A DNA stretch of 64,000 bases from Mariprofundus sp. EBB-1 (GCF_003665155.1 NZ_RCFQ01000001.1:124001-188000), one strand, 5' to 3'. Shown: positions 1 through 64,000, counted from the stretch's first letter. Numbers and translations: made by a program. Notes: generated by a model from the letters alone, not told the origin.

Positions 1-2
1 AG

Positions 3-167
3 TCCGCATTGGATTGCCGCATCGGCGTACTCGCGTATGCTACCTGTAGCGTGATTGCAGCGGGGTGTGTGCATGTGGTAGTCGGGAACAGGATTGAATT
101 TCATAGGCCAAGTCTAAAGCAGGAAGTGATCGCTGCAACGTATTCAAAGCAGAATCATATCACATAA
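3..167 (+). CDS. Possible 3' end of a gene cut by the window edge
   Basis: One forward frame is open from the left edge to a TAA at 165-167, giving about 54 residues with a hydrophobic Ala/Val-rich stretch followed by a basic tail. The other two forward frames close within about 55 bases. I do not recognise the sequence, and a frame of this length can be open by chance, so it is listed only as a possible C-terminus of a protein that begins outside the window. The tRNA-Lys promoter follows about 20 bases later. Confidence 0.3.
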   Translation, partial: SALDCRIGVLAYATCSVIAAGCVHVVVGNRIEFHRPSLKQEVIAATYSKQNHIT

Positions 168-188
168 AATTAAATCGAAGAAAAGCTG

Positions 189-217
189 TTGACAGCGGCT
201 CTGAAATTGTGACACTT
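189..217 (+). promoter_or_regulatory. Likely sigma-70 promoter of tRNA-Lys
   Basis: A perfect -35 box TTGACA lies at 189-194. After a 17-base spacer comes a weaker -10 hexamer, ACACTT, at 212-217. The next bases are GC-rich, a discriminator type typical of stable-RNA promoters under stringent control. Transcription would start near 224, about 28 bases before the tRNA. Inferred from sequence only. Confidence 0.45.
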
Positions 218-251
218 CGCGCCGCAACAGGAGAATCTTCTCCTTGCAGAT

Positions 252-327
252 GCGCCTATAGCTCAGTTGGTAGAGTAGCGGACTTTTAATCCGTGGGCCG
301 ATGGTTCGAGTCCATCTGGGCGCACCA
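252..327 (+). tRNA. tRNA-Lys (anticodon UUU)
   Basis: All four arms can be folded. The acceptor GCGCCTA pairs with TGGGCGC (one G-U). The D arm is GCTC/GAGT. The anticodon stem GCGGA/TCCGT closes a CTTTTAA loop with anticodon TTT. The T arm is GATGG/CCATC around TTCGAGT. Discriminator A and the CCA end are encoded. The gene is 76 nt, reads lysine codons AAA/AAG, and is followed by its own terminator. Confidence 0.97.
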
Positions 328-357
328 TATAAAGCTAGTAATAGCTTCAAAAGTGAA

Positions 358-390
358 GGGTCAGACTTAACGGTCTGGCCCTTTTTCTTT
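358..390 (+). terminator. Rho-independent terminator of tRNA-Lys
   Basis: A 9-bp stem (GGGTCAGAC / GTCTGGCCC, one G-U) with a 6-base loop is followed by TTTTTCTTTT. It sits about 30 bases after the tRNA CCA end. Confidence 0.9.
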
Positions 391-2207
<1,817 letters not shown>

Positions 2208-2218
2208 AAAATTAAATT

Positions 2219-2300
2219 ACAAAGGCACTAAGATTTCTTGGTTTTACTTTGTGCCTTTGTCCCCCAGGGGATTTCTCTTTCGCAAGCGAAATTCACCTGA
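2219..2300. repeat. Dispersed hairpin repeat between guaB and guaA (copy A)
   Basis: A perfect 10-bp inverted repeat, ACAAAGGCAC (2219-2228) and GTGCCTTTGT (2251-2260), is followed by CCCCCAGGGG and a small hairpin TTTCGC-AA-GCGAAA (2278-2291). The first part recurs at 41731-41752. The second part recurs in the inverted pair at 44898-45187. This is therefore a dispersed intergenic repeat family rather than a simple terminator, and no T-run follows. Confidence 0.75.
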
Positions 2301-2328
2301 TGATTTTGTAGCGAGTTAATAAAACGAT

Positions 2329-3876
2329 ATGGATAAAATTTTAATTTTAGATTTTGGATCGCAATATTCGCAGTTGATTGCCAGACGCGTACGTGAATCG
2401 GAAGTCTTTTCCGAACTACATCCCTGGGACATGAGTACAGATGATATCAAGGCCTTTGCACCAAGCGGTATCATTCTATCCGGTGGCCCGAACTCTGTGT
2501 ATGATGAAGAAACACCGTTAGCACCATCGATTGTATTTCAGCTGGGCGTTCCTGTATTAGGAATATGCTACGGCATGCAGACCATGGCATCACAGCTTGG
2601 TGGTTCAGTTGAGACGGGGTTAGCACGTGAATTCGGTTATGCCGAAATTCAGCCGTGTGCCGACTCGGCTCTATTGCATGGTATTGAAGATAAAGCAGAT
2701 GGAACAATGGATGTCTGGATGAGCCATGGTGATAAAGTCACTGCTCTGCCAGAAGGTTTTAAGGTCATCTGTTATAATGATTCCACACCAATCGCCGGCA
2801 TGGCTGATGAACAACGGCATTTCTACGCGCTGCAATTTCATCCGGAAGTGACCCATACCCATCAGGGTAAAGCGATGCTTTCACGTTTTGTGCATGATAT
2901 CTGTGGTTGTGATCGTTCATGGACCATGCCGCACTATATTGATGAAGCCGTGGCACACATTCGCGAACAAGTTGGTAATGAAGCCGTTATTCTTGGCCTT
3001 TCCGGTGGCGTTGATTCATCTGTTGCCGCAGCCCTCTTGCAGCGTGCTATTGGAGATCAACTGACCTGTATCTTTGTTGATAATGGTCTATTGCGCCTGA
3101 ACGAGTCAGAGCAGGTGATGGATATGTTTGCCGGAAACCTCGGTGTGAATGTTGATCGCGTGGATGCATCCGAAGCCTTTTTAAGGCATCTGGAAGGTGT
3201 TACAGATCCAGAAGCCAAACGTAAAATTATCGGCCGTGAATTTGTTGAAGTGTTCCAGGCAGAAGCGGAACGCATGCCCAATGCAAAATGGCTGGCACAG
3301 GGTACAATCTATCCTGATGTGATCGAATCTGCCGGTTCTAAAACCGGTAAAGCCCATAACATTAAGAGTCATCATAATGTGGGTGGTTTGCCTGATACCC
3401 TGCATTTGAAACTGCTGGAACCATTGCGTGAACTGTTTAAAGATGAAGTGCGTGAACTGGGTGTTGCTTTGGGGCTGCCACGTGAAATGGTTTATCGTCA
3501 TCCGTTCCCTGGCCCTGGGTTGGGTGTTCGCATCCTTGGTGAAGTTAAAAAAGAGTATGCTGATCTGTTGCGCCAGGCTGATGCTATCTTCATTGAAGAA
3601 CTGGTACAGTCGGGCTGGTATGAAAAGACATCACAGGCCTTTGTAGTGTTTTTGCCAGTCAAATCTGTTGGTGTGATGGGTGATGGGCGTACCTATGAAT
3701 GGGTGGTGGCGCTGCGTGCTGTACAAACACAGGATTTCATGACTGCACATTGGGCGGAGCTGCCACATGCCTTACTGGGCAAAGTATCCAATCGTATCAT
3801 TAATGAAGTGCGCGGTATTAATCGTGTGGTTTATGATGTGTCCGGAAAACCACCTGCGACTATTGAGTGGGAATAA
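2329..3876 (+). CDS. guaA: GMP synthase (glutamine-hydrolysing)
   Basis: Converts XMP to GMP using ATP and ammonia released from glutamine; cytoplasmic. The class I glutamine amidotransferase domain (about 1-195) has its nucleophile in GICYGMQ (Cys80) and the rest of the triad in FHPEVTH (His171, Glu173). The ATP pyrophosphatase domain starts at about 205 with the P-loop [10 protein letters not shown]. The C-terminal dimerisation domain begins near 395 and ends in the expected PPATIEWE. At 515 residues it is close to full family length. It lies downstream of guaB on the same strand. Confidence 0.97.
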
Positions 3877-3938
3877 TTGAACATTAAATAAAGTTGTCAG
3901 TTTATTTGAATATATTGAAAAACAGGAGAAAATAGATA

Positions 3939-4676
3939 ATGAAGAAGATCATGATTGTTGCCTGCATGGCAATGTTGGCTGCTTGTAGTAATAAAGCAGA
4001 AGCACCAAAAGCACCTGTGTTGTCGTTGGATAACGATAAATCAAAATTGAGTTATGCCATTGGTATGGATATTGGCCAGTCTCTGGAGACACTCAAAGCG
4101 GATTTAGACCGTGCGTTGTTAGTCGCTGCGATTAATGATCGCCTTGATGGAGTCGAATCTAAACTATCAAAGGAAGATGCTGGAAAAGTAAAACAGGCAT
4201 TTTTTAAAGCACAGGCAGATAAGCTTGCCGCGGAAAAGAAAGTAGCAGCTGAAAAGAATATTACTGCAGGAAAAGCTTTTTTGCTTGAAAATGGAAAAAA
4301 AGCAGGCGTAACTACTACTGCCAGCGGTCTGCAGTATGAAGTGCTCACACAAGGTTCTGGTGATAAACCAGTTGCAACGGATAAAGTGACCGTGAATTAT
4401 AAAGGTACATTGATTGATGGTACTGAATTTGATTCTTCATATAAACGTGGTCAGCCAGCTTCATTCCCGCTCAATCGCGTCATTGCTGGTTGGACCGAAG
4501 GTGTTCAGCTGATGAGTGTCGGTTCCAAGTTTAAATTTGTATTACCAGCTAATCTGGCATATGGCGAAGCCGGAGCTGGTAAGAAAATTGGCCCGAATAG
4601 CGTACTGGTTTTTGAAGTGGAGTTGTTAAGTATTGGCGACCCTAAACCAGTCGCACCTGCTGCACCTGCGAAATAA
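3939..4676 (+). CDS. FKBP-type peptidyl-prolyl isomerase lipoprotein (Mip/FkpA-like)
   Basis: Predicted periplasmic cis-trans prolyl isomerase and folding helper. A short signal peptide ends in the lipobox LAAC, so Cys16 should be lipidated. The dimerisation domain FKBP_N (about 30-125) is helical and Lys/Ala-rich. The catalytic FKBP_C domain covers about 140-232, with VTVNYKGTLIDGTEFDSS, VIAGWTEG and AYGEAGAG typical of the fold. This N/C arrangement is that of Mip and FkpA, here with 245 residues. The start is supported by an AGGAG ribosome site. A strong terminator follows the gene. Confidence 0.92.
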   Translation: MKKIMIVACMAMLAACSNKAEAPKAPVLSLDNDKSKLSYAIGMDIGQSLETLKADLDRALLVAAINDRLDGVESKLSKEDAGKVKQAFFKAQADKLAAEKKVAAEKNITAGKAFLLENGKKAGVTTTASGLQYEVLTQGSGDKPVATDKVTVNYKGTLIDGTEFDSSYKRGQPASFPLNRVIAGWTEGVQLMSVGSKFKFVLPANLAYGEAGAGKKIGPNSVLVFEVELLSIGDPKPVAPAAPAK

Positions 4677-4690
4677 TCATAAATAATCTT

Positions 4691-4728
4691 ACCCGCGAAT
4701 GGCTCATGCTATTCGCGGGTATTTTTTT
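4691..4728 (+). terminator. Rho-independent terminator after the FKBP gene
   Basis: Perfect 10-bp stem ACCCGCGAAT / ATTCGCGGGT with a 10-base loop, followed by ATTTTTTT. Confidence 0.92.
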
Positions 4729-4745
4729 AATGTCAGGGAGTTGTG

Positions 4746-5483
4746 ATGTCTGAAGCTATCTTGAAACGTTACAAAGTATGGGATGTACCAACCCGCATTT
4801 TTCACTGGGTTAATTTTACAGCCGTGATTTTATTGATTCTGGTTGGTGCGTTGATGCTGTTTAAAAAGGATCTGGGCATTACCAGCCTGGATGCAAAAAT
4901 TGCCATCAAAGAGATACATGTACTGATCGGTTATGTCTTTGTGATCAATCTGATGATTCGCTTGCTTTGGGGTTTCATTGGTAATCGTTTTGCGCGTTGG
5001 AGCAGTCTGTTGCCGGGTAAAGATTTTGCTGCAACATTGGCTTCTTATATTGCCAGTATAAAGAATGGTGAACCACAGCAGTTTTTAGGTCATAACCCTA
5101 TGGGACGCTTGGCTGTGATTGCACTGTTCCTGCTGTTGATCACGCAAGCGAGTACAGGCTTGATTCGAGCAGGTACAGATATCTATTACCCCCCGTTCGG
5201 ATCGACATTTGCAGCTCAGGTTGCTGCTGAAGGTGTTGATCCAGTCACGATAAAACCATACGACAAAACGGGTACGGATGCTGCTAAATACAAAGAGCTG
5301 AAAGCATTCAAACATATTTATGGTGAAATCCATTTGTATGCTGCTTATGCATTATTGGCTTTGATTTTTCTGCATATCTTTGCGGTTGTACGTGCTGAAC
5401 TTACCGAAGGTGGGGGACTGGTTTCGGCCATGTTCTCGGGTAAGAAAGTGTTATCGAAAGAGCCTGAAGACCTAGAACGTTAA
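4746..5483 (+). CDS. Cytochrome b561-family membrane protein
   Basis: Predicted inner-membrane di-heme b cytochrome that passes electrons between the quinone pool and a partner. Transmembrane segments lie near 20-42, 55-80, 120-140 and 200-220. Candidate heme ligands are the histidines in RIFHWVN, IHVLIGYVF, EIHLYAAY and FLHIFAV. The 245 residues fit the YdhU/CybB-like group. A GTG three bases earlier is possible, but AGGGAG is better spaced (5 bases) from this ATG. The gene is flanked by terminators on both sides, so it is probably transcribed alone. The partner cytochrome is not adjacent. Confidence 0.88.
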   Translation: MSEAILKRYKVWDVPTRIFHWVNFTAVILLILVGALMLFKKDLGITSLDAKIAIKEIHVLIGYVFVINLMIRLLWGFIGNRFARWSSLLPGKDFAATLASYIASIKNGEPQQFLGHNPMGRLAVIALFLLLITQASTGLIRAGTDIYYPPFGSTFAAQVAAEGVDPVTIKPYDKTGTDAAKYKELKAFKHIYGEIHLYAAYALLALIFLHIFAVVRAELTEGGGLVSAMFSGKKVLSKEPEDLER

Positions 5484-5510
5484 GTAGATCAACATTCATA
5501 GAAACTCAAA

Positions 5511-5538
5511 GGGCTGGTGGAGACACCGGCCCTTTTTT
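5511..5538 (+). terminator. Rho-independent terminator after cytochrome b561
   Basis: 9-bp stem GGGCTGGTG / CACCGGCCC (one G-U) with a GAGA loop, then TTTTTT. Confidence 0.9.
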
Positions 5539-5837
5539 CATTTTGTTTTAGGACTCGTTGGCTGAAAGAAGACAGTAGTGAACGGCTGCTTCCGGGCTAA
5601 AACTGGACACTCGAAAAGTATATATTTGTTTATGGCAAGAGATATGCTTAGTGGTTTATTGGTTTCATATTGTATAGCAGGAGCTTAAATTGACCCTACT
5701 CGACCAGAGCAATTACTTTGTACTTATTTATAATAATGGACAAAATAAAGCTAAAAGCGGTTGGGCAGTTGCGGTGATACATTTATTTTCACCAATTACT
5801 ATGTGTTTGGCGAAACAAGCCATGAGGGGATGATATA
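5539..5837. other. Intergenic region before the GGDEF gene
   Basis: No gene was recognised. A short string at 5581-5596 (GAACGGCTGCTTCCGG) resembles the outer ends of the MITE-like element at 7199-7393, so this may be a solo end or insertion scar. GAGGGG at 5824-5829 is the ribosome site of the next gene, eight bases before its GTG. Confidence 0.4.
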
Positions 5838-7166
5838 GTGAAACATAATATCACCAAGGATCAGGAAATGCTTCATCGCTTGGAATTCATAATAAATATC
5901 TCCAGCGACATGCAGGCATTACTGAATAGGGATTTTGTTTACTTGGTTGCCAATACAGCTTATTCGGCCGCATTTAATATGGCTCCCGATAGTCTAATTG
6001 GAAAATCTGTGACCGAAGTATTTGGAGGTGAGTTCTTTAATGATGTGATCCGGCCACGCGCCGAACGCTGTCTGAATGGGGAAGATATAAATTATCAGGC
6101 ATGGTTTGATTTTATAGATTCTGCGCCGAAGTTTATGGATATTCATTACCATCCATATAAAAATGAGTCTGATAAGATCGTTGGTTTTGTTGTGAATGGG
6201 CGAAATATCACCAAGCAAAAGCAAGCTGAAACTGAGTTAAGAAATAGTGAACATAAATTTAGAGATCTATTTGAAAATTCTCCTGACCCTGGTTGGATTA
6301 TTGATAAGGATAATCTATTCAATTTATGTAATGCGGCTGCTGCTAGAGCTCTCGGGTATAGTAGTATTGAAGAGCTTGCATCAGTCCATCCTTCTGAGCT
6401 TTCACCAGAATTTCAACCAGATAGACGCAAATCCTTTGAGAAGGCTAATGAGATGATGGCTATTGCTCATAACAAAGGTATTCATCGTTTCGAGTGGAGT
6501 CATCGACGGAAAAATGGTGAATGTTTTCCGGTTGAGGTTACGTTGTCACGTTTAGGGGGCTCATCAGATGAATTAAGACTCTATTGCATCTGGCGTGATG
6601 TATCTGAAAGTAAAAAGCAAGCGGAAGCCCTGCACGAACTCAATGAGAAGCTTGAAAGCCTCTCCCTTCATGATGGTCTAACCTGTATCGCTAATAGACG
6701 CATGTTTGACACAAGAATAAATCAGGAATGGGGCAGGTGTATTCGTGAACAGCAACCCCTTTCATTGATTATGATCGATATTGATTATTTCAAGCAGTAC
6801 AATGATTACTATGGCCACCAACCTGGTGATGAGTGCCTGAAAGAGGTTGCACAAAAGTTGGCCGAGCTGGCAAAGCGAACTATAGATCTGTGTGCCCGTT
6901 ATGGAGGAGAGGAGTTTGTATTGCTATTGCCAAACACAAGTTTGGTGGAAGCGACTCATTTGGCTGAAAAATGCCGTGAAAATATTTTCCAATTGAATAT
7001 TCCACATGAGACTTCAAGCATCTGTGATGTAGTCACCATTAGCGTAGGCGTTAGTTCAATCACGCCTATCAAAGGGACTATTTCGTCATCCCTCATCGAA
7101 GATGCAGATAAGGCATTATATTTTGCCAAAGAAAACGGTCGAAATATGGTCAAGACTTGTTGCTGA
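5838..7166 (+). CDS. PAS-PAS-GGDEF diguanylate cyclase
   Basis: Predicted to make cyclic di-GMP from two GTP in response to a signal sensed by its PAS domains; no transmembrane segment, so cytoplasmic. PAS 1 covers about 12-130 and PAS 2 about 135-265, the second with a typical PAC tail (RRKNGECFPVEVTLSRLG). A short linker leads to a GGDEF domain (about 275-442). The active-site motif is GGEEF at 356-360, a catalytically competent variant. RTID at 347-350, exactly five residues before it, matches the RxxD inhibitory site for product feedback. It starts at a GTG preceded by GAGGGG. No EAL domain is present. Confidence 0.93.
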   Translation: MKHNITKDQEMLHRLEFIINISSDMQALLNRDFVYLVANTAYSAAFNMAPDSLIGKSVTEVFGGEFFNDVIRPRAERCLNGEDINYQAWFDFIDSAPKFMDIHYHPYKNESDKIVGFVVNGRNITKQKQAETELRNSEHKFRDLFENSPDPGWIIDKDNLFNLCNAAAARALGYSSIEELASVHPSELSPEFQPDRRKSFEKANEMMAIAHNKGIHRFEWSHRRKNGECFPVEVTLSRLGGSSDELRLYCIWRDVSESKKQAEALHELNEKLESLSLHDGLTCIANRRMFDTRINQEWGRCIREQQPLSLIMIDIDYFKQYNDYYGHQPGDECLKEVAQKLAELAKRTIDLCARYGGEEFVLLLPNTSLVEATHLAEKCRENIFQLNIPHETSSICDVVTISVGVSSITPIKGTISSSLIEDADKALYFAKENGRNMVKTCC

Positions 7167-7198
7167 AAAGTGCTCTAGAAATGAAGCGTTGTTGAACG

Positions 7199-7393
7199 TC
7201 TGATTTTGGCCCAGGCTGTGTGAAAACTAATGGCCATTTTCAAAAGTGGTAAATAGAACCTAAAATCACCTAACTACCACTGCCAAGTGGGTTTAAATCC
7301 ATCTATATTGACTCAATATCGTGCGGGTTTGGTGTTAAATTTCCGTCAGTCTGAAAAATTTTGTCTTTTCACACAGCCTGGGCCGGAAGCAGA
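7199..7393. mobile_element. MITE-like element or relic with 28-bp terminal inverted repeats
   Basis: The ends 7199-7226 and 7366-7393 are inverted repeats of about 28 bp differing at three positions. The inner 19 bases (GGCCCAGGCTGTGTGAAAA) are perfect. The 195-bp unit holds no transposase; its only open frame is short and unconvincing. The ends recall IS1182-type termini, but that is from memory and unverified. It lies between the GGDEF gene and a terminator. No target duplication is obvious. Confidence 0.7.
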
Positions 7394-7521
7394 CTCTCTG
7401 ATCTTGAATAAGAGTGATGGGTTTTTACATTGGCATGTCGATTTCACTGTAATAGTCATTAGGAATGCGCTTTTTTTACATTTTTTGACCATGCATTATA
7501 AGCACTAACTATTCATGTGAT

Positions 7522-7554
7522 AAAAAAACAGCCCGCGCAATGCGGGCTGTTTTT
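7522..7554. terminator. Bidirectional terminator before the cytochrome c gene
   Basis: Stem ACAGCCCGC / GCGGGCTGT with a 5-base loop, flanked by A-runs on the left and T-runs on the right. It can end transcription from both sides and lies just past the stop codon of the minus-strand cytochrome gene. Confidence 0.9.
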
Positions 7555-7572
7555 GTTTGTACGGAATACTAT

Positions 7573-8496
7573 TTAAAGTGTTTTAAGGAATGCAATCAGA
7601 TCAGCCTGTTTTGTAGCGTCGCAGATACGTTGGGCTCCCATCTTGGTTTTAGCACTGGCATTGCCTGAAAGTGTTTTGACAGCCGCTTTGGAGTCACACA
7701 TCCATGCAGCTAAGTTCTTTTCGTTCCAGACCCAGCCACCAGCGGCCAGAGCACTACTATATTTCATGTCGGTCATGCTGCCTGCTTTACGTCCGACTAC
7801 ACCTTGAAGACCGGGGCCTACTTTTTTTCTGGCCGTGAAGTTATGACAGGTCTTACATTTATTGGCTAATGATTTGCCTTTTGCTGCATTACCAAGGGCA
7901 GCCACTGGAGCTGCTACTTTTGCAACATTTGTGGCAGCAGCGGCTTTTGTTGCGGCAGTAGCCTTCGCAGTATTAGCGGCCTTCGCAGTATCAGCGGCCT
8001 TTTTGGAAGCAGCTGCTTTTGCAGCATCAACGGCTTTTTTAGAAGCAGCAGCCTTTGTGGCGGCAGCAGCTTTTGCAGTATCAGTAGCCTTGGTAGTGGC
8101 AGCAGCTTTTACAGCTTCAGCAGGCTTGGTTGCGGTAGCAGCTTTTGCAGCATCATCAGGCTTGGTTGCGACACCAACAGATTTTGCAACAGCAGCGGCT
8201 TCCATCGCGGCAACTTCAGCAGCTTTAGTGGCGGCAGCAGCTTCTGCACTCTTTTGGGCTGTTGTTTCTGCTGCTTTCTTTGCAGCAGCTTGTGCTGCTT
8301 CATAGGCCTTTGTAGCGGCAGCTAGTTCATTGTCTTCAGCGCTGCCTTTCACTACTTCCTTGTTAGGTGTTTTTACGACTGCTTTAGGAGCCGCAGTAGT
8401 ACTGGCTGCCGGTGTAGTTGCTGGTGCTGGCTTCTCATCTTGACAAGCGGCCAACGATAGAACCAGTAGAATCGGTATATATAGCTTTGTTTTCAT
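7573..8496 (-). CDS. Lipoprotein cytochrome c on a long Ala/Lys-rich stalk
   Basis: Predicted membrane-anchored mono-heme electron carrier facing the periplasm. The signal peptide ends in the lipobox LAAC (Cys18). Residues about 20-200 are almost entirely Ala, Lys, Thr, Glu and Val in imperfect repeats (AAATKA, AKAAA, SKKA), likely a long TolA-like helix. The class I cytochrome c domain (about 205-307) has CKTCH at 214-218, a conserved KKVGPGLQGVVGRKAG block, and a probable axial Met286 in KTKMGAQ. Two extra cysteines, 267 and 292, could form a disulfide and are unusual for this family. The stalk is long enough to span much of the periplasm. The redox partner is unknown. Confidence 0.88.
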   Translation of the reverse strand: MKTKLYIPILLVLSLAACQDEKPAPATTPAASTTAAPKAVVKTPNKEVVKGSAEDNELAAATKAYEAAQAAAKKAAETTAQKSAEAAAATKAAEVAAMEAAAVAKSVGVATKPDDAAKAATATKPAEAVKAAATTKATDTAKAAAATKAAASKKAVDAAKAAASKKAADTAKAANTAKATAATKAAAATNVAKVAAPVAALGNAAKGKSLANKCKTCHNFTARKKVGPGLQGVVGRKAGSMTDMKYSSALAAGGWVWNEKNLAAWMCDSKAAVKTLSGNASAKTKMGAQRICDATKQADLIAFLKTL

Positions 8497-8565
8497 GTGA
8501 TCTCCTTTTGATGGATAGTGTATAATCAGTAACCTAAATAAGCTGTGAATCTATGACCAGTAATA

Positions 8566-9483
8566 TTAAGCCTTTATTACTTCTATGGCGTTAATAAGAC
8601 TTGAAATTTCTCCACCGGCATCATATTTGAATCTTACCTGAAACTGATCACCAGCTTTGGCATCGATAGGGTGCTTGATAGGAAGAATTAAGTTCATGTT
8701 CATCCAGTCAATCGTGCTACCCTGTTCGAGATTCATGGCCAGAATATTTTTCGTGATAAAACGCAGCGCGTTGAAACATCCATTTTCATTGATTGAAAGC
8801 AGACCATCAAAACTTAGTTCAATGGCATTATCTGCTTGATACTCCAATATAGCGTAAGGCTTGGTTTCTCCCATGGAGAGGTAGCGTGTTGAGAGGGAGC
8901 CCGGGTCTTCAAAAAATGCGATGGGGGCATGATAACCCTGAAAACAAAAATCTGCAGAAACAGGTTCAACAGCTAAGATGGAAGCATTCGGAATGAAGAT
9001 CGGTAGTGTTCCACCAAATTTTTCACGGTAGCGTTGTTTAAAAGACTCGATGACTTCCAGTTGTTTTTCACGCAATAGAGCGGAATGTAACATTTCACAT
9101 ACAACAACATCGACAGGTTCTGGTGGCAGGTATTGACGGGCATCGCCTTGAACCAATTCAACTTTATCACCGCAGCCATTTTCAGTTAACAGAGCATTGG
9201 CGCATTCAACCAGATCAGCTTGACGCTCGACACTGTAAACCTTCGTTGCTTTTTGGGCCGCGAGAAAGGATAGCACACCTGTGCCAGCGCCCATATCCAA
9301 AACCTTGCCTCCGTCGGCAAGTAGATAATTCAGAGCGGCCTTAAAACCGGTCATACGGGCTTGATCTTCCAGCATTTGAAAATGATAATGAATAGGGATG
9401 TATTGCCCGAGTAAATTATCAGCCTCAGTAATCGATGGGTTGTGAATATCGTAGCCTGCTGGCGAAGCTGTAATGTCAGTCAT
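8566..9483 (-). CDS. Class I SAM methyltransferase resembling protein arginine methyltransferases
   Basis: Predicted S-adenosylmethionine-dependent methyltransferase. The sequence HYHFQMLEDQARMTGF at about 33-48 resembles the PRMT N-terminal motif. VLDMGAGTGVLSFLAAQ is the SAM-binding motif I, and VYSVER follows as motif post-I. VVVCEMLHSALLREKQ resembles the PRMT double-E loop, with glutamates on both sides. The C-terminal half is predicted beta-rich like the PRMT barrel. The bacterial role and substrate are unknown. It is not in an obvious operon: the cytochrome c gene lies about 70 bases downstream on the same strand. Confidence 0.75.
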   Translation of the reverse strand: MTDITASPAGYDIHNPSITEADNLLGQYIPIHYHFQMLEDQARMTGFKAALNYLLADGGKVLDMGAGTGVLSFLAAQKATKVYSVERQADLVECANALLTENGCGDKVELVQGDARQYLPPEPVDVVVCEMLHSALLREKQLEVIESFKQRYREKFGGTLPIFIPNASILAVEPVSADFCFQGYHAPIAFFEDPGSLSTRYLSMGETKPYAILEYQADNAIELSFDGLLSINENGCFNALRFITKNILAMNLEQGSTIDWMNMNLILPIKHPIDAKAGDQFQVRFKYDAGGEISSLINAIEVIKA

Positions 9484-9822
9484 TGGATGTACTATAAAGA
9501 GAATACCATAGAAATCAAAGGCGTTGGCGATAAGGCAATGGGTTTTAATAGGCGGGTGATGCAGACATTGATTTGCCTATAAGCGTCGTTATCTAGCATC
9601 CCAATAAGATGAATGGGAATGAAGAAGTATTGATGATTTGATAATAATGGCAGAAAAAACATTCTATGGACACAAGGCTGAGAGTGACGAAAGAGATGTA
9701 CTGTTTTAACGGTAATCAATCAGTTTATCTTTCATAGCATTCATCTGCTCGATTTAATGATTGCATTACTATATATTGATTGCAAATCATTGAAGTGATT
9801 ATTCAATATCATGGAGGCTGTC
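9484..9822. other. Divergent intergenic region
   Basis: No gene was recognised. An imperfect inverted repeat near 9756-9792 (AATGATTGCA and TTGCAAATCATT around an AT-rich core) could be an operator for the LOG gene. GGAGG at 9813-9817 is that gene's ribosome site. Confidence 0.35.
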
Positions 9823-10500
9823 ATGGAAGATCTCAAAGGTTCAGAAGCGTGGCGGATATTCAGGATTATCAGTGAATTTACCGAAGGGTTTGAGAAGCTT
9901 GGAACGCTTCCCTATTCGGTAACTATTTTTGGCTCTGCTCGCACCCAAGCTGGAGACCAGTACTATGAATCGACCGTTGAAATAGCTCAAAAATTAGCCA
10001 TGGAAGATTTTGCTATTATCTCAGGTGGTGGCCCGGGTATCATGGAAGCTGCCAATAAAGGTGCAGCAGAAGGTGGTGGAAAATCCGTTGGTCTTAATAT
10101 TATTTTGCCTCATGAGCAGACTGCTAATCCATATCAAAATATATCTATGCATTTTCGTTATTTCTTTGTGCGAAAGGTGATGTTTGTAAAACATTCCATG
10201 GGTTATATTTGTATGCCCGGTGGATTCGGTACACTCGATGAGTTTTTTGAATCCTTAACGCTGATGCAAACGCAGAAAGCCTATCCCTTACCGCTGGTTT
10301 TATATGGTACAGAATTTTGGCAGGGTCTGTTGGAGTGGATTCAAGGTAAAGTGCTTGAATCCGGCTATATCTCTCAGGCTGATTTAGAGCTTGTGACTAT
10401 CACTGATGATCCGGATGAAGCCGTTGAAATTATGTGTCGTCACCGTGCCTGGAAATTGCATCAAGTTGAGTTGGCAGATTCTCACAATCTGGATGTTTAA
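9823..10500 (+). CDS. LOG family protein (TIGR00730-type nucleotide phosphoribohydrolase)
   Basis: The LOG family cleaves cytokinin riboside monophosphates or other nucleoside monophosphates to base and ribose phosphate. Visible motifs are SGGGPGIMEAANKGA and PGGFGTLDEFFE, the PGGxGTxxE signature with its catalytic glutamate. The 226 residues fit the family. An ATG at 9811 is also in frame, but GGAGG overlaps it and stands five bases before the ATG at 9823, which I therefore chose. In bacteria the physiological substrate is often unknown. The next gene begins 88 bases later on the same strand. Confidence 0.9.
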   Translation: MEDLKGSEAWRIFRIISEFTEGFEKLGTLPYSVTIFGSARTQAGDQYYESTVEIAQKLAMEDFAIISGGGPGIMEAANKGAAEGGGKSVGLNIILPHEQTANPYQNISMHFRYFFVRKVMFVKHSMGYICMPGGFGTLDEFFESLTLMQTQKAYPLPLVLYGTEFWQGLLEWIQGKVLESGYISQADLELVTITDDPDEAVEIMCRHRAWKLHQVELADSHNLDV

Positions 10501-10587
10501 TGCCTGAAAGCATGTACTGGGAGATAGTAGCACAATCCGTCTAGTTTGATGCTTTGTGTACTTTATTATAGGTGGGGGGGATAGAAC

Positions 10588-11331
10588 GTGCCACGATTTA
10601 TCATTGCAGGCAGTGTGGTTGGTCTTGGTTTAGTTGCCATTGCAGCCTTTATAGTCGGGTGGTTTGGTTTAACATCTACTGTTACAGCGCTGAGCTTTGC
10701 TTTTCCGGGTGTGATTGTGATGGTCTATGTCTGGGATCATTATGCCATGTTGTATGATTTACCAGGTCGAGATATGCACAAGGCTGTGGTGGATATGAAA
10801 GAGGTAGAAACCCGCGCTTCCAGCTTACTTGCTTTGGAAGGTGCTGCTCAATTGTGCGGATTGCGTTATGTAGAAGGAAAGCAGTTGTGGATTGGTCACT
10901 CACATGCGCTCTGGTTTGTTTTTGTTGTAGCAGCGATGCTGTGCCTATCTATAAGTGCAGTGAGCATGATTCACAACGGAGTGTGGAGTAATCAAGCGTG
11001 GATATTGATAGCCATTGCAGCGTTATGCATTTTGCTGGCGATTCGTTTTTATTCGGGCCATCACCGGATTCATTGTCTGAACTTAGGGGAGAAGACCTTT
11101 GTTCGTGAGGATGGCAGCCAGTTACGATTGTCTGATGCATGGGTGAAGGTATGCAATATTGATGATGATCTGTCTGGACCCGATAGCAAACGACATTATG
11201 AGGTTGTGCTTTGCTGGCCTGAAAAATCGTTAGAGCTTGTCTTGTTTATATTGCCGCATGAGATCGATGCTAAAAAATATGCGGCAAGAATGGTGCAATT
11301 GACCGGGGCACATCATGCAAAGGAACGTTAA
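10588..11331 (+). CDS. Membrane protein of unknown function
   Basis: Not recognised. Four transmembrane segments are apparent in two hairpins: about 4-24 and 31-50, then about 112-130 and 137-155. A charged segment lies between them, and a soluble C-terminal domain of about 90 residues follows, predicted to be beta-rich. The start is a GTG preceded by a G-rich ribosome site (GGTGGGGGGG). The DNA and codon use look like the neighbours. It may be co-transcribed with the LOG gene; the pseudouridine synthase follows after about 46 bases. Confidence 0.75.
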   Translation: MPRFIIAGSVVGLGLVAIAAFIVGWFGLTSTVTALSFAFPGVIVMVYVWDHYAMLYDLPGRDMHKAVVDMKEVETRASSLLALEGAAQLCGLRYVEGKQLWIGHSHALWFVFVVAAMLCLSISAVSMIHNGVWSNQAWILIAIAALCILLAIRFYSGHHRIHCLNLGEKTFVREDGSQLRLSDAWVKVCNIDDDLSGPDSKRHYEVVLCWPEKSLELVLFILPHEIDAKKYAARMVQLTGAHHAKER

Positions 11332-11377
11332 TGCAGCGCAAGCTTTCACGCTTTATATATTCCGTTAGTTTTTGCGC

Positions 11378-12313
11378 ATGAATTTTCACCATGATCATTT
11401 TATTACGCTTAGTATATCGCCTAAGCCTTCATTTATTACCTTGCCACGACAGGATCAGCCTTTGCCATTGTTGTTGGATTTTTTTGATCAGCGTTTTCCA
11501 CGTATCGGCCGCGAAGTCTGGTTGGAACGACTGCGTAGCGGGAAAATATCTGATGAGAAGGGGCGGCTGCTAGATGAATCAACGCCTTATCGTATTAATG
11601 CACGCTTGCGTTATTATCGTGAAGTAAAAAATGAACCTATCATTCCATTTCAAGAGAGTATTGTTTATGAGGATGAACACATTCTTGTGGCTGATAAGCC
11701 ACATTTTTTACCGGTTACACCGAATGGAAATGCCGTGAATGAGTGCTTGATGCATCGTTTGGTAAAACGAACGGGTAACCATCAACTTGTTCCTGTGCAT
11801 CGCCTTGATCGAGAAACAGCGGGCTTGGTGCTATTTAGTAAAGTGCCTGAAACCCGTAAACATTATCATGCCATCTTTCAGCAGGGTAATATCAAGAAAC
11901 AGTATGAAGCCGTGGCGACGCTTCCTGAAAACAATGAGCGTTTGGAGTGGTTGATTGAGAGCCGTATTGAGGCGAGTGGTGAATGGACCTTGCATCACAA
12001 TGTGCCGGGCGAAGTCAATGCACGTTCACATATCAAATTATTGGCGAGGGGCGATGTGCTTGCACGTTTTGCCTTGTCACCGCTAACCGGAAAAACGCAT
12101 CAGTTACGCTTGCATATGGGCTTGATCGGATCACAGATCCAACATGATACATTTTATCCGCATCTGTTACCGCAATCTGAAGTGATTAATTATGCTAAAC
12201 CCTTGCAGTTATTGGCAAAGCAGCTTGTGTTCACTGATCCTGTGTCGTCTGTGAAACATCAGTTTGAATCAACATTGGAATTATCATCATGGTCATCAAT
12301 TTTGAATGCTTAA
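11378..12313 (+). CDS. RluA-family RNA pseudouridine synthase
   Basis: Isomerises uridine to pseudouridine in rRNA or tRNA; cytoplasmic. The catalytic motif is HRLDRETAGLVLF, whose Asp attacks the uracil ring. EDEHILVADKP and KTHQLRLHM are the flanking family motifs. An S4-like N-terminal region (REVWLERLRSGKI) is present. The 311 residues fit the RluA/C/D size range, but the target base cannot be assigned. A TTG two codons earlier is possible; the ATG at 11378 was preferred, though neither has a clear Shine-Dalgarno. It converges with mipA. Confidence 0.88.
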   Translation: MNFHHDHFITLSISPKPSFITLPRQDQPLPLLLDFFDQRFPRIGREVWLERLRSGKISDEKGRLLDESTPYRINARLRYYREVKNEPIIPFQESIVYEDEHILVADKPHFLPVTPNGNAVNECLMHRLVKRTGNHQLVPVHRLDRETAGLVLFSKVPETRKHYHAIFQQGNIKKQYEAVATLPENNERLEWLIESRIEASGEWTLHHNVPGEVNARSHIKLLARGDVLARFALSPLTGKTHQLRLHMGLIGSQIQHDTFYPHLLPQSEVINYAKPLQLLAKQLVFTDPVSSVKHQFESTLELSSWSSILNA

Positions 12314-12364
12314 GTAGGGCTGTTTGGGGTTAATCAAGCAGCAGTCCGGATGATGTGCAAACTT

Positions 12365-13195
12365 TTAATCATCAGATGAAGTGCGACTGACTGCTTCAGA
12401 TTGAAAGATGCTCCAGGCCATACCTACAGTGATAGAGATATAATGACGGCTTTTGACCAATGGGCTATGCGAGATGGTTCCCGGTGTTAGGTTGCGATAG
12501 CGCAAGGCTGTGAATAGTCGGATGTTGTCGGAATATTGATAACGCACCCGTGCGGTGATGGAGGCGGAATGAAGGCCTGCTCCGGATTGATAGGCCGGCC
12601 TGGTAGGGGTCACAAAAGCCGGGGCTACATCGTAAAATGTGGCGTGATATTTTCTTGAAGCGAACAGTAGGCCAGTAGTGAATTCAAGTTTAAGTGCCGG
12701 ACTGGCTTTGTATTGCAGCTGAATATCCGGTTCAGATAACCAACCCAGAAAAGAGCCCGATGTGTCGATCACGCCGCGCATGGGCAGACGTACATTTAGT
12801 ATAGATTGGCTGTTTTGATAAACCTTCCAGTTTAATCTGGGACCCGCCTGAATGTTAAATTTTAAACCTGGCATGCCTGCACGGGCTCGATTGGAGTTGC
12901 GTACCGGCAAACCACCGCCCAGAGAGAGATCAAGGCTGAGTTGATCCATATCGAACAGCGCTGCACGTAAACCACCACGATCCATGCTAATGCGATCTCC
13001 ACGGTAGATGAAATAGGGTAAGGGGGCGGCAAAATTATAGCGTTCATCACTACCCATATATTGAGGTAGCGATGCTGCACCAAGTGCCAGGCCCAGCTCC
13101 CATTTTGGTAATGCCTTGCTTGCACTATCGGCATGCGCCGTTATGGGTGACATGCAAATGATGAATATCATGGCGCGTAAACGAATAGAGTGCAT
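12365..13195 (-). CDS. mipA: MipA/OmpV family outer-membrane protein
   Basis: Predicted outer-membrane beta-barrel of the MltA-interacting protein family, linked in E. coli to scaffolding of murein enzymes. A signal peptide ends near AHA (about residue 22). The mature protein starts with a typical KWELGLALGAASLPQYMGSD strand. Alternating strands continue to the C-terminus, including RGGLRAALFD and ITARVRYQYSDNIRLF. The 276 residues fit the family. The protein continues for ten residues past the final aromatic strand. A repeat-rich region lies just upstream of the start. Confidence 0.87.
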   Translation of the reverse strand: MHSIRLRAMIFIICMSPITAHADSASKALPKWELGLALGAASLPQYMGSDERYNFAAPLPYFIYRGDRISMDRGGLRAALFDMDQLSLDLSLGGGLPVRNSNRARAGMPGLKFNIQAGPRLNWKVYQNSQSILNVRLPMRGVIDTSGSFLGWLSEPDIQLQYKASPALKLEFTTGLLFASRKYHATFYDVAPAFVTPTRPAYQSGAGLHSASITARVRYQYSDNIRLFTALRYRNLTPGTISHSPLVKSRHYISITVGMAWSIFQSEAVSRTSSDD

Positions 13196-13233
13196 AAGTG
13201 CTGAAGTTATGAGTTGGCGATAGTTTGTCTATA

Positions 13234-13345
13234 GGGAAACGCTGATTTATTCAGCATTTCCGCGCAGGCCATGGACGGCCTGCCAAATAGGGAACGTAAG
13301 AGAGCGATTTGTAAGCAGAAACAAAACCACGCTTTTGTTTCTGCG
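13234..13345. repeat. Cluster of three hairpins upstream of mipA
   Basis: Three inverted repeats stand in a row. At 13235-13261 GGAAACGCTGA pairs with TCAGCATTTCC (one mismatch, 5-base loop). At 13265-13282 CAGGCC pairs with GGCCTG. At 13315-13344 GCAGAAACAAAA pairs perfectly with TTTTGTTTCTGC around a 6-base loop. No coding frame explains them. It could be a dispersed repeat, a transposon remnant or a structured leader RNA of mipA. Confidence 0.6.
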
Positions 13346-13428
13346 AGCTGTGTTTGGCAGGAGCCAATAAACAGCATCTCAATAGTTGGATCACGGCGTA
13401 TGGGTATTAAGAGATTATGTGAATGCGT

Positions 13429-13653
13429 TCAGGGATGCATTGGACCTGAATATTGAAATCTGGGAACGAAGACGCCATCCAATGTTTTCATATCGTGGAA
13501 CATTTCAACAGGCCTCACCCAGATACCATGCTCACCGTAGAGAGGACGATAGACCACGAGTTTTTCCATGCTTTCAGAATGCGTGGCTGTAGCAATAACT
13601 TCGTACTCGCCACCCTTGAAATGTCTGTATTTTCCCGGTTTTATTTCCGTCAT
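13429..13653 (-). CDS. DUF1653 domain protein
   Basis: Small cytoplasmic protein of 74 residues that is almost wholly a DUF1653 domain. The recognisable line is KPGKYRHFKGGEYEVI, followed by ATHSESMEKLVVYRPLYGE and WVRPVEMF. Family members of this size are widespread in bacteria but have no established function. The open reading frame is complete and family-sized. The small gene at 13778-13954 lies upstream on the same strand. Confidence 0.9.
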   Translation of the reverse strand: MTEIKPGKYRHFKGGEYEVIATATHSESMEKLVVYRPLYGEHGIWVRPVEMFHDMKTLDGVFVPRFQYSGPMHP

Positions 13654-13777
13654 ATATTCTCTTCTTTACCATGCTTGTTTTAGATAATGATACGCTTTAC
13701 AAACGTATTGTAGTCGATGATGGTATGCTAATATTTGCCAGCTTGTGCGTTTTAACGCTGTTTTTTTATGGAGGGAT

Positions 13778-13954
13778 TTAAGGTTTGTATTTGTAGCGTG
13801 CGTTTGCATTGCTGTGTTCATAGGTACCGGAGACAATCTCAGTAAGTACTTCATCGATAACATTTGCCTTTAAATCCTGCTCTAAGACGCTGACCATCTC
13901 TTCACTACTGATGATCATCTCTTCCAGGCTCTTTTTATCAATTTTTACAAACAT
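13778..13954 (-). CDS. Small conserved-looking protein, 58 residues
   Basis: Not recognised. A complete frame of 58 codons begins at an ATG with a strong ribosome site (AGGAG, six bases upstream) and ends at TAA 13778-13780. The peptide starts MFVKIDKKSLEEMIISSEEM, is acidic and helical through the middle, and ends in a basic, Tyr-rich tail (RYKYKP). There is no signal or membrane segment. A good ribosome site and ordered amphipathic helix make it a likely real gene. It stands alone about 120 bases upstream of the DUF1653 gene on the same strand. Confidence 0.6.
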   Translation of the reverse strand: MFVKIDKKSLEEMIISSEEMVSVLEQDLKANVIDEVLTEIVSGTYEHSNANARYKYKP

Positions 13955-14165
13955 CTATTACTCCTTCATGATTATGCAGGCGATATAGCGCTACAGTATA
14001 ATGTATGGGTGTTGCTGCAAGCTGTAATTTATGCGCAGGGTTTGACAGCTCCCGTATGATAAAGAACGTTGAGTTTATTTTCTCGATAGTGCCGGCTTGT
14101 CGCATTTGCGGCAGTCGCATTCCTGCTTTATGATCCCGGTGAGTAGAGATGTGTGGAGGTGTTTC

Positions 14166-14753
14166 ATGTCAATATCAATGATTGTTCTGGCTGTTATTGT
14201 GTTTCTTATTCTTTATGTTGTTGTGATTTATAATCGACTGGTGCAGTACAAAAATCGTTTCAAAAATGCTTTTTCTCAGATCGATGTGCAGCTAAAACGG
14301 CGTTATGACCTGATTCCCAACCTGGTGGAGACGGCTAAAGCCTATCTAAAACACGAACATGAGACCCTGCAGGAAGTAACCGAAGCACGTAACCAGGCAA
14401 TGGCAGCAATGAAAGGAGCCAGTCGAAACCCGGGTGATGCTACGGCAATGAAATCACTGATGGGGGCTGAAGCAGCACTCGGTGGTGCGTTGCTTAATCT
14501 TAATGCAGTGATGGAGAGTTATCCTGATCTGAAAGCAGATCAAACGATGGCGCAATTATCTGAAGAGTTGAGCTCGACTGAAAACCGGGTTGCCTTTGCG
14601 CGTCAGGCCTACAATGATGAAGTGATGGTGTACAATACACAGCGGGAAACCTTTCCTGATCTGCTGTTCGCGGGTGCTTTTGGTTTCCAGCAAGCAGTGC
14701 TATGGCAGATTAAGGACGTGACGATAAAACAGGCTCCGAAAATCAGTTTTTAG
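14166..14753 (+). CDS. lemA: LemA family protein
   Basis: Membrane-anchored helical protein. One N-terminal transmembrane segment (about 5-24) is followed by VIYNRLVQYKNRFKNAFSQI and DVQLKRRYDLIPNLVETAKAY, the core LemA signature. The C-terminus has the usual AFARQAYNDEVMVYNTQRETFP. The 195 residues fit the family. The frame extends upstream, but GGAGGT five bases before this ATG and the position of the membrane segment fix the start. A gene for an M48 protease follows, a common LemA neighbour, suggesting a shared role in envelope protein quality control. Confidence 0.93.
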   Translation: MSISMIVLAVIVFLILYVVVIYNRLVQYKNRFKNAFSQIDVQLKRRYDLIPNLVETAKAYLKHEHETLQEVTEARNQAMAAMKGASRNPGDATAMKSLMGAEAALGGALLNLNAVMESYPDLKADQTMAQLSEELSSTENRVAFARQAYNDEVMVYNTQRETFPDLLFAGAFGFQQAVLWQIKDVTIKQAPKISF

Positions 14754-14890
14754 ATTTTTTTGAACTCATTTCTTTTTGATTCGATGGCGTTTGATCCCAT
14801 GACTTTTGACTGCATTACAATCGATGCTTGTCTCTAATGATTCCGAGTGAATTTGCTTGGGATCAAGCCTGTTTACCGTAAGATGATCAT

Positions 14891-16822
14891 ATGAAAGATT
14901 TCTTTGGTCAGCAGGAGCAAGCCAAGCGCAATACCAGCTTCTTGGTGTTAATGTTTGTCTGCGCGGTCATTCTGATCGTGTTTTCAGTATATTTGGCCGT
15001 CACTGCTGGGCTGTTGGTAACGCAGGTGTTCATTGCGCAACAAACAGACTTGTTTATTCACGATTTCTGGGATGTGGATCGTTTTCTATGGATTAACGGT
15101 ATTACGCTCATGATTGTGGCTGCCGGTAGTGTGTATCGTACTCATCAGTTGAAGCAGGGAGGAGGAAGTGCTGTGGCAGCTCTGCTTGCAGCAGAGCGTG
15201 TGCCATCCAATTCTATGGATCCACTTCATTCCCGATTACTCAATATTGTAGAGGAGATGGCGATTGCATCCGGAATGCCTGTGCCTCCGGTATATCTACT
15301 CTCACAATCTGGTATCAATGCATTTGCAGCAGGATTCGGACCGCGTGATGCTGTGATCACCGTTAGTCAGGGGGCGGTGGAATTACTGAGCCGTGATGAG
15401 TTGCAGGGTGTTATTGCCCATGAATTCAGTCATATCCTCAACGGTGATATTGCACTGAAAATGCGATTAATGGGATTGCTGTTTGGCATTACCCTGATTT
15501 CAGATTGCGGGATTGTTATGATGACTGCCAGAGGCAGTTCGCGTCATCATGGTCAGGAGCGTGGTACACATCCGGCCATGCTGGTGATGGGTTTTATGAT
15601 TTTCATGGTGGGTACGATCGGATCTGTGTTTGCCGACATGATCAAGCGTGCGGTATCCCGGCAACGCGAGTTTCTTGCCGATGCAGCAGCCGTGCAGTTC
15701 ACGCGTAACCCGGAAGGTATTGCAGGAGCATTGAAAGTGATCGGTGGTTATGCGTCGGGTTCGCGCATTCAACATGCTGCAACGCAACAGACCAGCCACT
15801 TCTTTTTTTGTAATGCCGTCAAATCTTGGGAAAATAAAAACTGGTGGGCGACACACCCGCCATTGATTGAACGCATTAAGCGGTTAGAGCCAGGTTTTAA
15901 CGGTCATGTGAATAGTGTAGATGCTGTTACAAGGCGCGCTGAGGTCATGTCCGGGGCCATGCATGCCTTTGATGCTGGGCAGGGCATTGCTACAGGTCTT
16001 GTGGCCAGTGCCGATGCACTCATGCTGTCTATTGGCAAGCCCGATGGTGAGGCGTTGCAGCACGCACGCCATATATTGAACCGCATGCCAAAACGGGTGA
16101 CAGACTTTGCACATGATTCTTTTACTGCCCGCGCTGTTATGTATGCGCTACTGTTGGATAGCGCATCAACTATCAGGAAGGGGCAGTTGAATCAGTTACA
16201 GAAGCAGGCGGATGCTAGTGTGTTTCGTGAGCTGCTGGATATTCAACCTTTAGTGGCCAAGCTCGATCCTGAGCTCAGAATACCCCTGCTTGAAATGTTG
16301 ATTCCGGCCCTGAAATCACTATCCAGAACGCAATTTGACACGTTTCGTGGATGTATCAGTTCCTTGATTCGAGCCGATCATAAAACTGACCTGTTTGAAT
16401 ATATGTTGCAGCGCATGTTATTGCGTCACCTGTATCCTTCATTTTTGAAGACGAAGCCACTTAAGGTCTGCTTTGATTCGCCGGAGCAGGTTATAGATCA
16501 AGTGGCAGAACTCATTGTCCTGCTGATTGATAGAGGCAGGCATGTAAATCCTGCGAATACGTTTAAGCTGGCGATGTCCGCCTTTCACGAGGGTGATATG
16601 CCTGATATGCCGGTTATTTCAGCGGGTGTTATTCATACCCTGGATGAGGCGCTGAAAAAGCTGGAACGATCATCTCCAGCGCTGAAACGGACGTTGTTAA
16701 AAGCCTGTGTGGTAACGGTGTTGGCAGATGGTAACACTGCGATAGCAGAGATAGAGCTTGTCAGAGCGATTGCCGATGCACTGGATGTGCCTGTGCCTCC
16801 ATTTGACACGTCAACACAGTGA
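14891..16822 (+). CDS. M48 family membrane metalloprotease with C-terminal TerB-like region
   Basis: Predicted zinc protease of the inner membrane. Two transmembrane segments lie at about 17-45 and 65-82. The catalytic motif HEFSH is at 177-181, with the third ligand probably in QREFLADAAA. Further membrane segments occur at about 190-215 and 225-250. Unlike HtpX (about 290 residues), it runs to 643. The C-terminal 300 residues hold a helical region ending in LKACVVTVLADGNTAIAEIE, which resembles TerB-type domains. LemA precedes it. Its stop overlaps the start of the next gene (TGATG), so the two are translationally coupled. Confidence 0.9.
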   Translation: MKDFFGQQEQAKRNTSFLVLMFVCAVILIVFSVYLAVTAGLLVTQVFIAQQTDLFIHDFWDVDRFLWINGITLMIVAAGSVYRTHQLKQGGGSAVAALLAAERVPSNSMDPLHSRLLNIVEEMAIASGMPVPPVYLLSQSGINAFAAGFGPRDAVITVSQGAVELLSRDELQGVIAHEFSHILNGDIALKMRLMGLLFGITLISDCGIVMMTARGSSRHHGQERGTHPAMLVMGFMIFMVGTIGSVFADMIKRAVSRQREFLADAAAVQFTRNPEGIAGALKVIGGYASGSRIQHAATQQTSHFFFCNAVKSWENKNWWATHPPLIERIKRLEPGFNGHVNSVDAVTRRAEVMSGAMHAFDAGQGIATGLVASADALMLSIGKPDGEALQHARHILNRMPKRVTDFAHDSFTARAVMYALLLDSASTIRKGQLNQLQKQADASVFRELLDIQPLVAKLDPELRIPLLEMLIPALKSLSRTQFDTFRGCISSLIRADHKTDLFEYMLQRMLLRHLYPSFLKTKPLKVCFDSPEQVIDQVAELIVLLIDRGRHVNPANTFKLAMSAFHEGDMPDMPVISAGVIHTLDEALKKLERSSPALKRTLLKACVVTVLADGNTAIAEIELVRAIADALDVPVPPFDTSTQ

Positions 16823-17712
16823 TGAATATAGGCTTGGGTTTATTGATAAGGCTGCGCAGCTTTGTGCTGCTCTTGTTGTGTTGTATCTGTGGTTCTGTGG
16901 TCACCGAAGCAGAAACGGTTGATGGAGCTGTGCACACGAGAGAACTTGTAACTCAGTATCTGGAATCTCGTGATGCCCTGCTGCAACAATTCAACAAAAA
17001 ACCGATCCATATTCGGATGTCTGACAAAGAATCGAAGAAAGACGGGGAAGCACAACTCCGGGGACTCAAGGCTCTGGAAACACAGTTAAGGGCGATAATC
17101 GCTCCCGTTCACATTGCGGGTTTCAAAGACGACAGCTGGATCAGTCTGGGATCATTGCGTGAGACGTCATACGGCGATGCCAGTCGATTGGATGGATTAT
17201 TTTACAGTGGTGATGATGGGCTGTTATTTGTTACAACAAAAGAACTGGCGACCCACTGGCTTAAGAAGTACAGGAAACCGGCTGAAGGCCGTGGCATGCA
17301 TGATTTACAACATGACTACTCAGCATTTTTCGCCCTGGAAGCAGCCGTGATGCCATTTATGGCACTGCCAATCCAGGCTTCCAAAGATGTGTATATCCGC
17401 GCCACGCTGGCACTTCTGGGACAAGATTCCGGCCCTTATCCTCCGAGTGTCGTTTATGTTTATATCGAAAGAGGCGATATTATATTGCTGCTTGAGCATA
17501 GACTGACTGAGGCTATTTCTCAGGTTCCTGCATGTGAGAAAAAGTATAACGCATCGATGAATCATGGCGGCCTGGCTTCACACCCCTGGGAACCGGATGC
17601 TGCCTTTTTGATCTATAAAAACTGCTTTACAGATAAGGCTGAATCCTTACCGTTTTATAAGCCTATGATCAAAGAGGTTCAATCGATAGTTGATCGCATC
17701 ATGCGGATGTGA
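16822..17712 (+). CDS. Exported protein of unknown function coupled to the M48 protease
   Basis: Not recognised. A signal peptide occupies about 1-30 (hydrophobic SFVLLLLCCICGS); it is probably cleaved by signal peptidase I near the TEA region, although cysteines nearby leave lipidation open. The mature part is mixed alpha/beta and contains FYSGDDGLLFVTTKELATHW and a Pro/Tyr-rich segment. The ATG overlaps the preceding TGA; a GTG one codon earlier is possible. Coupling with lemA-M48 suggests a periplasmic partner or substrate of that protease, which is inference only. Confidence 0.75.
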   Translation: MNIGLGLLIRLRSFVLLLLCCICGSVVTEAETVDGAVHTRELVTQYLESRDALLQQFNKKPIHIRMSDKESKKDGEAQLRGLKALETQLRAIIAPVHIAGFKDDSWISLGSLRETSYGDASRLDGLFYSGDDGLLFVTTKELATHWLKKYRKPAEGRGMHDLQHDYSAFFALEAAVMPFMALPIQASKDVYIRATLALLGQDSGPYPPSVVYVYIERGDIILLLEHRLTEAISQVPACEKKYNASMNHGGLASHPWEPDAAFLIYKNCFTDKAESLPFYKPMIKEVQSIVDRIMRM

Positions 17713-17828
17713 TTGCACTGCTGCATACGGATATTGCGTCATCTGTGTGTTGTATCATGATGTAGATATCGTCGCACGCAGATGCTGCTTACATTGCCCC
17801 TTTTGATATTGAAAAGGAGGTTCTAAGC

Positions 17829-17879
17829 ATGGGTAATGGGGTGGGTTTTGATATAAGTAAAATAGAATCAATGATTTAG
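17829..17879 (+). CDS. Candidate 16-residue micro-ORF
   Basis: An ATG at 17829 is preceded by AAAGGAGGTT (17813-17822), among the best Shine-Dalgarno matches in the window. The frame encodes MGNGVGFDISKIESMI and stops at TAG 17877-17879. It could be a leader peptide for queG, a microprotein, or the remnant of a lost gene. Support is limited to the ribosome site. Confidence 0.35.
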   Translation: MGNGVGFDISKIESMI

Positions 17880-17883
17880 CTTG

Positions 17884-17919
17884 GTACGACTAGGAAGATT
17901 TGTACGACTAGGAAGATTT
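17884..17919. repeat. Perfect 18-bp tandem duplication
   Basis: GTACGACTAGGAAGATTT occurs twice back to back (17884-17901 and 17902-17919) just after the micro-ORF and upstream of queG. It could be a recent slippage event or paired binding sites. Confidence 0.85.
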
Positions 17920-18013
17920 CTTTGACCTACTCTGTGGTGATTGTTTTTGACCATGAGCAAAGAGCAAAGTGCTAGGCTTTCATAGTTTGATATTGATGTG
18001 TCAGAGTGCCGCC

Positions 18014-19213
18014 ATGGTAAACGATGGGGTGAAAGAGATGATTAAGGCTAAGGCCTTAGCACATGGTTTTGCGCTGTGTCGTATCTCGTCGCCGGTTGTG
18101 GATCAAAAGCATGTGCAGGGATTGCAGCATTGGGTGCAATCCGACATGCAGGCTGATATGGCATGGATGGCGGAAGAGGTGCGTATGCAGCGCCGTATGC
18201 AGCCTGAATCGATGCTGCAAGATGTGCGATCAGTGATTACGGTGGCCATGACCTATTCACCGCCTGCCTACCAACTTGATGAAGCCAATGAGGCAACAGA
18301 GCAGGGTGTGATTTCGGCTTATGCGCACGGCGATGACTATCATGATGTGATGAAAAAACGATTGAAAGCATTGGCCGCTGATCTTGATGTACTGCTTGGT
18401 AAACATGATCAGCGTGTATTTGTGGATACAGCACCGGTTCTGGAGCATGCCCTGGCAGAATCCTCGGGGCTTGGTTGGCAGGGCAAACATTCATTAACCA
18501 TTCATCGCGAGCTGGGTTCATGGTTTTTGCTGGGAGAGATATTTACAACGGCTGAGATTGATGCTGATGAAGCAGCCAACAATCATTGCGGCACATGTTC
18601 AGCCTGTCTCGATGTTTGTCCCACGCAAGCGATTGTTGCGCCCTATGTTGTGGATGCGCGATTGTGTATTTCGTATCTGACGATTGAATTTGATGGTTTT
18701 ATTCCGCATCCACTTCGATCTCTGATGGGCAACCATATTTACGGTTGTGATGACTGCCAAATGGTATGCCCGTGGAATCAGCATGCTGCCAAGGTTGTGT
18801 TGCGCTTGCAGGATCTGAACACTTGGTGTGATCCCCTTACACCGAGGGGGGAGAATCATCTGCCAAATCTTGCTAGCTTGCTGCGACTTGATGATGATGG
18901 TTTCCGGCAGTTGTTTCGTAAATCGCCAATCAAACGTACCAAGCGCGCTGGTTTGTTGCGTAATGTTTGTATCGCGATGGGGAATTCGGGAAATGATCTG
19001 TTTGTGGATGATTTACTGCCTGCACTTACGGATAAAGAAGCGCTGGTCCGAGGCCATGCTGCGTGGGCATTGGGACGATTGAGTTGTGCAGAAAATCATC
19101 AATGTATTAGTGCAGCATTGCAGCATCAACTTGTTGATGAAGTGGATGTTAATGCACGTGAAGAAATTATTTTAACTATAGAATATTTAAGGAGTAAGTA
19201 TGACGATGCCTAA
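18014..19213 (+). CDS. queG: Epoxyqueuosine reductase
   Basis: Cobalamin and iron-sulfur enzyme that reduces epoxyqueuosine to queuosine in tRNA wobble positions; cytoplasmic. Two [4Fe-4S] motifs are clear: CGTCSACLDVCPTQAI and CDDCQMVCPWN. The catalytic-domain segment with LGWQGKHSLTIHRELGSWFLLG is typical. A C-terminal HEAT-like region (LVRGHAAWALGRL) binds tRNA. The frame is open to a GTG at 17969, but homologues begin close to KAKALAHGF, so I favour ATG 18014; GTG 18029 is also possible. Its last 14 bases overlap gph. Confidence 0.93.
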   Translation: MVNDGVKEMIKAKALAHGFALCRISSPVVDQKHVQGLQHWVQSDMQADMAWMAEEVRMQRRMQPESMLQDVRSVITVAMTYSPPAYQLDEANEATEQGVISAYAHGDDYHDVMKKRLKALAADLDVLLGKHDQRVFVDTAPVLEHALAESSGLGWQGKHSLTIHRELGSWFLLGEIFTTAEIDADEAANNHCGTCSACLDVCPTQAIVAPYVVDARLCISYLTIEFDGFIPHPLRSLMGNHIYGCDDCQMVCPWNQHAAKVVLRLQDLNTWCDPLTPRGENHLPNLASLLRLDDDGFRQLFRKSPIKRTKRAGLLRNVCIAMGNSGNDLFVDDLLPALTDKEALVRGHAAWALGRLSCAENHQCISAALQHQLVDEVDVNAREEIILTIEYLRSKYDDA

Positions 19214-19859
19214 GGCTTTTATTTTCGATCTTGATGGAACATTGGTGGATGCACTGCCTGATATTCAGGCCAATGCGAATCGTGCTTTGGAGTCGCTTGG
19301 TTATGATTTGCGTTTGTCTCTGGCCGATACGCAGCCACATGTTGGTGGTGGTGCGCACAAACTAGCCTCTAACGTGCTCGGCTTGCCAATGGAGCATGAT
19401 GAGACAATGGCCTTGTACCATGCCTTTGCAGATATTTATGAGCAGCATCCGGCTGACCATGGTAAAGCCTTTCCCGGTGTGATGCATGTATTGGACACAC
19501 TCAAAGCCAAGGGCATTCCGATGTCGGTTGTGACAGCCAAACCCGCCAAAGCGCGCGTGAAAGTGCTGGATGCGATGGGGCTTACACCTTACCTGACGCT
19601 GGCACTATCACCGGAAGATGGTTTCCCTAAAAAACCTGCGCCGGATATGTTGCTGGAGTGCTGCCGAGCGATGGGTGTGGATGCTGCCGAAACAGTGATG
19701 GTGGGTGATACACGTTTTGATGTGGAAGCAGGTTTTGCTGCACACTGTCAGCATGTGGCATTTGCCGAACATGGTTATCAGGATGTGCCTGCCGAATATG
19801 CTGATCGGGTTGTGCCGCTACCTGCATTTACCGATCTGTTGAAATTACTGGAATCCTGA
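19200..19859 (+). CDS. gph: Phosphoglycolate phosphatase (HAD family)
   Basis: Hydrolyses 2-phosphoglycolate, a product of DNA repair and oxygenase side reactions. HAD motif I is FDLDGTLVDALPDI, motif II is in SVVTAKPAK, and motif IV is MVGDTRFDVEAG. The cap domain and 219-residue length fit Gph. AGGAG stands five bases before the ATG. It overlaps the end of queG by 14 bases, so translation is probably coupled. thiE follows after seven bases. Confidence 0.88.
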   Translation: MTMPKAFIFDLDGTLVDALPDIQANANRALESLGYDLRLSLADTQPHVGGGAHKLASNVLGLPMEHDETMALYHAFADIYEQHPADHGKAFPGVMHVLDTLKAKGIPMSVVTAKPAKARVKVLDAMGLTPYLTLALSPEDGFPKKPAPDMLLECCRAMGVDAAETVMVGDTRFDVEAGFAAHCQHVAFAEHGYQDVPAEYADRVVPLPAFTDLLKLLES

Positions 19860-19866
19860 TCAGCAA

Positions 19867-20502
19867 ATGAAAGCAACAGACATGCATGGAGTCTATGCCA
19901 TATTACCGGCAGATCTGGAAAGCGCAGATCTGTTAGAGAAAGCGGAAGCGGCGTTAAAAGGGGGGGTGAAAACCCTCCAGTTCCGTGATAAAAAACAGGG
20001 GTATAAGCGTCAACTAAAACGTGCCAAAGCATTGCGTCAGTTAACGCGTGCCTATGGTGCGCTGTTGATCATCAATGATTCAGTGGCTCTGGCGCAGGAT
20101 GCCGAGGCTGATGGTGTGCATTTGGGGCGTGATGATGCACCGAATCTTGTCCAGTTGAGAGTGCAGGTAGGTGATGATTTTATCATTGGTATTACCTGTC
20201 GTGCTGACGCTGCTTTTGCAACATCGGCGCTCAAGGATGGTGCTGATTATGTCTCCTTTGGTGCTGTGTGGGCGACCACATCCAAGTCTGAAGTGCCGGT
20301 TATCGGTCTGCCGCGCTTAATGAAAGCGCGCCAGATGTTTCCCGATGCGCATATCTGTGCCATTGGTGGCATTGATGCAGACAATCTCGCTGAGATTAAG
20401 GCTGCCGGAGCTGATTGTGCGGCGGTGATTTCCGGCCTGTTTGCGGCGGAAGATATCGAAGCGGAAGCAGTACGATTGATTGCTATCTGGGGTAATGGAT
20501 GA
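19867..20502 (+). CDS. thiE: Thiamine-phosphate synthase
   Basis: Joins HMP pyrophosphate and the thiazole phosphate to give thiamine phosphate. TIM-barrel motifs are TLQFRDKK, LLIINDSVALA, ADGVHLGRDD, IGITCR, the diphosphate loop SFGAVWATTSKSE and ICAIGGID. The 211 residues match the family. A GTVFPT-like loop is altered to GAVWATTS, still within the range for ThiE. It overlaps thiD by an ATGA junction, forming a thiED pair. No TPP riboswitch was seen upstream. Confidence 0.93.
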   Translation: MKATDMHGVYAILPADLESADLLEKAEAALKGGVKTLQFRDKKQGYKRQLKRAKALRQLTRAYGALLIINDSVALAQDAEADGVHLGRDDAPNLVQLRVQVGDDFIIGITCRADAAFATSALKDGADYVSFGAVWATTSKSEVPVIGLPRLMKARQMFPDAHICAIGGIDADNLAEIKAAGADCAAVISGLFAAEDIEAEAVRLIAIWGNG

Positions 20503-21266
20503 ATCAACACAGGGGCATGAATCAAAGCACGGATGAGAAAAGAGCTGTTTGCCTTACCATTGGCGGTTCTGACTCCTGCGGTGGTGCAGGCATTCAGGCT
20601 GACTTACGAGTATTTGCATCGCTGGGCTTGCATGGCTGTTCTGCGACCACTGCCTTAACGGCACAGAACCCTGCCAATATCAGTAGAATTGAAGCGGTTT
20701 CATTGGCGCAATTGGATGCTGAAATACATGCCGTATTTGATTATTACGATGTGGTGGCTGTGAAAACAGGTATGCTGTTTAGTGTTGAACATATCGCGCT
20801 GGTGTCTGCATTATTGCATGAACTGCATGCCGGTCTTCTGGTTGTTGATCCGGTGATGATCTCCAGCAGTGGAAAACGGCTGTTACAAGATGGGGCTATT
20901 GATACACTTCAACATGCGTTGCTGCCGATGGCTACACTGATTACCCCGAACCTGGATGAAGCAGCCGTATTACTGGGAGCGCCTGTCACTGATCCTGCGC
21001 GTGATGCATGCGCATTAAGGGAACGCTTGGGCTGTGCTGTCTTGTTAAAAGGCGGGCATGCGGATACTACGCATTTGAGTGATGTGCTGTGTGATGCGGA
21101 TGGAACGATTCATAGCTTTAATCATCCACGTCAGAGCTGGTCAGCACATCAAAGGCACGGTACCGGTTGCCGCTTGGCATCTGCTATGACCGGGCATCTG
21201 GCGCTTGGCTTGCCTCTGGAGATAGCTGCCCGGCAAGCGATTGATTATTTGCAGGCGGCTTCATAG
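20499..21266 (+). CDS. thiD: Hydroxymethylpyrimidine/phosphomethylpyrimidine kinase
   Basis: Phosphorylates HMP and HMP-P to the pyrophosphate used by ThiE. Ribokinase-fold motifs are LTIGGSDSCGGAGIQADL, ALTAQNP, VVDPVMISSSGKRLL, LITPNLDEAAVLLG, the anion hole LLKGGHAD and the catalytic HGTGCRLASAM, where most relatives have GTGCTLS. The 255 residues fit. The ATG overlaps the thiE stop; an alternative ATG lies six codons in. Confidence 0.93.
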   Translation: MNQHRGMNQSTDEKRAVCLTIGGSDSCGGAGIQADLRVFASLGLHGCSATTALTAQNPANISRIEAVSLAQLDAEIHAVFDYYDVVAVKTGMLFSVEHIALVSALLHELHAGLLVVDPVMISSSGKRLLQDGAIDTLQHALLPMATLITPNLDEAAVLLGAPVTDPARDACALRERLGCAVLLKGGHADTTHLSDVLCDADGTIHSFNHPRQSWSAHQRHGTGCRLASAMTGHLALGLPLEIAARQAIDYLQAAS

Positions 21267-21375
21267 CCACAGCGTATCTGTTTCGTTGGACTATCAATCA
21301 CAATATCGTCATGATTTTCTTTTATTGGGTACATTGGGATACTATTTCATTATTTTGAATGAAAGGGGATAAGCT

Positions 21376-22356
21376 ATGCGTTGGTCAGCAGCTCAGAAAA
21401 TCAATAAATCAACTATTCATCGAAAAAAAATTACCGTTGTAGGGGCTGGCAATGTTGGCGCTACGGCAGCTTTTTTAGCCGCTCAGAAAGAGATGGCAAA
21501 TATTATGATGATCGATGTCATGGAGGGCGTGCCTCAGGGTAAGGCGCTCGATATGTTTGAGTCATCACCCATTCAGGGCTTTGATTCCTATGTGGAAGGC
21601 ACACAGGATTATGCCGATACGGCCAATTCCGATTTGGTAATCATTACAGCAGGTATTGCGCGCAAACCGGGCATGAGCCGCGATGATCTGCTCAGTATTA
21701 ATGTGAAAATTGTATCTGAAGTAACGCGCAATATCGTCAAATACTCTCCTAATTGTATTATTCTGGTGGTGACCAATCCTCTCGATGCCATGGTGTATAC
21801 TGCTCTGAAAGTGTCCGGTTTTCCCAAACATAGGGTTATTGGTATGGCCGGCGTACTCGATTCAGCGCGTATGCGTGCGTTTATTGCTGAGGAATTAGAG
21901 GTTTCCATTGAAAATGTTGGAGCCTGTGTATTGGGCGGTCATGGCGATACCATGGTTCCTTTGCCGCGTTACTGCACCATGGCAGGGATTCCCATCACTG
22001 AACTCATAGATGCAGAACGGGTGCAGGCTATATGTGATCGTACGGCTAATGGTGGTGCAGAAATTGTCGGTTATCTGAAAACGGGTTCTGCTTTTTATGC
22101 ACCCGGTGCATCCGTTGTTCAAATGGCTGAAGCGATTATCAAAGATAAAAAACAGATACTGCCCTGTGCCGCTTATTTAGAAGGGGAATATGGTATTAAT
22201 GGTTATTATCTGGGTGTGCCATGTAAACTCGGGGGTAGTGGTTTGGAATCCATCATTGAGCTGGATTTAACAAAACAAGAGCGTGGTGCATTGCATCAGT
22301 CGATGCTGGCAGTCAAAGATCTGGTCAAAACAATTGATGCATTTGGCTATTTTTAG
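21376..22356 (+). CDS. mdh: Malate dehydrogenase (LDH-type)
   Basis: NAD-dependent interconversion of malate and oxaloacetate in the TCA cycle. The Rossmann motif is [12 protein letters not shown]. The substrate loop [13 protein letters not shown] has Arg, not the Gln of lactate dehydrogenases, at the discriminating position. The catalytic histidine is in [11 protein letters not shown]. The 326 residues include an N-terminal extension of about 18, supported by the AAAGGGG ribosome site. This LDH-like MDH differs from the E. coli type. sucC follows after 55 bases, so the three TCA genes probably form an operon. Confidence 0.94.
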
Positions 22357-22411
22357 TTGCATCCGGCGTATGATAAATGGTTGAACATGTTTAAAAAATT
22401 GAGGTTATTAA

Positions 22412-23635
22412 ATGAACATTCATGAGTATCAGGCTAAGGCGCTGCTGGCCGAATTTTCTGTGCCGGTTCCCAAGGGCATTGTGGCGATGTCAGTGGCCGA
22501 GGCGGTCGCTGCTGCCACATCGCTGGCTGGCGATATCTGGGTAGTGAAAGCACAGATTCATGCCGGTGGTCGTGGCAAGGCTGGTGGTGTGCGTGTGTGT
22601 CGGTCTCTACAGGAAGTGGAATCGGTCGCTGATGCCCTGTTGGGTTCGATATTGGTAACCAAACAAACAGGTGAAGCAGGCAAACAGGTGAACAGGCTGT
22701 ATGTTGAAGAGGGCCTGGATATTGATCGTGAATTTTACCTGAGTCTACTGGTGGATAGAGAGACCGAATCGATTGCCTTTGTTGTCAGCCCAGCCGGTGG
22801 CATGGATATTGAACAGGTTGCAGCAGATACCCCGGATCAGATTATGACCGTAAAGATTGCCGGTGATGCGGTGTCGGTAACAGAGAGTGGGCGTATGGCT
22901 GCCAAGCTTGGTTTGGGCAGTGATCAATTGGAGGCGTTCCATACACTGACATCAAATGTGCATCGCATGTTCCGTCAGACAGATGCTGCCATGCTGGAGT
23001 TAAATCCATTACTGCTTACACAATCGGGTCAACTCATCGCCCTGGATGCCAAGTTTGTGCTGGATGATAACGCGCTCTACCGTCAACCTGCTATTGCTGA
23101 ACTACGTGATCTGGATGAAGAAGATCCGCGTGAAACCGAGGCATCGCGGTTTGGTTTGAATTATATCGCCCTGGATGGACATATCGGCTGCATGGTTAAT
23201 GGTGCAGGGCTTGCGATGGCCTCCATGGATATTATTCAATTGAAAGGTGGAAAACCGGCCAATTTCCTGGACGTTGGTGGCGGGGTTACGGTTGATGCTG
23301 TCTGTGAAGCCTTTAAACTGCTATTCAGTGATGAGCATGTCAAAGCGGTACTGGTGAATATTTTCGGTGGTATTGTACGTTGTGATATTATTGCCAATGG
23401 TTTGCTTGAAGCGATTAAAACCCATCCCATGCGCGTGCCGGTGGTGATGCGTCTGGTTGGTACCAATGAAAAAGAGGGCAGGGCGATTGTGAAAGATGCA
23501 GGCTTAGATGTGCGTTGGGCAGAGGATCTGGATCAGGCAGCAGAATTTGCAGTAGCTGCAGCACAGTGGGAGCAAGCATCGCTGTCCCGATGTGCGGTAG
23601 ATCAATCAGATCAAACAGGTCGAGGTTTAACATGA
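22412..23635 (+). CDS. sucC: Succinate-CoA ligase, beta subunit
   Basis: Works with SucD to convert succinyl-CoA to succinate with formation of ATP or GTP. The ATP-grasp domain starts [15 protein letters not shown] and has [17 protein letters not shown] and LELNPLL. The C-terminal ligase domain has the [20 protein letters not shown] stretch and [10 protein letters not shown]. It is 407 residues against the usual 388, with a polar C-terminal tail of about 18 residues that sits in the overlap region before sucD. The stop overlaps the sucD ATG by four bases. Confidence 0.95.
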
Positions 23636-24501
23636 GCGTACTATTGGATCGTCATACACGCGTTATTTGCCAGGGATTTACGGGCAAACAGGGCAGTTTT
23701 CATTCCGAACAGATGATCGCTTATGGCACCAGCTTTGTTGGCGGTGTCACACCGGGTAAAGGTGGTCAACGCCATCTTGAGCGTCCGGTATTTGATAGTG
23801 TAGCAGATGCTGTTGAGCAAGAGGGTGCAGAAGCAACGGTGATTTTTGTACCGCCACGTTTTGCGGCCGATGCCATTGTTGAAGCAGCGAATGCAGGGAT
23901 TAAACTGATCTGCTGCATTACCGAAGGTATTCCGGTGCAGGATATGTTGCGTGTGAAACAACAGATTGCCAATATGGATTGTACGCTGATCGGGCCGAAC
24001 TGTCCGGGTATCATCACACCGGGCGAAGCCAAGATTGGTATTATGCCGGGCCATATTCATCTACCGGGCCGTATCGGAGTCATTTCAAGATCGGGCACGT
24101 TAACCTATGAAGCTGTTGCGCAACTAACTTCTACAGGTTTGGGACAAAGCACCTGTATCGGTATGGGTGGAGACCCGATTCATGGCATGGACTTTATTGA
24201 TGCGTTAAAACTGTTCGAAGCCGATGATCAAACCGAAGGGGTAGTGATGATCGGAGAGATTGGTGGTTCGGATGAAGAACATGCCGCTGCTTATATTCGT
24301 GATCATTTTTCTAAACCAGTGGTCGCATTTATCGCTGGAGCGACAGCTCCAAAAGGTAAACGCATGGGCCATGCAGGAGCCATAATTTCCGGAGGAAAAG
24401 GTACGGCAGAAGCGAAATTTACCGCGCTGGAAACAGCCGGTGTCGCCATTGAACACAATCCAACCTTGTTGGGTAAACGTATGCTCGCATTGCTCGGTTG
24501 A
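23632..24501 (+). CDS. sucD: Succinate-CoA ligase, alpha subunit
   Basis: Carries the phosphohistidine and the CoA-binding domain. The start is the ATG in the ATGA overlap with sucC; a longer open frame upstream inside sucC is not coding. It begins [20 protein letters not shown], then [13 protein letters not shown] and [32 protein letters not shown] is the family signature. The active-site histidine is in [17 protein letters not shown]. 289 residues, full length. Confidence 0.95.
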
Positions 24502-24568
24502 TAGTGTAGATGCTTATGGGGTGGGCGTAGTGCGAATGACTGTGATGTGTGATGGCTTGTTTTAACAG

Positions 24569-26065
24569 ATGATTGCATGTCATGAGTGTGATGCACTGCA
24601 TCATCTTCAATCACTGCCCGAGCATGCTAAAGCGCATTGTTCATGCTGTGATGCGCTCTTATATGAGCATGTCTCTTCACAAGCAGTACATCATAATCTG
24701 GCCCTGCAATTCACTGCGTTGCTGTTATTTGTCATGGCCAATACATTTCCATTTATGTCATTAAAACTGGCGGGCAGGGTGGAAACGGATCATTTACTAT
24801 CCGGCCCCCTGGCGCTGTTTGATACTGGCATGAATGATATTGGTCTATTGGTTTTATTGACCAGTATTGTATTTCCACTGCTAACCATGCTTGCTTCGCT
24901 ATATCTGCTGGTGCCTGCATCACTGGGTTTACGTGCTCCGGCTATGGCATCTGTTTTTCGCCTGGTGCAGCACCTGATGCCATGGAGCCTGCTGGGTGTG
25001 TTTATGCTGGCTGTATTGATTGCTATCGTAAAATTACTTGATTTGGCAGAGATCGAAGTTGGTGTTGCCATGATGGCGTATGCGGCTCTCTTACCCGTGA
25101 GTGTGTTGGCGATGCAGGGTATGAATAGTGGGCTGTTCTGGCCGCATCAACTACATGAAGGCGCGAACATTGATGCGCCGCGCGATGGTTTAGGTCGCGC
25201 CTTGAATCGCGGGCGCTTGCATTGCCATACATGCTCACTGTTGGTGTTGCGACCCAAGTTGAAATCATCGTCGCATGAAGAAGCACATTGTCCGCGTTGT
25301 CACGACATTCTTCATGCCCGTAAGCCGAATAGCATAGCCCGCACCTGGGCCTTGTTGATTGCGGCAACTATCCTGCTTTTCCCTGCAAATATATTGCCGA
25401 TTATGACGGTAACCCAGTTAGGGCAAGGTGAGCCTAGTACGATTTTAGCGGGTGTAGAACACCTCATAAAGGCTGGCATGTGGCATCTGGGTTTGATTGT
25501 GTTTTTTGCCAGTATCATGGTGCCAGTGAGTAAATTGCTGACCTTGGTGTTTTTGTTGCTTTCTCTACACTTTAAATCCTTATGGCGCCCTTATGATCGC
25601 ACGCGTTTGTTTCGCATGACAGAAATGATCGGCTCTTGGTCTATGGTCGATATTTTTGTGATTGGCATTTTAACTTCGTTGGTCAGTATGGATGCATTGG
25701 CTTCAATCGAGCCGGGCATTGCAGCCAGCTATTTTGCCGCATCGGTGGTGTTGACGATGATGGCTGCACAGAGCTTTGATCCGCGTCTGATTTGGGATGG
25801 TATTGACCGGGATGGTATTGATCGGGATGGGATCGAACGGGATGGGATCGAACGGGATGGTATTGACAGGGATGGTATTGACAGGGATGGGATCGAACGG
25901 GATGGGATTGATCGGGATGGGATTGACCGGGATGGGATTGACCGGGATAAGATCGACGAAGCTAAGGCTCAAGAGAGGGAACACCTGAATGAACATGAAG
26001 AAACATCGGGAGAGCAGTTATTGATGCAGCAACATGGTCCAAGGTCGGAGCAGTCGCATGGGTAA
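24569..26065 (+). CDS. pqiA: PqiA-like membrane protein with C-terminal DGI(D/E)R repeats
   Basis: Inner-membrane partner of the MCE protein PqiB in lipid transport between membranes. Two PqiA modules are visible, each starting with a zinc-ribbon (CHEC..CSCC near the N-terminus; CHTC..CPRC near 215-240) and followed by four transmembrane segments. The core ends at about 408. Ten perfect or near-perfect copies of the pentapeptide DGI(D/E)R follow, then a charged tail to residue 498. That tail is not part of the family and should lie in the cytoplasm. The gene overlaps pqiB by eight bases. sucD ends 67 bases upstream. Confidence 0.88.
   Translation: MIACHECDALHHLQSLPEHAKAHCSCCDALLYEHVSSQAVHHNLALQFTALLLFVMANTFPFMSLKLAGRVETDHLLSGPLALFDTGMNDIGLLVLLTSIVFPLLTMLASLYLLVPASLGLRAPAMASVFRLVQHLMPWSLLGVFMLAVLIAIVKLLDLAEIEVGVAMMAYAALLPVSVLAMQGMNSGLFWPHQLHEGANIDAPRDGLGRALNRGRLHCHTCSLLVLRPKLKSSSHEEAHCPRCHDILHARKPNSIARTWALLIAATILLFPANILPIMTVTQLGQGEPSTILAGVEHLIKAGMWHLGLIVFFASIMVPVSKLLTLVFLLLSLHFKSLWRPYDRTRLFRMTEMIGSWSMVDIFVIGILTSLVSMDALASIEPGIAASYFAASVVLTMMAAQSFDPRLIWDGIDRDGIDRDGIERDGIERDGIDRDGIDRDGIERDGIDRDGIDRDGIDRDKIDEAKAQEREHLNEHEETSGEQLLMQQHGPRSEQSHG
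25796..25945 (+). repeat. In-frame 15-bp minisatellite in pqiA
   Basis: Ten tandem 15-bp units encode DGIDR or DGIER, with a degenerate eleventh (DKIDE) after. Units differ by a few synonymous or Asp/Glu changes, as expected for slippage and recombination. A change in copy number would keep the reading frame and only lengthen or shorten the tail. Confidence 0.95.
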
Positions 26066-27755
26066 GCAGGAAAATCACACTGAGATGGCGGGTGATGGTC
26101 AGGCTGTAGTGAAAATGCCAAGCCGTTTTTCAATGGTATGGTTGATTCCTGTTTTGACCTTGTGCATTGGCCTTTGGCTTATTGTGAAAACTATTTCAGA
26201 ACAAGGCCCTGAAATTACCATTAGTATGAAAACAGCCAATGGCATAGAGGCCGGTAAAACGCCCATTAAATATAAAGATGTGAAAATCGGAATGGTTGAA
26301 GCATTAAAATTTACGAAGGATTTCAAGCATGTGGTGTTAACGGCACGCTTAAACCCTGATGCAGAATCATTCTTGCATCGGGATACCCTCTTTTGGGTAG
26401 TGCGCCCACAACTGAGTTTACGCGGTGTTTCCGGTTTGGGTACGCTGGTCAGTGGCTCTTATATCGAGATTGATCCCGGTCATGGTTCACCGCAATACCA
26501 TTTTAAGGCTCTGGATTCCGCTCCCATTGTAAAATCGGATTCAGATGGTGTGCGCGTGACACTGTTATCCGATAAGTTGGGATCTTTGGATGTTGGCTCT
26601 CCGGTCTATTATCAGGGTATTCAGGCCGGTGAAGTGCTTGGTTATGAACTATCCAATGATAAACATAGTATTTTTGTTCATGCCTTTGTGCGCTCGCCAT
26701 ACGATGGTTTAGTGCATGGTAATAGCCATTTCTGGAATGTCAGTGGTATTGATCTGACCATGGGTGCTGATGGCGTGCAACTGCGCACCACGTCACTGCA
26801 ATCGATGCTGTATGGCGGCATTGCCTTTGATTCACAGAAAAAAGCAGATAGTCCGCTTGAAGATGCGGAGGATCTCGTCTTTACCTTGTATAAAAATTAC
26901 GATGAAATTATTGCTAAAACCTATACGAGAAAAATTCGTTTTGTGGTCTATTTTGAGAAATCGGTGCGTGGCTTGAATGTGAATGCGCCGGTGGAATTTA
27001 AAGGTATTCAGGTCGGTAAGGTTGTAGATGTGCGGCTGGAATTCAATCGTGCTGATGTCAGTTTTCGTATCCCTGTGATCATAGAAATCGAGCCGGAACG
27101 GATCGTGGAAAACAACGAGGGGGCCGACAGTACATCGGATCAGGTATTGGCCAGACTGGTGGCGCGTGGGCTGCGGGCCCAATTGGAAACTGGCAGTTTA
27201 CTAACAGGAAAACTGTTTGTATCACTGGATATGCATCCTGATACACCGATTCGTTTGTTGGCTGATGGACGCAGTGAATTACCTGAGATTCCGTCTATTG
27301 CCGGTGGTTTTGATCAAATCACAACATCACTGCAGAGTATTTTGACCAAGCTGGATAAAGTGAAAACCGATAAGATCGGTGAGGATCTGGCCAGTCTGGT
27401 GCATAGCAGTAATAATTTAATCAATGGTTCCGCCACCAAAGAATCGATTGCTGATTTGCGCGCTTCGCTGAGTGCATTCCGGCATGTGATTGAATCATTG
27501 GATCAGCATGCTGAACCGATGGCGGATAATCTGGATAAAGCGTTGAATTCAGGGCGCAGTACTTTGGAGCAGGCTGAAAAAACGCTGCGCAGTATTAATG
27601 ACACACTGGATCCGGCATCGCCACTGCAATATAGAGTGAATCAATTGAGTCAGGACTTGTCGGACATGGCGCGTGCGATCCGATCATTTGTTGATCTGCT
27701 TGAGCGTCATCCCAACGCCGTGTTGTTTGGTAAACCAAAATCAGGAGAGCAATAA
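26058..27755 (+). CDS. pqiB: PqiB-like MCE-domain protein
   Basis: Predicted to be anchored in the inner membrane and to form a periplasmic hollow needle or tube for lipids. One transmembrane helix (about 23-42, MVWLIPVLTLCIGLWLIVK) is followed by three MCE domains at about 47-140, 165-225 and 285-385. The first has GIEAGKTPIKYKDVKIGMVE. Long helices near the C-terminus (SIADLRASLSAFRHVIES) would form the needle. The 565 residues are close to E. coli PqiB. The ATG lies inside the end of pqiA (overlap 8). pqiC follows with overlapping codons. Confidence 0.92.
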   Translation: MGKQENHTEMAGDGQAVVKMPSRFSMVWLIPVLTLCIGLWLIVKTISEQGPEITISMKTANGIEAGKTPIKYKDVKIGMVEALKFTKDFKHVVLTARLNPDAESFLHRDTLFWVVRPQLSLRGVSGLGTLVSGSYIEIDPGHGSPQYHFKALDSAPIVKSDSDGVRVTLLSDKLGSLDVGSPVYYQGIQAGEVLGYELSNDKHSIFVHAFVRSPYDGLVHGNSHFWNVSGIDLTMGADGVQLRTTSLQSMLYGGIAFDSQKKADSPLEDAEDLVFTLYKNYDEIIAKTYTRKIRFVVYFEKSVRGLNVNAPVEFKGIQVGKVVDVRLEFNRADVSFRIPVIIEIEPERIVENNEGADSTSDQVLARLVARGLRAQLETGSLLTGKLFVSLDMHPDTPIRLLADGRSELPEIPSIAGGFDQITTSLQSILTKLDKVKTDKIGEDLASLVHSSNNLINGSATKESIADLRASLSAFRHVIESLDQHAEPMADNLDKALNSGRSTLEQAEKTLRSINDTLDPASPLQYRVNQLSQDLSDMARAIRSFVDLLERHPNAVLFGKPKSGEQ

Positions 27756-28381
27756 TGAGAGCCTTGTATCATCGTGACGTACGCTATCTGTTGTCCTTTT
27801 TGTTTATCATGATTGTAGCCGGATGCAGTTCCACGCCAACCCAATATTATGTGTTGAATACAGTCGCTTCTGTGCAGCAGAACAGCAGCAGTGATGCATC
27901 TGACACAGCCACCAAGCATCAGCTTGCCATCAGGCAACTGGAGATTCCCCGTTATCTGGATCGCCCTCGCATCGTGAGTAGGGATGCAGAGAATCATCTC
28001 CGCATCGCTGAATATCATCAGTGGGGCGGGCGACTGCGGGATGATGTTGCCCGCACCTTGAGTGATGATCTGGCTGAATATCTGGATTCGATGAGTGTGA
28101 TCACGGCACCATTTCCAGGCTCTATGCATGCGGATATTTCATTGTTGATTGATATTCGACAATTTGAACGACTGGCGGATGGACGCGTTCATTTGAAAGT
28201 GCGTTGGCATATTCAGCAGACAGGCAAGCAATCACAGAGTTACTTTCATCATATAATCAGTGAAACCAATGTCTCTGAACACGACTATGCCGCGATGGCG
28301 GGAGCAATGTCGCAACTGCTGGCTACCTTGTCTGAGAAAATGGCGATAGAAATTAAGCGCCTTGCAGAGCTGGATAGATAA
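27755..28381 (+). CDS. pqiC: PqiC-like ABC-type transport auxiliary lipoprotein
   Basis: Outer-membrane lipoprotein expected to receive the PqiB conduit. The signal peptide ends in the lipobox IVAGC. The mature part starts SSTPTQYYVLNTV, characteristic of PqiC/MlaD auxiliary lipoproteins. RQLEIPRYLDRPRIVSR and YHQWGGRLRDDVARTLSDDL are strong family motifs. 208 residues. The start overlaps the end of pqiB, and the LolA-like gene follows after five bases, so pqiABC and the next two genes look like one operon. Confidence 0.92.
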   Translation: MRALYHRDVRYLLSFLFIMIVAGCSSTPTQYYVLNTVASVQQNSSSDASDTATKHQLAIRQLEIPRYLDRPRIVSRDAENHLRIAEYHQWGGRLRDDVARTLSDDLAEYLDSMSVITAPFPGSMHADISLLIDIRQFERLADGRVHLKVRWHIQQTGKQSQSYFHHIISETNVSEHDYAAMAGAMSQLLATLSEKMAIEIKRLAELDR

Positions 28382-28386
28382 TCATC

Positions 28387-29334
28387 GTGTTTACTTTAGA
28401 TCGCGCTATGGCGGCCTGGTTGTTGAAGCCCGGGCATAGAGCGATCTATGTGATTGCATTGGCTGTGATGGTGAGTTGTAGCATTCAAACCAGTGTGATG
28501 GCCGCTGAGATGCCGTTAACGCATAATAATCAAGTACAGCAGCCAGCGTTGACCGGGGAAGATATCATTATGGAATCGCTTCGCCGCCATGAGTTATATC
28601 CGTATGTGTATGAAGAACAGTCACTGATACTGATGGATGCCAAGCAACATCGGGATGTAAGGCGTATGAAACGTTATTCCAGATTAGAGCCGGGTGGCAC
28701 ATTTAAGGCGATGCTTACATTCACCTATCCTGAATCAATCGCCGGAGCAGCTCTGTTGTTTACCCGCCAACAAGATGGTGAACGTAAAAAGCGCTTTTAC
28801 CTACCGGCGCTTGGTACGCATCTGATTGAATATACCGGGGGTGTGGCAGGTAGCCAGATGCTTGGTAGTGAATTTTCATTGGAAGATCTCATGCCTGAAG
28901 ATATGGACGCATTTGAATATCATCGGATGAAGGATGTAATCGATGGTGATAACGCCTATTTTGTCGTGCAGGCCATTTCGAAGCGTGATAAGACAAACGT
29001 ACGTCGCAGCTATGCAGAGCGAAAGTTGCTCATCCGGCAGGATAATTTTTTTGTGACGCATGTCGATTACCTGGATCAAAAGGGGGCACTGGTGAAAAGG
29101 CAGACCCGGCATGATATCCATCAGGTGAATGGTGAAATGTGGCGTGCGGATATGATGATGGCAGAAAACTTCCTCAATCATCATCGCTCTATTTTGAAGG
29201 TCGATCGGCGCGTCTATTCCAGTGATTATGTGCCGGAGTTCATTTTTGATATTTCGTCTTTTGTACCAGCAACCAGTCAGCCTGCAGCAGAGTCTTCAGA
29301 TCCGAACCCTGAAGTAGCCGAGGAGGCACCATGA
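28387..29334 (+). CDS. Outer-membrane lipoprotein-sorting-like protein (LolA superfamily)
   Basis: Predicted periplasmic lipid-binding protein. An N-terminal signal peptide extends to about residue 38 (VIALAVMVSCS... MAAE). The domain that follows has ILMDAKQHRDVRRMKRYSR, ESIAGAALLFTRQ and FYLPALGTHLIEYTGG, typical of the LolA-like proteins that sit beside MMPL/RND exporters. It ends with a Pro/Glu-rich tail. The start is a GTG at 28387; an ATG nine codons in is the alternative. The stop overlaps the RND gene by ATGA, so the two products probably act together. Confidence 0.82.
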   Translation: MFTLDRAMAAWLLKPGHRAIYVIALAVMVSCSIQTSVMAAEMPLTHNNQVQQPALTGEDIIMESLRRHELYPYVYEEQSLILMDAKQHRDVRRMKRYSRLEPGGTFKAMLTFTYPESIAGAALLFTRQQDGERKKRFYLPALGTHLIEYTGGVAGSQMLGSEFSLEDLMPEDMDAFEYHRMKDVIDGDNAYFVVQAISKRDKTNVRRSYAERKLLIRQDNFFVTHVDYLDQKGALVKRQTRHDIHQVNGEMWRADMMMAENFLNHHRSILKVDRRVYSSDYVPEFIFDISSFVPATSQPAAESSDPNPEVAEEAP

Positions 29335-32048
29335 ATCGAATACTTATGTTCGGCTTGCATCATCGCTTGTTATTGCTACTGGTGCTGACTGTTTTGACTG
29401 CCCTGGCCGCAACAGGCATGCAGCATCTGCATATTGATACGGGAACGGAAAACATGGTTGCCAAGGGTTCTGCGAAAATGCAGATCTATGAATCGGTAGT
29501 TGAAGAGTTCGGATCTGATAATCAAACACTGATCTTTACTCGGGATCCCTCCTTGTGGACTACGGATAAACTCCATGCATTGAAAGCGCTGCATGTGCGA
29601 CTGGCTTCACTGGAGTCGGTACAGCGGGTGGAAGACATTTTCACACTGCGCAATTTGCGTGGCAAACAAGACGCTGTCAGCTCAAAATTATTGATGGATC
29701 ATATCCCTGAAAATCAGAAAGAAGTTGATCAGCTAAAAGAAAACGTGCTCTATAACCCTTTGGTGAAGGGCAATCTTGTTTCAGCAGAAGGTAACGCGCT
29801 TGCAATGATTGTGACGGTTCAACCCGCTGCCATGAAAACACTCGGTCATGCCGGCGTGTATGAAGCGATACAGCAGGCCATTGAACCATCAGCTGAACAT
29901 TTTGAACGCCTGTTTCAAATTGGTTCGCCGCGCATTCAGATGGAAATGGAATCAACCCTGTTTACTGACATGCGTACACTCGCACCGCTTTCTGCCGCTG
30001 TTATTTTGTTGGTGATTTTATTGTTTATGCGCAGTACAGCAGCAGGTTTTATTCCGCTGGTTACCGCTGGCATTAGTCTGATCTGGACCATGGGTATGAT
30101 GGGCTGGGCTGGTATTCCGGTGAATATCCTCAGTGCAATGTTACCAACTTTGATTATTGTTATCGGATCGACGGAAGATACCCATTTAATTGGTTCATAT
30201 TTAGATGCGCGTAGAGCATATCCGGATCAGGAACCAGAATTCTGCGTGCGCAAGATGTTGCGTAAGATGGGGTTGCCGCTGCTCTTGACCATTTCCACCA
30301 CGGTGCTTGGATTTGCTGGAAATATATTCAGCAGCATGGAGTTGATCCGTGATTTTGCCATTGCATCCAGCTTTGCCATGTTGGCCAATGGATTGGTGAC
30401 CATTTTGCTGGTGCCTGCGTTGCTCGTCATGATGGGTTCATCTAAAAAATCCGGACAGCCAGCCACCGAAGGCGGTTTCTTATCCAGACTTGTCTTAAAA
30501 TTGAACCAGAAATCGAATCTTTCCATACAGCGTCTATTGCTTGGTGCGACGTTGCTCTTGTGTGCATTCTTCCTGTTTGAGGCTTCTAAACTGTATGTGA
30601 CCAATGATCCGATGTCGTATTTTAAACAGGATCGTCCATTGATCAGGGATGCAAGTGAGGTGAATCAATACCTTGCAGGCATTAAAACATTTTTCATCAG
30701 TGTGCAATCGGATAAAGAAGAGGCTTTTTTGCAGCCCCGCAACCTGCGTAAACTCGAAGAGCTTGCAGATTTTATCGGTAAGCAGGGTGTGTTTGATCGC
30801 ACCGTATCTCTGGTTGATTACTTGAAACTGATGAATCGCGAATTCCATGCCGGTGATCCACAATGGTATCAGTTGCCTGCCAATAAAGAATTGGTATCCC
30901 AATATCTGTTATTCATGCACCGGCAGGAATTGCAACGTTATGTCAGCCATGATTACAGGCGCGGTGTGATTGTAGTACGCCACCATATTAGTGACTCCAA
31001 TATGCTGAACCGAAACATTGATGAATTGCGTCAAGTGGCTCAGGAGATTGCAGGGGCGGAGCTACAAGTCGATATTGTTGGTGAGAATCTGATGATCAAC
31101 GAAGAGGCCGATACCTTGTTGCATGCCCAGGTTGAATCATTGATGATTTTTCTTGGTATTATATTTTTGCTGATGTCAGCCATGTTCACCTCCTTCAAGG
31201 GTGGTTTGATTGCCATGGTGCCCAGTGTGATTCCCATTATTCTGATGTTTGGTGTGATGGGCCTGCTGGGTATTCCCCTGAATCCCGGTACAGCGATGGT
31301 GGCAGTGATTGCCATTGGTATCGCCATCGATAGTACCATTCATATGCTTTCCAGTTACAATAAACATAGCCGTATGATGGGCGATTCGGTGCAAGCGGCA
31401 CAACAAACGGTACGTGAAGAAGCCTTGCCGATGATTACTACCAGCGTGGCACTATCGCTTGGTTTTGGTATTTTACTGGCCTCTGATTTCGCCATTATCG
31501 GCCAGTTCGGTGCCTTGGCTGCGGCCACCATGCTGTTTGCGCTGTTTGCCAATCTGATTGTTACACCATTGATTATGTCCCGCGTTCGATTGGTTGGTCT
31601 GTATGATATTTTGGCCTTGTCGGTGGATAAAGAGTCATTAAGTGGCTGTCAGCTATTTCATGAGATGTCAGATTATCAGATTCGTAAAGCTATGCTGATC
31701 TCCGAAGTGAATGATTATAGTGAAGGCGCAAAAATTATTGAGCAGGGCTGTTTGGATCGGAGCATGTATCTGCTGATCAAGGGTGAAGTGGATGTTATTC
31801 GTCATTCACAGGATGGCGATGAGATCATTGCGCGATTGAAACCCGGTGAAGTGTTTGGTGAGATTGCTTTTGTACGTGAGATACGCCGAACTGCAGATGT
31901 GTGTGCGGTAAATTCAGTATCAGTGCTGCGGTTTGATTGTGAACGATTAAAACGGGATCTGCGTTTTTTCCCGCATATTGTTGCAAAATTAAATTTCAAT
32001 ATCAGTTATATACTCGGTGAACGCTTAGCCAATACGTTTAAGGATTAA
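29331..32048 (+). CDS. RND/MMPL-type transporter fused to a cyclic-nucleotide-binding domain
   Basis: Predicted inner-membrane lipid or hydrophobe exporter driven by proton motive force. One N-terminal helix, a periplasmic loop (about 35-210) and a helical bundle (LSAAVILLVILLFMRST...) make the first half. A second equivalent half follows from about 395, with VESLMIFLGIIFLLMSAMF. At about 760-905 a cNMP-binding domain is fused: EQGCLDRSMYLLIKGEVDVI, then PGEVFGEIAFVREIRRTADV. The GEIA...RTA core of the phosphate-binding cassette is intact. Its position at the end of the pqiABC operon suggests a lipid substrate, gated by cAMP or a related ligand. That is inference; the ligand is unknown. Confidence 0.88.
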   Translation: MNRILMFGLHHRLLLLLVLTVLTALAATGMQHLHIDTGTENMVAKGSAKMQIYESVVEEFGSDNQTLIFTRDPSLWTTDKLHALKALHVRLASLESVQRVEDIFTLRNLRGKQDAVSSKLLMDHIPENQKEVDQLKENVLYNPLVKGNLVSAEGNALAMIVTVQPAAMKTLGHAGVYEAIQQAIEPSAEHFERLFQIGSPRIQMEMESTLFTDMRTLAPLSAAVILLVILLFMRSTAAGFIPLVTAGISLIWTMGMMGWAGIPVNILSAMLPTLIIVIGSTEDTHLIGSYLDARRAYPDQEPEFCVRKMLRKMGLPLLLTISTTVLGFAGNIFSSMELIRDFAIASSFAMLANGLVTILLVPALLVMMGSSKKSGQPATEGGFLSRLVLKLNQKSNLSIQRLLLGATLLLCAFFLFEASKLYVTNDPMSYFKQDRPLIRDASEVNQYLAGIKTFFISVQSDKEEAFLQPRNLRKLEELADFIGKQGVFDRTVSLVDYLKLMNREFHAGDPQWYQLPANKELVSQYLLFMHRQELQRYVSHDYRRGVIVVRHHISDSNMLNRNIDELRQVAQEIAGAELQVDIVGENLMINEEADTLLHAQVESLMIFLGIIFLLMSAMFTSFKGGLIAMVPSVIPIILMFGVMGLLGIPLNPGTAMVAVIAIGIAIDSTIHMLSSYNKHSRMMGDSVQAAQQTVREEALPMITTSVALSLGFGILLASDFAIIGQFGALAAATMLFALFANLIVTPLIMSRVRLVGLYDILALSVDKESLSGCQLFHEMSDYQIRKAMLISEVNDYSEGAKIIEQGCLDRSMYLLIKGEVDVIRHSQDGDEIIARLKPGEVFGEIAFVREIRRTADVCAVNSVSVLRFDCERLKRDLRFFPHIVAKLNFNISYILGERLANTFKD

Positions 32049-32230
32049 TGACCCAGTCTGCGAAAACAACGGAATCCAATGATATTCTGTTGGGATAATC
32101 ATTTTGCCGATGGTTTCCTGCAGCGAGTAGATCGCAGATAAGATGATCGCTTGCATGCTACCCTTCATGCTCTGAAGTGGTTATGCTCAGTGATGTCTTT
32201 CAAGAGGGATATTGATCGTCGGGGTTTGTG

Positions 32231-35227
32231 ATGGTTCAGGATAGAGGGAAAGCAACTGCTGGCAAAGCCAGTGTGAAAAAATCGATTGCTAAAAAAAAGT
32301 CAAATACAGTTCCACACATTGACGGTGGAAGTGCTGCTTTTCCTATTGTCGGCCTTGGTGCTTCAGCTGGTGGTCTGGAGGCACTGCAAATATTTTTTGA
32401 TGCCATGCCCGACACAAGTCCGGCTGCGTTTATTATTGTCGCACACCTTGCACCAAAACACGTAAGCCTCATGCCGGAATTGATACAACGGCATACAAAG
32501 ATGCCTGTTGAGCAGATTCAGGATGGTACAAGGGTAGAATCAGGGCATGTTTATATCATCCCACCTAATTATAATCTATGCCTTCTCAATGGCACGTTAG
32601 AGTTAATGCTTCTACCGGAAAAACGCGGAGCATTGCTGCCCATTGATAATTTTTTTAAATCACTAGCCCAGGATCAAGGTGCCAACGCAGTGGCTATTAT
32701 TCTCTCCGGCACAGGCTCCGATGGTACTATCGGTATCAGGGCGATCAAAGATGAATGTGGTATGTGCATGGTTCAAACAGAAGCGTCTGCCAAATACGAC
32801 GGAATGCCTCACTGCGCCATTGCGAGCAACCGTGCTGATTACGTACTTTCTCCTGATGAGATGCCAGCCCAGCTTCACAAACTGTTTAAATATAAATACA
32901 GCAAAGCAAATATTGTTCCCGAACGATTGATACAGCATCCGCCCGACGCACTTCAGAAAATCTTTGTGATTCTTCGCTCACGCACCAACCATGACTTTTC
33001 CCAGTATAAGAAAAATACACTATGCAGGCGTATTGAACGGCGTATGAATGTGCATCATCTGGGTGATATTTTTGATTATGTACGTTATCTACAAGAGAGT
33101 GATCGCGAAGCTGATATTCTGTTTGATGAACTGTTGATCGGTGTAACCAATATGTTCAGAGATCCGGATGCATTTTATTCACTGGCCAACTATGGCCTTA
33201 TCGAGATGATGAAGCAGAAACCTGAGGGTTATACGTTTCGTGTCTGGGTAGCCGGTTGTAGCACAGGTGAAGAAGCCTATTCCATTGCTATTCTGATACT
33301 CGAATGCATGGAGAAGCTGAAATGCGATTTTCAGGTGCAAGTGTTTGCCACGGACATTGATGAAAAAGCGATTACTATCGCCAGGCGCGGTGTTTACGCA
33401 TCGACTATTGCCAAAGATGTTAATGACAAACGCTTGAAACGCTACTTTATCAAACTGGATGACGGTCAGTATCAGGTTAAAAAGATGGTGCGGGAAATTC
33501 TGGTTTTTGCACCGCAAAATGTTATCAAGGATCCACCATTCACCAAGCTGGATCTGATTAGTTGTAGAAACCTGCTTATTTATCTGGGTTCGGAGTTGCA
33601 GAAAAAACTGCTTCCTGTTTTTCACTATAGCCTGAAACCGGAAGGCATTCTGTTTCTGGGGTCTTCGGAAACCATAGGGCAGCAGAATATTGACTATTTC
33701 AGTGTGGTGGACAAAAAATGGAAGATTTTCAAAGCACTTCCCTTCAAAATGACTACAACACCCATATTAAATTTCCCGGGGGCGCCGATTGCGCTGGGGG
33801 AACAGGAGCTTACTGTGTCCGATAAGGTTCAGAAAATTGAAGAGATCAGCGCTTTTCAGCTGGTGGAAGCGATCTTACAACAGAGTGATGCGCCACCATG
33901 TGTTATTATCGGAGTGGACAATAATATTACCTATATCCACGGTAAAACAGGTCGTTTTCTTGAACCTTCGCAAGGACAAGTAACGGTGAACTTGCTGGCC
34001 ATGCTGCGGCCCGGTCTGAAAAAAGCCTTTTCCGAAGCGATTCAGCAGGTTGGTATGCATAATCAGGATGTGGTCTGTAAAGGGCTGCAAGTTGAGCACA
34101 GTGGTGGTTATATCAACGTTGATATGACCGTCAGACCGATCAGAGAGCCGATGGCCATGCATAGCATGACAATGGTGGTGTTTGAGGAAGTGTCGGAAAA
34201 GGGTGCGGACCATCAACCAAAACGTGTGAAAGTCAGGTCTAAGCCAAAAACGGTAGAAGAGCTTGAGCAGGATTTGCGTTTCACCAAAGAACATCTTCAA
34301 TCCACGATTGAAGAGTTGGAAACATCCAACGAAGAATTAAAATCAATCAATGAGGAACTGCAATCGACCAATGAAGAGTTGCAGTCAACCAATGAAGAAT
34401 TAGAAACATCAAAGGAAGAGCTGCAATCGCTCAATGAAGAGTCCGTGACGGTGAATTCCGAGTTGCAGGGGCGCATTGAAGATCTTTCTGCTTCCAATGA
34501 TGATATGAAAAATCTGCTCGACAGCACTGAAATTGCCATTGTGTTTCTCGATATTGATCTGTGCGTCAGGCGTTTTACTCCGGCCGTAAGTGCATTGATT
34601 CCTCTGGCTGCATCCGATGCTGGCAGACCTATAAAACACTTTGCATCGAACTTGCTGTATGAGGATTTAACACAGGATGCGGAAAAAGTGCTCAATGACC
34701 TCTCCGTTATCAATAAGGACGTGGTAAGCAAGTGTGGGAGCGAGTATCACATGCAGATGCGCCCCTATCGCACCGTCAATAATGTAATTGATGGCGTAGT
34801 CGTAACGTTTGATAATATTTCGGCCAGTAAAGAAGCTGAGAAACGCGCTATCAGAGCCAAACTGTATGCCGAGAGTATTTTGAATACGGTACGCCAGTCA
34901 TTGTTGGTGCTGGATAAGGACCTGCGCGTGGTATCAGCCAATCCTCTGTTTTATAAATATTTTTCAGCAAAGCGAAAAGATACTATTGGTCATGTTATTT
35001 ATGACTTGGGCAATGGTCAGTGGAATATTCCGAAACTGCGTGAGTTGTTGGATGAGGTTTTGAATAAAAATTCAGTATTTGATGATTATGAAGTGGAATA
35101 TGAATTTGAGGCTATAGGCAAGCATAAAATGATTTTAAATGCGCGGAAAGTGATAGGCTTTGATTCTGATTCTGATTCTGATGAACTTATCTTGCTGGCC
35201 ATTGAAAATGGTTCAAAGGTTGAATAA
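32231..35227 (+). CDS. CheB-CheR-PAS fusion protein
   Basis: Combines a methylesterase and a glutamate methyltransferase with PAS sensors. The CheB domain (about 37-220) has its triad in GASAGG (Ser45), AHLAPKH (His72) and GTGSDG (Asp164), without a receiver domain. The CheR domain (about 240-480) has VWVAGCSTGEEAYSIAIL for SAM binding and FTKLDLISCRNLLIYL. A long heptad-rich coiled coil at about 670-745 repeats EELxS(T/I)NEEL. Two PAS regions follow (about 755-870 and 875-990). It has no kinase or output domain, so it probably modifies or signals to a partner. No chemoreceptor gene is in the window. Confidence 0.9.
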   Translation: MVQDRGKATAGKASVKKSIAKKKSNTVPHIDGGSAAFPIVGLGASAGGLEALQIFFDAMPDTSPAAFIIVAHLAPKHVSLMPELIQRHTKMPVEQIQDGTRVESGHVYIIPPNYNLCLLNGTLELMLLPEKRGALLPIDNFFKSLAQDQGANAVAIILSGTGSDGTIGIRAIKDECGMCMVQTEASAKYDGMPHCAIASNRADYVLSPDEMPAQLHKLFKYKYSKANIVPERLIQHPPDALQKIFVILRSRTNHDFSQYKKNTLCRRIERRMNVHHLGDIFDYVRYLQESDREADILFDELLIGVTNMFRDPDAFYSLANYGLIEMMKQKPEGYTFRVWVAGCSTGEEAYSIAILILECMEKLKCDFQVQVFATDIDEKAITIARRGVYASTIAKDVNDKRLKRYFIKLDDGQYQVKKMVREILVFAPQNVIKDPPFTKLDLISCRNLLIYLGSELQKKLLPVFHYSLKPEGILFLGSSETIGQQNIDYFSVVDKKWKIFKALPFKMTTTPILNFPGAPIALGEQELTVSDKVQKIEEISAFQLVEAILQQSDAPPCVIIGVDNNITYIHGKTGRFLEPSQGQVTVNLLAMLRPGLKKAFSEAIQQVGMHNQDVVCKGLQVEHSGGYINVDMTVRPIREPMAMHSMTMVVFEEVSEKGADHQPKRVKVRSKPKTVEELEQDLRFTKEHLQSTIEELETSNEELKSINEELQSTNEELQSTNEELETSKEELQSLNEESVTVNSELQGRIEDLSASNDDMKNLLDSTEIAIVFLDIDLCVRRFTPAVSALIPLAASDAGRPIKHFASNLLYEDLTQDAEKVLNDLSVINKDVVSKCGSEYHMQMRPYRTVNNVIDGVVVTFDNISASKEAEKRAIRAKLYAESILNTVRQSLLVLDKDLRVVSANPLFYKYFSAKRKDTIGHVIYDLGNGQWNIPKLRELLDEVLNKNSVFDDYEVEYEFEAIGKHKMILNARKVIGFDSDSDSDELILLAIENGSKVE

Positions 35228-35304
35228 TACGTTGAAATGTGGCCTCACTCTTGCTAGACGTTATACATTAACAGGGAAGATGCACGCACAATAGGTGGAT
35301 ATTG

Positions 35305-36099
35305 ATGGGGAAAGAGGAAGATAATAACATACCCTCAGCGGAATTGCGCCGGCGAGCAGAATCCCGTCTGGCAGAGCTGCGTGACGAGCAAGTCGATGCT
35401 GCACTACCTGAAGATACACAGGCTTTGATTCACGAATTGCGTACACATCAGATTGAGCTGGAGATGCAGAATGAAGCACTGCGGCAAACAGAGGCAGAAC
35501 TCACCGAAGCGCATCATCTATATTTCGACCTGTATAATTTTGCCCCTGTTGGTTATGCCACTATTAATGCCAAAGGTCTTATTTCTCAAGCCAATTTGAC
35601 GCTGGCAAATCAACTGGATGTGGAACGTGCCTCTCTTTTTAATCAACCCTTTGCGCAATTTGTCACTGATCCTCGTGTTTTTGGCAATTATTTGCACCAG
35701 TGTCTGCGCAGCAAGGAAAGAGTGACCGCAGAACTGGATTTGAAGCTCAGAAGTGGTGGGCAACTCATAGCTCAGTTAACGGGTTATGCAATAGATAATG
35801 AATCTGGTGCTGGCACCATAAGGGTGGCCATCGTTGATATCAGTATGCGCAAATTGGGTGAGCAGTCTCTTGAGCAGGTACAGAAGCTACTGGCCAATGA
35901 GGAAAAGCATGTGCCTGCAGAGTTAAGGCAGACTTTGCAGCACAGTATTCATCAGATGAGAACTTACAGCAAGTTGAATATTGATCGTGAGCTTAGAATG
36001 ATTGAATTGAAAAAAGAAATTAACGCGTTGAATAAGGAACTGGGTCGGGATGATAAATATGTTGTCTATTCAGTGCCTAAAGATTTGCAAGATGGATAG
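35305..36099 (+). CDS. PAS domain protein without output domain
   Basis: Soluble sensor of 264 residues. A helical N-terminal module (SAELRRRAESRLAELRDEQV, then ALIHELRTHQIELEMQNE) leads to one PAS domain (about 65-195, LYNFAPVGYATINAKGLISQ). A helical C-terminal region of about 60 residues follows. No kinase, GGDEF or receiver domain is present. ATG 35305 has a TAGGTGG ribosome site; the TTG one codon earlier is less likely. Its last eight bases overlap the histidine kinase gene. Its N-terminus is paralogous to the kinase's, so it may form hetero-oligomers with it. Confidence 0.85.
   Translation: MGKEEDNNIPSAELRRRAESRLAELRDEQVDAALPEDTQALIHELRTHQIELEMQNEALRQTEAELTEAHHLYFDLYNFAPVGYATINAKGLISQANLTLANQLDVERASLFNQPFAQFVTDPRVFGNYLHQCLRSKERVTAELDLKLRSGGQLIAQLTGYAIDNESGAGTIRVAIVDISMRKLGEQSLEQVQKLLANEEKHVPAELRQTLQHSIHQMRTYSKLNIDRELRMIELKKEINALNKELGRDDKYVVYSVPKDLQDG
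35419..35512. repeat. 94-bp segment duplicated in the next gene
   Basis: The segment 35419-35512 and its copy at 36191-36284 are both 94 bp and match at 87 positions. Both encode the QALIHELRTHQIELEMQN module in the same frame. This points to duplication with possible gene conversion. Confidence 0.9.
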
Positions 36100-38542
36100 C
36101 GATAGCAAAGCAGTAATGATGCGCAGAAAGGCCGAAGCACGCATGGCAGAATTGTGTGAGGATCAGGTCGAAAGCTTACCGGAAGATGGACAGGCTTTGA
36201 TTCACGAATTGCGCACACATCAGATTGAACTGGAAATGCAGAATAATGAACTGCGGCAAACAGAGGCAGAACTCACCGAAGCACGTGATCGTTATACCGA
36301 CCTGTATAATCATTCTCCTGCCGGTTATCTCACCCTGAGCAGTAAACTGATTATCCAACAGGCGAACCTGAGCCTTGCGTCCATGTTGGACAGCGATGTC
36401 CTGCATCTATTATCCATGCCATTCTCAAAATTTATCTGCCAAGAAGATCAGGATATTTACTATCGCCATCATCGAGAGGTTGTAACATCAGGTTTGCAGC
36501 AAACGGCTGAATTAAAACTGATAAGAACAGATGGTAGTCAGTTCTGGGCCAGAATAGAAACGGCTCCGGAACAACATGGGGGCGATGCTTCTGGCCGATT
36601 GTTATTATCTGTTTCGGATATCAGCCAGCAAAAGGAAACGGAGCTGGCTGTTGAGCGTGAGCGTGATCGAGCCGAATCCTATCTCAATATGGCAGGCACG
36701 ATGATAGTCGCTATGGATCGGAAGCAGATTGTGACGCTGGCCAATAGGGAAGCGTGTGAAGTTTTGGGATATGCTAAAAAGGATATCATAGGCAAGAACT
36801 GGTTTGATCATTTTGTACCGAAAGAAAACCAGCCCGAGGTTAAAAGGGTGTTCGATCAATTGATAGCGGGCGTTGTTGAACCCGTGGAATGTTTTGAAAA
36901 CCCTGTATTAAGTAAACATGGAAAACTACACATGATTGTCTGGCATAACAGGTTATTACAGGATCATGATGGGAATATCACAGGTACACTGAGCTCAGGT
37001 GAGGACATTACCGAGCGTAGAGCAGCCGAACAAAGAACATTTGAGTTGATTCAGGCCATGGAGCAGACCGGTGAGGCGATTCTGATCACCGATACCAGCG
37101 GTACAATTGAATATGTAAATAAGGCATTCACCATCACGACCGGTTACAGTTTTGATGAGGCCGTTGGCAATACCCCCCGTATGCTTCATTCAGGGCGTCA
37201 GGATACTGCTTTTTATAAAGCAATGTGGTCAGACATTCGTGAACATAGTGAGTGGCGGGGAAAGATATGGAACCGACGCAAAAACGGCGAAGTGTACCCT
37301 GAACAGTTGCATATCAATGCCATCAGGGACATGCAAGGCAATCTCACACATTATTCTGGAGTTTTTTCCGATATTACTGAACAATTATCGTTGGAGCAGC
37401 AGTTACAACAGGCTCAGAAAATGGAAGCCGTGGGCACGCTGGTTGGCGGTATTGCGCATGATTTCAATAATATGTTGGCATCCATCACTGGTAACCTGTA
37501 TCTGATGAAAAGTGAAACCAGACATTTACCGACCACTTCTCAACGGCTCGAAGTGATAGAGTCTCAATGCTTCCGTGCCTCAGACATGATCGCACAGCTA
37601 CTGGCCTTTGCCCGCAAAGGTATGGTGCACATGGTGGCGTTTGATCTGTCATCGTTTATCAAAGAGTTATGCAAGATCAACAGGGTGACGATTGCTGAGA
37701 ATATCAAGATACGCAATGAAATATGCAGTGAGAAGCTACTCATCCATGGCGATGCCACCCAGTTGCAGCAGATTATGATGAATTTATTAAATAATGCCCG
37801 CGATGCAGTGGCAAACAGCGAGCAACCTGAAATTACCGTATCACTGAAAAAATTTGATGTGGGTGCAGACTTTCTTGTTCGTCACCCGGATGTGAAAGGT
37901 AAACAATTTGCCTGCTTGAGCGTTAGCGATAACGGCATGGGTATTGCCAAGTCGAATATGGCTCACCTGTTTGAACCCTTTTATACAACAAAAGAGGTGG
38001 GTAAAGGCACGGGCCTCGGGTTGGCAATGGTGTATGGCGCAGTTCAGACTCACCTGGGGGCAATTGAAATTGAGAGCCGGGAGAATGAAGGTGCAAGTTT
38101 TCGTATCTACTTGCCTCTACATGAAGATGATGCACCGGTTGAGGTGCAAACAAAAATATCTGACGACTCGGCAAAAGGAGAAACCATTTTGCTGGTCGAT
38201 GACGAAGCCACTGTTCGTGATGCAACAGCAGAAGTATTGCAGTCTATGGGTTATAAGGTCATTACAGCTAAAAACGGGCGGCAAGCAGTACATATCTTCG
38301 AAGAGCAATACAAAGCAATTGACCTGCTTATTCTCGATGTGGTGATGCCAGATATGGGAGGGCTGAAAGCTGCAACGCGTATGCGTGCCATTTGTCCTGA
38401 TATCCCTGTTATTTTTTCAACAGGTTATGATTTGAAGCATATATTTGCAGCCAATGATGGACTGGAAAATACCATGGTACTGAATAAGCCCACGCCGATA
38501 GCAGAGCTTAGCCGTAATATCCGATCCATGCTTTCATCCTGA
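36092..38542 (+). CDS. Hybrid sensor histidine kinase with PAS domains and receiver
   Basis: Cytoplasmic two-component kinase of 816 residues. The N-terminal helical module is paralogous to the preceding protein. Three PAS domains follow (about 65-180, 200-310 and 325-435). The dimerisation domain has AVGTLVGGIAHDFNNMLASI, whose His is phosphorylated. The ATPase domain has NLLNNARDAVANSEQ, VSDNGMGIAKS and GKGTGLGLAMVYGAVQTH. A fused receiver (about 690-815) has ILLVDDEATVRDA and phospho-acceptor LLILDVVMPDMGG. The frame is open upstream, but the ATG overlapping the previous stop is the likely start. No DNA-binding regulator is nearby. A phosphorelay to a distant partner is likely. Confidence 0.93.
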   Translation: MDSDSKAVMMRRKAEARMAELCEDQVESLPEDGQALIHELRTHQIELEMQNNELRQTEAELTEARDRYTDLYNHSPAGYLTLSSKLIIQQANLSLASMLDSDVLHLLSMPFSKFICQEDQDIYYRHHREVVTSGLQQTAELKLIRTDGSQFWARIETAPEQHGGDASGRLLLSVSDISQQKETELAVERERDRAESYLNMAGTMIVAMDRKQIVTLANREACEVLGYAKKDIIGKNWFDHFVPKENQPEVKRVFDQLIAGVVEPVECFENPVLSKHGKLHMIVWHNRLLQDHDGNITGTLSSGEDITERRAAEQRTFELIQAMEQTGEAILITDTSGTIEYVNKAFTITTGYSFDEAVGNTPRMLHSGRQDTAFYKAMWSDIREHSEWRGKIWNRRKNGEVYPEQLHINAIRDMQGNLTHYSGVFSDITEQLSLEQQLQQAQKMEAVGTLVGGIAHDFNNMLASITGNLYLMKSETRHLPTTSQRLEVIESQCFRASDMIAQLLAFARKGMVHMVAFDLSSFIKELCKINRVTIAENIKIRNEICSEKLLIHGDATQLQQIMMNLLNNARDAVANSEQPEITVSLKKFDVGADFLVRHPDVKGKQFACLSVSDNGMGIAKSNMAHLFEPFYTTKEVGKGTGLGLAMVYGAVQTHLGAIEIESRENEGASFRIYLPLHEDDAPVEVQTKISDDSAKGETILLVDDEATVRDATAEVLQSMGYKVITAKNGRQAVHIFEEQYKAIDLLILDVVMPDMGGLKAATRMRAICPDIPVIFSTGYDLKHIFAANDGLENTMVLNKPTPIAELSRNIRSMLSS

Positions 38543-38657
38543 ACAAAATGACCCGAACTTTCAGGACTCTAATATTTATAGTTTGAATGAGCGCGAGATT
38601 ATCGATCTTATCTATCACGTCATCGTTGCCTGTTCCTTGTATGCCTAAAGCAGAATC

Positions 38658-39314
38658 TTATAAAATGGGATTGGGTTTTTCCGGCCAGTGGCACTGCTCG
38701 CTTACCGGGCAGGCCATGCATTTGGGTTTGCGGGCGGTGCAGGTGTAACGGCCATGCAGAATAAGCCAGTGGTGGGCATGTTGCATAAACTCGGCAGGGA
38801 TGGCCTTAAGCAGGCCTTTTTCTACATCGAGTGGTGTTTTTCCTTTCGCTAAACCTGTGCGGTTACCGACCCTGAAAATATGCGTATCGACAGCCATGGT
38901 TGGTTCACCAAACAGCACGTTGAGTACCACATTGGCTGTTTTGCGACCGACACCGGGCAGGGCCTCTAAAGCTTTGCGGGTGCGCGGTACTTTACCCTCG
39001 TGCAGATCAACCAGCATATGACATGTGCGCATCAGATGTGTGGCTTTACTGTTATAGAGGCCGATGGTGGAGATGTACTGCTTCAGTTTGTCTATACCAA
39101 GATCAATAATCGCCTGTGGTGTATTGGCAACAGGATAGAGTTTGGCGGTGGCCTTGTTGACACCAACATCGGTGGATTGTGCCGATAGCATGACGGCAGC
39201 CAGTAGTTCAAATTCATTGTTATAATTGAGTTCGGTAACAGGCTCGGGATCAACGGATTGAAGATATTCAAAGAAGCAGCGCACTTCGGCGGCGGTCATT
39301 TTTTTAGCCTGCAT
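38658..39314 (-). CDS. nth: Endonuclease III
   Basis: Base-excision-repair glycosylase and AP lyase for oxidised pyrimidines. The helix-hairpin-helix has LPGVGRKTANVVLNV, where the Lys is catalytic, and VDTHIFRVGNRTG supplies the catalytic Asp. The [4Fe-4S] cluster cysteines follow a C-X6-C-X2-C-X5-C spacing near the C-terminus (CTARKPKCMACPVSEQC). The 218 residues fit the family. pilP-like lies upstream on the same strand. Confidence 0.95.
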   Translation of the reverse strand: MQAKKMTAAEVRCFFEYLQSVDPEPVTELNYNNEFELLAAVMLSAQSTDVGVNKATAKLYPVANTPQAIIDLGIDKLKQYISTIGLYNSKATHLMRTCHMLVDLHEGKVPRTRKALEALPGVGRKTANVVLNVLFGEPTMAVDTHIFRVGNRTGLAKGKTPLDVEKGLLKAIPAEFMQHAHHWLILHGRYTCTARKPKCMACPVSEQCHWPEKPNPIL

Positions 39315-39353
39315 AGGTATATAAGGTGTGAAGTGTTTTAGGCTTAGAAATAT

Positions 39354-39854
39354 TTATTCGTTGACTTCATTCAGGGTTAAGCTGACCTGGCGATCAATCA
39401 CATCACCGGCAGGATTGAGCACTTCTTCAACGAGAAACAGGGTGCTATCAGTAATTTTTTCGATTTGACCATTGTGTTTGCCCAGATAGTGACCGCGACG
39501 GACAATGAAGCCTTTGGAGGTGGCATCTTCAATCATGGCAACGCGTTCGCCACCCATGCTGAAAATTGCGACCAGACGTAGGGTATCAAGGTCATACGAT
39601 TCCAGTTTCTCACGTTTACGATTATCCTGTTTGGCTTGAGGTTCAATGGATGTTGCGCTTGAATTCAGGTGTGGTCTGACGCGAATGAGATAGGAAGCAA
39701 AAGGATCACGCAGGTTCGTGAAATCAATATCAGGCGCTTTGACCATATGTTGCATGGCATCGGGTAAATCTGCTTCTTTGGCAATTGCAGATGGCGCCGT
39801 GACTGCTATCAGGCTTAATATAAATCCTGTCATCAGGCAGATCAGATGCTTCAT
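39354..39854 (-). CDS. pilP: PilP-like type IV pilus assembly protein
   Basis: Predicted periplasmic alignment-complex protein that links PilNO to the secretin PilQ. A signal peptide covers about 1-24 (cleavage after SAIA), with no clear lipobox, unlike typical PilP lipoproteins. The Pro-rich N-terminal part (DFTNLRDPFASYL) is the usual PilN/O and PilQ contact segment. The C-terminal beta domain has LRLVAIFSMGGERVAMIED and GFIVRRGHYLGKHNG. 166 residues. GAGGTG supports this ATG over an earlier one ten codons upstream. pilMNO and pilQ are not adjacent. It is an isolated copy, with the PilT genes about 5.4 kb away. Confidence 0.82.
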   Translation of the reverse strand: MKHLICLMTGFILSLIAVTAPSAIAKEADLPDAMQHMVKAPDIDFTNLRDPFASYLIRVRPHLNSSATSIEPQAKQDNRKREKLESYDLDTLRLVAIFSMGGERVAMIEDATSKGFIVRRGHYLGKHNGQIEKITDSTLFLVEEVLNPAGDVIDRQVSLTLNEVNE

Positions 39855-40049
39855 GTTCACCTCTTTAACCTTGTTCATTGGCAATCTCTTTGCGTAGTCA
39901 CAAGCATATTACAGCATAATGCTTGGGATATGCAAATGGCTACTCGCTGTAATGCGTTGATGTTCGCTGTGATGATATGGATTGCTTCACCAGGCATTGC
40001 TTCTATCATGATTTCTCATCAAGCAAGTTACAGACCATCATATCCCTGC

Positions 40050-40538
40050 TTATTGTTTGCCCGATGAACCAAAGCCGCCTTCACCGCGTTCGGTTTCCGA
40101 AAGTGTGCCCACAGCCATGAAGTCGGCCTGAACAAAGGGTGCAATCACCATCTGTGCGATGCGGTCACCACGTTGAACGGTAAAAGGGAGATCACCATGA
40201 TTGATGAGGATAATACCTATTTCGCCACGGTAATCCGCATCAATGGTTCCCGGTGCGTTGAGTACGGTGATACCATGTTTCAAGGCAAGGCCTGAGCGGG
40301 GACGAATCTGGGCTTCGAAATTATCCGGCAGAGCCATGGCAAAACCGGTTTTAATCAATACGTGTTGGCCCGGTTCAATAATGACATCTTCATCAATAGC
40401 AGCACGCAGATCAGCGCCAGCGGCATGGGTGGTGGCATAAAAGGGTAGATCAATGCCTTTGCCATGCGGTAGTGCTTGAATGTGTACTGTGGGGTGTTGC
40501 TGATCAGAATTTGAATGATGGGGGGATTGAAAGCTCAT
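40050..40538 (-). CDS. dut: dUTP diphosphatase
   Basis: Hydrolyses dUTP to dUMP, keeping uracil out of DNA. All five motifs are present: [48 protein letters not shown] and [10 protein letters not shown]. The 162 residues fit the trimeric family. The ATG overlaps the coaBC stop by ATGA, the common coaBC-dut arrangement. Confidence 0.96.
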
Positions 40539-41713
40539 GCTAACTCCATAATGTGTTGTATGATCGCTGCTGCAAATGCGATCTTAGTACTACTTGGGAT
40601 GCTTACTTCATTATCGGCACTGATCCACCAGCCATTGGCCTGATCACTGCCCATATTAGATATATCATTGGCAACAATAGCATCAACTTTTTTGTTCACC
40701 AATTTACTTTTGGCATAGGCGATATGGTTACTGCTTTCCGCCGCAAATGCGATGACTTTTTTGGGTCTGTTCGGCATGGCTGCAATGGATGCGATGATGT
40801 CCGGGTTGGCAGTGAGTTCAATGTTCATCGAACGAAGCTCACCACGTTTAAGTTTTTCTGTTTGCGGGTCTGCGAAACGAAAATCACTGACTGCAGCGGT
40901 GCCGATAAACAGGTCTGCACCTGCTGCATACTGCCTACAAGCTGCTAACATCTGCTGTGCTGATTCAACATTAACGCGTTCAATGTCTGCATTGGTTGCG
41001 GGTGTTCCAGGCCCTGCAATGCATACAACATCAGCGCCGCGCATGCAGGCTTGTTCGGCCAGTAAGGCACCCAATCTGCCACTGGCTCGATTGCTCAGAA
41101 TGCGTACACCATCCCACGCTTCATGCGTAGGGCCGGCATTGATCACCCAGGTTTGCCCAACTAGCGATTGCTCGCATAATAGTGCTGTTACAGCAGCCTT
41201 GATTGTTAATGGTGCTGCCAAACGTCCGGCACCCTGTTCGCCACAGGCCAGTTCACCTGATTCAGGCCCGATCACAACCATGCCACGCTGTTGCAGGCAT
41301 GCGATATTGCGTTGCGTGGCTTCGGCATCCCACATGGAGACATTCATGGCAGGCGCTAGCAAGACCGGTTTGTCATTCACCAGCATGATGGTAGATAACA
41401 GATCATCAGCAATACCATGGGTCAGACGTGCCAGTAAATTTGCTGTGGCTGGAGCAATGATCACAGCATCAGCCCAGCGGGCTAACTGAATATGACCCAT
41501 GGCGCGTTCGCTGGTGAGATCAAACAGATCACGATGTACCTCTTGACCGGTCAGTGCTTCAAACGTTAGGGGGGTAACAAATTCACAAGCTGATTTGGTC
41601 ATGACACAACGCACATCGGCACCTGCTTTGATAAGCAGGCGTGCCAGTTCGGCCACACGATAGACGGCAATGCCGCCACCGATACCGATCAGGATTTTCT
41701 TGCCATTCAACAT
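40535..41713 (-). CDS. coaBC: Phosphopantothenoylcysteine synthetase/decarboxylase
   Basis: Bifunctional enzyme in CoA synthesis. The N-terminal CoaC flavoprotein (about 1-185) starts [32 protein letters not shown] carries the PxMNxxMW motif with its active-site residues, and [11 protein letters not shown] holds the conserved cysteine. The C-terminal CoaB domain has [23 protein letters not shown] and [18 protein letters not shown]. The 392 residues are full length. It forms an overlapping pair with dut. Confidence 0.96.
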
Positions 41714-41730
41714 CGCTTAAAGCTTAAACC

Positions 41731-41752
41731 ACAAAGACACAAAGGCACAAAG
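41731..41752. repeat. CACAAAG-type intergenic repeat (copy B)
   Basis: ACAAAGACACAAAGGCACAAAG contains 14 bases (41739-41752) identical to the reverse strand of 2247-2260. It lies just upstream of coaBC. Repeats of this flavour are familiar from many environmental genomes, but their role is unknown. Confidence 0.6.
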
Positions 41753-41836
41753 TTTTTTCAGTGTAATTCATCCTGGGATGATACACGCAACGCTGCTTTC
41801 CGCCCGATGTCCTGTCGCGCAATGACGCCATTAAAA

Positions 41837-42319
41837 TCATTCCTGCAATTCTTTAAGCGTTGTTAAAACTGTTTTAACATGATCCTTCACGCGCACTTTG
41901 CGCCATGCAAATGCGATATCACCCTCAGGATTGATGATAAAGGTAGAGCGTTCTATGCCCAGGTATTCTTTACCGTAATTCTTTTTGATCTGTAACACAT
42001 CGAAGGCTTTGCAGAAGTGTTCATCCGGATCAGATATGAGTGGAAAGTTCAGACTCTGTTTCTCGGTGAAACCGGCATGAGATTTCACTGAATCACGGCT
42101 CACACCAACAATAGCGGCATTCGCGGCTGTGAAATCTGGCAAGGCATCACGGAATTCACATGATTCAGTGGTGCAACCGGATGTGTTGTCTTTGGGGTAA
42201 AAATAAACAATGACCCATTGCCCATGTAGTTCACTCAGTTTGAGCGTGCCTTCAGGCCATGTGTTGAGTTCAATATCTGCCGGAGCGTTATCGCCCGGGT
42301 TTATGGTGTAATCTGTCAT
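41837..42319 (-). CDS. bcp: Thioredoxin-dependent thiol peroxidase (peroxiredoxin Q)
   Basis: Reduces hydroperoxides with thioredoxin. The peroxidatic cysteine is Cys49 in YPKDNTSGCTTESCEFRDA, and Cys54 in the same stretch is the resolving cysteine, as in the BCP group. The later segment VSRDSVKSHAGFTEKQSLNF is typical. 160 residues, complete. Diverges from ispH, with 88 bases between them. Confidence 0.94.
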   Translation of the reverse strand: MTDYTINPGDNAPADIELNTWPEGTLKLSELHGQWVIVYFYPKDNTSGCTTESCEFRDALPDFTAANAAIVGVSRDSVKSHAGFTEKQSLNFPLISDPDEHFCKAFDVLQIKKNYGKEYLGIERSTFIINPEGDIAFAWRKVRVKDHVKTVLTTLKELQE

Positions 42320-42407
42320 GCTTATACCTCATACTTTTTTAAGTGGTGATACATCGTTACTTTTATTGTTAGTCTTGTGGCGACACCGTAGCGCAAGGGG
42401 CTATTGA

Positions 42408-43379
42408 ATGCAGCAAGAATTCGTATCTGGCGAAGAACCAGTGAACTTTTATCAGAAGCCTGTTTTACTGGCTGAACCGCGTGGTTTTTGTGCCGGCGTG
42501 GACAGGGCCATTGAAATTGTTGAACGCGCTCTGCAAGTGTATGGATCTCCGGTGTATGTTCGGCATGAGATTGTACACAACCGTTTTGTGGTTGAAAACT
42601 TGCGTGCTAAAGGTGCTATATTCATTGAAGAAGTGGCCGATGCACCTGATGGCGCTCTGCTTATTTTTTCTGCCCATGGCGTAAGTAAATCGGTACGTGA
42701 ATCCGGCAATAAACGTGGCTTGCGTGTGATTGATGCAACATGTCCGCTGGTGACCAAAGTGCATTTGGAACTATTGCGCCATTATCAGAATGGAGATCAG
42801 GTGATTCTGATTGGCCATGCCGGGCATCCTGAAGTGGAAGGTACGATGGGGCAGGCTCCTGATGGTGCGGTACTGCTCATTTCAGAACCGGAAGATGTGA
42901 TGGATATTGATGTGAACGACCCGGATAAACTGGCCTACGTTACCCAGACGACGCTGAGTGTGGATGATACTGCCGATGTGATTACTGCATTGCGAAAGCG
43001 CTTTCCTAACCTGCAAGGGCCAAAACGCGAAGATATCTGTTATGCCACAAGCAATCGTCAGGAAGCGGTCAAGGTCTTGGCTGAACAATCTGATGTTGTG
43101 CTGGTCATAGGCTCTAAAAATTCATCCAATTCCAATCGTCTGCGTGAAGTGGCAGAACGATCAGGACGGAATGCTTATCTGATTGATGGGCCGGAAGATA
43201 TAGAAATGGGCTGGTTCTCATCCGATATGCGTATCGGCATTACTGCTGGTGCATCTGCTCCTGAAGTGCTTGTGCAGGGGGTAATAAGCTGGTTGCATGA
43301 ACACGGTTTTGGTCAAGCGGAAGTGCTCTCTGTAGGTGAGGAGAATGTAACGTTCAGTTTGCCAGCCGAGTTGCGATAG
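42408..43379 (+). CDS. ispH: 4-hydroxy-3-methylbut-2-enyl diphosphate reductase
   Basis: Last step of the MEP isoprenoid pathway, giving IPP and DMAPP. The three iron-sulfur cysteines are Cys28 ([13 protein letters not shown]), Cys112 ([12 protein letters not shown]) and Cys211 ([13 protein letters not shown]). The 323 residues include a short extra N-terminus of about 15. The DUF3187 gene begins on the base after the TAG, so the two are probably co-transcribed. Confidence 0.96.
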
Positions 43380-44366
43380 GTGATTCACCTTAAAACAGGC
43401 TATCGGTATATCGCATGGCTGTTTTTATTGTTGTGCTCCTGTGGCCAGGCGTATGCTGCTGATCTGATATCACCATTACCGGTTCGCAACCTTGACCCGG
43501 CCATGATGCGATTCTTTGATCCAACACCGGATTCGGCCTTAAGGTCATATGATCATGCATGGTCATTCGAATTGAATCAACATTACGCTACCGTGCATCA
43601 ATATGATCAACTGCCCAATGCGCAGTTGCTAATCGATATGGAATTGTATGTCGTTGATCCGGTTATGCATTTTGCACTGAGTGATGGTTTGGAATTGTCT
43701 GTGCGGGCACCGCTGATAGTGCCTTCCAGTGGCATTTTCGATGATGCGATTCAGAGTTTTCATGGTTGGTTTAACATGCCCAATGGTGGGCGCCAGTATC
43801 GTCCGAATAACAGTTTTAGTAATGCTTTAAATCATAAGCAAGGGGCACAATGGCAAGCCCGAAACCGATGGGAGCCCGGCAATATTGAACTCTCTGCACG
43901 TTACCATTTGGCAGGCAATCAACATTGGGCCATTGCTGGCCTTACAGCAGTGAAATTGCCGACTGCGTCAAAGTCGCATGGTTGGGGCAGTGGTGCTGCC
44001 GATATTGCAGTAGGGTTTGTTTCATCACTGCAGCAGGGTGACTGGTCTGCGCATGTTGAAGGCTGGCTGATTAAACCGTTTGCCAGCAATGAGCCGGGGC
44101 TGCAATACAAACAAACTTATACGCGTGGTTCACTTACCGCTGCCTATCAGATGTTTGATGTGGTTGCGCTTATTGTGCAGGCGCAGGGTGGAAACTCACC
44201 CTATCGTAGTACGTTATCACCTCTGGATCATCCACCTTTTCTAATCACGGTCGGCCTGCGTGGTAGTACCGCATATGGTTGGGGCTGGAATCTGGCTATT
44301 GTTGAAAATATTACCCAGGTAACCACGCAGGATATCTCTGTTACTGCCGGTATTCACTGGCGATAA
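43380..44366 (+). CDS. DUF3187-type outer-membrane protein
   Basis: Predicted beta-barrel of unknown role. A signal peptide ends near AYAA (about residue 27). The next segment, ISPLPVRNLDPAMMRFFDPT, then SALRSYDHAWSFELNQHYA, resembles DUF3187 proteins. Alternating strands fill the rest, ending in SVTAGIHWR with an aromatic near the C-terminus, as expected for a barrel. The start is a GTG directly after the ispH stop; no other start near the signal peptide is better. 328 residues. Confidence 0.75.
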   Translation: MIHLKTGYRYIAWLFLLLCSCGQAYAADLISPLPVRNLDPAMMRFFDPTPDSALRSYDHAWSFELNQHYATVHQYDQLPNAQLLIDMELYVVDPVMHFALSDGLELSVRAPLIVPSSGIFDDAIQSFHGWFNMPNGGRQYRPNNSFSNALNHKQGAQWQARNRWEPGNIELSARYHLAGNQHWAIAGLTAVKLPTASKSHGWGSGAADIAVGFVSSLQQGDWSAHVEGWLIKPFASNEPGLQYKQTYTRGSLTAAYQMFDVVALIVQAQGGNSPYRSTLSPLDHPPFLITVGLRGSTAYGWGWNLAIVENITQVTTQDISVTAGIHWR

Positions 44367-44390
44367 CATTAATATTGTGATGAAAATGAG

Positions 44391-44852
44391 ATGATTGCTC
44401 GCATGAAGCTTATCACCGACTGGCAATATGGTCTGGCTCTTTTGGCTGCGCCAGTACTTTGGGGGGGACTGTTGTGGCTGGCCGCACCGCAGCCATCATT
44501 TGATTGGGTGTTGCTGGCTCCATGGTTGTTTTTATCACTGGTATTTGCTCAACCGGTGATGGAAGAGATTGTCTTCCGTGGCTGGTTACAGGGTTGGCTG
44601 ATCAAGAAGGAGTGGGGCAGTTATAGCCTCCTTAATATTAGCACGGCAAACATATTGACGAGCGTAGTGTTTGTTAGCATGCACCTGTTTTATCATGCGC
44701 CTCTGATGGCACTGCTGGTGTTTATTCCATCACTACTCTTTGGTTATTTCAGAGACCGTTATGATGGCTGGTTAATACCCTGCATCCTTTTGCACTGTTT
44801 CTATAACGCGGGTTATTTCTATTTGTATGCACCGGTATTACCTGCGCAATAG
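44391..44852 (+). CDS. Small CPBP (Rce1-like) intramembrane protease
   Basis: Integral membrane protein of 153 residues with about four transmembrane segments. The glutamic-protease motifs are EEIVFRGWLQGW (EExxxR), FVSMHLFYHA (FxxxH) and LHCFYNAG (HxxxN). It is shorter than usual CAAX-type proteases (about 220-300). Short members include MrtJ-like proteases that process C-terminal sorting signals, but no substrate is in the window. ATG 44391 and ATG 44403 are both possible starts. Convergent with the PilT-like gene. Confidence 0.82.
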   Translation: MIARMKLITDWQYGLALLAAPVLWGGLLWLAAPQPSFDWVLLAPWLFLSLVFAQPVMEEIVFRGWLQGWLIKKEWGSYSLLNISTANILTSVVFVSMHLFYHAPLMALLVFIPSLLFGYFRDRYDGWLIPCILLHCFYNAGYFYLYAPVLPAQ

Positions 44853-44897
44853 TTAGGGGAATTGCATTAGATATCCTCTGTTTACGATCATTATTCA

Positions 44898-45187
44898 GCA
44901 TTCTTTTCACCGCAGTCCCTCAGGGGAGTGAGTCTCTCTTGTACAAGTGTTGTCACCTTCAGGACGCAGAGTTACGCAAATTAAAAACAAACAATAAACA
45001 GTGATTTGACTGCTCTATTATTGCTATGATGGTTTTCCATGTTTCAATGACTGTTCCTTTTGCTCCATTACAATCATATTGAGTCCAGTAATACAATGTT
45101 TTTGACTTTCTCTGCGCAACTTTGCGTACTGAAGGTGAATTGCGCGCTTTCGCAAGAGAGACTCCCCTGGGGGGCTGCGGTGAATGC
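44898..45187. repeat. Inverted pair of about 80-bp intergenic repeats (copies C and D)
   Basis: 44898-44980 and the reverse complement of 45110-45187 align along their whole length with small gaps. They share CACCGCAG, CAGGGGAG, TCTCTCTTG, CACCTTCAG and ACGCA. A part (CCCCCAGGGG... TTCACCT) is also in copy A at 2261-2300. The pair flanks about 130 unique bases and lies between convergent genes. It could fold into a very large hairpin and may act as a bidirectional transcription stop. Confidence 0.75.
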
Positions 45188-45250
45188 TTTTTTAGGGTTT
45201 TAATGCGATTGCCATGGCGCAATAGTGGCTCGTATTGAACTGATGAGTGC

Positions 45251-46345
45251 TTATATGCGGCCCATACGCATGGCAAAGTCCTCTTGAAAGACTGCATTCG
45301 GTAGGGCTGATTCATAGTCAATGAGATCATCATTAACAAGTTGTTGTAGATGCTGATCAAAGCTTTGGGAGCCGTATAGGTTTTGTCCCTCTTCCATGGC
45401 GCGCGGAATATCTCCCCATTGTGATGGATCAAGAATGAAATGCCTGATGACTGAATTTTTGATCATGATCTCCTGGGCAACAATTCGCTTTTTGCTTGAT
45501 TTCATGGGGATAAGTTTTTGCACTACAATCGCCCGTAAATTTTCTGATAGCCGTTCACGAAGACCGGCCTGCTCATCAAGCCCGAAGGCGGCCATGATGC
45601 GTTGCATGGTGCCAACAGCAGTGGTCGCGTGCACCGTTGCCATGACCAGATGCCCCGTTTCAGAGGCCTCCAGTGCCAGCTGAATCTCTTCACGTCCGCG
45701 TGCTTCACCAGCCATAATAATATCCGGTGTCTCGCGCATGGCATCAATAAGTCCCTGTTTGTAGCTGATTACATCGGTGCCAATTTCACGCTGACTTACC
45801 GTACCTTGATGTTCGGTGCTGTAGCGGAATTCAATAGGGTCTTCCAGCGTAACAGCATGTACCGGTCGTTGGCATATCATGTGGTTTAACATGGAGGCTT
45901 GTGACGTGCTTTTTCCACTTCCTGCAGCACCAGCCAAAATAATGATGCCATTGCGGTATTGGCTGATCTGTTCAAATACAGGCGGCAGCCGCAGTTGTGC
46001 AAAACTTGGAATTTGTTGTGGAATCAGGCGCGCCACGATACCAAAGTTATTATTGGTGCGTAGTACATGAATACGGAAATGGCAGGTGTTTTCCAGAGTG
46101 TAATGAAAATCGAGATTGTTGATCTGTTCAATATTGGTGCTCGCTGCGTGGTGACGAATCAGATGCTCTACCATGTTGATGGTTTTTGTGCGATCCGGAA
46201 CACTGACTTTATCATGTGGAATAGTGATGATATCGCCACAGATACGCATGCGAATACGGTCATCCGTGCGTATAATTAGATCCGATGCACCATTTTTGTT
46301 GGCTATCTGGAGTAGATCATCGATGAGGTGACGTGTTTGGGGCAT
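45251..46345 (-). CDS. PilT/PilU-like ATPase, divergent third paralogue
   Basis: Hexameric secretion-type ATPase of 364 residues. The N-terminal domain is as in PilT (ANKNGASDLIIRTDDRIRMR). Walker A is LAGAAGSGKSTS instead of the GPTGSGKST of PilT, and the Asp box region is FRIHVLRTNN. Walker B and the His box are in PDIIMAGEARGREEIQLAL and SETGHLVMATVHATTA. The catalytic elements seem intact, though divergent. The PilT-specific AIRNLIRE segment is replaced by VIRHFILDPSQ. It lies 35 bases after pilU, transcribed the same way. Confidence 0.88.
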   Translation of the reverse strand: MPQTRHLIDDLLQIANKNGASDLIIRTDDRIRMRICGDIITIPHDKVSVPDRTKTINMVEHLIRHHAASTNIEQINNLDFHYTLENTCHFRIHVLRTNNNFGIVARLIPQQIPSFAQLRLPPVFEQISQYRNGIIILAGAAGSGKSTSQASMLNHMICQRPVHAVTLEDPIEFRYSTEHQGTVSQREIGTDVISYKQGLIDAMRETPDIIMAGEARGREEIQLALEASETGHLVMATVHATTAVGTMQRIMAAFGLDEQAGLRERLSENLRAIVVQKLIPMKSSKKRIVAQEIMIKNSVIRHFILDPSQWGDIPRAMEEGQNLYGSQSFDQHLQQLVNDDLIDYESALPNAVFQEDFAMRMGRI

Positions 46346-46380
46346 GGTTTAATAACGCACGCCGATAATGAAGAAGCACA

Positions 46381-47538
46381 TCATATTTTCAATTCCGGGG
46401 TATCAATGGTTCCGGACAATTGATCCATATCATGAAGATCACCACCGGAATCTTTGAGATTTACCATCTTGATCTGTAGCCGTAAATTGTTGACGGAGTC
46501 GGCATGTCGCAAGGCTTCATCTTCGGTGATAATACCTTGCATCCATAACGCTTGCAGGGACTGGTCAAAGGTCTGCATGCCGTAGTTTTTGCCACTAGCC
46601 ATGGACTCTTTGATCTCAGCAATAGCCCATTTGCCGATTAAATCGGAAATGCGTGGTGTGTTGATAAGAATTTCGATAGCCGGTACGCGTGCTTCATCCG
46701 GTGTTTTCACCAGGCGTTGTGATAGCAGTGCTTTCAGGTTCATGGCCAGATTCAGACATACCTGCGGATGCATCTCTTCTGGGAAGAAGTTGATAATGCG
46801 CTCCAACGCCTGATTGGCATTATTGGCATGCAGAGTGGCCAGACATAGGTGACCTGTCTCGGCGAATTCAAGCGCGTGCTCCATGGTTTCACGATCACGA
46901 ATTTCTCCGATGAGAATGACATCAGGAGCTTGTCTGAGGGTGTTTTTTAAGGCCGCCTGATATTCCAATGTATCGGTGCCTACTTCACGCTGGGTAATCA
47001 CACATTTTTTATGTTCATGAATAAATTCGATGGGATCCTCAATCGAAATAATATGGCCGGCCTGATGCCTGTTGCGCCAGTCTATCATGGCTGCAAGTGA
47101 GGTGGATTTACCACTACCTGTAGCACCAACCATGAGCACCAGTCCACGGGACTCCATGGATATATCCTGAAAAATATCAGGTAAACCAAGCCCTTCCAGG
47201 GTAGGTATTTCAAGTTTTACTTTACGAATGACCATGCCGACATGGCCGCGCTGACGAAAAATATTGACGCGAAAGCGACCGACATCATCAAAAGATAGTG
47301 CCAGATTCATCTCATATTCTGCAGCAAAAGCAGCTTTCTGACGTTCATTCATCGTAGCACTGGCCAAGCGTTCGCATTGTGATGCCGTCAGAGGTGATTG
47401 TTTCAGGGTGCGCACCTGACCATTGATGCGATATGAGGGCGGCATACCAACCGTGATATAAAGATCGGATGCATCCTGCTTTTCCATGACAAGCAATAGC
47501 TGTTTAATGGATTGATTCTGAGGTTCTGTGCTATTCAT
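46381..47538 (-). CDS. pilU: Type IV pilus ATPase PilU
   Basis: Accessory retraction ATPase that works with PilT. Walker A is LVMVGATGSGKSTSLAAMI. The Asp box is VGRFRVNIFRQRGHVGMVIR, Walker B is PDVILIGEIRDRETMEHAL, and the His box is ETGHLCLATLHANNANQA. The PilT AIRNLIRE motif is absent, as in PilU. The 385 residues match PilU. It is downstream of pilT with about 50 bases between them, forming a pilT-pilU-pilT-like array. Confidence 0.92.
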   Translation of the reverse strand: MNSTEPQNQSIKQLLLVMEKQDASDLYITVGMPPSYRINGQVRTLKQSPLTASQCERLASATMNERQKAAFAAEYEMNLALSFDDVGRFRVNIFRQRGHVGMVIRKVKLEIPTLEGLGLPDIFQDISMESRGLVLMVGATGSGKSTSLAAMIDWRNRHQAGHIISIEDPIEFIHEHKKCVITQREVGTDTLEYQAALKNTLRQAPDVILIGEIRDRETMEHALEFAETGHLCLATLHANNANQALERIINFFPEEMHPQVCLNLAMNLKALLSQRLVKTPDEARVPAIEILINTPRISDLIGKWAIAEIKESMASGKNYGMQTFDQSLQALWMQGIITEDEALRHADSVNNLRLQIKMVNLKDSGGDLHDMDQLSGTIDTPELKI

Positions 47539-47587
47539 GTGATGATCTCCAATACGGGTTGTAGTGCATGCATAATGATGGGGCTGT

Positions 47588-48640
47588 TTAGACTACACCA
47601 CCACCGAAGAGTTGTTTGTTATTGGCCTTTTCCATGGCGGCTTGTTGCGTGATTTTACGTGATTTCACCAGCAATTGCAGATGAGAATCGAGTGTTTGCA
47701 TGCCATCGCGTTGTGAGGTTTGCATGACCGAGACCATCTGGGCGATTTTATTTTCGCGAATGAGATTGCGAATAGCCGGTGTGCCAAGCATGATTTCATG
47801 GGCTGCCACACGACCTTGTCCATCCGCAGTTTTGATCAGCGTTTGTGAAATCACAGCGCGTATGGATTCGGAGAGCATGGAGCGCACCATCTCCTTTTCA
47901 GCGGCTGGGAATACATCAACGACACGATCAATGGTTTTGGGTGCTGAAGAGGTATGCAGGGTGCCAAACACCATGTGACCGGTTTCTGCAGCAGTCAGTG
48001 CCAAACGAATCGTTTCAAGGTCACGCAATTCGCCGACCAGAATAACATCGGGATCTTCACGCAATGAGCTTTTCAGCGCGTTAGCAAAAGAGTGGGTGTG
48101 CGGGCCCAATTCACGTTGAGAAATAAGACAGTTTTTGGAACGGTGTACAAACTCGATAGGGTCTTCAATGGTGAGGATATGACCGCGTTCAGTATCATTA
48201 CGATGATCGACCATGGCCGCCAGTGTTGTGGATTTACCAGAGCCGGTTGGACCGGTAACCAGACAAATGCCACGTGGCATCATCGCAATTTTTCGAAATA
48301 CTTCCGGACAATTCAATTGATCCAGCGTTAGAACTTCACTGGGAATAACACGAAAAACAGCGCCCATACCACGGTTTTGTTCAAACAGATTCACACGAAA
48401 ACGCGCCAGATCACCAAGTGCAAAAGAGAAGTCGATCTCCATGTGTTCTTCAAAGTGTTTGCGCTGACCATCATTCATGATGTCATAGACCATGGTCTGA
48501 ATTTCCCGACGGTCGATGTTCGGCATTTTAATACGCGTCATGTCACCATTGATACGGATCATCGGCGGTTCACCGGCAGAAAGATGTAGATCTGATGCCT
48601 TATTTTTGACGGTGAATGCAAGTAGTTCGGATACTTCCAT
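47588..48640 (-). CDS. pilT: Type IV pilus retraction ATPase PilT
   Basis: Drives retraction of type IV pili for twitching and DNA uptake. Walker A (about 130-138) is VTGPTGSGKSTTLAAMV. The Asp box is ARFRVNLFEQNRG, Walker B is PDVILVGELRDLETIRLAL, and the His box is ETGHMVFGTLHTSSAPKTI. The PilT hallmark AIRNLIRENKIAQM is present. 350 residues. The next two genes encode PilU and a divergent PilT-like ATPase on the same strand. Confidence 0.95.
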   Translation of the reverse strand: MEVSELLAFTVKNKASDLHLSAGEPPMIRINGDMTRIKMPNIDRREIQTMVYDIMNDGQRKHFEEHMEIDFSFALGDLARFRVNLFEQNRGMGAVFRVIPSEVLTLDQLNCPEVFRKIAMMPRGICLVTGPTGSGKSTTLAAMVDHRNDTERGHILTIEDPIEFVHRSKNCLISQRELGPHTHSFANALKSSLREDPDVILVGELRDLETIRLALTAAETGHMVFGTLHTSSAPKTIDRVVDVFPAAEKEMVRSMLSESIRAVISQTLIKTADGQGRVAAHEIMLGTPAIRNLIRENKIAQMVSVMQTSQRDGMQTLDSHLQLLVKSRKITQQAAMEKANNKQLFGGGVV

Positions 48641-48833
48641 GGTGACTCCAGAATGGGACGTAGTTTTTAGTGTCTGTTTTAAGCCTAACCTAAAAGGGCA
48701 GCATCAGTGCTGCAAGCCTGATGCGATAGCCGGTAAGCTAGTGTGAAGAGTGAGAGCAAAAGTGCTGCCAGTCACAATAGGTGGGATGAATGATTAGGCC
48801 TGGTGTTTATAAATGCATGACTTATTTATTGAA

Positions 48834-48857
48834 CAGGCCCTGCTATAGCAGGGCCTG
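48834..48857 (-). terminator. Hairpin terminator after the EamA gene
   Basis: Perfect 10-bp stem CAGGCCCTGC / GCAGGGCCTG with a TATA loop begins five bases after the EamA stop. The following T-run is weak (TTCAATAAAT), so it may work as a Rho-independent terminator only in part. Confidence 0.65.
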
Positions 48858-48862
48858 CAACA

Positions 48863-49756
48863 TCAGTATCGAAGAAAGCGTGCCCTGATACGTTTCACAT
48901 TGCCGCTTAATTCAAAGGTGGCCAATCCGGCCAAAATCAACAATGAACCGACGAAGATTTCTAATGTTAGTGGTTCATTATTGAGTATATTGCCCAGTGC
49001 CAGCGCACAGATTGGTGTGATTAGCGTCAATAATGCCACACGGGTAGCATCTACCTTGCTCAATACATAATAGTAGAGTGCAAAGCCAAGCACAGACCCC
49101 AGCAAGGCAAGATAAGCGATAGCACCGATACTACGCATGGAGATCTCAGCCGGTATTGATGCGCCTGAAATGAGCCATGTCATGACAAACAGAGGAGCCG
49201 CAAACAGCAGACCACCACTGGTCATGACAATAGCAGGTACCTCTGCATGGATACGTTTGATCCATACGGCGCTAGCGCAATGTATGCTCACGCTGATCAA
49301 CATACCCAATAGACCGTACACAGCCTCTGTATGAAGGGTAAGGCTTGTACTGAACATGATGGATAAACCGGATAATCCGATCAGCATTCCAAACAGTCTT
49401 GACCGTGTTAGTGGCTCACCATTTAACCATAGGCGTGCCATCAGTGCTGTCACAATGGGTGAAATACCAAAGATCACTGCAATCCAGCCGCTCGGGATAA
49501 ACTGGGCAGACCAGTAAACGCTGATCATACCACCATACATACCAAGTCCTGCCGCCATGTATGCGCGTAGAGCACGACGATGCCAAACCAGACCAGAACC
49601 CAACAGAGCGGCTACGATGAGGGCCAGAACGGCACCGATCAGCATGCGGCTGGTTAGCCCGAATATAAAACCAACCTCTTCACTGCTCCATAAAATGGCC
49701 AGCGGAGTGGTGCTCCAGATGATGATGACGCCTAAATATGCTGACGGCACAGACAT
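48863..49756 (-). CDS. EamA/DMT-family transporter
   Basis: Predicted inner-membrane exporter of small metabolites. Ten transmembrane helices are apparent in two repeats of five. The EamA signature region ALLGSVLGFALYYYVLSKVD is near the C-terminal half. ALTLITPICALALG-type segments support it. AAGGAG five bases before ATG 49756 decides the start; an ATG seven codons upstream overlaps that ribosome site. 297 residues. Substrate unknown. Confidence 0.87.
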   Translation of the reverse strand: MSVPSAYLGVIIIWSTTPLAILWSSEEVGFIFGLTSRMLIGAVLALIVAALLGSGLVWHRRALRAYMAAGLGMYGGMISVYWSAQFIPSGWIAVIFGISPIVTALMARLWLNGEPLTRSRLFGMLIGLSGLSIMFSTSLTLHTEAVYGLLGMLISVSIHCASAVWIKRIHAEVPAIVMTSGGLLFAAPLFVMTWLISGASIPAEISMRSIGAIAYLALLGSVLGFALYYYVLSKVDATRVALLTLITPICALALGNILNNEPLTLEIFVGSLLILAGLATFELSGNVKRIRARFLRY

Positions 49757-49810
49757 GTTTACTCCTTTATTGATCATGAATAGCTAAATCTAACGTAGAT
49801 TTCAGCACAA

Positions 49811-49850
49811 AAAAAAACGGCCACGGATTATTGAAAACCCGTGGCCGTTT
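49811..49850 (-). terminator. Rho-independent terminator upstream of the EamA gene
   Basis: 12-bp stem AAACGGCCACGG / CCGTGGCCGTTT. On the minus strand it is followed by a run of T residues (plus-strand A-run at 49809-49817). It would end transcripts coming from the HDOD gene side. Confidence 0.85.
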
Positions 49851-50156
49851 AGAAATCATGCAATGATGGTTAAATCAGAACACTCCGGCACACAGGTAAG
49901 TCACTCGGTTGGCCATCAGCCATCCAAATGGTGCAGTTACTTTATGTGCCACGCGTGTATTCATAGTGTGCCCAGTGTGGAGAGAATAACGGGATCGTCA
50001 ATTTTTGATGCTTCTACTGTCACATAAAAGCACACAGTATGCGTGGAATGATCCGTGTAGCAGACTGAGATATCAGTATAGATAAGCTTCATGCAATAGT
50101 GCTGTGAGACAAATGAATCACCACCCGTGCCAGCAGTCGGAAGTATGGGCTAGACG
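49851..50156 (-). other. Region between HDOD and EamA genes with two tiny coupled frames
   Basis: No recognised gene. On the minus strand a 43-codon frame (50092 down to 49961) overlaps a 29-codon frame (49964 to 49875) by an ATGA junction, and a terminator follows. The first has no clear ribosome site. They may be chance frames or the remnant of a gene. Confidence 0.25.
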
Positions 50157-51074
50157 TTAAAACTCAATGGCTTGAATCAGAGCGATCTCTGAGCGTACTT
50201 TTTTATCATTGGCGAGATCAGCCAGGGTTGTATCAGGAAGCATGGATGCAAAGCTGGCATGCGGTAAGATAATGCCCGGATTACCTCCGACGCAATCAAG
50301 CTTAATAGCCAGTAGATCAGCCAGGTAAACGGCCAGTACCTCTGCCCTTATTTCGGAAGGGATAGAGGTTGCATCACTATAGGCGGGATGATGATGGTAC
50401 TCGATGCCCTGACAAATTTTTTCAGGCAGTTGCCAGTGGGAAGCCAATAACAAGCCCATGTCGATATGCGTGCAGCCGAAGCGTTCACATTCATAGACGA
50501 GATGTCCTTTGGCAAGGTCGCGTTCGGCCGGCTGTATATACTCGGTTATTAAATTAAATCCCATGTTTCCAATGTCATGGAACAGACCCATTGTTCCGGC
50601 TTCTGATCTGTTACAACCGGGAATGTGATCAGCAATAATTTCTGCCAGGGATGAGACTGCTATACCATGCCTCCACAGTGCTGGAATGCTATATATTTTA
50701 CCCTCACTGGTTTTGGAGGAAGAAAAAGAGTGACTGGCTACAACACTGCGCACCATGGAGTGCCCAATACGTGAAATAGCTCTGGCAATATCATTAATGG
50801 GTGCGTGTAATAAGCCTACTGCGTTGGCCGAACGTAAGATAGATGCGGAGAGTACGGGATCCTCTTTGATGATTTCAGCAAGCTTTGAACTAGAGGAACC
50901 ATCGTCACAGGCCCGCTGAAAAGCATTCCATAATGCAGACGGGAGTGGTAAGGATGAGATACTTTTTTTATACATGGTTAATCGGGCTGCACTGCCTTCA
51001 GCAGGAATAAGTTGCTCATACATAGTATCGTCGTGATTGATCTTAAAACATGATGTTTCAAACTGATCTGGCAT
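50157..51074 (-). CDS. HDOD domain protein
   Basis: Signal-transduction protein with an HD-related output domain lacking most metal-binding residues. The 305 residues contain SLPLPSALWNAFQRACDD, LAEIIKEDPVLSASILRSAN (typical HDOD helix) and GTMGLFHDIGNMGFNLI. Family members are linked to c-di-GMP and motility control in other bacteria; a role here is unproven. AGGAG five bases upstream supports the start. It stands alone between terminators. Confidence 0.88.
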   Translation of the reverse strand: MPDQFETSCFKINHDDTMYEQLIPAEGSAARLTMYKKSISSLPLPSALWNAFQRACDDGSSSSKLAEIIKEDPVLSASILRSANAVGLLHAPINDIARAISRIGHSMVRSVVASHSFSSSKTSEGKIYSIPALWRHGIAVSSLAEIIADHIPGCNRSEAGTMGLFHDIGNMGFNLITEYIQPAERDLAKGHLVYECERFGCTHIDMGLLLASHWQLPEKICQGIEYHHHPAYSDATSIPSEIRAEVLAVYLADLLAIKLDCVGGNPGIILPHASFASMLPDTTLADLANDKKVRSEIALIQAIEF

Positions 51075-51174
51075 ATCAACTCCTAAATAGCATTCCTGAT
51101 ATGAAAGGTAAGCAATTCATGCGCCATAGTGTGGGGAAAGTGAGGTTATTTTATCATGAGATTACATGAATTAA

Positions 51175-51204
51175 AAAAGGCCTGCCGATGAGGGCAGGCC
51201 TTTT
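51175..51204. terminator. Bidirectional terminator next to the candidate small RNA
   Basis: 12-bp stem AAAAGGCCTGCC / GGCAGGCCTTTT with a 6-base loop, flanked by an A-run and T-run. On the minus strand it directly follows the structured RNA candidate. Confidence 0.9.
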
Positions 51205-51388
51205 GAGAACTTTAGTCGCTACATCAGCATTGCGGTTGGCAATGATACTGAACCCTTTACGATAAGGTGGGCACCGCATCCGAACATCAGGTATCCTCGA
51301 AAGGATTCACACAGTCTGGAAATTAGGCTCCCGTTCAGTGCGCATCGGCCCAGCACTACAAACCACAACACCAATGCAACGAACTGAT
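51204..51388 (-). ncRNA. ssrS: Candidate 6S RNA (ssrS)
   Basis: A non-coding stretch of about 185 nt, the size of 6S RNA, lies between a promoter and a terminator. On the minus strand it folds into one long interrupted rod. The closing stem is ATCA plus GCATTG (51388-51385 and 51377-51372) with CAATGCTGAT (51232-51223). Inner helices are TGGGC with GCCCA (51352-51348, 51272-51268), CTGAAC with GTTCGG (51338-51333, 51285-51280), and a tip ATCCT-TTCG-AGGAT. AAAGGGTTCA in the 3' half matches a string in E. coli 6S RNA. 6S RNA binds the sigma-70 holoenzyme. Assignment rests on shape, size and context, not on a covariance-model search. Confidence 0.5.
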
Positions 51389-51392
51389 ATAA

Positions 51393-51421
51393 AGCCTACA
51401 TGGTGGGCTCTAAAAGGTCAA
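51393..51421 (-). promoter_or_regulatory. Promoter of the candidate 6S RNA
   Basis: On the minus strand TTGACC (51421-51416), a 17-base spacer, and TAGGCT (51398-51393) form a plausible sigma-70 promoter. Transcription would start near 51386-51388, at the base of the predicted closing stem. Confidence 0.5.
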
Positions 51422-51471
51422 ATGGTTTAGGTTGGTTCTGTTCACCATCTGATTAAAGGGTTTCTTGTTTT

Positions 51472-52767
51472 TTAGGCTTGTAACGTATTGGAAACAATAG
51501 ATTTTATTCCACCAAGGTAAGGGTGTAATACGGCAGGCAATTTGATGCTGCCATCTTCCTGCCAGCCATTTTCCAGGATAGCTACCAGTGTGCGACCAAT
51601 GGCTAAAGCTGAACCGTTCAGTGTGGCAGCAGCCTGAGGTTTGCCACCTTCTTCACGGTAACGAATGCCAGCACGGCGACCCTGAAACTGGCCGAATGAG
51701 GAGCATGAGGATATCTCGCGATAACACTGCTGACTAGGCAACCACACTTCCAGATCATAGGTTTTCTGGGCTGAAAAGCCGATATCAACACTGCAAAGCT
51801 CTACCATGCGGTAGGGCAGTTCCAAAGCTTGCAGGATGGCTTCTGCATGGCCTGTCAGCTCTTCTAAATCTGTCAGTGCGCGTTCAGCTGTGGTGATATG
51901 CACAAGTTCTACTTTATCAAATTGATGTTGGCGAATCATGCCACGTACATCGCGGCCGGCAGAACCAGCTTCACGACGGAAGCATGGTGTGTAAGCACAA
52001 TGGCGGCGGGGCAGGGTAGCGGCATCAAGAATTTGATCCTGATACAGGTTGGTGACAGGTACTTCAGCAGTTGGAATCAGATACGCATCTTCTCCCTCAA
52101 GCTTATAGAGGTCATCTTCAAATTTTGGAAGCTGACCCGTACCGGTCATGGTTTTGCGATTGACGATGGCTGGAACCCATACCTCTTCATAACCATGGGT
52201 ATCTACATGGGTATTGAGCATGAATTGCATTAACCCGCGCTCCAGTCTGGCCGCAGCGCCTTTTAATACGGTGAATCGACTACCGGCCAGGGTTGCTCCT
52301 GCTTCAAAATCCAGGATGCCCAGATCCGTGCCTATGTCCCAGTGTGCAGGCACCGTATCCGTGCGCGGTGTGCCCCAGCGACGGATTTCAATGTTATCAT
52401 CTTCACTGGATCCATCGGGAACAGAGGCGTGTAGAGGGTTGGGGATTTCCAGCAATTCATCAGAAAATGCAGCCTCTGCATCTTTTGCCAGCGATTCCAG
52501 CTCTTTAACCCTGCGTGATACCTTGCCCATGGCTGCAAGTTCGGCGCTTGCATCTTCGCCAGCACCTTTCTTTTGGCCAATAAGTTTGGATACCCTGTTG
52601 CGCTCAGCTTGCAGCGTTTCGGCTTCTGCTTTTAATTCACGCTGTGTAAGGTCCAGTGTGCGTGCTTTTCCCCATGGGCTGTCTGGTGCAACAACATCAT
52701 CACCTCGACGTGCCAGGGCAGCATTCATCTCATCAAATGAGCGGCGAAATTCCTGACGATCTATCAT
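51472..52767 (-). CDS. serS: Seryl-tRNA synthetase
   Basis: Class II aminoacyl-tRNA synthetase. The N-terminal coiled-coil tRNA-binding arm covers about 30-105 ([20 protein letters not shown]). Motif 2 is [22 protein letters not shown], and motif 3 is [17 protein letters not shown]. The 431 residues fit the family. Its ATG overlaps the gyrA stop by ATGA, so the two are translationally coupled. Confidence 0.96.
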
Positions 52768-55331
52768 TCAGCTGTACCATTACCTTCTGTGTTTTCGTCT
52801 TCAGTTACATCTGAGACGGCCGTTGTATCCATGCTTTCATCAGCAACGGCATCTATGATGGTTGTATCCGTATCTTCATCCTCGATATCGCCATCTTCCT
52901 GTTGTTCAACCACACGCACAGCGCCAATAACACGCTCGCCTTTATTGCAGCCGATCAGTTTCACGCCTTGCGTATTGCGGCCAATCACGGACACACCATC
53001 CATACGAATGCGAACCAGACGACCGGTATCGGTCATCATCATCACCTGATCTTCATCCGTCACTAGCAGGGCTCCGATCATAGCGCCATTACGGCCACCT
53101 GTTTTCAGTGTGAAGACACCTTGGCCTCCACGTTTCTGGGTGTTGTATTCAGTGACAGAGGTGCGTTTACCATAACCATTCTCAGATACAGCCAGGAATG
53201 ATGCACTATCAGATACCAGTGTCATGGAGATCAATTTGCAACCTCCAGGCATACGCATGCCTGTTACACCGCGCGTACTGCGACCCATAGGGCGCACATC
53301 AGATTCAGAAAAACGAATCGCTTTACCACCACTGGCAGCAAGGATGATATCCTGTTCACCATTGGAAACGACGACACCAATCAAACCATCATCGTCGTCA
53401 ATATTGATGGCGATAATGCCGTTGGCACGAATGTTCTGGTATTCAGTCAGCTTGGTCTTCTTGATGACACCATTGCTGGTTGCCATCACAATGAAGTGAC
53501 CTTCATCAAATTCTCGAACGGCCAATGTAGCTGAAATCTTCTCATCTTTTTCAACCGGCAACAGGTTAACCAGCGCCTTACCACGGGTCGCTCGGCCAGC
53601 CTGTGGCACTTCGTAAACTTTTTTGCGGAAAACACGTCCTCGATCAGAGAAGAAGAGCAGGTAATCGTGTGTTGATGCCACCATTAACTGTGTTACAAAA
53701 TCTTCTTCTTTGGTGGTCATGGCTGTTTTACCTTTGCCGCCACGACGCTGGGCACGATACAACGATGTTGCATTACGCTTGATATAGCCTTCATTGGAAA
53801 TGGTAACCACCATATCTTCTTCGGTAATGAGGTCTTCTACTGAGAGTTCAGCAGTTTCATCCATGATGATCGAGCGACGGGGATCGCCATATTTATCGCG
53901 AACCTGTTCGAGCTCTTCGACAATAACACCCATCAACAGTTTTTCATCGGCCAGTATTGCTTTCAAATGCGCAATGAGTTTTTGTAACTCATCGAATTCA
54001 GCCTGAATTTTATCCCGTTCTAAACCAGTCAAACGTTGCAAGCGCATATCAAGAATAGCTTGTGCTTGTTTCTCGGACAGACCGAAACGATCCATCAATC
54101 CGGTTTTAGCTTCCGGTGGTGTTTGGCTTCCACGAATAACTTTGATCACTTCGTCGATATGATCGAGGGCAATGAGCAAACCTTCGAGAATATGAGCGCG
54201 TGCTTGGGCTTTAGCCAGATCAAACAGGCAGCGGCGGGTAACTACCTGACGACGATGATCAAGGAAATGCAACAGTAGTTCACGCACACCGCATAGTTTC
54301 GGTTGTCCATCAACCAGAGAAAGCAGGTTGCAACCGAAATTACACTGTAGTTGTGTATGTTTATAGAGGTTGTTTAAGATCACTTCCGGAATTTCGTTGC
54401 GCTTGAGTTCAATGCAGATGCGCATGCCATCACGATCAGATTCATCACGCAGATCTGAGATGCCTTCCAGCTTTTTGTCACGTACAAGCTTGGCAATGTT
54501 TTCAATAAGGTTGGCTTTGTTTACCTGATAAGGCAGCTCATGAATAATCAATGCTTCACGTTTTGTTCGTGAATTTACTTCAACTTCCGCCTTGGCGCGC
54601 ATCGTGACTGAGCCACGGCCTGTAGTGAAAGCATCACGAATGCCCTGGCGGCCGTATATGAAACCACCCGTAGGGAAGTCAGGGCCAGGCATGATCTGCA
54701 TCAGTTCATCATCATCAATGTCCGGGTTACCTACCAGCGCAATAGCTGCATTGATCGATTCAACTAAGTTGTGCGGTGGAATATTGGTAGCCATACCAAC
54801 AGCAATACCCTGCGAACCATTGACCAGCAGATTAGGGTATTTGGCTGGCATAACCTTGGGTTCTTTCAGTGATTCATCATAGTTTGGTGCAAAATCAACG
54901 GTATCTTTATCGATATCAGCCAATAATTCGGCAGCCAACTTACTCATGCGGGCTTCGGTATAACGCATGGCGGCGGGTGAATCACCATCGACGGAACCGA
55001 AGTTACCCTGCCCATCAACGAGCAGATGACGCATGCTCCATGGTTGCGCCATTCTCACCATAGCATCATACACAGCTGTATCACCGTGCGGATGATATTT
55101 ACCGATTACATCACCAACAACGCGCGCCGATTTCTTGAATGGTTTGTCATGGGTGCAGCCGAGATCCTGCATGGCGAAGAGAATGCGTCGATGTACCGGT
55201 TTTAATCCATCACGGGCATCAGGCAGCGCTCGACCAACAATTACACTCATGGCGTAATCCAGATAGGAGCGTTTCATCTCATCTTCGATCAGTACGGGTA
55301 TAGCAGGGTTAAAGGTTTCTGTTTCGTCCAT
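52764..55331 (-). CDS. gyrA: DNA gyrase subunit A
   Basis: Breakage-reunion subunit of gyrase, which introduces negative supercoils. The catalytic tyrosine is Tyr124 ([10 protein letters not shown]). The quinolone region reads [17 protein letters not shown], with Thr85 at the E. coli Ser83 position and the Asp87 equivalent kept. The GyrA box is QRRGGKGK in the C-terminal pinwheel (about 510-820), which marks gyrase rather than topoisomerase IV. The protein ends in an acidic tail of about 45 residues. 855 residues, complete. tRNA-Arg lies upstream on the same strand. Confidence 0.96.
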
Positions 55332-55398
55332 TATTGCCTCTGGTAATACTAACAGTTTTTATTCGTCGTACTTATACGGTGTACGGTTGTATCTAAAA

Positions 55399-55475
55399 TG
55401 GTGCCCTCGACAGGAGTCGAACCTGTGGCCTACCCCTTAGGAGGGGGTCGCTCTATCCAGCTGAGCTACGAAGGC
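55399..55475 (-). tRNA. tRNA-Arg (anticodon CCU)
   Basis: On the minus strand the acceptor GCCTTCG pairs with CGAGGGC (one G-U). The anticodon stem ACCCC/GGGGT closes CTCCTAA with anticodon CCT, reading AGG. The T arm is ACAGG/CCTGT around TTCGACT. Discriminator A and CCA are encoded. 77 nt. It lies between apt and gyrA, on the same strand as both. Confidence 0.96.
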
Positions 55476-55577
55476 GAAAAGGGTTCGAATCATAGCGGTT
55501 TTAAGGCCTGTCTGCACGATGAATTATATAGATGTTTCAATCTGATCATGCGCCGATATTTTACAGCCATAAAATGA

Positions 55578-56120
55578 TCAATCAACATGCATTAAACTAC
55601 GAACATTAACATCAGCCAAGGCCTGTTTCCCATTCAAAAACGATAGTTCAATCACAAATAGGCAGGCATCAATATCAGCGCCAAGTGTTTTAATTAATTC
55701 GACTGTTGCAGCAGCAGTGCCGCCGGTAGCAAGCAGGTCATCGACAATCACAACATTATGTCCCTTACTTAAGGCATCACGATGAATCTCGAGTCTGTCC
55801 ACACCATATTCCAGTTCGTATTCAACCGCATGCACAGCAGCAGGTAACTTACCCGGTTTGCGTACGGTGATGAGCCCTAATCCCAGTTTCTGCGCTAAGG
55901 CTGCGCCAAAAATAAAACCGCGTGATTCAATGCCAACAATCGCATCTACATCGGAACCAATATGGGATGCGAGTTCATCAACTACGGCAGAGAATGCCTT
56001 GCCATCTGCAACCAATGGAGTGATGTCTTTGAACATGATGCCGGGTTTAGGAAAATCCGGTACGTCACGAATGAACGATTGCCAATCAGGCGTCGTGAGC
56101 TTTGTTGGTGTTGCAGTCAT
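55578..56120 (-). CDS. apt: Adenine phosphoribosyltransferase
   Basis: Salvages adenine to AMP with PRPP. The N-terminal FIRDVPDFPKPGIMFKDITPL is characteristic. IVGIESRGFIFGAALA carries the base-binding part, and VVIVDDLLATGGTAAA is the PRPP motif. 180 residues. The ATG overlaps the rpoS stop by one base (TAATG), so the two are coupled; this is an unusual rpoS neighbour. Confidence 0.95.
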   Translation of the reverse strand: MTATPTKLTTPDWQSFIRDVPDFPKPGIMFKDITPLVADGKAFSAVVDELASHIGSDVDAIVGIESRGFIFGAALAQKLGLGLITVRKPGKLPAAVHAVEYELEYGVDRLEIHRDALSKGHNVVIVDDLLATGGTAAATVELIKTLGADIDACLFVIELSFLNGKQALADVNVRSLMHVD

Positions 56121-56965
56121 TACAATATCTCCTCAAGGCTAATGTCATCGCGTTTAACGATTAAACGAAGTTTTTTCAGGGCTTTAACTTGAATCTGCCG
56201 GATGCGTTCACGTGTTACATTCATGTGTTGACCAATCATTTCAAGTGTTTGGACTTCTCCAAAACCGCCAAGTCCATAACGCATGCGCACAACTTCACGC
56301 TCCTGTTCGGTGAGTTTTTCCATCCATTGTTCCAACATGTCATTGCGACAGTCGGTTTCCATGCGGTCGCCGGGGGCATCGGCCTGTTCATCAGCAGTAA
56401 CTTCATAAATGGATATGCTGTCACTACCATATTGAAGTGCATCTGCACTTTCAGTGGTTACAGTGGTGCGAATAAGTGTTTGTACGCGTTCAACGGGAAT
56501 ACCGATGGCATCTGCGATTTCATCTTCTGTTGGCTCTCTTCCCAGTAGAGTCCTCAATTGATTGGCATGTTTCAATACACTGTTAAGTTCTTTGGCAACA
56601 TGTACAGGTACGCGAATGGTTCGGGATTGATTCATGATAGCGCGTTCAATTGCCTGGCGAATCCACCATGTTGCATAGGTGGAGAAGCGACAACCATGTA
56701 TCGCATCGAACTTTTCTACGGCTCGCATCAGCCCCAGGTTGCCTTCTTCAATGAGATCGGCCAACGCAAGGCCTCTGTTCAGGTAACGACGGGATATTTT
56801 CACTACCAGGCGCAAGTTCGTTTGAATCATGTGCTGGCGTGCATTGTCATCACCATCATGGACGCGTTTGGATAGCTCGATCTCTTCTTCAGCCGTCAAC
56901 AGTTTATAGCGCGCAATATCGCGCATATACACGGCCATGGAATCTGTGTTGTGCGTAGTGGACAT
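56120..56965 (-). CDS. rpoS: RNA polymerase sigma factor RpoS
   Basis: Stationary-phase/general stress sigma factor, group 2 sigma-70. It begins [20 protein letters not shown] (region 1.2), then [20 protein letters not shown] and [18 protein letters not shown] (region 2). [20 protein letters not shown] completes 2.3-2.4. Region 3 has [12 protein letters not shown] and region 4 ends in [18 protein letters not shown]. 281 residues, somewhat short of E. coli RpoS (330). It follows pcm-yqaA-nlpD on the same strand, the classic neighbourhood, which supports RpoS rather than another group 2 factor. Confidence 0.93.
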
Positions 56966-57050
56966 CAGAATTCAGACTCTAAAGTATTTAGGAGGCGGTG
57001 TTCGATAATGTGAGATGAAATAATCATGTAGGCCATAAGCTTCTACTATC

Positions 57051-57869
57051 TTATCTGCGAGGTAAATAGGCAATTGGATTTACAGGAGTGCTCCCCTGGC
57101 GCACTTCAAAATGCAAGTGGGGACCGGTGGCGCGTCCCGTGTGCCCAACCCTGGCAATGACATCACCAGCCTTAACTTTAGCTCCTTTCTTCACCAGATT
57201 GCGTTGGTTATGCCCGTAAGCCGTGAATAAGTTTTTGCCATGTCGAATAATGATCAGTTTACCATAGCCACTCAGGCGAGAATCAGAATAGACCACTTCA
57301 CCACCAGCGGCTGCATGTATCGGTGTTCCTTCTTTGGCACCAATATCAATACCATCATGCATACGGCTGCCGCGCCGTCCAAATTTACTGGTGACAACAG
57401 GCTTGATCGGCCAGCGCAGCTTACCGCTATAGCTATGGGCTTTCTTTTTATGGTGGGCGACTTTTTTATGGGTGGTTACTTTTTTCTTCACCTGCTTTCG
57501 GGCGTGTTTTTTGGAGGTGCTTTTTTTAGTGAAAGCAAGTCTTCTGATTTTAACAGCTGTCGGGTCATCTGTTTTGGGGGCGGTGCGATTAATGTATAGG
57601 CGTTGCCCGACATAAACGTTGTAGGGGTAGGGGATATGATTGCGTTTGGCGATGAGTTTGTAATCGACATCAAACATATTACCAATACTGTAGAGGGTGT
57701 CATGGGGGCGCACATATCGGATGACAGCTTTTTTTTGACGGCTGCTTTTCTGATACGTGTGTTTTGGCGTTTGTTTATAAGTATGTTTATAGCCTGGCAC
57801 AGGGGTAGTCACACAAGCGCCAAGCGCCAGCAATATGATAAGGCTACACAGGCGGGCTATTACAACCAC
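57051..57869 (-). CDS. nlpD: NlpD-like LysM/M23 peptidoglycan-binding lipoprotein
   Basis: Envelope lipoprotein that in E. coli activates amidase AmiC at division. The lipobox LALGAC follows a short signal peptide. A LysM domain covers about 47-95 (YVRPHDTLYSIGNMFDVDYK). A Lys/His-rich linker follows. The C-terminal M23 domain (about 155-270) has GRRGSRMHDGIDIGAKEGTP and THLHF-like GRATGPHLHFEVRQG. The GTG at 57869 gives a normal signal peptide; the frame extends to an ATG at 57920 with an implausible Cys-rich leader. It overlaps the end of yqaA by 10 bases. Confidence 0.88.
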   Translation of the reverse strand: MVVIARLCSLIILLALGACVTTPVPGYKHTYKQTPKHTYQKSSRQKKAVIRYVRPHDTLYSIGNMFDVDYKLIAKRNHIPYPYNVYVGQRLYINRTAPKTDDPTAVKIRRLAFTKKSTSKKHARKQVKKKVTTHKKVAHHKKKAHSYSGKLRWPIKPVVTSKFGRRGSRMHDGIDIGAKEGTPIHAAAGGEVVYSDSRLSGYGKLIIIRHGKNLFTAYGHNQRNLVKKGAKVKAGDVIARVGHTGRATGPHLHFEVRQGSTPVNPIAYLPRR

Positions 57870-58471
57870 AATAAAGCAAATCCACCGACAACAGCTACTG
57901 CAACAGCAATCGTTAACCATTCAAAATATTTTTCTACAAATGCACGCAGGCGATCGCCACCCCAACGTAAAAGTGCCGCTTCCAAATAAAAGCGTGCGCC
58001 ACGGGATACCAGGGAAGTGATAATAAATGCCGGGAATGGCAAGCCAAAAGCCCCCGCCGCAATGGTTACGACTTTAAAAGGAATAGGGGAAAAGCCGGCC
58101 AGCAGAACGATGGCGACACCATACTCTACGAACCATTCCTGTACGTGATCAAACTTATCCATGGCGTGATAAAATTCGATAATGGGTTGTGCAAGGGCGG
58201 TGAATAGAAACATACCAATGGCATAACCAATCATGGCACCAACAACAGAACCAGCGGTTGCCAGTCCTGCGAATTTAAATGCAGAAAGCGGCCGCCCAAG
58301 CGCAAGTGCGATCAATAAAATATCCGGTGGAATAGGGAAAATGGATGCTTCGATTACAGCAATGGCAAATAGTGCACGTCCTGCAAACGGGTGCTCAGCC
58401 CATGATAGTGTCCAGTGATAAGCACGGCGTAACCATGATAGAGATTTGGGTTGAACACCTGCTTCAGTGAT
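57860..58471 (-). CDS. yqaA: YqaA/DedA-like membrane protein, apparently with a non-canonical ATC start
   Basis: Small SNARE-associated/VTT-domain inner-membrane protein. The conserved YqaA N-terminus, WAEHPFAGRALFAIAVIEAS then IFPIPPDILLIAL, lies upstream of the first ATG, GTG or TTG-type codon in the frame (TTG at 58315). In that frame no such start exists between the TAG at 58484-58486 and 58315. AAGGAG at 58483-58478 is followed by ATC at 58474 and ATC at 58471, the second six bases away. Starting there gives 203 residues, the usual family size, and overlaps the pcm stop by eight bases. Confidence is high for the gene, lower for the exact start. Confidence 0.8.
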   Translation of the reverse strand: MTEAGVQPKSLSWLRRAYHWTLSWAEHPFAGRALFAIAVIEASIFPIPPDILLIALALGRPLSAFKFAGLATAGSVVGAMIGYAIGMFLFTALAQPIIEFYHAMDKFDHVQEWFVEYGVAIVLLAGFSPIPFKVVTIAAGAFGLPFPAFIITSLVSRGARFYLEAALLRWGGDRLRAFVEKYFEWLTIAVAVAVVGGFALLWL

Positions 58472-59132
58472 GATGAACTCCTTCTAATAGCGGCACAAAT
58501 GTACAGGCATCAAAATACTGCTCGGTAAATCCGCGCGCCTGTTTTTGCCTGCGTACCAGGCGATGTTGTCCTGCATCCCCTTCAGGGAATAATAGAAAGC
58601 CACCCGGTTTAAGTTGCTGCAACCATATATCCGAACCAAAACCACCGGCAGTCACAATAATTGCGTCAAAGGGTGCATATTCTTCCCAGCCGACCAAACC
58701 ATCGGCACATTTTAGCATGACATTGGCATGCCGTGCGCTGCGTAAGTTCTGGCGAGCCCGTTCATGCAGGGCCTGAATGCGTTCAATGCTGTACACCCTG
58801 CGGCACATACGCGACAGGACTGCCGTCTGATAACCACAACCAGTACCAATCTCCAGTACGCGTTCATGGCCTTGTAGTTCCAGCAGCTGAGTCATGCGCG
58901 CAACCATGTAGGGTTGAGAGATGGTCTGTCCGCAACCGATGGGAAGAGCACAATCATGATAGGCACGCGCAGCAAGCGCTGCATCAACAAATATATGGCG
59001 TGGCACGGATAACATCGTGGCCAGCACACGCTCATCATGAATGCCTTTGGCAATTAACTGATCATTCACCATGCGTTTACGCGGACGATCGAATGCATGT
59101 GTTGTTGTCTCTGGTATCAGAGGGTGTTTCAC
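58464..59132 (-). CDS. pcm: Protein-L-isoaspartate O-methyltransferase
   Basis: Repairs isoaspartyl damage in aged proteins with SAM. ALPIGCGQTISQPYMVARMT is the Pcm signature. SAM motif I is VLEIGTGCGYQTAVLS, followed by VYSIER. IIVTAGGFGSDIWLQQLKPG is typical of the C-terminal part. 222 residues. It is first in the pcm-yqaA-nlpD-rpoS-apt run, all on the minus strand with overlaps or short gaps. Confidence 0.95.
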   Translation of the reverse strand: MKHPLIPETTTHAFDRPRKRMVNDQLIAKGIHDERVLATMLSVPRHIFVDAALAARAYHDCALPIGCGQTISQPYMVARMTQLLELQGHERVLEIGTGCGYQTAVLSRMCRRVYSIERIQALHERARQNLRSARHANVMLKCADGLVGWEEYAPFDAIIVTAGGFGSDIWLQQLKPGGFLLFPEGDAGQHRLVRRQKQARGFTEQYFDACTFVPLLEGVHHH

Positions 59133-59407
59133 AACGATGTTCCTCCTGCATTCGAATCAAGCGATCACCATGCGGTGTTTGTTTGTTATTGATCTGTTTG
59201 TGTTGTTTAGTCGAGAGGGGAGATGTTTAGTTTTGCCAGATTAAATCTTTCCCATCCTTTTTAAATCGTTCGGAAGTATCACACCGTAGTCTCAGCCCTG
59301 CAAGCAGCCCAATTTAGCGGGCTGGTGCGACGCTCACTTCTCTTTTTACAATTGTAAATACGCAAGGCTCTGCTTAGTGTAGCCATCTTGATTTTAGAGA
59401 GGGATAT

Positions 59408-59920
59408 ATGCTGAATAAAGTGATGTTGATTGGAAATCTGGGCGCTGATCCTGAAACACGTTTCCTGCAAGATGGAACCTGTGTATGCAATCTGCGCCTG
59501 GCTACTACTGAAAAATTTAAAGGCCGTGATGGTAACCAGCAGGAACGAACCGAGTGGCACCGTATTGTGCTATGGGGCCGTTTGGGTGAAATCGCTAACC
59601 AGTACCTTTCAAAAGGTTCAAAGTGCTACATTGAGGGGAAAATTGAAACCCGCAAGTGGCAGAATAAAGAAGGCCAAGACCAATATACAACGGAAATTCG
59701 TGGCAATGAAATGAAAATGCTTGGTGGAGGCTCTAATCAGGGCGGTGGTTCTGCACAGCGTGGCAATCAGGGGGGCGGCTTTCCAAGTCAGGGCGGCAAT
59801 CAAGGCGGCGGTTTCCCTAACCAGGGCGGCGGCGGTTCTGCAGCGAAGAAAAATAATGATCCGTTTGCCAGTGGTCCGGACTTTGGTGACGTGCCTGTGG
59901 ATGATGATATTCCGTTTTAA
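59408..59920 (+). CDS. ssb: Single-stranded DNA-binding protein
   Basis: Tetrameric OB-fold protein of replication and repair. It begins LNKVMLIGNLGADPETRFLQ, then WHRIVLWGRLGEIANQYLSK and GSKCYIEGKIETRKWQNKEG. A Gly/Gln-rich linker of NQGGG repeats (about 108-145) leads to the acidic tip DDDIPF, which binds partner proteins. 170 residues. Transcribed away from pcm and ended by a clear terminator. Confidence 0.97.
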   Translation: MLNKVMLIGNLGADPETRFLQDGTCVCNLRLATTEKFKGRDGNQQERTEWHRIVLWGRLGEIANQYLSKGSKCYIEGKIETRKWQNKEGQDQYTTEIRGNEMKMLGGGSNQGGGSAQRGNQGGGFPSQGGNQGGGFPNQGGGGSAAKKNNDPFASGPDFGDVPVDDDIPF

Positions 59921-59956
59921 ATCAGACGTTTCCACATAAATGTAGAGTATAATTTT

Positions 59957-59985
59957 AAAGGCCTGCTTTTGCAGGCCTTTTTATT
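59957..59985. terminator. Terminator after ssb
   Basis: Perfect 10-bp stem AAAGGCCTGC / GCAGGCCTTT with a TTTT loop, followed by TTTATT; the flanking AAA and TTT make it usable in both directions between ssb and the convergent zinc-ribbon gene. Confidence 0.88.
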
Positions 59986-60027
59986 TGCTCTTCCATGCCT
60001 GCACCGGCAGTAATTTCAATATGGGTG

Positions 60028-61041
60028 CTATTCCTTTGCTGATGTTTTTTTATCCAAGAGGGAGCTGATTTCATATTTTATCCATGTCGGTTTCTCATCT
60101 GTTCGTGCTGCTTTAGAGATAATGCCGACCAGTGCTTTGTCTTTGCAGGCGCGTCGAATTTCATCGGCTTGTGCAAGATTTTGATCAAGCAACTTCATGT
60201 AAGTAGATGTATCCAAGCTGGCAGTAGCAAGGGTATGGCTGCGCACCCAGTACTCTGCAGAAACATCTTTGCATACTTGGGATGGATTAAATGTTTTGGC
60301 GGCTTTCTGTATCGGTTTTGCTGTTACATTCTGACTGGTTGAAGCTTTTGAGGCCGGTTTCGGGAGTGTGGTCGCTGAAATGCGAACCGGTTTTTCTTTA
60401 GTGACAGATTGTGGTTTTGGATCGGCAATTTTAATTTCGATCGGTTTGAACAGTTCTTCGGTAACGATGCTCTTTTCAGCTTTTTTAGGAGGCTGGCTGA
60501 ATATCTCAGGTTGAGCGAGAAACAGGTATGCTGCTGCGGCAGATGCAATGAGTAAAACCGTAGCTAGTGCAATGGTGATAAGTAATTGGATATTTAATGT
60601 TTTCTTGGCCGCTTTAGGCTTGATGGTTTTTTTCGCGTGTTCTTTTTCTGTGTCCGCATTTTCTTCGCTGGAATTTGTTTGTTCAGGCGTCTCCGGCTTC
60701 ATTCTATCAGAGAGTCCTGCGTCTGTATTATTCATTTGTGCTAAAGGCTGTTCAATGGAATCAGATTCTGACTGGCTACTATATTGTGTAAATTCGAATA
60801 GATCACTGTCTTCCGATTGGGGTGATGTTGTTTGTTTTGGCTCTGTGGACGCAGGTGCTGCTGAGTTTGGCTCAGAATGTGCCACTTCAGATTCAGGGCT
60901 TTTAGGCTTAGGACGTGATTGAATGATAATTTCGAAAGGTGTTTTGCAATGTTTGCAGCGGATTTTTTTGCCGGCGGCGGCTCTCAGTGCATCGCTTACA
61001 GCATACTGCTTTTGACAATGCGGACATTGAATGATTTCCAA
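60028..61041 (-). CDS. Zinc-ribbon (MJ0042-type) single-pass membrane protein
   Basis: Function unknown. The N-terminal zinc ribbon has CPHCQKQYAVSD then CKHCKTPFEI, two CxxC pairs as in MJ0042 domains. A low-complexity Ser/Glu/Pro segment follows to about 135. One transmembrane helix lies at about 148-175. The periplasmic part has a Lys/Pro-rich linker and a small alpha-helical domain with a CKDVSAEYW segment. The start is a TTG preceded by GAGGAG seven bases away; no ATG would keep the zinc ribbon. 337 residues. Confidence 0.78.
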   Translation of the reverse strand: MEIIQCPHCQKQYAVSDALRAAAGKKIRCKHCKTPFEIIIQSRPKPKSPESEVAHSEPNSAAPASTEPKQTTSPQSEDSDLFEFTQYSSQSESDSIEQPLAQMNNTDAGLSDRMKPETPEQTNSSEENADTEKEHAKKTIKPKAAKKTLNIQLLITIALATVLLIASAAAAYLFLAQPEIFSQPPKKAEKSIVTEELFKPIEIKIADPKPQSVTKEKPVRISATTLPKPASKASTSQNVTAKPIQKAAKTFNPSQVCKDVSAEYWVRSHTLATASLDTSTYMKLLDQNLAQADEIRRACKDKALVGIISKAARTDEKPTWIKYEISSLLDKKTSAKE

Positions 61042-61105
61042 CTAAACTCTCCTCTCAAATTCCCATGCTCTATCATGCAGCGGGATAATTAAGATGGGAA
61101 GTAGT

Positions 61106-61693
61106 TTAATACAGGAGACGTTGATGACTACGTACAGGGATAGCGATGGGTCCCCGACTAAGCTGCTGTAAAGCACGTTTGCTGCCTGTGTGTTGCCATA
61201 GGTCGAAGGCATCGATAGGGCTTAAGGTATTATTATTGTGCGTGAATCCGTGAATAGTGTGCAAAACATCCAGCATGGCGCCAAAACCTTGGCATATATG
61301 CTGATACAGTTCGGCATGAGATTGCTTTAAGCTACATGCCAGTGAATGATAACTGCTACGCCCAAGACGCACGTAATAATTGATGTTTACCATGCGTCGT
61401 TTGGCTTGTTCTGGAAACAGACCCGCAAGCATAAGACAGCTGTCACCGGTATCTCTAAGTCCATCCTGACGACATCTGCCGGACTCGGCTTCGGCATACA
61501 GGTGTTTAAGTGCCATCGGTTCATACAGTCCATCAGCATTCTTGTGAAAACGCTGTAGTAAAAAGACGAGATAGCTTTCCAGATTTTCAGACAATGAAAC
61601 GTGCGCCTGCATTTCTGCATCAAGCACAAGCTGCTGAAATAGCGCAGTCTCTGTCTCTGCAGTATGGATCGATAGGTGTTCATCTTGTTTCAT
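61106..61693 (-). CDS. Hypothetical protein
   Basis: Not recognised. 195 residues, soluble, with no signal or membrane segment. Predicted mostly helical; notable stretches are HVSLSENLESYLVFLLQRFH and DTGDSCLMLAGLFPEQAKRR. Conserved-looking Cys/His residues do not form a known metal site. The ATG at 61693 is preferred over a TTG six codons earlier. It diverges from the DsbA-like gene, with 76 bases between them. Confidence 0.7.
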   Translation of the reverse strand: MKQDEHLSIHTAETETALFQQLVLDAEMQAHVSLSENLESYLVFLLQRFHKNADGLYEPMALKHLYAEAESGRCRQDGLRDTGDSCLMLAGLFPEQAKRRMVNINYYVRLGRSSYHSLACSLKQSHAELYQHICQGFGAMLDVLHTIHGFTHNNNTLSPIDAFDLWQHTGSKRALQQLSRGPIAIPVRSHQRLLY

Positions 61694-61769
61694 ACAACTA
61701 TCTATCGGCAAAGTCTTGCCAATATTGAACGCTGTTTTTACAGAGTGAACCCGGTATGCTTGGCTTAAG

Positions 61770-62396
61770 ATGTCTGATGACGCTATAAGCCTCTATTATA
61801 TTCACGATCCGATGTGCAGCTGGTGCTGGGCATTCAGACCAGTATGGACAGCGTTGCAACAACAGTTACCTGAGTCGGTAGATGTGAAATATTTGTTGGG
61901 AGGTCTTGCTCCTGATTCAGATGTAGTTATGCCTGTGTCTCTGCAAGAGAATATTCAACGACATTGGCAGACAATTCAAAAGCGTGTGCCAGGTACAATG
62001 TTTGATTTCGATTTCTGGCATCAGTGCACACCCCGGCGATCCACCTATCCGGCCTGCCGCGCGGTAATTGCGACAAAATTTCAAGACCCAAACAGAGAAG
62101 ATGCGATGATTCATGCCATTCAAAAGGCTTATTATTTGGAAGCGCGTAACCCTTCTGATGATGGCGTGTTGATGGATTTGGCTCAGCAGCTTGCACTCAA
62201 TGTGGGGCAGTTTCATCTGGATTTGAATGCAGGGCAGACACAGGCTCTGTTGTTGCAGGATATCAGGGCAGGGCAGGCACTTGGTGCTTGCGGGTTTCCA
62301 TCACTTGTACTGCAAAAAGGTGATAGGGTTCATTCCATTGCCGTTGATTACAACCGGTTGGAGCCGATGCAAGCTGCAATAGAGGATCTATATTAA
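61770..62396 (+). CDS. DsbA family (FrnE-like) thioredoxin-fold protein
   Basis: Predicted cytoplasmic disulfide oxidoreductase; no signal peptide is seen. The N-terminal active site is CSWC in YIHDPMCSWCWAFRPVW, then a helical insertion and the C-terminal GACGFPSLVLQKGD, with the cis-Pro in GFPS. 208 residues. Related proteins act in cytoplasmic redox maintenance or on small molecules. Substrate unknown. The CinA-like gene follows after about 65 bases. Confidence 0.85.
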   Translation: MSDDAISLYYIHDPMCSWCWAFRPVWTALQQQLPESVDVKYLLGGLAPDSDVVMPVSLQENIQRHWQTIQKRVPGTMFDFDFWHQCTPRRSTYPACRAVIATKFQDPNREDAMIHAIQKAYYLEARNPSDDGVLMDLAQQLALNVGQFHLDLNAGQTQALLLQDIRAGQALGACGFPSLVLQKGDRVHSIAVDYNRLEPMQAAIEDLY

Positions 62397-62461
62397 TATG
62401 TTCTCGGTATTAAAGAAACGTAGCGCTTGACTGATCCTGTCTCAGCGATGAATCTGCGAGT

Positions 62462-63181
62462 ATGAAACATCAAACTGCAGCGATGCTGGTCATCGGTAAT
62501 GAAGTGCTCTCCGGGCGCACGCGGGAAGCCAATGCTTACCTGGCGGCGCAAGAGCTGTTTGAACGGGGTTGTAAGCTGGCAGAGATCGCTATTGTCCCTG
62601 ATGTGGATGAAGCCATTATCTCCACGCTGAATCGATTAAGAAATCAATATGATGCTGTGATTACATCCGGTGGTATTGGCCCGACCCATGATGATATAAC
62701 TATGGATTCAGTGGCTGCAGCATTTGGTGTGGCGTTGATTGAACACCGTTTTATTGTGCAGGCCATGACCGAGTATTTTGGCAATGAGGGCATGAATGAA
62801 GGGCGCAAACGCATGACTCGTGTGCCTAACGGTGCCTCACTTATTCGTTGCGATAAAACCATTGCACCGGGTGCTCGTATTGATAATGTCTATATTCTAG
62901 CAGGTGTGCCATACATCTTCGCGTCTCAACTGACATCGATTCTGGATGATTTCGGTGATACTCCATTTCAGCGTGTGGAGATCGAAGTAACCCTGCCGGA
63001 AAGTGTTTTTGCTAAAGAACTGGCTACAATTCAGGCCGAATTTGATGATGTGGAAGTCGGTTCTTACCCCGGTCGTTGTGGCCCGGATCCGTGTGGGAAA
63101 ATCTGCTTAAGCAGCCAAAATCCGGATCGTTTAAATATGGCCAAAGAAACAGTGGAAGCGATGTTAACAAGCCTACAGTAA
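62462..63181 (+). CDS. CinA-like molybdopterin-binding domain protein
   Basis: Competence/damage-inducible protein A family, the molybdopterin-binding (MoCF_biosynth) part only. VIGNEVLSGRTREANAYLAA, VTSGGIGPTHDDITMDSVAA and LAGVPYIFASQL are the signature motifs. 239 residues, so it lacks the C-terminal nicotinamide-nucleotide amidase domain of full CinA (about 410). Such short forms are common. Function here cannot be given more closely. Confidence 0.88.
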   Translation: MKHQTAAMLVIGNEVLSGRTREANAYLAAQELFERGCKLAEIAIVPDVDEAIISTLNRLRNQYDAVITSGGIGPTHDDITMDSVAAAFGVALIEHRFIVQAMTEYFGNEGMNEGRKRMTRVPNGASLIRCDKTIAPGARIDNVYILAGVPYIFASQLTSILDDFGDTPFQRVEIEVTLPESVFAKELATIQAEFDDVEVGSYPGRCGPDPCGKICLSSQNPDRLNMAKETVEAMLTSLQ

Positions 63182-63347
63182 GTTTTGGTTTGCTCCTCCT
63201 CTATTATTGGAGTGAACGATTGGAGAGTTACGGTTTGTCTGAAAATAACTTTTGAACGCAGACTTCACCCAGGAATCACTCTTTGCTCACTTCGGTTCAC
63301 ATGGTACCATCATCTAAGTATAAAAAAGGACAAAGGATCCCCCTGCA

Positions 63348-64000
63348 ATGCGTCAAGGCTTTGAAATTCAAGTATTTAACAGACACGAAAACAAAATGGA
63401 TATTGAGAAAGTGTATGGTGATGAGATGGTTAAATTTGCATATGGTAACCCGATAGGGCGCCTCTTAGGGCCGGTCATTGCAAGTAAAATGTTTAGTCAA
63501 CTGTATGGAAAATCACAAGATAGCTTAAAGTCTGCGCAAAAGGTCGCCCCTTTTCTCAAGAACTTCAATATTCAAATTGATCAGTATCAAAAAGGCTCTT
63601 TCAAAGAGAATCCTATTGAAACATCTTATCAATCATTTAATGAGTTCTTTATTCGGGAGTTTCAGGAAGGGCAACGAACGTTTACCCCCAACGATCATGA
63701 AATGGGGGCTTTTGCTGAGGCGCGATACTTTGGCAATGCAAGCATGACCGACGATCTCAATATCCCCGTTAAGGGCTCGATGTTGCGCGCTGTTGATCTG
63801 ATCGGTGATGGTGAATTAGCCAAAGAGTTTATCGGTGGCCCGCTGATGATCGCAAGGTTATGCCCTGTTGATTATCATCGTTATCACTATCCCGATCATG
63901 GCAAAACCCTTAAGGCCTTCACTGTTCCGGGCAATCTACATTCCGTTAATCCACTGGCCTTAAAATACAGGCAGGATATTTTTATCAAAAATGAACGGCG
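63348..64000 (+). CDS. psd: Phosphatidylserine decarboxylase family protein, 5' part
   Basis: Makes phosphatidylethanolamine from phosphatidylserine in the inner membrane. The ATG at 63348 opens a frame to the window edge. Visible family motifs are FNEFFIREF, FAEARYFGN, IARLCPVDYHRYHYPDHG and VPGNLHSVNPLALKYRQD. The C-terminal part, which carries the LGST-like self-cleavage site giving the pyruvoyl cofactor, lies outside the window. No strong ribosome site precedes the ATG. About 217 codons are present. Confidence 0.9.
   Translation, partial: MRQGFEIQVFNRHENKMDIEKVYGDEMVKFAYGNPIGRLLGPVIASKMFSQLYGKSQDSLKSAQKVAPFLKNFNIQIDQYQKGSFKENPIETSYQSFNEFFIREFQEGQRTFTPNDHEMGAFAEARYFGNASMTDDLNIPVKGSMLRAVDLIGDGELAKEFIGGPLMIARLCPVDYHRYHYPDHGKTLKAFTVPGNLHSVNPLALKYRQDIFIKNER

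Follow-up and report, generated by a model that had tools for sequence, protein, structure and literature searches.

The PqiABC system is built of a hexameric PqiB tunnel across the periplasm and a PqiC ring at the outer membrane. For the Pqi system of E. coli, no energiser, regulation or transport direction is known (PMC10897342). The 2024 paper on PqiC termed the mechanism, regulation and directionality of Pqi enigmatic, and considered that PqiA works passively, via an unidentified ATPase, or via the proton gradient (PMC10897342). In Thalassolituus oleivorans, TOL_3187/3188 comprise LolA-like and MMPL parts, occur with a predicted porin and are induced by a long-chain alkane, TOL_3187 by 42-fold (PMC6304351).

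The window analysed here is a stretch of 64,000 nucleotides (contig C1:124001-188000) from the 2.88-Mb genome of a marine, iron-oxidising bacterium of Mariprofundus type (Zetaproteobacteria). Positions 24569-32048 of the + strand are filled by five head-to-tail genes: pqiA, pqiB, pqiC, a LolA-like gene, and an RND/MMPL gene fused to a cyclic-nucleotide-binding (CNB) domain (Table 1). A first-pass annotation had placed all the named genes correctly and had called the operon "six-gene", which was a miscount. PqiA, a triple-MCE PqiB and a PqiC lipoprotein lie together in one operon, which is the hallmark of PqiABC. The three genes and their order are the same as in E. coli PqiABC; to these the window unit adds two coupled genes, for the LolA-like carrier and the RND-CNB pump. 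No description of the combination of PqiABC, LolA-like protein and RND-CNB pump was found in the open-access literature searched. Its novelty is provisional, because the search covered open-access literature only.

Table 1. Features of the five-gene unit and its upstream neighbour, in window positions.
Feature	Position	Strand	Description	Evidence
sucD	23626..24501	+	after mdh and sucC; 67 bp upstream of unit, not a member	
pqiA	24569..26065	+	PqiA/LetA-type inner-membrane transporter subunit, 498 aa	PF04403 5e-89; TIGR00155 296 bits vs cut-off 260
Tandem repeat, 15-bp unit	25794..25956	+	codes (DGI[D/E]R)n, PqiA C-terminal tail	TRF
pqiB	26034..27755	+	triple-MCE periplasmic conduit protein, 573 aa from 26034	PF02470, three stretches
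pqiC	27755..28381	+	outer-membrane lipoprotein, 208 aa, lipobox VAGC	PF03886 4e-34; pqiC model 2.2e-15
lolA-like	28387..29334	+	secreted periplasmic carrier-type protein, 315 aa	PF17131 2.7e-24; PDB 3bk5, 9tp6
RND/MMPL-CNB fusion gene	29331..32048	+	905 residues	PF03176 1.3e-30; PF00027 1.1e-16
RND/MMPL part of fusion	29331..31610	+	12 predicted TM helices, two porter domains	PF03176, AlphaFold, Foldseek
CNB domain and C helix	31701..32042	+	cytoplasmic (predicted); fusion residues 791-904	PF00027 1.1e-16 at residues 795-873
CNB ligand-site motif G843-E844...R853-T854-A855	31857-31895	+		invariance alignment

The three MCE/MlaD domains of PqiB lie at about 26205-26480, 26547-26780 and 26931-27230. 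The start of pqiB is more likely 26058 than 26034, giving an 8-bp overlap with pqiA. The window PqiB matches LetB/YebT and PDB 5UVN, a resemblance in sequence only. The NCBIfam PqiB model matches it with 471 bits (3.8e-141), which is below the E. coli-type cut-off of 525. The repeat in the PqiA tail differs in copy number from that of the nearest relative (compared with L032).

The genes of the unit are tightly packed. In the window, pqiA and pqiB overlap, pqiB and pqiC share 1 bp (TAATG), pqiC and lolA are separated by 5 bp, and lolA and the pump gene overlap by 4 bp (ATGA). The five-base and overlapping junctions noted in the first-pass annotation for the passage from pqiABC to the LolA-like gene and the pump were thus confirmed (+5 and -4 bp). 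Among 49 complete operons, all four junctions had a median gap of -4 bp, a spacing that suggests translational coupling of the five genes. None of the intergenic spaces inside the unit has room for a promoter or terminator, and promoter-like matches in the region were not above those in shuffled sequences (16 vs 21.4 +/- 5.2). A promoter and terminator separating pqiABC from the pump had been named as evidence against a single operon, and neither fits into gaps of this size. Two further neighbours were considered as members and rejected. The upstream mdh-sucCD context was found only in the window and three close Mariprofundus relatives, and a CheB/CheR-PAS gene 179 bp downstream does not keep its linkage outside close relatives.

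The distribution of the unit was determined by a profile scan of 84,980 species genomes, using an alignment of the pump alone and therefore blind to its neighbours. The scan yielded 80 loci. All but a few of the matches covered the CNB domain to its end, and most of the exceptions are cut by a contig end. Loci of the window's clade were testable when at least 4.7 kb of DNA lay upstream of the pump (n = 53). The genes pqiA and pqiB were present just upstream of the pump in all 53. With a strict choice of ORFs, pqiA, pqiB, pqiC and lolA lay upstream on the pump's strand in 48 of the 53; in the remaining five, overlapping ORFs mask genes from the strict choice, and the unfiltered list showed pqiA and pqiB in each. 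No pqiC was recognised in L100, and L113 showed no separate ORF for lolA. The linked loci belong to Pseudomonadota, Thermodesulfobacteriota, Nitrospinota, Planctomycetota (Anammoxibacter), Verrucomicrobiota and deltaproteobacteria labelled Myxococcota. The last label follows NCBI naming, and these genomes group with Desulfobacterota here, so that the count of phyla is five or six. The loci are mostly metagenome bins, among which single cases may be mis-binned. Because the gene order is kept across this range, chance is ruled out, and random co-occurrence of pqiABC and the RND pair, the other objection raised in advance, does not hold. The five genes are one conserved unit, as the first reading of the window had proposed. 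Beyond these five genes, the Pqi-linked loci have no recurrent conserved partner. Genes for metallo-beta-lactamase-fold proteins were observed near the pump in 11 loci, at scattered distances.

The fusion occurs in 13 of 78 zetaproteobacterial genomes, all 13 of which have pqiB, adjoining wherever contigs allow. In a sample of 299 Pseudomonadota genomes (centred on G000), a PqiB-type MCE protein, LetB included, was found in 134 and this pump in 11, eight of them from the window's own class. These numbers agree with the earlier statement that Pqi conduits and MMPL exporters are usually separate.

The RND part and PqiB gave trees (54 loci; FastTree, some branches long) with 37 of 51 splits in common. 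The path distances of pump and PqiB were correlated (r = 0.84), and 1000 permutations reached at most 0.18. In both trees, Nitrospinota fell inside one gammaproteobacterial group and the planctomycete was paired with a verrucomicrobial locus. Since the two trees agree, the whole unit appears to be inherited together and to move between phyla. The order is broken in G144, G105 and the Magnetococcales locus L065, where the pump lies beside the pqi genes in divergent orientation (in L065, which is under the 4.7-kb upstream limit, it is pqiAB that diverges from the pump). Proximity therefore outlasts rearrangement. Ten Zetaproteobacteria have pqiABC without lolA or the pump, and four of these nest within the linked zetaproteobacterial group of the PqiB tree. 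To judge from this placement, the pump looks to have been lost in them. Pqi can therefore persist without the pump, which is not obligatory for it.

The converse case is seen in a sister clade (Nitrospirota, Thalassospira, Novispirillum and several Desulfobacterota), which carries lolA-pump-CNB without adjacent Pqi. In most of these loci, the gene after lolA-pump-CNB codes for a secreted protein, about 460 residues long, that matches no Pfam family. AlphaFold models it as all-beta, with low confidence (pLDDT 51), and among PDB structures porins match the model best. This protein is probably an outer-membrane beta-barrel; a model of such low confidence supports no finer porin identity. Outside the window's class the pump is present in near 1% of genomes; the phylum of Desulfobacula has it at about 3%, there for the most part as the barrel type. 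Among plasmids, a scan with the pump found a single full-length relative, from Thalassospira. On the pump tree, one change suffices between Pqi-linked and barrel-linked loci. The lolA-pump-CNB core would thus have taken either a Pqi conduit or a predicted barrel as its outer-membrane partner, as if a partner reaching the outer membrane were needed. One obligate machine is disfavoured, because pqiABC occurs without the pump and lolA-pump without adjacent Pqi.

We lean towards a single route, in which a nucleotide-regulated, proton-driven pump, a LolA-like carrier and the PqiABC conduit move a lipid or other hydrophobe to the outer membrane. The RND/MMPL pump, powered by the proton gradient, would pick up its cargo from the inner membrane, and the LolA-like protein would receive it in the periplasm. 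The PqiA-PqiB-PqiC conduit would then take this cargo, or a coupled lipid, over to the outer membrane, and cytosolic cAMP or cGMP on the C-terminal CNB domain would switch the pump. A lipid or hydrophobe is the likely cargo; RND families carry non-lipid hydrophobes too. The outward direction and the physical coupling of pump, carrier and conduit are plausible. More tentatively, the arrangement may be a hitherto undescribed, messenger-controlled lipid export line that has spread across phyla: a CNB-switched, proton-driven RND pump would energise an MCE tunnel via a dedicated LolA-like shuttle, with Pqi and the barrel as interchangeable outer-membrane partners. The separate occurrence of each half, pqiABC in the ten Zetaproteobacteria and lolA-pump in the barrel-bearing sister clade, also suits two pathways under one promoter. 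PqiABC would then serve envelope integrity and the LolA-pump pair would export another hydrophobe, both within a shared envelope-stress response and with no hand-over of cargo. Desulfobacula G335, which has one Pqi-type cluster and a second lolA-pump cluster, can be read in the same way. However, order and tight coupling in every testable member of the clade, joint transfer and lasting proximity exceed the usual needs of co-regulation, and we regard two pathways as rather doubtful.

The AlphaFold model of the fusion (pLDDT 83.7, pTM 0.76) has 12 TM helices, two porter domains, and a CNB beta roll with a C helix. With 12 TM helices in the model, the C terminus should be cytosolic. The predicted fold and the MMPL signature together show the features of the MMPL/HAE3 branch of the RND superfamily, namely 12 TM helices and two periplasmic porter domains. 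We assign an MmpL/NPC1-like 12-TM fold with good confidence from this model. The top Foldseek ranks were MmpL4/MmpL5, NPC1L1/NPC1, MmpL3 and HpnN. MmpL4 and MmpL5 are siderophore and drug exporters, and NPC1L1/NPC1, MmpL3 and HpnN are associated with sterol, mycolate and hopanoid, respectively. By sequence, the window pump is a subfamily separate from NCBIfam HAE3; model TIGR00921 matched it with E 2e-59 and 201 bits, under the cut-off of 351.9. Among 76 pump sequences, E282 and D283 of TM4 are kept in 72 and 67, and D667 of TM10 in 74; these acids are a possible proton relay. No membrane-fusion protein or outer-membrane factor of the tripartite AcrAB-TolC type occurs in the window operon, and no LolCDE or LolB inside the unit. 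The LolA-like gene (PF17131, LolA_like) seems to share only its fold class with LolA of the Lol pathway.

The direction of transport could also be inward. From the outer membrane, PqiABC and the LolA-like protein would then import a hydrophobic nutrient or a lipid, which the RND protein would release into or across the inner membrane. NPC1, one of the fold neighbours, is a sterol transporter and no bacterial-type exporter. Induction of the LolA/MMPL protein and adjacent porin of Thalassolituus by a long-chain alkane (PMC6304351) would fit uptake. Against an inward direction, the bacterial RND/MmpL proteins characterised so far export, and carriers of LolA type run from the inner to the outer membrane. 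An inward route is in our view quite improbable.

The CNB domain of the fusion matched PF00027 with 61 bits (gathering score 27.5), and its profile matches include PKA-R, PKG, SthK and CRP. Its phosphate-binding cassette retains the G-E and R residues. The intact GEIA...RTA core described in the first-pass annotation was recovered as FGEIAFVREIRRTADV. All 76 pumps carry G839, G843, E844 and R853, even where overall identity is as low as 32%; A855 varies in one of the 76, and position 854 is T in 71 and S in three. G843, E844 and R853 correspond to the residues that bind ribose and phosphate in CRP, PKA and HCN domains. Binding of a cyclic nucleotide is likely on these grounds, and the invariance of the ligand-site residues strengthens the case for nucleotide gating of the pump. 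From sequence, cAMP and cGMP are not distinguishable as the ligand. Other nucleotides can also be ligands of CNB domains whose motifs are intact, and most loci have no cyclase in the unit. The domain might accordingly be a structural or oligomerisation module, or bind another nucleotide, instead of sensing a second messenger; the retention of G843, E844 and R853 in such divergent pumps makes this unlikely.

Since the window genome encodes six class III nucleotidyl cyclases and yields 15 CNB-domain matches, a cyclic-nucleotide messenger is probably present in the host. A catalytic-domain search found class III cyclases within 2 kb downstream of the pump in five of about 80 loci, and never upstream. 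The distances were 60 bp (L059, same strand), 24 bp (L120), 215 bp (L101), 1.0 kb (L084) and 1.7 kb (L105); the L120 cyclase is convergent and broken up, and L101 and L105 are sister loci. With so few loci, a dedicated cyclase was rejected as a regular member of the unit. The five cases, noticed post hoc, are only suggestive of a messenger link.

This widespread operon offers candidates for both the power source and the regulation of Pqi, testable within one operon, and its recurrence in at least five phyla suggests how the Pqi tunnel may be driven and controlled. If the single route is true, lipid traffic in the envelope would here answer directly to a second messenger, which is unusual. The unit of Thalassolituus oleivorans resembles it in coupling LolA-like and MMPL parts, but there LolA is fused to MMPL, and no CNB domain or Pqi genes are reported; this likeness is by description only. 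Brucella Mpc, a chimeric Mla-Pqi system, and the MCE-ABC operons of Xanthomonas and Legionella likewise join an MCE conduit and a PqiC-like lipoprotein to an energised inner-membrane partner, which is an MlaFE-type ABC transporter in those systems and an RND pump in the window unit (PMC12436622, PMC10897342). The window pump has the 12-TM, two-porter fold and Pfam MMPL match of the MmpL/HAE3 transporters (MmpL3/4/5, HpnN), with about 13-17% identity to its best matches among the solved structures, and differs from them by its C-terminal CNB domain and its MCE-conduit operon partner. The CNB domain in turn has the beta roll, phosphate-binding cassette and C helix of CRP, PKA, HCN and SthK, and is distinguished from these by its fusion to an RND transporter.

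The C-terminal tail of the window's PqiA contains approximately 10 DGI[D/E]R units. The relative locus L032, whose pump is 99% identical to that of the window, has approximately 2 units, and its PqiA is approximately 40 residues shorter; the length of the array therefore changes quickly.

Class III nucleotidyl cyclases lay within 2 kb 3' of the pump at five loci (table), and none lay 5' of the pump. In the window genome (G000), a cyclase at C34:70815 lies approximately 3 kb from a pump paralogue, which has relatives in many Zetaproteobacteria.

Features at the pump loci and in the window genome
Feature	Location	Remarks
RND/MMPL paralogue without CNB domain	G000:C34:65411-67684	28% identical to pump
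15-bp tandem array, in frame	window 25794-25956	codes PqiA C-terminal tail
Predicted outer-membrane barrel, ~460 residues	L124:12628-14010	immediately 3' of lolA-pump-CNB
520-residue protein	L170:8566-10125	apparent signal peptide; between pqiA and lolA
Class III cyclase	L059:10609-12012	same direction as pump, 60 bp away
Class III cyclase	L101:7520-8545	FHA domain
Class III cyclase	L120:12695-13294	
Class III cyclase	L084:13759-16806	
Class III cyclase	L105:14516-15865	FHA domain

The 520-residue protein of L170, the rearranged locus of G105, had no Pfam match. A single-MCE protein (a second MCE protein) and a lipoprotein lie beyond the Pqi-pump operon at L072, L082, L086, L087, and L121, at distances that range from a few hundred bp up to several kb, and mostly on the opposite strand.

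The ~460-residue family of the sister clade (L124, with homologues at L031, L107, L108, L125, L127-L134, L171, L177, and L179-L183) had no Pfam match. It is an uncharacterised family of predicted outer-membrane barrels, located immediately 3' of lolA-pump-CNB in most of this clade.
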